A stretch of 35,631 nucleotides of DNA from positions 1-35,631 of the forward strand of contig JAKIUE010000012.1 in the NCBI GenBank assembly GCA_021647715.1, in the 5' to 3' direction. Source of the stretch: Sulfurovum sp. (GTDB lineage: Bacteria > Campylobacterota > Campylobacteria > Campylobacterales > Sulfurovaceae). Both the position numbers and the translations under genes were made by a program. Under the pieces are notes generated by a model, which was given only the letters and a program-made list of their open reading frames with translations, made no database searches and had not been told where the DNA came from. Within the stretch, counting starts at the first letter, position 1; each line of letters begins with the position of its first letter. Positions 1 through 35,631 of this stretch are shown here, piece by piece.

Positions 1-574
1 TTTGATTATTCATCTTATCCACTAACCAATTTTTGAGCTCCCTATAAAAATAAGAATAACCTAATAATGGGGCATCTACACCATAAGGATGCACAACGCC
101 ATCACGCTTAACAAAAGAGCAAAGATGGTAGTTGTCCATCACCCCACCCTCTTCAAACTTATCTATGGGTATCCATTTATTTCCAATACCTTTTGAATTT
201 ATACCCCATGATTTTTTTTCGGATATCTTTTTCGCACCCTCTTTTCGTATAGTACAGTCATTAAATGTAGTAAATTGCACAGCCTCTATCTCTATTACCT
301 TTTTATTTCCACCATAAGTAATATCAAATAATACGCCTATTTCGGGTTCAACTTGTGCATTTGCTTCATATCTAGGGAGTTGTAATGCTGTGCTACCTAT
401 AGAATACACCCCTAAAAAAGATTCAGACTTTGGTACGTAAAAAGGGAATATGCCTTTGGGGGCATCACTCGTCTGAGTAACAACATCTTTAAAATCTTCC
501 AATTCACCTGCCTGTTCCAAATGATGCGCAAAATTACCTGCTACACCTAAACATAGTACATCTTGTAAATCCAT
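1..574 (-). CDS. DUF5718-like protein with FAH-fold features (partial, C-terminus off left edge)
   Basis: This open frame starts with ATG at 574-572, preceded by an AAGGA ribosome-binding site, and runs off the left edge after about 191 codons. It has no stop in the window. The product begins MDLQDVLCLGVAGNFAHHLE and resembles the uncharacterised DUF5718 family as I remember it. The core also reads like fumarylacetoacetate hydrolase (FAH) fold proteins: a VEPEIGVLFD stretch matching the metal-ligand 'EPE' strand, then FNDCTIRK matching the FAH 'FNDVTARD' motif, then a KGIGNKWIPID stretch at the place of the FAH 'KGFDTFCPIGP' segment. Function is unknown. Enzymatic activity on a small acid would be speculation. 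It is separated from HU by a hairpin, so it is probably its own unit. Confidence 0.75.
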   Translation of the reverse strand, partial: MDLQDVLCLGVAGNFAHHLEQAGELEDFKDVVTQTSDAPKGIFPFYVPKSESFLGVYSIGSTALQLPRYEANAQVEPEIGVLFDITYGGNKKVIEIEAVQFTTFNDCTIRKEGAKKISEKKSWGINSKGIGNKWIPIDKFEEGGVMDNYHLCSFVKRDGVVHPYGVDAPLLGYSYFYRELKNWLVDKMNNQ

Positions 575-660
575 AGAAATATCCTTAAAATATTATGTCA
601 GTATAGCTTAGTGATGATTAGTATGTGTTTTGGAGGTTTAAAATAATGAAAGAGTTGAAG

Positions 661-690
661 TTTACCTACTATCCCCAGATAGTAGGTAAA
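661..690 (-). terminator. Perfect 12-bp hairpin after HU gene
   Basis: TTTACCTACTAT and ATAGTAGGTAAA flank a 6-nt CCCCAG loop. The hairpin lies 10 nt beyond the HU stop codon and about 87 nt upstream of the next minus-strand start. No strong T-run follows on the minus strand, so it may be a weak intrinsic terminator or a 3'-end stabilising hairpin. Confidence 0.55.
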
Positions 691-700
691 AGATATAAAC

Positions 701-982
701 TTAGTTACCTGCTACTGCATCTTTAAGTGTTTTACCCATTTTAAATTTAGGTGCAGTGTGTGCTGCTTTTGTATATGTTTTATCTGTTCCTGGAACTTTT
801 CCAGATTTTTCTTTTACATCAACTGTAGAAAATGTACCAAATCCTACGAGAGATACTGACTCTTTTTTAACAAGTGCCTCTGTTACTGAAGAGATAAATG
901 CCTTTAGTGCTTTCTCTGCTGCTGCTTTACTGTCATACTCACCATTTTTTTGGATTAATTCTACGAAATCTGATTTTGTCAT
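701..982 (-). CDS. hup: HU family DNA-binding protein
   Basis: A 93-residue histone-like protein that bends and compacts DNA as a dimer. The N-terminus MTKSDFVELI is the usual HU/IHF opening, and VSLVGFGTFSTVDVKEKSG is the beta-arm base signature (GFGTF). The flexible arm has diverged: VPGTDKTYTKAAHTAPKFK replaces the common RNPxTGE/xIxIPA arm. It ends with the GKTLKDAV helix typical of HU. The length is normal for the family. The start is supported by AAGGA about 7 nt upstream. The gene is monocistronic, with its own promoter (1012-1022) and a hairpin after the stop. Confidence 0.93.
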   Translation of the reverse strand: MTKSDFVELIQKNGEYDSKAAAEKALKAFISSVTEALVKKESVSLVGFGTFSTVDVKEKSGKVPGTDKTYTKAAHTAPKFKMGKTLKDAVAGN

Positions 983-1011
983 TCTTATGTCCTTTTTTTT
1001 AAGATGCAGTC

Positions 1012-1022
1012 ATTATAGCATA
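1012..1022 (-). promoter_or_regulatory. Promoter of HU gene (extended -10) with overlapping small palindrome
   Basis: On the minus strand ATGCTATAAT contains a consensus TATAAT (1017-1012) preceded by TGC, an extended -10. There is no recognisable -35, as is usual in Campylobacterota. The -10 overlaps a short inverted repeat (ATAGC-ATAAA-GCTAT), which could be an operator or chance. The 5' UTR is about 25 nt. Confidence 0.6.
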
Positions 1023-1256
1023 AAGCTATCTTAAATTATGCTAAAAAACACCCTAAAGTGCCCTAATTTACGTCATTTGAAAATTATTTGTATAAAATTA
1101 AATAATATTAAGATAGAAAAAAGTAAGATTATGTATGTTTGGTAATACTGTGCTAATGGTAAACGTATACTTGAAAACTAAGATAGGAATATTTTCTACT
1201 TAATAATAGATAAAATAGGAGGAAATAAAAAATAGTTTGATTCAAAATATCATAAA

Positions 1257-1340
1257 TGGTGCGCACGAGAGGATTTGAACCTCCACGCCGCGAAGCACAA
1301 GCCCCTCAAGCCTGCGTGTCTACCGTTCCACCACGTGCGC
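1257..1340 (-). tRNA. tRNA-Leu (anticodon GAG), CCA encoded
   Basis: Read on the minus strand, the gene begins GCGCACG and ends CGTGCGC-A-CCA. The 7-bp acceptor stem is perfect, with discriminator A and an encoded CCA at 1259-1257. The anticodon arm is CAGGC-TTGAGGG-GCTTG, giving GAG at the anticodon, which reads CUC/CUU leucine codons. A long variable arm (class II tRNA) and a GGTTCAAATCC T-arm fit tRNA-Leu. Length is 84 nt including CCA. The D-arm TGGTGGAACGGTAGACAC is the typical leucine type. Confidence 0.95.
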
Positions 1341-1428
1341 AAAATGTAGATATATAGTTAAAGTACTATAGAACTTAAAACTGAGGTATTTAAAAAGGCT
1401 GTAAAAATAATTTCTCAAAACCTTAAGA

Positions 1429-1456
1429 CTCTTCATTCAACTAGTTGAATGAAGAG
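1429..1456 (-). terminator. 28-nt perfect palindrome after atpE
   Basis: CTCTTCATTCAA-CTAG-TTGAATGAAGAG is a perfect 28-nt palindrome 17 nt beyond the atpE stop and well before tRNA-Leu. As RNA it folds into a 12-bp stem with a CTAG loop. The tail on the minus strand (TCTTAAGGTTTTGAG) is only mildly T-rich. Probable terminator or 3'-stabilising hairpin for atpE. Confidence 0.6.
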
Positions 1457-1473
1457 CTTTGCTCTGTTACGTC

Positions 1474-1785
1474 CTATCCAAGGAAAGGATTCGCATAAAG
1501 TGCGATAAGTGCAATTACTAGTGTATAGATAACTTGCGCTTCAATCATTGCTAGTGCAATAAACATTGTAGTCATTAGTTTACCACCAAGACCTGGGTTA
1601 CGTGCAGTACCTGCAATAGTAGCAGCCGCTGTGTGACCCATACCGATAGCTCCACCAAGAGCAGCAAGACCAAGACCAACACCAGCAGCAACTACTGAGT
1701 ATGCTTTAATCATAGATTCACCATCTGCTTCACCAGCAAATGCAACAGCACCAAGTGCTAAGAAAAGTAAGAAAAACTTTTTCAT
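1474..1785 (-). CDS. atpE: F0F1 ATP synthase subunit c
   Basis: A 103-residue c-ring proteolipid. It has two membrane helices, about residues 27-50 and 70-97, joined by the polar loop ARNP (61-64). The essential carboxylate is E82 in MIEAQVIY. The residues next to it are A and Q, not the Ser/Thr pair of Na+-type rings, so proton coupling is the better guess. The N-terminus MKKFFLLFLALGAVAFAG looks like a signal peptide, giving a mature protein from about G18; epsilonproteobacterial c subunits commonly carry this extension. The gene stands alone, away from the other atp genes, with its own promoter and hairpin, which may allow the high c-subunit stoichiometry. An AAGGATATTAAA ribosome-binding site precedes the ATG. 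Confidence 0.95.
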   Translation of the reverse strand: MKKFFLLFLALGAVAFAGEADGESMIKAYSVVAAGVGLGLAALGGAIGMGHTAAATIAGTARNPGLGGKLMTTMFIALAMIEAQVIYTLVIALIALYANPFLG

Positions 1786-1934
1786 TTTAATATCCTTATA
1801 TTTAATAGAGTTAAAGTCTCTTCGACTATAAATTTGTTTTTAAAGTCTGTTCGGATAGCGTAAACAATGTCACCATTGCCAACAACCACATAAATGCAAG
1901 CTGTTTCCCTACTTATCACTTTTAGAAACGCAAA

Positions 1935-1943
1935 ATTATAGCT
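1935..1943 (-). promoter_or_regulatory. Candidate atpE promoter
   Basis: AGCTATAAT on the minus strand (TATAAT at 1940-1935) lies just past the end of the preceding operon and about 150 nt upstream of atpE. It shares the GC-TATAAT form of the HU promoter. No -35 is visible. It would give a leader of roughly 140 nt; the gene-free 1786-1952 holds nothing else I can recognise. Confidence 0.45.
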
Positions 1944-1952
1944 AAATATGCA

Positions 1953-2795
1953 TTAAACTTTTGTATCAGTTTCTAGTTTTATATTTTCAGGATCCATCAT
2001 ACTTTCTAAATCTGCATTGGAAAATATAGTTTGAAGCAAAAGACCCTTATCAAGACTCAATGCTTCAAAGGTATGGTCTTCTAAAAGTTCTGTAAATTCA
2101 AAAATCTCTTTATCTATTTCAAACATACCTTCTGCTGCTCTTAATGTTTTAAAATAATTTAAAATAATTTGTACATTTTTATTTTCACTTTGTTCTATCT
2201 CGTGGTATCCAAAAGCTATTACATACACACCCGCATGACTTGCAGACTCAACAAAGTTTTGAATACGTCTTTCTTCAATCTCTTCTGTAGGAAAGTTTTT
2301 TAAGTTCATCAGTACTAAATGATACGTCTGTTTTAGTTTTGACATTTGATTATGATCGCTAATACTTGGTCTATTGCAACATAATAGCTCATTATGTCGA
2401 GAGATTATTGTATTTTCAAGTCTTTCAAAAAGCGATAATATCGTCTGAGAGGTAAATGCAACTTCAAATAATTCAACATTTTGCAAAGGTGATAATGAAT
2501 AAAATTTCTTTTTACCAAAGTCTAACATGTCTACTTTCAAAGAACCATGTGGCATAGTGGAGAGTAATTCTAAGCAAAGACTCTCTAATAAGTCATCTGC
2601 TTTAGGTTCGGAAGCTTTGTCATATAATAAGCAAAAACCCCCATCATTAGTCCCTGTGTATAAAGGGATACTCTCATTTTCATTGCGTAAATTTCCTAGG
2701 TTAAATCCCCAAGGAAATGCATAATTTTTATCTTTGGTTATTTCTTCTATTTTTTCTACCATAGTCTCTCTACTTACTTCTGTATTTTGTACCAT
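1953..2795 (-). CDS. Unknown protein resembling the RecA-like core of FtsK/SpoIIIE motors, lacking Walker A
   Basis: A 280-residue soluble protein with no signal or membrane segment. I do not recognise a named family, but the middle reads like an FtsK/SpoIIIE motor domain in order. SLKVDMLDFGKKKFYSL matches the strand-loop normally 'liDPK..elsvY'. LFERLENTIISRHNELL followed by SDHN matches the 'EMErRYkll..ggvrni..yN' helix. TYHLVLMNLKNFPTEE matches the Walker B strand, and FVESASHAGVYVIAFG matches 'Laqm.RAaGIHlilaTQ'. The place of the P-loop (about residues 50-58, GTNDGGFCL) has no GxxGxGK(S/T), and the Walker B acidic pair is LKN. ATPase activity is therefore unlikely. The start codon shares one base with the pnp stop (TAATG), without a clear ribosome-binding site, so it is probably translated by coupling as the last gene of the operon. 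Confidence 0.8.
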   Translation of the reverse strand: MVQNTEVSRETMVEKIEEITKDKNYAFPWGFNLGNLRNENESIPLYTGTNDGGFCLLYDKASEPKADDLLESLCLELLSTMPHGSLKVDMLDFGKKKFYSLSPLQNVELFEVAFTSQTILSLFERLENTIISRHNELLCCNRPSISDHNQMSKLKQTYHLVLMNLKNFPTEEIEERRIQNFVESASHAGVYVIAFGYHEIEQSENKNVQIILNYFKTLRAAEGMFEIDKEIFEFTELLEDHTFEALSLDKGLLLQTIFSNADLESMMDPENIKLETDTKV

Positions 2796-4927
2796 TATGC
2801 TAAAAACTCAGGTGTTGCCAACTCCACCTTCTTACCATTTTGCTCCATCACAACTACAGTGATAGCATCACCCTCATCATAACGTTCTGAGAGATTATTG
2901 ACACGCTCTTTTGCTACTTTAGAAACATGGAGTAAGGCATCAAAACCATCTGGCATCTCCACAAAAAGACCAAAGTCTACGATACGTTTGACCTTACCCT
3001 CATAAGATTCACCGACTTTGTACTCCATCTGTTTTTTAACAGGAGTTGAAGCTATGCCTTCTATGTGTGCTTTAGCAGCTGCAACCTTATCTTTGTCCCC
3101 ACCAGAGACTTTTACACCACCTACATCACGATCCAGATCAATACTTACTTCAAATTTTTCTATGATTTCGCGTATGGTTGCCCCTGCTTTACCTATAATG
3201 TCAACTATCTTTGAAGGATGGATACTAAAGTTTTCAGTGCTTGGTAGGGCTGCACTCGATTGTATCTCTTTAGCAGCTTCTTCCATCAATTCTAGAATAT
3301 GATTTTTTCCTTTACTGGCTTGTAGTAAAGCATCTTTTAACACTGCCATCTCTATACCACCAAGCTTTATATCCATCTGCAGTGCTGTGATACCATTTGC
3401 TGTTCCCGCAACCTTAAAGTCCATATCACCATCATGATCTTCAAGTCCCATAATGTCTGTAAGAACAGCATATTTAGATCCATCTGTCACCAGTCCCATG
3501 GCAATGCCTGCAACCAATGCGGTTGTTTGAATTTCAGCAGCACGTAAGGCCAAAGAACCACCACAAATGGTAGCCATAGAAGAAGAACCATTGGACTCTA
3601 AAATCTCAGATACCATGCGGATACTCCCATCATAGTCTAAAGGTAGTGTAGGCTCCATTGCACGTTTTCCAAGATTACCATGTCCTAATTCTCTTCTGCC
3701 TGGTGCACCTATGTACTTAGCTTCACCTACGCTGTACCCTGGAAAATTATAGTGCACCATAAACTTTTCAGACAGAGAATTTTGTGCAGTGATAAGCTCA
3801 TACATTTGTGCATCTTTTTTATCTCCAAGTGTCACAGTGACGAGTGCTTGAGTCTGACCACGCGTAAAAAGACATGAACCATGTACTGATGGAAGTAGAT
3901 TTGTTTCTATATTTATAGCTCTTACCTCATCTAATGCCCTTCCATCTGCACGGATATTTTTATCGAGTATCATTGCACGTACTACTGTTGCTTTATATCT
4001 TTCAAGTACTTTGGTAACTAAACCTTTATCTGCCTCTTCACCTTCATTTTTCAACTCTTCTAAAATGCTAGCACGTATTTTTTTAAGCTCAGAAGAACGT
4101 TCAGATTTTGCCATATGCGCAATAGCTTTTTCAACCTCTTTGCTATACTTGGTTTCAATCATCGTATAAAGTGTTGCATCTATCTTATCTTCGGACATCT
4201 CCAATACCAAAGCTTCTCTTGCCATAGGCGAGAATTCTACTTCAAATTCTGTACTAGCTTTCTCAATAGACTCAAGAGCCATAGCAATAACGTCTACGAG
4301 TGCTTCTTCGGAAAATTCATTTGCAGACTGCCCTTCTTGTGTTTTAGAACTTAATGTACGCATTTCTATCATCACTGCATCTGAACCAGAACCAACAACC
4401 AATAAATCAAGTTCAGATTTCTCTTGTTGCGTAAGTGTTGGGTTAATCACCAACTCATCACCCTCTGTCCCTACACGTACTGCGGCAATGGACTTAGATA
4501 CAGGGATATCAGAAACAAAAAGTGCTGCATTTGCTGCGTGAAGAGCGGCCACTTGTAAATCTACATTTTCATCTGCACTTACTACGGTTACCGTGATAGT
4601 CACAGGATAATGGAATCCCTGTGGGAAAAGTGGACGCAGAGAACGATCTATGATACGCGAAGTCAGTGTCTCAAAATCTCCAGGTTTTGTCTCTCTTTTT
4701 ATAAACCCTCCAGGAATTTTAGCTGCTGCGTAAGATTTTTCTATATATTGTACAGTTAGCGGTAAAAAATCTTCATCCACAGACTTTTCATCTATAGCAA
4801 CGGCAGCGATAAGCACTGCTTTGCCTTGTGTGTACATGACTGCACCAGATGCTTGCTTAGCCACTTTATCAAAGGCATATTTCTCTTCTAAATTATTTAT
4901 ATTAATCTCTATAATTTTCTCACTCAT
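2795..4927 (-). CDS. pnp: Polyribonucleotide nucleotidyltransferase (PNPase)
   Basis: PNPase degrades RNA 3' to 5' phosphorolytically and acts in mRNA turnover. In order: the first RNase PH domain (about 10-210; VQYIEKSYAAAKIPGGFIKR and SRIIDRSLRPLFP are signature stretches), an alpha-helical linker, the second RNase PH domain (about 310-550; FTRGQTQALVTVTLG, and the catalytic-site region DIMGLEDHDGDMDFKVAGT), a KH domain (IVDIIGKAGATIREIIEKF) and a C-terminal S1 domain (VGESYEGKVKRIVDFGLFVE). An upstream in-frame GTG at 4936 is only 2 nt from AAGGA. The ATG at 4927 sits 11 nt after it, so I place the start at 4927, giving 710 residues, normal length. The start overlaps the phosphoribosyltransferase stop by 8 nt. 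Confidence 0.96.
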   Translation of the reverse strand: MSEKIIEININNLEEKYAFDKVAKQASGAVMYTQGKAVLIAAVAIDEKSVDEDFLPLTVQYIEKSYAAAKIPGGFIKRETKPGDFETLTSRIIDRSLRPLFPQGFHYPVTITVTVVSADENVDLQVAALHAANAALFVSDIPVSKSIAAVRVGTEGDELVINPTLTQQEKSELDLLVVGSGSDAVMIEMRTLSSKTQEGQSANEFSEEALVDVIAMALESIEKASTEFEVEFSPMAREALVLEMSEDKIDATLYTMIETKYSKEVEKAIAHMAKSERSSELKKIRASILEELKNEGEEADKGLVTKVLERYKATVVRAMILDKNIRADGRALDEVRAINIETNLLPSVHGSCLFTRGQTQALVTVTLGDKKDAQMYELITAQNSLSEKFMVHYNFPGYSVGEAKYIGAPGRRELGHGNLGKRAMEPTLPLDYDGSIRMVSEILESNGSSSMATICGGSLALRAAEIQTTALVAGIAMGLVTDGSKYAVLTDIMGLEDHDGDMDFKVAGTANGITALQMDIKLGGIEMAVLKDALLQASKGKNHILELMEEAAKEIQSSAALPSTENFSIHPSKIVDIIGKAGATIREIIEKFEVSIDLDRDVGGVKVSGGDKDKVAAAKAHIEGIASTPVKKQMEYKVGESYEGKVKRIVDFGLFVEMPDGFDALLHVSKVAKERVNNLSERYDEGDAITVVVMEQNGKKVELATPEFLA

Positions 4928-5636
4928 TTGTATCACTATCCTTTTGGGGTTCTTTAGTATTTTTATTTTTTTTCATTTGTGCTTCAACAATCTCTTCAAT
5001 CTCTTCAAAAGTAAGTGGCTCAAAATTTTTGTAATAGTATTCTATCGAAATATAGTCTTGTATCTTATGAGGACAATAAACACCATCACAAACATTTAAA
5101 AGGTTTTGGTAGACTCCTTGATCCAAGATTGGCGTTGCTATATAAATATTTTTAGCACCTCTGGCTAGAACAGATTTTAATGCTACCATCATAGTAAGCC
5201 CTGTTTCTATACATTCATCCGCGAGTACAACATCTTTACCCTCTAAAGAAACCAAGTCACCCCCTTTACGGTATTTATAGACATAGGCAAGCACTTCATC
5301 TTCATATTTTCTTTTTGCTTCACTGTAGACATAATCTTCGGAAATTTCAAATGCATCCACAAGTGCTTTATGTAATACTACTTCATCCGTCTCAGAAATC
5401 ATTGCAATAGCTAATTCTGGATTATTGGGGGCAAAAATAGCTTCGGTAAGTAAAATGTCCATTTGTGCATTCATTTTGTTGGCAATTTTGTCTGCAAAAT
5501 AAACACCCCCCTCGCTCACTCCGATGACCACTACTTCATTTTCTAAAAGTAACTCAAAAGGTAAAGTATCAATAAGTTGTGTAGCTGCATCATTTCTATC
5601 TTCAAAATAATGAGAACTATTTGTATCTTTTAGCAT
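4920..5636 (-). CDS. Phosphoribosyltransferase-domain protein
   Basis: A 238-residue protein with a type I phosphoribosyltransferase fold. VVLADECIETGLTM (136-149) is the PRPP-binding motif with adjacent acids D140-E141 and the TG(L)T loop. VVVIGVSEGGVYFADKIA (35-52) is the first PRTase loop region. The substrate cannot be read from the sequence; the family includes purine salvage enzymes, competence-type proteins and regulators. The frame extends upstream to 5678, but the ATG at 5636 has a good AGGAG 7 nt upstream and is preferred. This start overlaps the J-domain gene by 20 nt. The tail is lysine- and acid-rich (KKNKNTKEPQKDSD) and probably disordered. It lies in the purD-lptD-pnp operon. 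Confidence 0.85.
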   Translation of the reverse strand: MLKDTNSSHYFEDRNDAATQLIDTLPFELLLENEVVVIGVSEGGVYFADKIANKMNAQMDILLTEAIFAPNNPELAIAMISETDEVVLHKALVDAFEISEDYVYSEAKRKYEDEVLAYVYKYRKGGDLVSLEGKDVVLADECIETGLTMMVALKSVLARGAKNIYIATPILDQGVYQNLLNVCDGVYCPHKIQDYISIEYYYKNFEPLTFEEIEEIVEAQMKKNKNTKEPQKDSDTNE

Positions 5637-5883
5637 GGTCTGCTCCTGGGAATTGTTTAGAGACTTCTTCTTCATCAAAAGTATAACGAAACTCTTCTAT
5701 ATATTTCATCAGTAATGTATAAGCACTATTAAGTTGTTCCATTTGTAATGCATCCCCACCTATATCAGGGTGGTTTTTTTTAGCAAGAAAGTGATACTGC
5801 CTTTTTATATCTTCTTTTGTTATTAGTTTAGGTAAAGCTAAAATATCTAACGCTCTGTCTATCTCTTCATTTGGACTTAGCAT
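5617..5883 (-). CDS. Small J-domain (DnaJ-like) protein
   Basis: An 88-residue protein that is little more than a J domain. ALDILALPKLITKEDIKRQY is followed by HFLAKKNHPDIGGD, with the diagnostic HPD triad at 38-40, which stimulates DnaK ATPase in this family. There are no G/F, zinc-finger or substrate domains, so it is a minimal co-chaperone. A GTG at 5886 is the longest possible start, but the ATG at 5883 overlaps the lptD stop by one base (TGATG), the classic coupling arrangement, with GGAG upstream. The client is unknown. The position immediately after lptD might suggest a link with outer-membrane assembly, but that is only context. Confidence 0.85.
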   Translation of the reverse strand: MLSPNEEIDRALDILALPKLITKEDIKRQYHFLAKKNHPDIGGDALQMEQLNSAYTLLMKYIEEFRYTFDEEEVSKQFPGADHAKRYK

Positions 5884-7979
5884 CACTTACTGTCTCCACT
5901 ACTTACACCACCAAAAGGTATAAATTGAAACTGTAGATAATACGTATTATCTTTGGTAAACCCTGATGGTCTAGGCGTAATATCTTGTCTTATAGAAGCA
6001 TCTACTCGCCAACAATCACGATGATAAGCACCACCAAAACGCCACTGTTTACTTGAGGCTTCATCCAAATTATACGTCAATCCTCCATGTAAAGAAATTT
6101 GTTCATTATAGGTATAGCCAAAAGAAAAATCAAAATCATTTGCTTCACTTACATAAGGTAAATCTGGTAAAACTTGTTTATATGTATGCCCTAGAGAGAA
6201 GTTATACTCTGGTTTTATTAAACTAATACGTGCAGATGATTCACGAACCTTATCAAATTCATGTGAATAGACAAAGTTATGATAAGCACTCCACTGTTTC
6301 CAATTGTACTGCATTTCATTAGTCATATCTGCTAACTTATGTTTTTTATTTCTGTAATATTTCTGAGAAAATCTCTGGTAAAATTTTAAGTTCATTGAAT
6401 GATCATAAAAATACTGGCTTAATGATAAGTCATACTGTTCTTGCGGTAAACCTACTGCAAAAAGTTCTTTTTGTTCTTCTTTAAGTAGACTAAACCCAAC
6501 AGGAGACTGCGTCTCATTTCCTGGCTTTATATACGAAATTGATGGTTGGAATACATGCATAAACGTATCAAATTTTTTAACTAAATCTGTGAAAATTTTT
6601 ACTTTATGGATATTACTATAGTATTTAAACGCATCATGTACAAATGTCCCATTGTTAAAAAAGTATTTACTATAAAAAAACTCTTCTCCTAATGACACAT
6701 TTAAAAAGTCATCAAAAAAAGATGTGGTAAATTCCAAAGGAATACGAAACTCTGCTTGACGCATAGTCACACCTTCTTCTCGATGAAGGTTGTTTATTTT
6801 AAAGTCAACACTATAAGTTAAATTGTCAAAAAGAAAATGGGTTAAATATTTATGTGCTTGCAATGATGGTAAAATCTGCAAAGTTTTATCTTTATCTACA
6901 GCATTTCTTGTATCGATAAAATACTTTGCATTCAAACCAAAATAATAAGCATCACTATATGCAAAATAATTCACACGTGACTCTTGTAAAGGGGTAAGTC
7001 CAAAATGAATTAATTTATCTTTTTGTAAATTTATATAGTCAATATCATTTAAAAAAGTAGTATTCACGTAAAGTCCATCTGTAAATCCTATAGGTAAATT
7101 TTTCTGAAAGACTTGTGAAGATGCATAATTAAATTCTAGCCCATAGTGACTGTCATTTGGGAGATTCTCCTCAGTGGCATACCTTTGAGTATCTTTAAAA
7201 TATCCCATACGCACTTTACCCGATGAATGTGCAGAATCTGCAAAACGAAATGTTGAATACATTCCTACAGAACGAGATGTACGTAATTGTGGGTTAAACT
7301 CTAAATCCATACTATCTGTAATCGCCCAAAAAACAGGCTGTTCATACAAAAATCCCTCTAACGCAGAATATCCCAATTCGGGGAAAAGTAATCCTGAACT
7401 CCTTTTGTTATGTGTCGTGAATGCCAAGTATGGTGTGTAGAAAAAAGGGACGTCTAAAAATGATACTTTAGCATCAAATACTTTCATATATTTTTCTTTA
7501 CTGTCATATATGGCATGGTCAAAATCCATGGTCCACAAAGGATTATCTACTTCACAAGATGAGAAGATACTTCTCCCAAAAGTATAATTTCCATCAACTC
7601 TATGGGCATGGTCAGTAAAAAGCCACACATCATTATCACTAGAAAAAAATAATTTTTCAAAACGTATTTCTTTACTGTCTGTATAAATCTCCATATGAGA
7701 AGAATGTTCTTTAGTACCTTGATACCCTATCATTTCTATATTACCGTCTAATTTAAGGAGTTTAGTATTTCTATTATATATAGCTTTGGTGGCTTTAATC
7801 ACCGAATTGTCGTAATACACTACCACACCTTCACTAGCGGTAACTACGTCTTTTGTAGATTCTATTGTTTTTGCAGTGACTTCTATCTTTTTATTTTGTG
7901 TTTTTTCTTCATCTTCTGCCAATAACAAAGAGTTATTTATAGAAAATAAAAAAATAAAAAAATAAAAAAATCTATGCAT
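5883..7979 (-). CDS. lptD: LPS-assembly outer-membrane protein LptD
   Basis: A 698-residue outer-membrane LPS translocon subunit, which works with LptE to insert lipopolysaccharide at the cell surface. An N-terminal signal peptide (MHRFFYFFIFLFSINNSLLLA) is followed by an LptA/OstA-like periplasmic domain (about 30-125; VTASEGVVVYYDNSVIKA, LLKLDGNIEMI). A long beta-barrel with alternating aromatic strands follows, ending in an aromatic-rich final strand (YYLQFQFIPF). RSSGLLFPELGYSALEGF is the conserved LptD stretch. I see only two cysteines, C142 and C656, placed to make a single bond between periplasmic domain and barrel; E. coli LptD has four. It overlaps the RDD gene by 8 nt and the J-protein by one base. 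Confidence 0.92.
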   Translation of the reverse strand: MHRFFYFFIFLFSINNSLLLAEDEEKTQNKKIEVTAKTIESTKDVVTASEGVVVYYDNSVIKATKAIYNRNTKLLKLDGNIEMIGYQGTKEHSSHMEIYTDSKEIRFEKLFFSSDNDVWLFTDHAHRVDGNYTFGRSIFSSCEVDNPLWTMDFDHAIYDSKEKYMKVFDAKVSFLDVPFFYTPYLAFTTHNKRSSGLLFPELGYSALEGFLYEQPVFWAITDSMDLEFNPQLRTSRSVGMYSTFRFADSAHSSGKVRMGYFKDTQRYATEENLPNDSHYGLEFNYASSQVFQKNLPIGFTDGLYVNTTFLNDIDYINLQKDKLIHFGLTPLQESRVNYFAYSDAYYFGLNAKYFIDTRNAVDKDKTLQILPSLQAHKYLTHFLFDNLTYSVDFKINNLHREEGVTMRQAEFRIPLEFTTSFFDDFLNVSLGEEFFYSKYFFNNGTFVHDAFKYYSNIHKVKIFTDLVKKFDTFMHVFQPSISYIKPGNETQSPVGFSLLKEEQKELFAVGLPQEQYDLSLSQYFYDHSMNLKFYQRFSQKYYRNKKHKLADMTNEMQYNWKQWSAYHNFVYSHEFDKVRESSARISLIKPEYNFSLGHTYKQVLPDLPYVSEANDFDFSFGYTYNEQISLHGGLTYNLDEASSKQWRFGGAYHRDCWRVDASIRQDITPRPSGFTKDNTYYLQFQFIPFGGVSSGDSK

Positions 7980-8427
7980 CTACCACAACACAATGTGACA
8001 ATTTATCATGCAATGTTTGCTTTAATGGTAAAAAGAATGCTAAAAGAAACCCTAGATAAAATACTACTTCACTTACAATACGAAGGAGTGCCCGTAAAAA
8101 AGATTTACCTAGTGTCAGGTTTTCTTCTGTTTCTAAGGAAATAACCCTTATTTTCATAAAATACTTTCCTAGTGTCATGCCATTTTGCCAGATGAAAATC
8201 GTATGATACAGTACTTTAAGTGCAAGAATAAGTACAAGGTTATTTACAGAAAATTGCTGCATTGCATTTTGAAATATCTCCATAGACTCTGCTGTCATTG
8301 TGCCCGATAAAGGTGAAGCAATCTCTATCAGTTGCTCATAAAAAATAATAAGCAATAAAAGTGCAATCACTAAATCATCAATAACAAAGGCCAAAACTCT
8401 TTTTTGTGTACTTGCGACTGGGTTCAT
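7972..8427 (-). CDS. RDD-family integral membrane protein
   Basis: A 151-residue inner-membrane protein. QKRVLAFVIDDLVIA carries the name-giving R..DD motif in the first membrane segment. A second segment lies around 63-82 (NNLVLILALKVLYHTIFIW) and a third near 125-143. GMTLGKYFMKIRVIS and LHDKLSHCVVV are the other typical RDD blocks. The role of the family is poorly defined; transport or proton/cation handling has been suggested for some members. Two in-frame ATGs are possible, at 8433 and 8427. AGGAA is only 3 nt from the first and 9 nt from the second, so I use 8427. It lies 11 nt after purD and overlaps lptD. Confidence 0.85.
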   Translation of the reverse strand: MNPVASTQKRVLAFVIDDLVIALLLLIIFYEQLIEIASPLSGTMTAESMEIFQNAMQQFSVNNLVLILALKVLYHTIFIWQNGMTLGKYFMKIRVISLETEENLTLGKSFLRALLRIVSEVVFYLGFLLAFFLPLKQTLHDKLSHCVVVDA

Positions 8428-8438
8428 ATGCATATTTC

Positions 8439-9719
8439 CTACAGTACCTGATAAGCTATGTCAGTACGACACTGCTTACCTACAAAATGTACTTGTCCCA
8501 CAAGCATATATGCACGTTTTTGTGCTTGCGCTATACTGTCACCTACGCCTACACACACTAGGACTCTTCCACCACTTGCATAAAGCTTTCCATCATCTGT
8601 CCCTGCATCTGCCCGTGTTACCCCTGCATAAGAGATATGTGCATTAACATTTAGTTCTTCATGATAGATATCATCAACAATGATTTCTGCCATAGGTGAA
8701 CTTTTATACGGATAACCTTTTGATGCCATAACCACACCCACTGCATACTTATCATGAAACTCTATCTTCGCATTTCTCAATTCACCAGTAGCTGCCTTGT
8801 AAAAAAGTTCAGAAGCAGGAGACTTAAGTAAAGGCATAAGTACTTCACACTCTGGGTCACCAAAACGTACATTATATTCTAAGATGATAGGTTCATCATT
8901 GACTACCATTACACCTATAAAAAGTACACCAGTAAAAGGCATCCCCTCTTCTTTCATACCTTTAAGTGTTGGTTCTATCACTCTTTCGTTTAATTTACGA
9001 TATATCTCATCATTCACAAGTGGTGTAGGTGCATAAGCTCCCATACCTCCGGTATTTAGGCCTTCATCACCATTGAGAAGTTTTTTATGGTCTTGTGCTG
9101 CAGGTAGCACCACATAATCTTTTCCGTCACATATAGCAAATACAGAAAGTTCATAGCCGTCTAAAAATTCTTCAATAACTATGCTAGTTCCTGCATCTCC
9201 AAATGAATTTCCTAAAAGCATTTGTTCAGCTGATTTTTTTGCTTCATCATGGCTTTGTGCGATGATAACACCTTTTCCACCACATAAGCCATCGGCTTTT
9301 ACCACAATAGGAACTTCGAGTGTTTTGATAAACTTATAGGCATCTTGCAAAGAGTCTGTCTCTATATATGCAGCTGTTGGTACATTATGCCTAGCCAAAA
9401 AGTTTTTCATAAAGATTTTAGAGCCTTCTAATTGAGCCGCTTTTGCGCTAGGGCCAAAGATAGTTAAACCTCTTGCCTCAAATACATCTACAACGCCCTC
9501 CACCAAAGGTCCCTCTGGACCTACTATGGTTAAATCCACACTGTTTTTTTCAACAAAGTCAGCGAGTTTAGAAAAATCCGCAATATCTAGATTCTCACCT
9601 AAGGTATCTGTAGCACCATTACCTGGAGCAAAATAAATCTTCTCAACATTATCATCTTTACTCAGTGCTAGACCTATAGAATACTCTCTACCGCCTGAAC
9701 CTAAAATCAATACATTCAT
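8439..9719 (-). CDS. purD: Phosphoribosylamine-glycine ligase (GARS)
   Basis: A 426-residue ATP-grasp enzyme joining phosphoribosylamine and glycine, the second step of de novo purine synthesis. [19 protein letters not shown] is the N-terminal GARS motif; the usual 'GREHA' histidine is Y here. [15 protein letters not shown] and [23 protein letters not shown] (ATP-grasp glycine loop) follow, then the signature stretch [11 protein letters not shown] and the metal-binding [13 protein letters not shown]. The length is normal. GGAG 7 nt upstream supports the ATG. It is the first gene of the long minus-strand operon to 1953 and is preceded by a long unusual leader region. Confidence 0.95.
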
Positions 9720-9734
9720 ATGTTTTCTCCGAAA

Positions 9735-9762
9735 AAATTAAAAATTAGAAATTAGAAATTAG
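9735..9762. repeat. Tandem heptanucleotide AAATTAG/AAATTAA, four copies
   Basis: One AAATTAA followed by three exact AAATTAG copies with no spacer. It starts 16 bp upstream of the purD start codon, inside what should be the purD 5' leader. A related 7-bp tandem run occurs at 30571-30590 upstream of lon. The copy number is low; it could be a slippage site or simple A/T-rich drift. Confidence 0.7.
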
Positions 9763-9780
9763 AAAATGAATATTCTCTAT

Positions 9781-10140
9781 TTACAATACTATCTTTCTGT
9801 AAGGATATTTCTCAGTAGTTGTTGCGCTTGTGCGTAGAGGATTTTGGAAAGATTTGAGGCGAACTTTTCCATTCGTCGATAAACTTTACAAAGTCCTATG
9901 CGTGCAATGACAATAACTAATGAGCCCGGGTGAGCGTTCTGTGTGAGTCGGCCCTAAATAGCCAACGGTGTAGGAGAGAGTCCCTCTTTAGGGGCTAATT
10001 TCTCGTATCAACTTAAGACACTCAAGCGAAATCTGCCACACACCAAGAGACTACATGTCCCACTAAGATTAATGTTGGACCCCAAATACAGTAGTCGCAT
10101 CACCTAGGTTAGGTAAATTATAGCCTATTTGGAATTATAC
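9781..10140. other. Gene-free, higher-GC, hairpin-rich element between hemD and purD (possible ncRNA or degenerate mobile remnant)
   Basis: No convincing gene lies in 9720-10146. Over 9841-10080 I count about 44% G+C, clearly above the A/T-rich neighbouring spacers. Hairpins: GGCGAA 9858-9863 with TTCGTC 9872-9877; AGTCCC 9979-9984 with GGGGCT 9991-9996; and a nested pair, GACTAC 10049-10054 with GTAGTC 10091-10096 enclosing GTCC with GGAC. In the first two the imperfect pair is G-U if the plus strand is transcribed but A-C on the minus strand, favouring a plus-strand RNA. Both strands also have start-less open stretches (minus 9789-9953, plus 9958-10107), which may mean decayed coding sequence. 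I checked for tmRNA, RNase P, SRP and 5S signatures and see none. Confidence 0.45.
10117..10125 (-). promoter_or_regulatory. Candidate promoter reading toward purD
   Basis: GGCTATAAT on the minus strand (TATAAT at 10122-10117), about 25 bp past the hemD stop. It has the same GC-TATAAT form as the HU and atpE candidates and no -35. It would make a purD leader of about 390 nt that includes the structured element. GCCTA/TAGGC arms (10123-10127 and 10142-10146) beside it could form a short hairpin ending hemD. Confidence 0.45.
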
Positions 10141-10146
10141 TTAGGC

Positions 10147-10776
10147 TTAAATAAGTGATTTTGCCTTTTTTATACATGACTCAATAGATGGTTCATCTGC
10201 AACAAGTACCCATGCATTTTTGGGTAAATGTTTTTTTGTCACTTCTCCAATAACTACGGCTCGATAACTTTCATCCCATCCAAAATTATTTAAAAAGCAC
10301 TTGATGGTTGAAGGTGAAGTAAAAATAATGATGGCATTTTTCTTAGGTCTTTTTTCTTCACTATATGTAATACATGAAGTTTCATAAATAATCTTTTCTT
10401 TAAGTTCTATATCTTTTGATGCTAAAAATTCTTGACTGTCAAAAGATATGACTTTTGGACGCAAATATAAAATATTTTTATTTTTAAAGTTTTTTACTAT
10501 CTCTTCATTTAAAGTTTTCGCATAGAATTTTTCTGATTTATATAAGACTGTACCACCTAGTTTTTCTATCAGCTGTGCTGTAGCATTACCAATAGCAATA
10601 CAAGGTGTATTTTTCCAATGATTATTTATTTTTTCTATACATATAACTGCTTGTTTTGAAGTAAATATTAACAAATCATAGGCATCAAATATAATATCTT
10701 TTTTAAGCATCTGAAACTTAATCATAGGAAGATGAATACAATTCTCATGTGCTTCAGGTGAAAGTAGATAAATCAT
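10147..10776 (-). CDS. hemD: Uroporphyrinogen-III synthase
   Basis: A 209-residue cytoplasmic enzyme that closes hydroxymethylbilane to uroporphyrinogen III in tetrapyrrole synthesis. The family is poorly conserved, but the two-lobed pattern is visible. Lobe one has DLLIFTSKQAVICIEK and CIAIGNATAQLIEKLGG. Lobe two has NAIIIFTSPSTIKCFLNNFGW, with the usual 'FTSpS.v..f' motif, and YRAVVIGEVTKKHLPK, which matches 'iGetTa.al...g'. The length is slightly short but within the family range. The ATG directly follows the stop of the CDF gene (TAAATG), so the two are co-transcribed and probably translationally coupled. Confidence 0.88.
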   Translation of the reverse strand: MIYLLSPEAHENCIHLPMIKFQMLKKDIIFDAYDLLIFTSKQAVICIEKINNHWKNTPCIAIGNATAQLIEKLGGTVLYKSEKFYAKTLNEEIVKNFKNKNILYLRPKVISFDSQEFLASKDIELKEKIIYETSCITYSEEKRPKKNAIIIFTSPSTIKCFLNNFGWDESYRAVVIGEVTKKHLPKNAWVLVADEPSIESCIKKAKSLI

Positions 10777-11715
10777 TTAGTCATCTTTTTCAATCAATTT
10801 ACCCAATTTTTTTCCATGAATCATCACTTCATTTACAGCTTCATCGTCATAAGGGTCAAAATGTGGTGTAATAAGCCAACGTTTCCGTCTATCTAATGTT
10901 CTTATTTCATCTTCTACTTCATCTGCAATGCGGTGTGCTTCAAGTAAAAGCATATTGGGTCGTAAAACCATATGAAACTCAACAAAATTTGTTGTGCCAT
11001 CCGTACGTGTACGAAGCCAATGGTATGATGTTACCTCAGGGTGCGTAGAGATAATCTCACCAATTTTTCTAACCATCTCTGTATCGAATGCACGATCGAG
11101 TAAAATACCTATCCCTTCTACTATTATTTCATACGAAGAGTAGATAATATAAATCCCTATACCTATGCCAAAAAGTGCATCAATCCAATCAAGTTTTGTA
11201 AAATAGACCAAGACCAAGGCAACCAATACTGCAGCATTTGACCAAAGATCAGTTTTATAATGTAATGCATCTGCTTTTATGACCAAATTGTCTGTTTCAT
11301 TTGCAACTTTTGATAGGTATTGCACTAAAAAATATGTAATAACTATAGAAATACTCATCGCTATGATAGAAGGAATAAGCAATGTAGTTTGACTTTCCTC
11401 TAATAACTTATTTACACCCACATAAATAATAAATACTCCTGATATTGAGATAATAGTACCTTCAATGACTGCAGCAATAGCTTGAATTTTCCCTTTTCCA
11501 TACTGATATTCTTCACTAGGGTTTTCTTCTGCTTTTTTGATAGCAAAATAGTTAAATACTGATACGGCCATATCTAAAATTGAATCAATAGCTGATGCTA
11601 AAACTGCAATAGAACCACTCAGTATACCAATAATTAATTTTAAAATAACAAGAAACATTGCGACAGAAGAAGAAACTATCGTAGCTTGCTTTTGTGGAGA
11701 ATTTTGTTCGTTCAC
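10777..11715 (-). CDS. Cation diffusion facilitator (FieF-like metal efflux transporter)
   Basis: A 312-residue inner-membrane antiporter of the CDF family, expected to export Zn2+, Fe2+ or similar ions against protons. About six membrane helices fill residues 12-205. The transport-site motifs are ASAIDSILDM in TM2 (DxxxD) and HYKTDLWSN in TM5 (HxxxD), the FieF-type DD-HD set. The cytoplasmic C-terminal domain carries THPEVTSYHWLRTRTDG, VEFHMVLRPNMLLLEAH and LITPHFDPYDD, which fit the metal-binding dimerisation domain. The start codon is GTG at 11715, with AAGGAT 5 nt upstream. The actual metal cannot be told from sequence. The gene leads the short operon with hemD. Confidence 0.9.
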   Translation of the reverse strand: MNEQNSPQKQATIVSSSVAMFLVILKLIIGILSGSIAVLASAIDSILDMAVSVFNYFAIKKAEENPSEEYQYGKGKIQAIAAVIEGTIISISGVFIIYVGVNKLLEESQTTLLIPSIIAMSISIVITYFLVQYLSKVANETDNLVIKADALHYKTDLWSNAAVLVALVLVYFTKLDWIDALFGIGIGIYIIYSSYEIIVEGIGILLDRAFDTEMVRKIGEIISTHPEVTSYHWLRTRTDGTTNFVEFHMVLRPNMLLLEAHRIADEVEDEIRTLDRRKRWLITPHFDPYDDEAVNEVMIHGKKLGKLIEKDD

Positions 11716-11802
11716 TGTAATCCTTGAATCATAAAATATTTTATAGTAACTATGTCAATAACCTGTCTTAATCCTACATTTTATCAAAAAAATATTGATT
11801 AA

Positions 11803-11825
11803 TATAATCATACTTATGGTATAGT
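11803..11825 (+). promoter_or_regulatory. Candidate promoter(s) of the GGDEF-EAL gene
   Basis: In the 198-bp divergent spacer, two -10-like boxes face right: TATAAT at 11803-11808 and TATAGT at 11820-11825. The second has TTGATT 19 bp upstream at 11795-11800. Neither combination is ideal, so this is a weak call. The start codon at 11914 has only a poor GGGA ribosome-binding site. I see nothing else in the spacer. Confidence 0.35.
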
Positions 11826-11913
11826 ATTCATTGCATATTTTATATTGTATGGTTAGTATATGATATTAGGCTTAATTAGAATAAATAACTAGACATAAAA
11901 TGGGATAATTATA

Positions 11914-14247
11914 ATGGATACAAACGAACAAACACAAGACATGGGAAATGCAATAGACAATGAGACGATTTCTTTAGAAAATCGTTTAATCTACGATAAA
12001 TTGAGTTTTTATTATATTTCACTTCCCGTAATGCTACTTGGTAATCTCCTTGGTGCCTTGCTTTTATCTGCTATGCAAATTAACCTTGTCCCGATGGACG
12101 CTCTAGGTACTTGGTTACTTGTATCTGTTGTCATGTTTTTCTATCAGGCTTACCACTATTATCAATTTAAAAATGAAACAGAAGAAAATAAACTAAAAGA
12201 TGCAAATATTTGGTTAGATAAATATTATACAAATATTCTTCTTAATGGTATTATTTGGGGAAGTGCTGCATTTTTAATTTTTCCAGAGTCAGGGTTAATG
12301 AACCAAATGATAGTCATGCTCTTTTTGTTTGCAATAGGCTTTTCAGCTATGGGTGTACTTGCTTCGAAAAAAGACTTACTCTTAACCTATGTTTTAGCTA
12401 CCTATTCGCCTCTTATTATACGTCTTTTTAACATGGATGATGCTTTATACCAAAAGATAGCATATGCGGTACTCGCCTTGGTTTTAATTATGATTCTTGT
12501 TGCAAACTATTATGGAAAGATAATCAATAATTCTCTTTATAGTCGTCAAGATTTCATAAGTATTAAACATAGCCATGACAAGCTCAAAGAACGGTTCTTT
12601 TCTCTCTTTGAACGTGCTCCTGTTGGCATATATTACTACAATAAAAAGTTTGAGCTACAAGATGTAAACACACACTTTATGCAAATGAATAAAGTAAATG
12701 ATAAAGCCCTCCTGTTATATAAAGTTTTACAAGGTATAGATAATGAACTTGTACGTCAAGCACATCAAGAAGTTTTTGATGGTAGAACTGGAAATTATCG
12801 TGGTCCTTTTGAAGTCCTAGATGCAAATATAAATAGCTATGTAAAACTTTCTACTGTGCCTATGTTAGATTCTGATGGAGAGATTGCAGGAGGTATTACA
12901 ATTGTAAATGATATTACCAATGAAGTTACAGCAAGAGATGAAATGGTTCGTAATGCCTTTTATGACATGCTCACCAACATACCAAACCGTACATTACTAA
13001 TGGATGAGCTTAAAGGTTTTATGCTAAAAAAACCAAATGAGGAAAGCTATGCGGCGCTTCTATTTCTAGATATTGATAACTTTAAAAAAGTAAATGAAAC
13101 CTATGGTCATGATGTAGGAGATCATGTACTCAAACAAGTGGTGCAACGTATTGATAAAGTAATCACTGATTCAGAAACATTTGCACGAATTTCTGGTAAT
13201 CAATTTGTTATTTTATTACCTTACCTAAACAAAGAAGAAGTGGCTTCTCAAGAAAAGTCCAAAGAATTTATAGTATCATTAAAAAATCAATTTATGCAAC
13301 CTTTAAATTTAGTTGGAGAAGAATATCATCTTAGTTTTACTATAGGCACTGTTCTCTTTAACAATAGCTCTGCCTCAGCCTATGACTTACTTAAACGAGC
13401 AGAAACTGCTATGTATCAAGCAAAAACTGCAGCTAAAGGGTCAAGTCTCTTTTACCAAAGTGGCATGACTACCCATGTAGAAGAACAACTTTCCATTGAA
13501 AATGATATACATAAAGCGATTAAGAATAATGAGTTTATGATGTATTATCAGCCACAACAAGATTGTTCAAACAGTAAACTTGTAGGTGCAGAAGCACTGG
13601 TAAGATGGGATCATGCAACAAAAGGAATGATACCCCCTGACAAATTTATTCCCATTGCTGAAGAGAGTGGTATTATTATAAAGTTAGAAGAATGGATTTT
13701 TGAAAAAGTACTCAGTGACCTTAAAATTATGAGTTTAAAATATGACACTTTTCCTCTCAGTCATATTGCTATAAATGTAAGTACCATTCACTTCTTACAA
13801 CCAAATTTTGTAGATAAACTCATGCTCTTAGTAAGTAAACATAAAGTAAAACCTGAGTGGATTGAGTTAGAGATTACAGAGAGTGATGTCATGAAAAATA
13901 TTAATGATGCAATTCAGAAGATGAAAGAGCTCAAAGCCTTTGGATTTACACTCTCTATTGATGATTTCGGTACAGGATATTCCTCTTTAGCGTACCTCAA
14001 ACAATTACCCGTCAATACCATTAAGATTGACCAATCATTTGTATTTAATATGAAAGAAAATGAAGGTGATGCTATGATTGTTGAGTCTGTTGTTTCTATC
14101 GCAAAGAAGTTCCACTATCAAGTTTTAGCGGAGGGTGTAGAGGATAAAGAAACATTAGCACAGCTTGATGAAATGGGTTGTGATTATTATCAAGGGTATC
14201 ATGCCTATAAGCCTATGCCACTTCAAGAATTTATAACTCTTATCTAG
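11914..14247 (+). CDS. Membrane PAS-GGDEF-EAL protein; degenerate cyclase, likely active c-di-GMP phosphodiesterase
   Basis: A 777-residue signalling protein. Six predicted membrane helices (about 30-53, 62-85, 105-124, 129-150, 154-171, 180-200) form a sensor. A PAS domain follows at about 228-345 (FFSLFERAPVGIYYYNKKFE), then GGDEF at about 350-505 and EAL at about 525-777. The GGDEF active loop reads SGNQF (427-431) in RISGNQFVIL, so cyclase activity is not expected. The EAL domain keeps what catalysis needs: E560 in EALVRW, the Asn in INVSTIHF, the EITES glutamates, IDDFGTGYSS, K in IKIDQSF, and the late AEGVE glutamate. The best inference is an integral-membrane c-di-GMP phosphodiesterase whose GGDEF may bind GTP as an allosteric site. 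The gene is monocistronic, ending in a strong hairpin. Confidence 0.93.
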   Translation: MDTNEQTQDMGNAIDNETISLENRLIYDKLSFYYISLPVMLLGNLLGALLLSAMQINLVPMDALGTWLLVSVVMFFYQAYHYYQFKNETEENKLKDANIWLDKYYTNILLNGIIWGSAAFLIFPESGLMNQMIVMLFLFAIGFSAMGVLASKKDLLLTYVLATYSPLIIRLFNMDDALYQKIAYAVLALVLIMILVANYYGKIINNSLYSRQDFISIKHSHDKLKERFFSLFERAPVGIYYYNKKFELQDVNTHFMQMNKVNDKALLLYKVLQGIDNELVRQAHQEVFDGRTGNYRGPFEVLDANINSYVKLSTVPMLDSDGEIAGGITIVNDITNEVTARDEMVRNAFYDMLTNIPNRTLLMDELKGFMLKKPNEESYAALLFLDIDNFKKVNETYGHDVGDHVLKQVVQRIDKVITDSETFARISGNQFVILLPYLNKEEVASQEKSKEFIVSLKNQFMQPLNLVGEEYHLSFTIGTVLFNNSSASAYDLLKRAETAMYQAKTAAKGSSLFYQSGMTTHVEEQLSIENDIHKAIKNNEFMMYYQPQQDCSNSKLVGAEALVRWDHATKGMIPPDKFIPIAEESGIIIKLEEWIFEKVLSDLKIMSLKYDTFPLSHIAINVSTIHFLQPNFVDKLMLLVSKHKVKPEWIELEITESDVMKNINDAIQKMKELKAFGFTLSIDDFGTGYSSLAYLKQLPVNTIKIDQSFVFNMKENEGDAMIVESVVSIAKKFHYQVLAEGVEDKETLAQLDEMGCDYYQGYHAYKPMPLQEFITLI

Positions 14248-14256
14248 TTAGTTAAA

Positions 14257-14288
14257 GTATCTGTATCTTCTTTTAAAGATACAGATAC
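14257..14288. terminator. Bidirectional terminator between EAL gene and htpG
   Basis: GTATCTGTATCT (14257-14268) pairs perfectly with AGATACAGATAC (14277-14288) around an 8-nt loop. On the plus strand it is followed by TCTTATTTTT; on the minus strand by TTTAACT. It lies 9 nt after the EAL gene stop and 9 nt after the convergent htpG stop, so it probably ends both transcripts. Confidence 0.85.
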
Positions 14289-14296
14289 TCTTATTT

Positions 14297-16159
14297 TTAC
14301 AATGCCTTCGTTGCTAATGAAGCAATACGAGAAGCAAATGCTCCCTTGTCTTTAGGCTCTAAACCTTCTGAAAGTTTAGCTCCATCAAGCAATATCCATG
14401 AAACTTCTGCAAAAAGTTCTTCATCTTCTAGTGTATTTAACTTTTTAATCATCTCATGTTCTGGATTAATCTCTAATATCATTTTTGCTTCTGGCATGGC
14501 TTGACCCATTTGTGCAAAAATACCAGCCATCGCTACCATAGGATCATCTGGATCTTTAATCACACATGACGGACTTGAAGTAAGTCGTGTAGATGTTTTT
14601 ACTGCTTTTATCTCTTCACCTAACACTTCTTTTATCTTGTCAGTTAATCTCTTAAATTCTTTTTCTATTTCTTCTTTTTCTTCTTCTGTTTTAGAATCAG
14701 GAGCAGAGATAGCTGTAATATCTTTAAACTCCCATTCTTTGTACTTCTCTATCATAGGTGTAACGATGCCATCTTCATCTTTGTCATCCATAAGAAGAAC
14801 TTCAATGTTTGATTTTTTGTATGCTTCAAGTAATGGTGAATTTCTCATTACTTTTTCATCATCACCTAAAAGGTAGTAGATCACTTTCTGTTCAGAATCT
14901 GCACGAGATACATAACTTTCTAAACTTACCATACCTTCTTCAGTGGAAGACTTATATTTTACGATGTCTAAAAGCAATTCTTTGTTGACATGATCCGTAA
15001 AGATTCCTTCTTTCATCATCTTATTATACTGGCTTGTAAATTGTATTTCATCTTCTCCTGTCAATTTTTTAATGGCTTGGAGTATTTTCTTCACAGAATG
15101 TTGTTTCATATTTGCTAAAACTTTATTATCTTGAAGTAGTTCACGGCTTACATTTAGAGGTAAATCTTCTGAATCCATGATGCCTTTTGTAAAACGTAAA
15201 TACATAGGCAATAACTCTTTATCATCATCCGTAATGAACACACGCTTTACATACAGTTTAACACCTGGTGTGAAGTCTGGTCTGTACATGTCTACAGGTG
15301 CCGTTCTAGGGATGTAAAAAAGTGTGGTAAACTCTTGTGAACCTTCTACCCTGTTATGTAAGTAAGTCAGTGGCTCTTCAGAGTCATGTCCTATGGTCTG
15401 GTAAAACTCTATATAATCCTCTTTTTTAAGTTCAGATTTAGAGAGTGTCCACAGTGCAGTAGCAGCATTAATCTGCTCTGTTTTGTTTTCCATCTTAGTC
15501 GTTTTGGCATCACCCTCACCTTCTGTTACTTCTTCTGAGTAATTTAACATGATAGGATACGCGATGTGATTCGAGTATTTTTTTACTATTGTTTGAATAC
15601 GTACTTTTTCTAAAAATTCTTTTTCTTCGTCTTTAAGTTTGATGTAAATCACAGTACCGTGAGATTCTTTCGTCACAGGTGTCACTTCATATTCACCAGA
15701 TCCGTCTGTTGTAAATTTATACGCTTGGTCTTCACCTGCTTTTTTAGAAATAACATCAACACGATCAGCTACCATAAATACAGAGTAAAACCCAACACCA
15801 AACTGACCTATAAGGTTTGAATCTTTTTTAGCATCCCCTGTAAGATTTTCCATAAATGCTTTCGTACCAGACTTCGCTATGGTTCCTAAATTGTCCATCA
15901 AGTCTGATTCATTCATACCTATACCATTGTCGCCAATGGTCAATGAATTGTCTTCTTTGTCAAGCTTCATAAACACTTGACCAGACCACTTTTCTTCTTT
16001 AAACTTTTCATCTGTTAAAGAAAGATAGTTAAATTTGTCTATCGCATCACTAGAATTTGAGATAAGCTCTCTTATAAATATCTCTTTGTTTGAGTAAAGA
16101 GAGTGTGTCATAAGCTTAAGTAGCTGTCCTATTTCTGTTTGAAACTGATGTTTTGCCAT
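14297..16159 (-). CDS. htpG: Molecular chaperone HtpG (Hsp90)
   Basis: A 620-residue cytoplasmic ATP-dependent chaperone dimer. The N-terminal GHKL ATPase domain has the Hsp90 signature YSNKEIFIRELISNSSDAID, with catalytic E and N residues. ADP-contact motifs follow: DNGIGM, LGTIAKSGTKAF and GQFGVGFYS. The middle domain carries LYVKRVFI and LPLNVSRELLQ, with the catalytic-loop arginine. The C-terminal dimerisation domain ends the protein (LLDGAKLSEGLEP). The length is normal for bacterial HtpG. The start has a good AAGGA 7 nt upstream, and a TATAAT lies at 16199-16194. The gene is monocistronic, between its promoter and the shared terminator. Confidence 0.97.
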   Translation of the reverse strand: MAKHQFQTEIGQLLKLMTHSLYSNKEIFIRELISNSSDAIDKFNYLSLTDEKFKEEKWSGQVFMKLDKEDNSLTIGDNGIGMNESDLMDNLGTIAKSGTKAFMENLTGDAKKDSNLIGQFGVGFYSVFMVADRVDVISKKAGEDQAYKFTTDGSGEYEVTPVTKESHGTVIYIKLKDEEKEFLEKVRIQTIVKKYSNHIAYPIMLNYSEEVTEGEGDAKTTKMENKTEQINAATALWTLSKSELKKEDYIEFYQTIGHDSEEPLTYLHNRVEGSQEFTTLFYIPRTAPVDMYRPDFTPGVKLYVKRVFITDDDKELLPMYLRFTKGIMDSEDLPLNVSRELLQDNKVLANMKQHSVKKILQAIKKLTGEDEIQFTSQYNKMMKEGIFTDHVNKELLLDIVKYKSSTEEGMVSLESYVSRADSEQKVIYYLLGDDEKVMRNSPLLEAYKKSNIEVLLMDDKDEDGIVTPMIEKYKEWEFKDITAISAPDSKTEEEKEEIEKEFKRLTDKIKEVLGEEIKAVKTSTRLTSSPSCVIKDPDDPMVAMAGIFAQMGQAMPEAKMILEINPEHEMIKKLNTLEDEELFAEVSWILLDGAKLSEGLEPKDKGAFASRIASLATKAL

Positions 16160-16193
16160 AAGTATATCCTTTGTTCATTTTAATATAGACGCG

Positions 16194-16199
16194 ATTATA
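16194..16199 (-). promoter_or_regulatory. htpG promoter -10
   Basis: TATAAT on the minus strand in TTGGTTATAATCGCG, about 35 nt upstream of the htpG ATG. No clear -35 is seen. I see no CIRCE-type inverted repeat near it, so HrcA control is not supported by the sequence. Confidence 0.55.
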
Positions 16200-16226
16200 A
16201 CCAAGAATCATTAATCTATTCTAAAC

Positions 16227-16251
16227 AACTTTAGTCATAGTGACTAAAGTT
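16227..16251 (-). terminator. Hairpin at the end of the guaA operon
   Basis: AACTTTAGTCA and TGACTAAAGTT form a perfect 11-bp stem with a TAG loop. It overlaps the stop codon of the transglutaminase-like gene (TAG at 16246-16244). The minus-strand tail TGTTTAGAAT is moderately T-rich. It separates this operon from the htpG promoter. Confidence 0.6.
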
Positions 16252-16846
16252 TGTACTCAAGTGTGTGTATCTTTATTTTACTGTTTAAAAATGGCTCGAT
16301 AATTACATCAATCTCATCTAAATCATACTTTAAAGGAAATCCAACCATTGAGTCCTTTGCTGTGCTCTCAAGGATATAATACTTTTTGTCATTCACCCAC
16401 AGTCCTTTTGTTTGAGACAAATGTTTATCCTCCAATGCCACAATCACAAAAATATGTTTAGGCACTAAAACAAAATAGGCCTCTATCTCTAAAGCGTGAA
16501 GCATGGAAATAAGCATATTACTTTTATCATCACAATCACCAAAGTTTTCTTGTATGATTTTTTGAGGTGATTTTTTTTGAAAGGTATTGGTTTTGTAGGG
16601 TATATTACTTGCGAAATTAAGTAGGCTTTGCACTTTACAAAGCTTTGATTGACACAGAAGAGTCAGTTTTTTCGCTTTGTCTTGTATCTCTTGTGAAGTA
16701 GTTACATACGATGTATATACACCTTCATTAGTACCAACTTGTGTTCTACCTACTATACCCAATACTTTAAATACGCCATAGATAAATAATATAAATGCAA
16801 TAGCCATAATAACTGAAGCTAAAAGTTTTAGTTTCTCACTCTTCAT
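16244..16846 (-). CDS. Membrane-anchored transglutaminase-like cysteine protein
   Basis: A 200-residue protein with one N-terminal membrane anchor (about 8-30) and an extracytoplasmic transglutaminase-like domain. The catalytic set is visible: C105 in NFGDCDDKSNML, H131 in VPKHIFVIV, and an acid around E160 in YILESTAKDS. Such domains act as proteases or amidases or bind peptides; the substrate is unknown. An in-frame GTG at 16873 would add nine residues, but neither start has a clear ribosome-binding site. I prefer the ATG at 16846, which overlaps the zinc-ribbon gene by 11 nt and starts just before the anchor. It is the last gene of the guaA operon. Confidence 0.75.
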   Translation of the reverse strand: MKSEKLKLLASVIMAIAFILFIYGVFKVLGIVGRTQVGTNEGVYTSYVTTSQEIQDKAKKLTLLCQSKLCKVQSLLNFASNIPYKTNTFQKKSPQKIIQENFGDCDDKSNMLISMLHALEIEAYFVLVPKHIFVIVALEDKHLSQTKGLWVNDKKYYILESTAKDSMVGFPLKYDLDEIDVIIEPFLNSKIKIHTLEYKL

Positions 16847-17090
16847 TATCACATAGTAATGTATTGTGTCCACAATGACGACACGTGCTTCTCATTGTAA
16901 AAAGGTACCAACCATTTGTTGTTTTTAAGATAGGCTCATTACATTTTTTACAGCAGATACGACTCCAAGCAATAGCGAAAACAAAAATAGGAATAAAATA
17001 AAATATTCTATTATAAAACACTGCAAGTATTACCAATGTGCCTACTATAATTGCTAGAGAAAGATATTTATAATATTGGGGTATACACAT
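16836..17090 (-). CDS. Small membrane protein with zinc ribbon
   Basis: An 84-residue protein of unknown function. Two closely spaced hydrophobic segments (about 9-25 and 29-43) are followed by a cytoplasmic-looking zinc ribbon, C47-x2-C50 and C70-x2-C73 (CKKC ... CRHC). It starts 3 nt after the guaA stop and overlaps the transglutaminase-like gene. The pairing with that membrane-anchored enzyme suggests the two act together, but this is inference from context only. I do not recognise a named family. Confidence 0.7.
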   Translation of the reverse strand: MCIPQYYKYLSLAIIVGTLVILAVFYNRIFYFIPIFVFAIAWSRICCKKCNEPILKTTNGWYLFTMRSTCRHCGHNTLLCDNEE

Positions 17091-17093
17091 ACT

Positions 17094-18629
17094 CTATTCC
17101 CACTCAATAGTAGCAGGTGGTTTAGAAGATATATCATACACCACTCTATTGATTCCATCTATTTCATTGATAATTCTACGGCTCATACCCTCTAACACAT
17201 CATGTGGTACATGAGCAAAGGTAGCTGTCATACCATCTACAGACTCTACCATACGGATACATACGGTGTTGTCGTACGTTCGGTTGTCACCCATCACACC
17301 TACAGACTGTACGTTAAGTAGCACAGTGAAAGCTTGCCATACTTTGTCGTAGTAGCCTGTGGCTTTGAGCTCTTCTTGCATGATGGCGTCTGACTCTCTT
17401 ATGAGGTGTAGTCCCTCTTCTGTGACTGCACCCATGGTACGTATGGCAAGTCCAGGGCCAGGGAAAGGGTGTCTTCCTATCATGTCTTTTGGAAGTCCTA
17501 GTTCTAGTCCTAGTTTACGTACCTCGTCTTTAAAAATTTCTCGTAATGGTTCTACCAGTTCAAAAGTCATCCAGTCTGGAAGTCCACCTACGTTGTGGTG
17601 AGACTTTATGGTCTTAGATGGACCTTTAACAGACACTGATTCTATCACATCCGTGTAGAGTGTACCTTGGGCTAAAAACGCTACATCTGTATGCTTTTTA
17701 GCTTCTATGTCAAAAATTTCTATGAACTTTTCGCCGATGGCTTTACGTTTTGTCTCTGGGTCTGACACATCTTTAAGTACTGCCATGAACTCAGCTTTTG
17801 CAGATATAGTTATGAGGTTCATGTCTAGCATCTTAAACATGTTTTGCACATCTTCTACTTCATTTTTACGAAGCAGTCCTTGGTCTACAAACACACAGAT
17901 GATTTGCTCTTTTGGTAACGCTTCATGAAGCATGGCAGCCACTACCGAAGAGTCAACGCCTCCACTCACACCACAAAGGACTTTTTTGTCCCCTACTTGT
18001 GCTTTTATAGTTGCTATTTTCTCTTTAGCAAAGCCACCCATATTCCAAGTGCTGTCACAACCACAAATGTGTTTGGCAAAGTTCTTCAGAAGTTTTGTAC
18101 CCTCTACTGAGTGATGCACTTCAGGATGAAACTGAAAAGCATAGAGTTTTTGTTCTACATTTGCTATGGCAGCATACGGAGAGTTCTCAGAAGTACCGAT
18201 GACTTCAAATCCATCAGGGATTCTTGTGGCTTTGTCTCCATGGCTCATCCATACCGTCTCATCGTTACTCATACCTGTGAAAATTGCACAATCAGTGATG
18301 CTAAGTTTTGCCTTACCATACTCATGATGGTCAGCCGATACCACTTCCCCACCATAACGCTGCGTCATCAACTGCATACCATAACAAATACCCATAATAG
18401 GAAGCCCTAAAGACCATAACTCTTCATCTGGCTTATACGCATCTTCTGCATACACAGAAGCAGGGCCACCTGAGAGGATGATACCTTGAGGTTTACGTGC
18501 TTTGATATCTACTATGTTTTCACGGTATGGAACTACTTCACAGTATACTCCTGATTCTCTAAGTTTTCTTGCGATGAGTTGTGTATATTGTGAACCAAAG
18601 TCGAGGACTAGGATGGGTACTTGTTTCAT
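17094..18629 (-). CDS. guaA: GMP synthase (glutamine-hydrolysing)
   Basis: A 511-residue enzyme converting XMP to GMP with glutamine and ATP. The N-terminal class I glutamine amidotransferase carries the triad C82 (MGICYGMQL), H168 and E170 (FQFHPE). The ATP pyrophosphatase domain has the P-loop SGGVDSS (222-228). The C-terminal dimerisation domain ends [20 protein letters not shown], the usual GuaA tail. The frame stays open upstream to 18767, but the extra 46 residues are not GuaA-like and overlap nad[18 protein letters not shown] at 18629 is the normal start, with AAGG 10 nt upstream. Two small genes follow directly. Confidence 0.97.
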
Positions 18630-18660
18630 GATTTTTATGCCTTGTAGAAAAATTACCATG

Positions 18661-18666
18661 ATTATA
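18661..18666 (-). promoter_or_regulatory. Candidate guaA promoter -10
   Basis: TATAAT on the minus strand in CATTGTATAATCATGG, 31 nt upstream of the guaA start, preceded by TTG. No convincing -35. It lies just after the long inverted repeat that ends nadB, so guaA is probably transcribed on its own. Confidence 0.5.
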
Positions 18667-18696
18667 CAATGTCTATGATTAAAAGTCTTTACGTAA

Positions 18697-18768
18697 ATTG
18701 AACCCTCCAAATAGCCTAGACAAAAGCTAGTGATGTTGTAAATGCCTAGGTTAGGCAGAGGGTTCAAT
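18697..18768 (-). terminator. Long inverted repeat at the nadB 3' end (11-bp arms)
   Basis: ATTGAACCCTC (18697-18707) is the exact reverse complement of GAGGGTTCAAT (18758-18768). Inner GCCTA/TAGGC arms (18714-18718 and 18752-18756) extend the pairing. The right arm encodes the last codons of nadB. The minus-strand exit sequence TTTACG has only a short T-run. This is a terminator candidate, or a small imperfect-palindrome repeat: the 11-mer CCTAGGTTAGG inside it recurs at 10103-10113. Confidence 0.5.
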
Positions 18769-20202
18769 ATAATGCGAACCTAAAGATTTAGTTCTTGCCA
18801 GTGCTGCATCTACTATAGCTGACGCAGTATTTAGCCTAAGTTCTAGGAGTCTTCCTATCTCTTTATTTTTCATATCATAGATAAGATTTTTAGCTTCATG
18901 CAAACTTTTAGTAGTTCTGATAATCCCTATATCTTCCCACATGATTTGACGAAGTTTTTGTTTATAGATTTTATCATTTTCTTTATGCAAAATATTCCCG
19001 TAGTCTTTCTCAAAAGTAGGTGTTTTTACTGCTTTTTTCTCTTTGGCTAAAAGATGCTCTACGGCTCGCTTAGCAAAGACTACACCTTCAAGTAAAGAAT
19101 TAGATGCCAAACGATTGGCACCATGCACACCTGTGCGTGCTGCCTCACCTATAACATAAAGGTTTTCTATGCCTGGTATGCAACCAGAAGTATCACACTT
19201 GATGCCACCATTTGCGTAGTGAAATGCAGGCGATATGGGTGCTCTGTCTTTAGGAAAATTGTACCCTATAGAAGCAAAGGTACGTGTGATGTTAGGGAAA
19301 CGTTCCACAAACCACTTCTCCTCAAACATGGAAAAATCCAAATACGCCTGCTTGCCCGTTTTACGCTTATAGTCAAAGATACCACGAGAGACAATGTCAC
19401 GGCTTGCTAGCTCTCCTCTGTCATCATAGTCAAACAAAAAACGTTTGCCCTCATCATCTACTATGTGAGCACCCTCACCTCTCAGTGCTTCAGTGAGAAG
19501 TAGTTTTCTAGCATAAGGAGTGTCTACAAAAACGGTAGGGTGAAACTGCATAAACTCCATGTCAGCTAATTCTATGCCTTTCTCAACACAAATACCATGA
19601 ATGTCAGCAGAGACTGTACGTGAGTTTGTGTTGTATGCGTAGAGTGAACCTACACCACCACTTGCTATGATGACATCATCTGCATATATGGTTGTGGGCT
19701 CATAATTGACTGTGGCTTTCACTCCATAACAATGTCCATCTTCTATAAGTAGGTCATACACTAAGGTATTTTTCTGAAGTTGATGCATATTTTGCACCAT
19801 CATAAAGTAGTGCATATACCGTCCTGTTGCATCCCCTCCTGCATGAACGATGCGTTCTACTGAGTGTGCCGCTTCTTTGGTATAGAGGATGTTTCCCTCG
19901 TCATCTTTGTCAAACTCCATGCCTTTTTCTATGATGTCTGCGGTGGTGTAGAGTGAAGTACGAGAAAGTATCTCTACAGCTTCTTTGTTGTTGTGTTGAG
20001 CACCTGCTGCCATAGTGTCTTCTATATGTAATGGAATATCTGCTTCATTTAATGCTGTGACCATGCCACCTTGTGCATAAAAAGTGTTACACTCCCAAGG
20101 GATGTCCTTACATACCACCAATACCTTTTTTTCTTTGGGTATATTCATCGCGGCATACAATCCTGCGATGCCTGCACCGATGATGAGTACATCATACTTC
20201 AT
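18751..20202 (-). CDS. nadB: L-aspartate oxidase
   Basis: A 483-residue FAD enzyme oxidising L-aspartate to iminoaspartate, the first step of NAD synthesis, feeding NadA. The FAD dinucleotide motif [10 protein letters not shown] is at 8-17. [13 protein letters not shown], the capping-domain stretch [16 protein letters not shown], and [10 protein letters not shown] and the FAD-binding [16 protein letters not shown] match the succinate dehydrogenase/aspartate oxidase family. There is no cofactor-linking histidine pattern or iron-sulfur partner gene nearby, and the Arg/His set fits NadB better than SdhA/FrdA. It is somewhat shorter than the E. coli protein at the C-terminus. AAAAGG lies about 10 nt before the ATG. 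Confidence 0.92.
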
Positions 20203-20288
20203 GATTTCTGAACCTTTTTTATTTCATCAACATATACAGGGTTTGTTTTATGTCCACAGCCCACCCACACCATACAGCAAACAGATGC

Positions 20289-20294
20289 TATAAT
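20289..20294 (+). promoter_or_regulatory. -10 box immediately before the DciA-like gene (leaderless transcript likely)
   Basis: GCTATAAT, with TATAAT at 20289-20294, ends 6 nt before the ATG at 20301. Transcription starting the usual 6-7 nt downstream would begin at or next to the A of the ATG. No ribosome-binding site is present, which fits a leaderless mRNA. No -35 element is recognisable. Confidence 0.5.
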
Positions 20295-20300
20295 CACTTT

Positions 20301-20750
20301 ATGAAAAAAGCTTCTAGTATTTTGTCTCATCTTAGCAATCAACCTCAATTCAAATTTTTAAAGCAACAGGGGTGTTATAAGAAATATATAGGACTTCTCA
20401 CACCCAAATATCAAAAAGCAATCGCTTTCATCTACATAAAAGATGAGACACTCTTTATAGCAGTCACACACCCTGGCTTTAAAATGGAACTTAATTATAA
20501 TAAAGATTTATTAAAGTCCGTATTAACCCAGTTTGCTAACCATGATGAAAACTGTGAAATGATGCGTGCCTCAAAAGTTGTTGTCTTTCACTCTAAGTAC
20601 CACCCTGTTGAAAAAGAAAAAGAAGATGTTTCTACTGTACCTTACTACAATGAACTGGCTTCCGTTGACTTTGATATACAAAGTGATGATGCAGAGATTA
20701 TCGCTAAGTTTGAACAAATCAAAAAACATATTCATGAAGCAGTAAAGTGA
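20301..20750 (+). CDS. DUF721/DciA-like protein (helicase-loader-type)
   Basis: A 149-residue protein. The N-terminal MKKASSILSHLSNQPQF and the pattern LLTPKYQKAIAFIYIKDETLFIAVTHPGFKMELNYNKDLL fit DUF721/DciA: a strand of short hydrophobic segments ending in 'L.v.v.s..w..eL...k..ll'. In this family DciA loads the replicative helicase DnaB in bacteria without DnaC. The assignment here rests on pattern only, so treat that role as probable at best. The frame is open upstream to 20250, but those residues are not family-like and the ATG at 20301 is preferred. The stop overlaps the uvrC GTG start (GTGA), so translation is coupled. Confidence 0.7.
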   Translation: MKKASSILSHLSNQPQFKFLKQQGCYKKYIGLLTPKYQKAIAFIYIKDETLFIAVTHPGFKMELNYNKDLLKSVLTQFANHDENCEMMRASKVVVFHSKYHPVEKEKEDVSTVPYYNELASVDFDIQSDDAEIIAKFEQIKKHIHEAVK

Positions 20751-22534
20751 AACAAGTCGTTCAAAACCTTCCGTCTTCTGCTGGGGTGTACCAGTATTTT
20801 GATGAAAAAGGGAAGCTTCTTTATGTCGGAAAAGCCAAAAACCTTAAAAATAGAGTTAAGTCTTACTGGCGTTTTAGCCCAGAATTCAAGCCCAATCAAA
20901 CGCAAAGCCCACGTATATTAAAAATGTTACACGAAGCAGTAAACCTAGAATACATTGTAGTAGAAACAGAAGATGATGCCCTCATCTTAGAAAACTCCCT
21001 CATAAAACAACTCAAACCTAAGTACAACATCTTATTGCGTGATGACAAAACGTACCCTTATATCTATCTAGATGAATCTGTAGATTTTCCACGTTTTGAG
21101 ATTACACGTAAAGTTATCAAAGGTAAAAATGTCACTTACTATGGACCTTTCCCTACTGGTGGACGTGCCTTGCTCGATGCACTTTATGAAGTCTACCCCT
21201 TGGTACAAAAAAAGTCTTGTTTACGTGAAGGTAAAGCCTGTTTGTTTTACCAGATCAAAAAGTGCCTAGCACCCTGTGAGGCAAAAGTAAGTCCAGAGGC
21301 ATACCAAGACATAATCAACCAAGCAAAAACCTCCATCGTGAAACGTAAACACCTCATAAGTACCCTAAAAGAAAAAATGACTAACCTCGCATTAAACGAA
21401 CGCTATGAAGAGGCTGCCGCCATGCGTGATTCAGTAGATGCCATCTCAACGCTTACCATCTCCTCTAACATCGACCTAGCCAATGGACTTGACCTTGATA
21501 TCTTTGCCATAGAAAATGGAGATGACCGAGGAGTCATCGTTAAAATGTTTATGCGTAATGGAAAAATCATTTCTTCCACACATAACTACTTTAGGCATAC
21601 ACATATCTTTGATGAAAATGAAGCCTACAAGCAAGCACTTTTAGAATTTTACACCATCGACACCCCAAACATCGTCCAACAAGTACTCACAGCACACGCC
21701 TTTGAAGACAACCCTCAAGTTGCATCAACACTCAGTACACGCTTTTCAAAAAAAATAGAAATACTTACCCCTCAACGGGGACCAAAAGCAAAACTCGCTT
21801 CATTGGCACTACAAAACTGCAAAGAGCTTCTACGCAAAAAAGTAGAAGTAAGTATCATCGAACAAAAAGTAGCTGATTTACTTAGTCTTAGCACTATCCC
21901 TTACCGAGTAGAAACCTTTGACAACTCACATATGATGGGTGTGGCTACAGTAGGTGGCATGGTAGCATGGGATGAAGGGAGTTGGGACAAGTCTAGCTAC
22001 AGAAGATATGAACTTCACGCACGAGATGAGTATGGTCAGATGAAAGAGCTACTTTCACGACGCATAGAAAAATTCAAAGAAAACCCTGCCCCAGATTTGT
22101 GGATACTAGATGGAGGGCAAGCAAACCTAAACCTAGCTAGAACCCTACTTAAAGAGGCCAATGTAAACCTAGATGTCATTGCCATTGCAAAAGAAAAACT
22201 AGATGCCAAAGCTCACCGTGCTAAAGGTGCAGCCAAAGATATGCTCTACACCCCAAACGGACTACTAGAACTAAAACCCAATGACAAACGATTACACTGG
22301 ATACAACGCCAACGTGATGAAGCACACAGATACGCCATTACCTACCATCAAAATAAAAAACGTAAAGACGATACACAGGTTTCCCTACTTAATAAAAAAG
22401 GTATAGGAAGAGCAACTGTATCAAAGCTAATTCAATACTTTGGTACATTTGAAGCTATTGAAAATGCGTCTTATGAAGAAGTCGAAAAAGTAACCAATAA
22501 AAAGATAGCTTCCCTCCTTCAAAAGAAGATTTAA
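20747..22534 (+). CDS. uvrC: Excinuclease ABC subunit C
   Basis: A 595-residue endonuclease making both incisions in nucleotide excision repair, with UvrA/B. The GIY-YIG domain (SAGVYQYFDEKGKLLYVGKA, GVY at 13-15 and YVG at 26-28) cuts 3'. A cysteine cluster (SCLREGKACLFYQIKKCLAPC) could hold an iron-sulfur cluster. The UVR motif NERYEEAAAMRDSVDAI binds UvrB. The RNase H-like domain (VETFDNSHMMG..GGMVAWDEG, PDLWILDGGQANL) cuts 5'. Tandem helix-hairpin-helix motifs close the protein (LLNKKGIGRATVSKLIQYFG). The start is GTG at 20747, inside the upstream stop (GTGA overlap). Confidence 0.96.
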   Translation: MKQVVQNLPSSAGVYQYFDEKGKLLYVGKAKNLKNRVKSYWRFSPEFKPNQTQSPRILKMLHEAVNLEYIVVETEDDALILENSLIKQLKPKYNILLRDDKTYPYIYLDESVDFPRFEITRKVIKGKNVTYYGPFPTGGRALLDALYEVYPLVQKKSCLREGKACLFYQIKKCLAPCEAKVSPEAYQDIINQAKTSIVKRKHLISTLKEKMTNLALNERYEEAAAMRDSVDAISTLTISSNIDLANGLDLDIFAIENGDDRGVIVKMFMRNGKIISSTHNYFRHTHIFDENEAYKQALLEFYTIDTPNIVQQVLTAHAFEDNPQVASTLSTRFSKKIEILTPQRGPKAKLASLALQNCKELLRKKVEVSIIEQKVADLLSLSTIPYRVETFDNSHMMGVATVGGMVAWDEGSWDKSSYRRYELHARDEYGQMKELLSRRIEKFKENPAPDLWILDGGQANLNLARTLLKEANVNLDVIAIAKEKLDAKAHRAKGAAKDMLYTPNGLLELKPNDKRLHWIQRQRDEAHRYAITYHQNKKRKDDTQVSLLNKKGIGRATVSKLIQYFGTFEAIENASYEEVEKVTNKKIASLLQKKI

Positions 22535-22543
22535 TCATAATAT

Positions 22544-22574
22544 TTGACATTTTTTGATTTTTTTTAACTATAAT
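22544..22574 (+). promoter_or_regulatory. Promoter of the phosphorelay operon
   Basis: TTGACA (22544-22549) and TATAAT (22569-22574), both consensus, with a 19-bp spacer. It lies 10 bp after the uvrC stop and gives a leader of about 160 nt. This is one of very few boxes in the window with a clear -35. The rest of 22535-22739 shows no gene. Confidence 0.6.
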
Positions 22575-22739
22575 TTTATACAACAAGAAGAGGACAATTC
22601 AAGTTTTTTACTAAAAAATATGAATTTCATGCTCTTTTTAGCAAATCTGTACTAAAGTTTTAGTAAACTTGTGCAAACAATACTTAGAACAGTAGGTTGC
22701 ACTGCGTAAGAAAAATAATTTAAAGGGTTTATATAAATC

Positions 22740-23948
22740 ATGTATTATATTACCAATCATAAAGACCAAATAATTGCTGCTGACGAAAGTCTCTTACATT
22801 CGCTCCATATCCAAGACCTTGATGATCTAATAAAAAATATTTTATTAGAAGAAATTTCTTTTAATAAAAACTTAACAAATGAACTTCAAATTGTTACATC
22901 AAGCCATACGTCCTCTTATAGTATAAGTTCAGTGCGTTTACCCAGTATACTTGGTGACTTAAATTTAATACATCTAACACCTCAAGAAGAGTTATCTGAA
23001 GAAATAAATATTAATCCAGATACTCTCAACCTAAATGAAGGTTTAGTTTCAAATACTACTCAAGAGGAACCTTTATCACTTGATTTAAAAGAAGAAAGTA
23101 CTAATGATGACATCGTTAATCATGAGAAGCTCTTTGACCTTACTCCTTCTGAGATATCTTCAGAAGATACAAGCCCAATCATCATAAATATTCAAGAAGT
23201 AAGTACAGATATAGGTATTTCAAATGAAGACTATAAAACATTTCTAAATGACTACATTGACACAGCTATATCACTGGAAGAAGAGCTGCAAAGTGAGGAT
23301 GAAAAAGAACGTTTATCTGCTGTAGGTACACTCACTCAATTAGCAGATGTACTGCAATTGCCAAAAGTAAATACTATCATTGAACAAATACCAATGGCAC
23401 AATCTAATGAACTTTCTAATGTAGTTGAATCATTTTATCAAACACTTTCGAGATTAACAACAAAAGAAGAAAGCTTTGAAAATGATACAACAAATGTATC
23501 AGATGAAGCACTTTTAGATACAACAAAAGTAGAAGAAGGCTTTAGTGAAAAAGCAACCATACCAAATACATTTGGTCAAGGGTTTGGTAAAATTTACCTT
23601 GAAGATATAAAACCTATACATTTTGATTTTCAATTAGAATCAGCAGCAAATGATTTATCGTTACCTGTAGAGCTTATAGAGGAATTTGTACATGATTTTA
23701 TTGAACAAGGTCACATTGAAACTAAAAAAATGCTCCAAGCATATGAAGAAGGTGATTTAGATACTATTCAAAAAATTGGTCATCTTCTTAAAGGTGCTTC
23801 AAGTAACCTAAGAATTAATACATTATCTGACACACTATACGATATTCAGTTTTGTGATGATCCTGATAAGTTAGAAGATTTAATTGAGCGTTACTGGGCA
23901 CATTTTATATCTTTTGAACAACACATTGACATGATTTCAGAACAATAA
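22740..23948 (+). CDS. Hpt-domain phosphotransfer protein
   Basis: A 402-residue cytoplasmic protein. Residues 1-80 start MYYITNHKDQIIAADESLLH, a compact PAS-like opening. About 80-165 is acidic, low-complexity linker (EEPLSLDLKEESTNDD). A helical region follows at about 170-245. The C-terminal Hpt domain (about 305-395) carries the phosphorylatable H348 in IGHLLKGASSNLR; the usual pattern is HxLKGxSxxxG, with R at the last place here. It lies 12 nt upstream of a hybrid kinase and a receiver gene, so it is the natural relay between the kinase receiver and the final receiver. A ribosome-binding site is weak (AAGGG, 14 nt). Confidence 0.8.
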   Translation: MYYITNHKDQIIAADESLLHSLHIQDLDDLIKNILLEEISFNKNLTNELQIVTSSHTSSYSISSVRLPSILGDLNLIHLTPQEELSEEININPDTLNLNEGLVSNTTQEEPLSLDLKEESTNDDIVNHEKLFDLTPSEISSEDTSPIIINIQEVSTDIGISNEDYKTFLNDYIDTAISLEEELQSEDEKERLSAVGTLTQLADVLQLPKVNTIIEQIPMAQSNELSNVVESFYQTLSRLTTKEESFENDTTNVSDEALLDTTKVEEGFSEKATIPNTFGQGFGKIYLEDIKPIHFDFQLESAANDLSLPVELIEEFVHDFIEQGHIETKKMLQAYEEGDLDTIQKIGHLLKGASSNLRINTLSDTLYDIQFCDDPDKLEDLIERYWAHFISFEQHIDMISEQ

Positions 23949-23960
23949 GGAAAATAAATA

Positions 23961-26900
23961 ATGACTATACGTAACAGACTTAAATTAATTGGACTTTTGC
24001 CAATTACCCTTCTCATTCTACTTTCAAGCTATTTCTTTGTAACTTCTTATGTAAATTACGAAAAAGCAAAGGCGTTTAAAAATGTTTTATCAAACAATTC
24101 TAAACTCTCCAATGTATTAACAGAAGTAGGTAAAGAATCGGGATTAACCTCTATTTATCTAGCAGCAGGACAAGAAGACTTTCAAGATTCATTAGCAAAA
24201 CAGCGAAAAAACACTGATACTATTTTAAATCCTATAAAAAATAATTTGTCTATAGATGCTACAAGCTATTTACCTTTCATACTTGATTTTATGGGTGCTA
24301 ACGCTACACTTGACACAGAAAAATATGAAACATTCTTGACTCAAATGACTCATTTACCAACTATTCGAAAAAATGCTGATGTAAAAGATAGCGATTTTAA
24401 AGCAATTTTTTTTAATGGCTACAAAGAAAAAATTTCAGACAATATAGTTGATAATTTATTACAAATTAACAATTTTTCATTCAATACAGAAATCTCTTCA
24501 CTTATTGCAACATTATCTAAATTTTATATTGCTAAAGAGAATGCATCCTTAGAGCGAGGGCTTCTTTCGTACTACCTTATGGGAAAAGCACCTATCTCAC
24601 TTAAAGATATTTCTCTTTGGAATAATTATAGAGCAAAGGCACATCTATTTGATTTTAATCACATAAAACATGATGGGGTAAAGAAACAATTACAGGAACT
24701 GCAAAAAGATCCCCTTACTGCACATTCAATACAAGATTTAGAAAAAACATCTTCAGCCATTCAAATGGATTTAGATACAGGAAAATATACTGAAGAAGCA
24801 ATGGATTGGTTTGCATTACATACACAAAAGATATCTCTTCTTAACAAAGGCGAGTTGATTGTTTCTAATACATTATGGGAAAAAGCTGATGCCTTTTTAC
24901 AAAAGCAACTTATGCTTCTCTCTATAGCTGCTGGTCTTTTATTGCTTGGACTTATATTAGCATACCTAGGGTATCTTACATCACGAGACTTATCAAGAAA
25001 TACTAAAGAGCTTGAAGATGTAGTTCATAAAGCTGTAGACACGATGAAGAAAAGTGAATTTTATCTTCCTACTGATACTTCTAGTATCGAAAATGTCAAT
25101 TTAAATACATATAAAGGCACTCAACAAGCGTATAGCTTCCTTGAAACGCTCATTGAAACAGCTAAAGATGATAAGCTTACAGCTTTACGCGCAAATGAAG
25201 CAAAATCACTCTTTTTAGCAAATATGTCACATGAAATTCGTACACCATTGAATGGTATTGTTGGGTTTACTGAAATTCTAAGAAGTACAGATCTTACTTC
25301 AGAACAAAATGAATTTCTTTCTATTATAGATAAAAGTTCAGATAACCTACTCAATATTATCAATAATATTCTCGATTTATCAAAAATTGAAAGTAATAAG
25401 ATAGAAATTGAAAATACTGTTTTTGATGCTGCTGAAGAGCTTGAATCTGCAATTGAAACTTATGCGGTTGCTGCTTCTGAAAAAGATATTGACTTGAATT
25501 ACTATATGGATCCAACTATCTCGTCAAAACTTAAAGGAGATCCAACTAAAATAAAAGAAGTGCTTATTAATCTACTCTCAAATGCTATTAAGTTCACATC
25601 GTATGGTGGAGAAATTAACCTTATTATTAAAAAGACTCAGGAAGAAAATGACTTGAACCCTCGTATCTCATTTTCTGTACAAGATGATGGCATAGGAATG
25701 ACAGAAGAACAACAATCAAGGATATTTGAAGCTTTCTCTCAAGCTGATGTTTCTGTAACAAGAAAATATGGTGGAACAGGTCTAGGTCTTACAATTTCAA
25801 GTCAATTTGTAGAGCTAATGGGCGGAGAATTAGAACTAGAAAGTGCAAAAGACCAAGGAACTACTTTCTTCTTTTCATTGCCACTTGAAGAAATCATTTC
25901 AAATGAAATTAATTATAAAAATGCATTTAATGACATTGCTATTGGTAAGTATGAACATGAAACCCCAACAAAACTTGATACATATTTAGAAGATTATTTT
26001 AAATACTTCGGTCCTTCGGTAAAACATTTTGACTCGGTAGGAGAATTACAAGAACTTATAAACAATGATGCATGTAAGAATTACTGGATAGATTTAGATA
26101 AATCAAACCAAAATATATTAGATTCTATTGGGAACATTGATACGTCAAAACTTATAATACTTGCAAACATAACAAGTAGATCAAAAATAGAAGATTTAGG
26201 TATCAATCAAGACAATGTCATTTATAAACCTGTTACACTTACTAAACTTAAAAATATTCTATTAAAAAGTACTTCAACATTACCACAGATTATAGAAGAT
26301 TCCGTTCCTGTTCAGGCAACACGCTTTGATGCAAATATACTTGTAACAGAAGACAATATTATTAACCAAAAACTTATTAAACGCATCCTTGAAGAGCATG
26401 GTGTTACAGTTGATCTTGCAAATAATGGACTAGAATCTTTTGAAAAGCGAAAGGCAAATCATTATGATCTAATTTTCATGGATATTCAAATGCCTGTGAT
26501 GGATGGGATAGAAGCAACACATGAGATACTTGCTTATGAAGAAAATGAAGAAACTTCACATGTCCCAATTGTAGCACTTACAGCAAATGCACTAAAAGGT
26601 GACCGAGAAAGATTTTTAAATGAAGGAATGGATGAGTATATTACAAAACCCATTGAGACTTCTGAGTTACTTTATGTACTTAATAAATTTCTACTAGACA
26701 ATTCTTCAGTAAATGCTTCTGATGCGAATAAAGAAACAGAAACACACAGTTCAAATTTAGATAATATCACAATACCAAATGTATCTCTTGACTTAGGCTC
26801 AGAGGATATCAAGACTCCTGACTTCTCTACTGATTCAGACTTAATAGATCTGAATACAGATGCGTTATCTCTAGACTCAGATATTGAGGAAATTGAAACT

Positions 26901-27686
26901 CCAAAAGTATCTCTTGACTTAGACTCAGAGGATATCAAGACTCCTGACTTCTCTACTGATTCAGACTTAATAGATCTGAATACAGATGCGTTATCTCTAG
27001 ACTCAGATATTGAGGAAATTGAAACTCCAAATGTATCTCTTGACTTAGGCTCAGAGGATATCAAGACTCCTGACTTCTCTACTGATTCAGACTTAATAGA
27101 TCTGAATACAGATGCGTTATCTCTAGACTCAGATATTGAAGAAATTGAAACTCCAAAAGTATCTCTTGACTTAGACTCAGAGGATATCAAGACTCCTGAC
27201 TTCTCTACTGATTCAGACTTAATAGATCTGAATACACCTGCGTTATCTCTAGACTCAGATATTGAGGAGATTGAAACTCAAAAAGTATCTCTTGACTTAG
27301 ACTCAGAGGATATCAAGACTCCTGACTTCTCTACTGATTCAGACTTAATAGATCTGAATACAGATGCGTTATCTCTAAATGACAACGACCAACAAGCAAT
27401 ATTTACAGAAAAAGGGGCACAAAAACAAATTTTAATTGCCAAGAAGTTCATATTAGAACGTAGGATACTTATAAAAGTATTAGAAAATATTGGTTATGAC
27501 TATACTGCCCTTGAAAATGTTGACACATTGGAAACAGAAGTCGCTACTAACAACTACGACATTATCTTTACAGATAGCAGTTTGGCAGACAACACATCTA
27601 TTCAGACTAATAGTAATATCACCATAATTACAGACAAAAAATCAAAAGATGAAATCATTGATATAATCCATGAAAAAAGAAGTTAA
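23961..27686 (+). CDS. Hybrid histidine kinase: NIT sensor, HisKA-HATPase, receivers, acidic repeats
   Basis: A 1241-residue membrane kinase. TM1 is about 10-30. The periplasmic region (about 40-310) has the NIT pattern [20 protein letters not shown] with [10 protein letters not shown]2 is about 318-340. HisKA carries H424 in [18 protein letters not shown]. HATPase has VQDDGIGM and [11 protein letters not shown] boxes. A degenerate receiver-like stretch (about 670-785) ends [14 protein letters not shown] complete receiver (about 791-915) has VTED, D841 in [11 protein letters not shown], the T and the K of YITKP. Residues 941-1139 are five 42-residue acidic repeats, and the end (about 1150-1241) again looks like a broken receiver (IIFTDSSL, no acidic pair). 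The ligand of the NIT sensor is not readable; nitrate/nitrite is only the family's type case. AAGGA lies 9 nt before the ATG. Confidence 0.9.
26781..27377 (+). repeat. 126-bp tandem repeats inside the kinase gene (4.7 copies)
   Basis: Copies begin at 26781, 26907, 27033, 27159 and 27285, an exact 126-bp period; the last is cut short after 93 bp. Each codes for 42 acidic residues starting VSLDL(G/D)SEDIKTPDF. Copies are almost identical in DNA. Copies 1 and 3 share G after VSLDL, and copies 2 and 4 share D, so a 252-bp dimer duplication is likely. The period is a multiple of three, so copy-number changes keep the frame. Confidence 0.98.
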
Positions 27687-27692
27687 TAGTTA

Positions 27693-28064
27693 ATGGCACT
27701 TAAAATACTGATTGTTGATGATGACTTTATAAATAGGAAACTATTACTCACATTATTAAAAAAGAATCCTGATGTTGTAGAGATGCAAGAGGCAGAGAAT
27801 GGCTCTGACGCTTTAGATAAATTAAAACAAGACCCTAGTCTTAATTTTGTTTTACTAGATATCATGATGCCCATCGTAGATGGTATTGAGTTTTTAAAAA
27901 TATTTAGATCAGATATGAAAAATTCACATATTCCTGTCATTGTTTTATCTACAGATGATACGAGAAAAACTGAAATATTTGACAACGGTGCCAACGGCTT
28001 CTTAAGAAAGCCTATCAAAGAAGAGGATTTGTTTCATAAAATAGCACAATGGTCTGATATATAA
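27693..28064 (+). CDS. Single-domain response regulator (CheY-like receiver)
   Basis: A 123-residue stand-alone receiver. The Asp pocket LIVDDDF is at 6-12, the phospho-acceptor is in FVLLDIMMPIVDG (D near 56), the switch residue is in VLSTDD, and the lysine is in FLRKPIKEEDL. There is no output domain, so it acts by binding a partner or passing the phosphate on. It starts 6 nt after the hybrid kinase stop and completes a Hpt-kinase-receiver operon. Confidence 0.9.
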   Translation: MALKILIVDDDFINRKLLLTLLKKNPDVVEMQEAENGSDALDKLKQDPSLNFVLLDIMMPIVDGIEFLKIFRSDMKNSHIPVIVLSTDDTRKTEIFDNGANGFLRKPIKEEDLFHKIAQWSDI

Positions 28065-28066
28065 AC

Positions 28067-28093
28067 GTTTGTAGGTTTTATTTACGTACAAAC
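28067..28093. terminator. Small hairpin between converging RR and lon genes
   Basis: GTTTGTA (28067-28073) and TACAAAC (28087-28093), 13-nt loop, across the 13-bp gap of converging genes and into the lon 3' end. The short stem makes it a weak terminator candidate. Confidence 0.3.
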
Positions 28094-30501
28094 ACTTCCT
28101 CAAGTACTTCATCAATATCTGATACACCAATAATCTTAATATTCTTTTTTACTTCATCTGGTATCTCATCTAAATCTCTTTCAAAATTTTTCATAGGTAT
28201 CAACGCTTTAGTTACCCCTGCCTTATATGCTGCAATTAACTTTTCTTTTAACCCCCCAATAGGAAGCACTTTTCCTATCAATGTGACTTCTCCCGTCATC
28301 GCTACTCTATTGTCTATCTTATTGCCACTTAAAATCGAAGCAATGGCAGTTACCATAGCAATCCCAGCACTAGGGCCATCTTTAGGTGTTGCACCAGCAG
28401 GAACGTGTATATGAAGGTCATAACGCTTATATACTTCGGAACTATCTACTGCTATTGCTTCGTCTCTTTCTTTTTGACTCTTTGGAATACGTGAGGGCAT
28501 AATAGCTAAACGTCTTTCATCTATCAGTATCTTCACTAAAGAGTGCGCAATACGTGCCGACTCTTTCATTACATCTCCAAGACTTCCAGTAAGTTGGAGT
28601 GTCCCTTTCCCCTTAATCTTTACAGCTTCTATAGTAAGTACATCTCCACCTACGGCTGTCCAAGCAAGACCAGAGACTATTCCTACTTGTGGTTTTTCAT
28701 CTACTGTTGAAATTTCAAAGACTTTTTTGTCTGCAAATTCATCTAAGTTCTTTTTTGTTATAGATATAATGTTTTTACTTTTATCTTCTAAAAGTTTTCT
28801 AGCTGTTTTTCGCATTAATGCAGATATTTTACGACGTAAATTTCTTACACCTGCTTCACGTGTGTATTCATCAATGAGTAACTTCAATGCTTTATCTGAT
28901 ATAGAGAATTCTCTTCGTTTTAAAGCATGTTTTTTTAACTCTTGTGGGATTAAATAGCGTGATGCTATTTCAAATTTCTCTTTTGGGGTATAAGAGTTCA
29001 GTCCTATAAATTCCATTCTATCTCTTAATGGTGCTGGTATACGACCTACATCATTTGCAGTGGCTATAAATATAGCTTTAGAAAGGTCTATATTGAAGTT
29101 TAAATAATAGTCTCTGTATTTTGAATTTTGTTCAGGGTCTAGTATCTCTAGTAGTGCGGCTGTTGGGTCTCCCCTCATACTTCGCCCTACTTTGTCTATC
29201 TCATCTAGTACTATGACGGGATCCATAGTCTTAGCTTCTATGATTCCTTGCACTAAACGTCCTGGCATTGCTCCTACATAGGTTCTTCTGTGCCCTCTAA
29301 GTTCATTGACATCTTCCAGTCCACCCAAGGCTATACGAATCAATGGCCGATCAAGTGCAGTAGCGATGGAGTTTGCCAAAGATGTTTTACCCACACCAGG
29401 AGGTCCAGCAAAACAAAGTATCGCTCCTGCTGCTTCTTTTTGTTTAATTCCTCTTAATTCAGCTAATTCACGTACTGAAAAAAATTCTACTATACGTTCT
29501 TTAGGTTTTTCTAAAGCATAATGGTCTTTATCTAGTTCTTTTGCTACTTTTTGAACACTTAGGTTACCTTTTGTGAGTTGTCCAAATGGCAGTTCTAATA
29601 CCCATTCCAAATAACTCTGCAATATATTGGCATCTGCAGAGTCAGGATGCATACGTGCAAAACGATCAAGCTGTTTGCTTATCTCCTTAAATGCATCTTC
29701 TTTCATGTGTGGTTTGAGTACTTCTACTTTTTCTCTAAAAGTTGCTATTTCTTCTTCACGTTGGGTATCCATACCCAGTTCTTGTTGTATCTCTTTAAGT
29801 TGTTCTTTTAGAAAATATTCTTTATTGGTTTGTTCTATTTTAGAATGTACTTTTGTGCGTATTTCTCGTTGTACTTTTGTGGCTTCTATTTCAGCAGTCA
29901 CAACATCTATGAGACCTAGTAGTCTTTTTTCTATATTTGGCTCAACATACAATGCGTATGCAACACTTTTATCTAGTTTTAGCATAGAAGAGACAAGGTC
30001 AGCTATACGGTGTGCTTCATCATTTTCTTCTATGGTACGTACTAGGTCTGCAGAAAAAGAACTATTCATGGCAGAAAGGCTTTTTATTTTATCTCGCAAG
30101 ATGCCCATTAAAGCATCTACTTTTAGCTTATTAAAACTTTCAGGTTCAACTATCTCGATGAGTGCTTTGTTAAATGTTCCAACTTCAGTTTGAACTATCT
30201 TAGCACGTGAAAGTCCTTGAAAGAGTATTTTGACCCTACCGTCAGGTATATGAACCTTTCGCATAATAGACCCTACAACCCCTACTTTATAAAGTGCATC
30301 GAACGCTCTATTTCCTTCTTTGCCTTCTATGGTAGAAGTGACAAAAAGTAAAGAATCATTTTCCATAGCATTTGTGGCTGCATCTATATCTTTTTGATCT
30401 GTTAGAAAAATAGGAGAAATCATAAATGGATAAAGAAAAAGTTCATCCTCTACGACAATGGGGAGTGTGGTTGGGAATGCATCATAATCACTGAGTTGCA
30501 T
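28078..30501 (-). CDS. lon: ATP-dependent protease La (Lon)
   Basis: An 807-residue AAA+ serine protease that degrades misfolded and regulatory proteins. The N-terminal LON substrate domain (about 10-200; LPIVVEDELFLYPFMISPIF) is followed by a coiled-coil linker. The AAA+ module has Walker A GPPGVGKT (366-373) and Walker B VIVLDEID (429-436). The C-terminal protease domain has the catalytic serine S711 in KDGPSAGIAM and lysine K754 in GGLKEKL. The length is normal. The start has AAAGGA about 6 nt upstream. It converges with the receiver gene and is the only gene of its unit, or follows the BamD gene. Confidence 0.97.
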   Translation of the reverse strand: MQLSDYDAFPTTLPIVVEDELFLYPFMISPIFLTDQKDIDAATNAMENDSLLFVTSTIEGKEGNRAFDALYKVGVVGSIMRKVHIPDGRVKILFQGLSRAKIVQTEVGTFNKALIEIVEPESFNKLKVDALMGILRDKIKSLSAMNSSFSADLVRTIEENDEAHRIADLVSSMLKLDKSVAYALYVEPNIEKRLLGLIDVVTAEIEATKVQREIRTKVHSKIEQTNKEYFLKEQLKEIQQELGMDTQREEEIATFREKVEVLKPHMKEDAFKEISKQLDRFARMHPDSADANILQSYLEWVLELPFGQLTKGNLSVQKVAKELDKDHYALEKPKERIVEFFSVRELAELRGIKQKEAAGAILCFAGPPGVGKTSLANSIATALDRPLIRIALGGLEDVNELRGHRRTYVGAMPGRLVQGIIEAKTMDPVIVLDEIDKVGRSMRGDPTAALLEILDPEQNSKYRDYYLNFNIDLSKAIFIATANDVGRIPAPLRDRMEFIGLNSYTPKEKFEIASRYLIPQELKKHALKRREFSISDKALKLLIDEYTREAGVRNLRRKISALMRKTARKLLEDKSKNIISITKKNLDEFADKKVFEISTVDEKPQVGIVSGLAWTAVGGDVLTIEAVKIKGKGTLQLTGSLGDVMKESARIAHSLVKILIDERRLAIMPSRIPKSQKERDEAIAVDSSEVYKRYDLHIHVPAGATPKDGPSAGIAMVTAIASILSGNKIDNRVAMTGEVTLIGKVLPIGGLKEKLIAAYKAGVTKALIPMKNFERDLDEIPDEVKKNIKIIGVSDIDEVLEEVFVRK

Positions 30502-30570
30502 AGTAAATCCTTTAAAATGAAAATTAACAAATAAAAATTAGAAGAAGTCGTAAAAGTAGCTAAACGGAGG

Positions 30571-30590
30571 TTTTAATTTTTAATTTTTAA
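30571..30590. repeat. TTTTTAA tandem heptamers upstream of lon
   Basis: TTTTAA followed by TTTTTAA x2 and a TTTTTG remainder, 70-89 bp upstream of the lon start. Read on the other strand this is the same heptamer class (AAATTAA) as at 9735-9762 before purD. Short and A/T-rich. Confidence 0.6.
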
Positions 30591-30598
30591 TTTTTGTC

Positions 30599-30630
30599 TT
30601 GATTAAATGCCTATAAAGGCCTTTAATCAA
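30599..30630 (-). terminator. Hairpin at the end of the BamD-like gene
   Basis: TTGATTAAA (30599-30607) pairs with TTTAATCAA (30622-30630) and encloses GCCT/AGGC, with one T-C mismatch. It covers the stop codon at 30625-30623. The minus-strand exit is A-rich, not T-rich, so it may stabilise the mRNA rather than terminate. Confidence 0.45.
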
Positions 30631-31273
30631 ATACCTTACCAATAATCCCTTGCTTAGGTGCGGTTATATCTGACGAACGGACAAGAGAGCCTTTATTTTT
30701 ATCTCTATATATTTTAGCAGCAGCTGGTTTTCCTGTTCTATCATACAGTGCCGCTATATTTTCATTGAGTAGATATTGACTCATATGTAAACGTATAAGC
30801 ATCGTATTTACCATTGGTCCATACATAGAACCCGGATATCTGTAGGAAAAAGTATTGGATTTTTCTATGCTGTCCATAATCAGTTTTTGATCTTTGTAAA
30901 CATCTTTTATACCTAGAAAAGAGGCTTTTAATTTCATAAACTCTATATATTCACGGTTTTGGTTTTCTCCATAACGTTTATTATATTCATCTAAATAATA
31001 GTTTGAAAGTAAATACTTTTCATTATTCATGTGTGCATGAGCCAATAACATAATGGCTGTAGGCATTTGAGGAGAACGCATATGTTCGCTCTTTAAAGAG
31101 ATGTAAAAAGCATCTGCTTTGTCCATGCTACCACTTGCTATACTCTTTGCTATTTGCTTATACCAATACACTGCTGGCTTGTTAAACTCTTTTACATTTT
31201 CCGAAGAGCCTGCACATCCTACAAAGAGTAAAGATGCTACTGTTAGAAGTAATGTTCTCATTTTAAAACCCAT
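30623..31273 (-). CDS. bamD: BamD-like outer-membrane assembly lipoprotein
   Basis: A 216-residue lipoprotein. The signal peptide MGFKMRTLLLTVASLLFVGC ends at lipid-attachment C20. The body has tetratricopeptide-like helices: KPAVYWYKQIAKSIASGSMD, KADAFYISLKSEHMRSP, AIMLLAHAHMNNEKYLLSNY and YLDEYNKRYGENQNREYIEF. These fit BamD (YfiO), which with BamA inserts beta-barrel proteins. The frame is open to 31306, but AAGG 6 nt before the ATG at 31273 supports that start. BamA, BamB and others are not in the window. The LptD encoded at 5883-7979 would be one client. Confidence 0.82.
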   Translation of the reverse strand: MGFKMRTLLLTVASLLFVGCAGSSENVKEFNKPAVYWYKQIAKSIASGSMDKADAFYISLKSEHMRSPQMPTAIMLLAHAHMNNEKYLLSNYYLDEYNKRYGENQNREYIEFMKLKASFLGIKDVYKDQKLIMDSIEKSNTFSYRYPGSMYGPMVNTMLIRLHMSQYLLNENIAALYDRTGKPAAAKIYRDKNKGSLVRSSDITAPKQGIIGKVFD

Positions 31274-31363
31274 ATTCAACCTTAGATTATATATTATGTT
31301 TATCATATCTCAAAGTATGTAAGAAGTGTATTATTTATATGCAATACTTTCAATCTTAGCGTA

Positions 31364-32062
31364 TTAATTTGCCTTAAAAACACGCCCTGTTTCTTTTTCA
31401 ATAGTGATGATAAGGTCAGGTGATCCATCTTCAAATTCAAATGTCAGATTACAGTCCCTCTCCATAAACGTGCTATAGTCAGGGGTAGTTGAGTTTTCAA
31501 ATCCTCTATGTGGGCGTCCTAGATAATCAAAGCCTATAGACTTTGTTCTTCCTGGGCAGTTTGCAAATAGTTTTGCGTCATTCTCTTTTATACCATATTT
31601 TTTAGTCAAGAATATATTGGATGAAGCAACTTCATTGATATTTGGGAACTCTTGCTCTGAGAGATCATGTTCACAAGGTTTATTATTTCGTCCCATCATC
31701 ACTTGTCCGCTTGCGGGATCCGTTGCGGCTTCACCTTTTGCTACATCTATATTTCCTTCTACATTCTTATCTGAACCGACATAGTAAAATATACCATTAT
31801 CACTACAGCCTTCTTTTCCAAAACGCCAAAACCTACGTTGCCATTTTCTTCTAATCGTGCCTCTTGATGTTGTAGTATCTACTACATTATCCATCAGTGC
31901 CATGTGCTGGGTAAACTGTATGGCTGAGATGATGTTATCAGCTGCCTCTTGGCGTAGGTCATTTTCCATCCTAGGTATGGCAAGCGCAGCTAAGATACCG
32001 AGTACTACTATCACCATCACAAGTTCTATCATGGTAAATGCTTTGTGTATGTTTTTTTTCAT
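31364..32062 (-). CDS. Type IV prepilin-like / pseudopilin protein
   Basis: A 232-residue protein with a class III (prepilin) signal: the short leader MKKNIHKA, cleavage before F9, then FTMIELVMVIVVLGILAALA with the conserved mature E5 at E13. The usual residue before the cut is G; here it is A. The C-terminal head is soluble with several cysteines. It could be a minor pilin or a type II secretion pseudopilin; I cannot tell which. It is divergent from a large secreted protein with MshQ-like features, as in MSHA pilus loci. GAAGG lies 10 nt before the ATG. Confidence 0.85.
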   Translation of the reverse strand: MKKNIHKAFTMIELVMVIVVLGILAALAIPRMENDLRQEAADNIISAIQFTQHMALMDNVVDTTTSRGTIRRKWQRRFWRFGKEGCSDNGIFYYVGSDKNVEGNIDVAKGEAATDPASGQVMMGRNNKPCEHDLSEQEFPNINEVASSNIFLTKKYGIKENDAKLFANCPGRTKSIGFDYLGRPHRGFENSTTPDYSTFMERDCNLTFEFEDGSPDLIITIEKETGRVFKAN

Positions 32063-32150
32063 GTTTTACAAACCTTCAGATATATAGTAAAATAATTGCT
32101 ATAAGTATATCTTTCCTTTACTAAAAATGATGTATTAATTATTATTTCTC

Positions 32151-32156
32151 TATAAT
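32151..32156 (+). promoter_or_regulatory. Candidate -10 in the pilin/surface-protein spacer
   Basis: TATAAT facing right in CTCTATAATAATAAC, about 110 nt before the ATG at 32265. Two TTGACA boxes (32173-32178 and 32182-32187) lie further downstream; the first has TAAACT 19 bp after it (32198-32203), a second and weaker choice. The promoter is therefore uncertain. Confidence 0.35.
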
Positions 32157-32218
32157 AATAACATAGTATTTTTTGACATTTTTGACATTTTTTACTGTAA
32201 ACTAAAACAAAAAATATT

Positions 32219-32234
32219 AGCATTTTAAAATGCT
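32219..32234. promoter_or_regulatory. 16-bp perfect palindrome upstream of the large surface protein
   Basis: AGCATTTTAAAATGCT is an exact palindrome 30 bp before the start codon and inside the expected leader. It could be a dimeric-regulator operator or an mRNA hairpin; with only one copy visible it could also be chance in A/T-rich DNA. Confidence 0.4.
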
Positions 32235-32264
32235 TATTATTGCACTAAATATAGGAACTTAACA

Positions 32265-35200
32265 ATGCAGTATCTAAAACATATCATTTTATTAGGATTA
32301 CTTCTTCCACAATTTCTTTTTGCCACATGGAGTGTCTCAGCAGATGGACGCTCTGCATCAACACCTAATCCTTATAGTAACTTTCAAAATCATACGCAAA
32401 CACTTACCATCGCTGGTCAAAATTCACTTACAGTCACGATAAAAGGAGAAATGGAAGGAGGCTATGATTTTGTTTTTATTACCGATAGTGCTGGTACTAC
32501 GCGTAGATTTGATGGTAAAATTGACGAGTCATACCAAGCAGTAGGATCAACCATCACTATTCGATATACTACAGATTATTCAGTAACTAAGTCTGGTGTA
32601 ACTGTTTCAGTGAAAGAACCTGAGCGTTTCCTTACTAGTAACCCTAAAGATTTTGCAAAAATAAACATAGCAGGAGAGACAAGTACCAACATCTATGGAG
32701 ACCTTATGGTCATAGGGAACCAATCACTCTGTTGGAAAGATGATACCAACACGTGTCAAAAACCTGATTCTTCTGCTACGAATAATGCCCTAATTCAGAA
32801 CCATGCCAATTTAGATCCAGCGGCTGTAGCTGCAGGTTATTTAAACTCAACCTCTGCAGATTTGGAACTTAAACCAAATGACAGGGTAGTAGAGGCTTGG
32901 CTTTTTACTATGGGTCGTCTATATCAGGAAGATTATTCTTTACGTGCATCAGCACAAAATATCAGACTCAAAACACCTACGAGTGGTGGCTACATTGACT
33001 TACGTGCTGATGATGACAAGTTTAACTGGATTATCGCTGATTACAACTGGTCTTTTGACTATGCTACTGCTATCAATATCACAGAGTATGTACAACAAGG
33101 TGGTCGCTACTGGGTAGCTGACCTTAAATCCTCTGAAACTTATAACCAAGGTTCTGGTTGGGGTATTGCCGTGATTGTTGAAGATACCACAAGCCAAGTA
33201 CGAACACTAAAGAATATATCTTTATATAATGGATATATTACGGTATATAATGGTTATGGATATACTCCAAGTATTACATCGAATATCTCTGGATTTTTTA
33301 CGCCACGTTCTGGTACAGTCAAATCAAACCTTATCGTAATGTCAGCAGAATCTGATAGAGCCCTTCTAGATACAATGAGTGTTACAAAAAAAGATGGTAC
33401 TCCTATAGACATCGTAGATAGTCTAAATAACAAAAACAATATACAAAATGCTACTATCTCTAGAAATGGACTCAATGTCACAGACAGAAATCCTAACTAC
33501 GAAAACACCCTTGGTATTGATATAGACGAGATAGATGTAAGTCACATCATTGAGAATAGTCAAACATCCACTAATATCACCATTACCTCAGGTGGAGACC
33601 TAATGTTTCTAAACATGTATGGTTTTGCCACAGAGCTCTATATGCCTAAATTTTGTTATGACTATAACATTCAAAAAAATGGTTTTTCTTTAAAGGCAGA
33701 TGAAAGTCGTAACTTTACAATCAGTGGAACGGGTGAACTCAACGCACATATCTCTCTGCGCAGTCAAGAAGGGGATTTTGATTTAGAAAATTCTAAACTC
33801 AAGTTTTACCTTAATCCTTCAGATCATTTTAACTTTTATAATGCGAAATACTCACCAAATACTGTAAATTCTCTTATTTCTGCTATTACAACAACGCAAC
33901 ATACTACACTGAAACCTGAAATTGCTATAGGTGCAGGTGCAACAAATAATGGAGGTACTATAGGAATCTATGAACGATATTTTGCCCAGTACAATTATAA
34001 GATTCTAAAAAATGAGACAACTGATGTGCATTTTACTATGGAATTAAATACATCTATAGATTTTGGTTCAGGACCGGTAGAGTTTTTACTCTCTTCAGAA
34101 AACAACACATTCCCTCGATGTGAACAAAACCTTACTTATAGTCCACTTTATGGTGCATTTAACATAGAAAGAACAGATAGTGGAACTTATGACCCCATAA
34201 ATGAACCTCAAAAACGTTACCCCCTCTATACACAAGTTGCCAATAAAAAATTTGATATCTCTATTGTCAGCTATGATATAAATTCATCTCCGACATATAT
34301 GAAAGAACTTGTCCTTCCTTCTGATACAGTTGTTGATGTCGAACTCATTGATTCTGCACCTTATAATGACAAAGGCTCCTTCTTTAAATGTCAGAATACA
34401 CAAGAAGGTATTATTCAGACCCTTCCCAATGGAGAAAAAAGTAAACTTATTAAGCTAAATCAAAATACAACCAGAACAGATATATCAGATATATTTATGA
34501 CACCAAGTGCCCTTTGGAATGCCGCATTTAGAATGTGGTACTTTGCAGTTGATGGAAACGTTATCTCGCATTCATGTACAAGCAAAACAGAGGGTAGCTG
34601 CTGGAGAGACAATGTCTATTCAAAGGTAAAAGACACTTCACTTGTAAACTTTTGTGCTTCTGATTGTGCAGGAAATGACTCTACAGATAGTTGCTATAAG
34701 TGTCTACGTCAATACTATGCCACACCTGTATGTTCAAGAGATAATTTTGCCATAAAACCTGCTTCTTATAAGATAGAGATATTTGATACTAATGAATCAA
34801 ATATAACAAGCGGCCTCCAAAGAAAACTTGTTACTAATACTACTACGTCAACACCTACACTTTCAGCAGAATATTTATATAAAGTATCTGTTGATTCTAC
34901 ACAATTTGGAAATAACCAAAAAACGATGGGGTATACTACAAAATTCTCTACTCCATCAAGTAACGATAAACAATCAACTGTCTTCTTTAATAGCAATACA
35001 GGTACATGTGCTGACACCAACAACACAGACTGGGGGCTATGGTTTGAGAATGGAAAAGTACAAGAAGTCATGAGTGGTACTACCATTCACCTTCAATCTA
35101 ACAATCTTGTAAGCATACCTAACGCAGGGAACTATACCTATCATATAGAAGATAGTAACTGGACTATTGTTGACCAAGCAAGATATGTAGATAAAGATGG

Positions 35201-35631
35201 GAATAGTCTCAAAACCTTTCCTGATGTAGATGATTGTATTACAAATGGAACGAATCGATATTCTATTGCTACTGATCGTATTAGTCAATCTGGTTGTGGT
35301 ATCACATCTGAACTTTCTTATGCTCAGTTAGTCTATCAAGATATACCTCTACAAATACAACCCTACGCCTTCAACCTTGACCAAGTAAACTCCATACAAA
35401 GACCTAACAGAAATATTCTATTTATGAATGACTTGAATAACAGTCATTATGGTTCTGTTTTAAGTGCAAGCATTTCAATGGCAACATCCTTTGAAGGAAA
35501 TGTTACAGCCATGGGGAAACAAGGTACACGTTTAACGAACTTTACAGATGGCTGTGCCGCTTCTGATGTTGTGTTAGACCTTAGTCGGACTATGTTACCT
35601 CAAGAAAGTACCCTTACAAATGTACCGATGC
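32265..35631 (+). CDS. Very large secreted surface protein: CUB-like N-terminus, MshQ/DUF6701-like region (partial)
   Basis: The frame is open from ATG 32265 through the right edge, 1122 codons plus one base; the C-terminus is missing. AGGA lies 8 nt before the ATG. A signal peptide (MQYLKHIILLGLLLPQFLFA) opens it. Residues about 35-118 look CUB-like: GYDFVFITDSAG, a RFDGKI strand, and VGSTITIRYTTDYSVTKSGV. At about 265-330 is a surface-protein block, RYWVADLKSS..GSGWGIAVIVEDTT. A cysteine-rich region (about 765-825) ends CSRDNFAIKPASYKIEIFD at 823-841, the kind of motif seen in MSHA biogenesis protein MshQ/DUF6701. Composition is Ser/Thr/Asn-rich with beta-strand repeats. It is probably an extracellular or pilus-associated adhesin, divergent from a prepilin gene. 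Confidence 0.8.
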   Translation, partial: MQYLKHIILLGLLLPQFLFATWSVSADGRSASTPNPYSNFQNHTQTLTIAGQNSLTVTIKGEMEGGYDFVFITDSAGTTRRFDGKIDESYQAVGSTITIRYTTDYSVTKSGVTVSVKEPERFLTSNPKDFAKINIAGETSTNIYGDLMVIGNQSLCWKDDTNTCQKPDSSATNNALIQNHANLDPAAVAAGYLNSTSADLELKPNDRVVEAWLFTMGRLYQEDYSLRASAQNIRLKTPTSGGYIDLRADDDKFNWIIADYNWSFDYATAINITEYVQQGGRYWVADLKSSETYNQGSGWGIAVIVEDTTSQVRTLKNISLYNGYITVYNGYGYTPSITSNISGFFTPRSGTVKSNLIVMSAESDRALLDTMSVTKKDGTPIDIVDSLNNKNNIQNATISRNGLNVTDRNPNYENTLGIDIDEIDVSHIIENSQTSTNITITSGGDLMFLNMYGFATELYMPKFCYDYNIQKNGFSLKADESRNFTISGTGELNAHISLRSQEGDFDLENSKLKFYLNPSDHFNFYNAKYSPNTVNSLISAITTTQHTTLKPEIAIGAGATNNGGTIGIYERYFAQYNYKILKNETTDVHFTMELNTSIDFGSGPVEFLLSSENNTFPRCEQNLTYSPLYGAFNIERTDSGTYDPINEPQKRYPLYTQVANKKFDISIVSYDINSSPTYMKELVLPSDTVVDVELIDSAPYNDKGSFFKCQNTQEGIIQTLPNGEKSKLIKLNQNTTRTDISDIFMTPSALWNAAFRMWYFAVDGNVISHSCTSKTEGSCWRDNVYSKVKDTSLVNFCASDCAGNDSTDSCYKCLRQYYATPVCSRDNFAIKPASYKIEIFDTNESNITSGLQRKLVTNTTTSTPTLSAEYLYKVSVDSTQFGNNQKTMGYTTKFSTPSSNDKQSTVFFNSNTGTCADTNNTDWGLWFENGKVQEVMSGTTIHLQSNNLVSIPNAGNYTYHIEDSNWTIVDQARYVDKDGNSLKTFPDVDDCITNGTNRYSIATDRISQSGCGITSELSYAQLVYQDIPLQIQPYAFNLDQVNSIQRPNRNILFMNDLNNSHYGSVLSASISMATSFEGNVTAMGKQGTRLTNFTDGCAASDVVLDLSRTMLPQESTLTNVPM

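Follow-up and report, generated by a model that had tools for sequence, protein, structure and literature searches.

What lies in the gene-free stretch at positions 9781-10140 of a 35,631-nucleotide piece of Sulfurovum DNA (hereafter the window), between two genes that are both read on the minus strand? No protein gene falls within it, and its GC content is 41.9%, or 45.3% over 9811-10110, compared to 35.0% for the whole window. The preliminary description, made from the sequence alone, had thus correctly noted a gene-free segment of higher GC content in A/T-rich DNA. It treated the several hairpins of the segment as parts of one element of undecided nature: a structured RNA of the plus strand, a long purD leader such as a riboswitch, or decayed mobile DNA. 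The hairpins exist, and are divided between two elements on opposite strands. We consider it likely (probability about 0.85) that the stretch consists of a minus-strand gene for 6S RNA, abutted by a MITE-related hairpin on the plus strand. Most of the site is ordinary, being 6S RNA; what is new is the repeat family to which the hairpin is related and the strand-specific conservation of its fold. The features are as follows.

8439-9719, minus strand: purD, phosphoribosylamine-glycine ligase, neighbouring gene (TIGR00877, 488.7 bits)
9811-9924, plus strand: MITE-related hairpin, antisense to the spacer between 6S RNA and purD (R1 match, fold, covariation, homology to dispersed elements that bear terminal inverted repeats and are flanked by target duplications)
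9924-10110, minus strand: predicted 6S RNA gene (ssrS), about 187 nucleotides, both ends inferred (RF01069, RF00013 in relatives, covarying closing stem)
9925-9936, minus strand: 3' side of the helix that closes the 6S RNA, shown as single-stranded in the Rfam purD model (covarying helix with 10096-10108)
10096-10108, minus strand: 5' side of the helix that closes the 6S RNA, beyond the Rfam purD model (12 pairs with 9925-9936)
10117-10122, minus strand: TATAAT, predicted -10 box of the 6S promoter (read directly from the sequence)
10147-10776, minus strand: hemD-like uroporphyrinogen-III synthase, neighbouring gene (PF02602 HEM4, 117.6 bits)

Just upstream of purD, at 9733-9768, the window also carries an AT-rich repeat of the TTAGAAATTAGAAATTAGAAA type, which has at least 10 more matches in the same genome and many in the genus.

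The minus-strand RNA

An Rfam search, which the preliminary description had proposed as a check, gave a significant match on the minus strand: the purD motif (RF01069) at 10054-9924, with 76.1 bits (E = 6e-13) for a cut-off of 41 bits. Of 200 Campylobacterota genomes, 191 carry this motif, each as a single copy; it is absent from all 14 control genomes. In relatives, strong conservation continues 50-60 bases further 5' than the Rfam boundary and reaches a conserved promoter. The 25 bases that precede the RNA (CTTCTAAC..CAAATAGG.TATAAT) are kept across the genus. The TATAAT at 10122-10117, already recognized as directed toward purD, is real and points to a minus-strand RNA; it is the predicted -10 box of the 6S promoter, and its spacing places the putative start of transcription at about 10110.

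Alignment of the full-length RNA from 99 sequences revealed a stem that closes the molecule, formed between 10108-10096 at the 5' end and 9936-9925 in the 3' tail. This closing stem displays 176 compensatory cells, against a maximum of 101 among shuffled alignments, and contains, in the minus sense, 211 G-U against 29 A-C cells. RNAalifold, applied to the same 99 sequences, predicts the closing stem, an internal (central) region and a terminal stem-loop, as expected of a 6S RNA. Three further traits of 6S RNAs are found here, namely a promoter of its own, a single copy per genome and broad conservation. The pair 9981/9994, previously read as a G-U wobble of the plus strand, lies inside this minus-strand RNA; it is not conserved and its two arms belong to other helices.

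The Rfam 6S model itself (RF00013) aligns end to end (1-187), at the same place and on the same strand, in 6 of 20 diverse relatives (L106, L120, L091, L097, L099 and L098), and again end to end in G040, which was found in a separate search. The best of these scores, that of L106, is 45.2 bits (E 2e-6) for a cut-off of 46.4, and the weakest alignments (L099 and L098) are not significant on their own. None of the 41 genomes searched scores above the cut-off, and the search of the window with RF00013 gave no match. It is for these reasons that the 6S identity is argued from homologues and from shape; the scores fall under the cut-off because the sequence is divergent.

Transcriptome work on C. 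jejuni had described an abundant 185-nt RNA upstream of purD, which folds as 6S RNA, has a pRNA, and starts further upstream than a shorter version once proposed as a purine riboswitch; its homologue in H. pylori is likewise found upstream of purD (PMC3847290). The 6S identification was therefore already known in principle, and the Rfam entry keeps the old label. Taken with the comparison of homologous sequences, this makes it almost certain, in our judgement, that the minus-strand RNA is the 6S RNA of the Campylobacterota.

The preliminary description was right about a structured minus-strand RNA starting at the TATAAT; the riboswitch that it envisaged has given way to 6S RNA. To our knowledge, no ligand of a purD riboswitch has been described. 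That the RNA is a metabolite-sensing purD riboswitch would agree with the cis-regulatory typing of the Rfam purD motif and with its usual location, but is very improbable given the full-length matches of the 6S model in relatives, a closing stem that covaries and extends to the transcript start, a linkage to purD that is not strict (the RNA adjoins fbp in L026 and an unnamed ORF in L106) and the published 6S data from C. jejuni (PMC3847290). The purD motif entry in Rfam represents an incomplete 6S RNA under a cis-regulatory type; therefore, annotation pipelines may credit the Campylobacterota with a false purine riboswitch and fail to label the 6S RNA.

As to its mode of action, the 6S RNA gene would be transcribed on the minus strand from its own sigma-70-type promoter, with the TATAAT at 10122-10117. 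The RNA, through its closing stem, central bubble and terminal stem, would imitate an open promoter and bind the housekeeping sigma-70 RNA polymerase, from which it would then be freed by the synthesis of a short product RNA. This is the most likely mechanism here, judging from established 6S biology and the published C. jejuni data.

The plus-strand hairpin and its dispersed relatives

A structured RNA of the plus strand, as once proposed for the whole stretch, survives as a predicted fold for its left third (9811-9924), with homologues, covariation and a G-U bias; the rest is minus-strand 6S RNA. The plus-strand fold of 9825-9912 has a free energy of -33.3 kcal/mol (z = -4.9), compared to -14.9 kcal/mol (z = -0.65) for the minus-strand fold of the same stretch. 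A terminator of the 6S RNA was considered and rejected, since the hairpin folds poorly on the minus strand. Matches to miRNA-type Rfam families (let-7, mir-8186 and mir-2831) were far under the cut-off and were taken as chance.

We built a covariance model, R1, from 31 sequences of the genus. It matches the window at 9811-9928 on the plus strand with 115.9 bits, the score of one of its own 31 model sequences. The hairpin adjoins the 6S RNA gene, in antisense orientation to it, in about 34 of the 42 genus loci tested (most of which supplied R1 sequences), and is lost or much altered at the purD site in the other 8 or so. No R1 hairpin was found beside 6S RNA in the 8 loci tested from other genera. 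At five loci (L010, L128, L130, L131 and L132), the spacer between 6S RNA and purD is palindromic still, with a sequence so strongly drifted that R1 no longer scores.

When the hairpins are aligned, 94.4% of the cells are paired, against 40-52% in slid controls, and 20 of the 36 pairs show changes on both sides; none of 500 shuffles equalled the hairpin on any measure. The covariation across homologues that the preliminary description had suggested looking for is thus present in both elements, in the closing stem of the 6S RNA on the minus strand and in the hairpin on the plus strand. Read in the plus sense, the hairpin alignment contains 164 G-U and only 9 A-C cells. The pair 9859/9876, which had been singled out as a plus-strand G-U wobble, is borne out: it sits in the apical stem, within this strong and conserved G-U excess. 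One-sided changes placed on a tree went from Watson-Crick to G-U 30 times and to A-C 9 times, where the unpaired columns of the hairpin, taken as the baseline for mutation bias, predict 48:64 (P = 1.6e-5); these event counts are supportive rather than precise, because part of the purD input of the tree was misaligned. The skew of G-U over A-C means that it is the plus strand that folds, and fits RNA or single-stranded DNA alike.

The hairpin has relatives elsewhere. R1 matches a second copy in the same genome (C112:3423-3539), up to 19 in other genomes of the genus and 41 in G216, a complete genome from another family, some reverse-strand matches being included in these counts. R1 is palindromic and, in the window, gives 57.8 bits on the strand opposite to its match; neither weak matches nor structure alone are therefore proof of homology. 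A profile of the purD-site hairpins based on sequence only matches the dispersed copies in the same orientation, with E values down to 1.6e-11, and finds no matches in reversed sequence. The dispersed copies measure about 159-163 bp, are mostly intergenic, lack coding capacity and end in the inverted terminal repeats CCCAAATC.../...GATTTGGG (CCCAAAT TIRs), sites for which were also located in G216. Exact 5-bp target duplications flank 12 of 32 copies, where 1.2 would be expected by chance. The same plus-strand skew recurs among them, with 188, 58, 84 and 35 G-U against 19, 6, 2 and 3 A-C cells, respectively. By these features of their sequence, the dispersed copies form a MITE-like family that is not in Rfam: a search of a sample of them against that database gave no credible match, and no description of the family was found in the part of the literature covered. 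No orientation rule emerged for the dispersed copies (the left gene points away in 25 of 40 cases, which is not significant), and viral contigs contained no match to the single exact pattern of the repeat core that was searched.

Several observations concern individual copies. Underneath the apical stem, every subfamily among the dispersed copies L185-L224 has a conserved internal loop in which GAG faces GAU; the surrounding sequence is TTTGAGGCG..CGTCGATGATTTT. In three genomes of the genus, the tmRNA gene is immediately preceded, on its 5' side, by a copy in the same orientation (L205, which is C112:3423-3539, L206 and L209). The outer arms of these copies differ widely between genomes and remain complementary. 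That such a copy is part of the tmRNA was rejected, as the tmRNA model begins after it. In G216 (L239; C1:389697-389815 and 389938-390069) the repeat is also found beside the 6S gene, there upstream of it. An integron attC site was rejected as well: the RYYYAAC/GTTRRRY core sites are absent, by eye, from the ends of the hairpin, and the TIRs and target duplications of the dispersed copies also disfavour it.

Origin and possible role of the purD-site hairpin

The sequence matches make it very likely that the purD-site hairpin (about 114 nt) and the central part of the MITE-like elements of about 160 bp, which are scattered through some Campylobacterota genomes, are homologous. At the purD site itself, no terminal inverted repeats are visible and no target duplication is recognised. 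This copy is therefore a relative of the MITE family rather than an intact MITE, its terminal repeats having been lost or never present. It is probably a fixed, MITE-related copy, and we infer that it originated as an inserted MITE. Most likely, it was inserted in an ancestral member of the genus Sulfurovum and then retained. Of the decayed mobile DNA once considered for this stretch, the kinship with a dispersed repeat family bearing TIRs and target duplications stands; the hairpin cannot be called decayed, because its fold is maintained.

Since the ability of a single strand, the plus strand, to fold has been retained, a plus-strand transcript bearing the hairpin is probably under selection or, less likely, single-stranded DNA. 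DNA hairpins, too, tolerate G-T better than A-C. A role for the hairpin in the form of single-stranded DNA, during transposition or replication for instance, would suit a mobile family whose dispersed copies share the G-U over A-C skew. Nevertheless, the TIRs and 5-bp target duplications suggest a double-strand transposition for which no folded single strand is needed, and the fixed purD-site copy maintains its fold without TIRs; we regard this explanation as unlikely. We give equally little credence to a neutral relic, in which template switching between inverted repeats would have kept the arms matched without any functional selection. The tmRNA-adjoining copies, with arms that diverge together, and the loss or alteration of the hairpin at some purD sites would fit such a relic. 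Template switching, however, would yield Watson-Crick pairs and not an excess of G-U over A-C of 164:9, and the new one-sided changes show the same G-U bias.

A specific RNA role of the hairpin beside 6S RNA or purD is possible and rather doubtful. It is a similarly speculative proposal that the hairpin is an exapted, MITE-derived non-coding RNA that became fixed beside 6S RNA in Sulfurovum, is transcribed in antisense to the spacer separating 6S RNA from purD, and is selected for its RNA fold; this RNA might perhaps affect 6S processing or purD expression. In the hairpin beside 6S RNA, the retention of a mobile palindrome next to a global RNA regulator can be put to the test.

Comparison with known systems

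The minus-strand RNA resembles 6S RNA/SsrS (RF00013) in its length of about 185 nt, its location upstream of purD, its architecture of a closing and a terminal stem around a central region, and the end-to-end alignment of the model on homologues; it differs in its divergent sequence, and its product RNA and polymerase binding are predicted. It is matched directly by the purD RNA motif (RF01069, 76.1 bits), a model that lacks the 5' portion and carries a cis-regulatory type in Rfam, the full RNA being longer and equal to the putative 6S RNA.

For the hairpin, two groups of repeats invite comparison. GTAG- and CGTC-tagged REPs have been reported in Sulfurovum sp. NBC37-1 (PMC3733652). Like them, the present repeats are palindromic and occur in the same genus, and the foot of the hairpin reads AGTAG in many copies. 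REPs, however, are 20-40 bp long, while the repeats described here measure about 115-163 bp and bear TIRs as well as target duplications; other subfamilies (G216) lack GTAG. The second group comprises MITEs whose RNA folds are robust, namely ERIC and YPAL of Yersinia, Bcr1 of Bacillus cereus and NEMIS of Neisseria (PMC3733652). These share with the present family a non-coding nature, TIRs, short target duplications, a long hairpin fold and intergenic dispersed copies. The family described here differs from them in sequence and host phylum, in the fixed purD-site copy devoid of terminal repeats, and in its marked plus-strand G-U bias.
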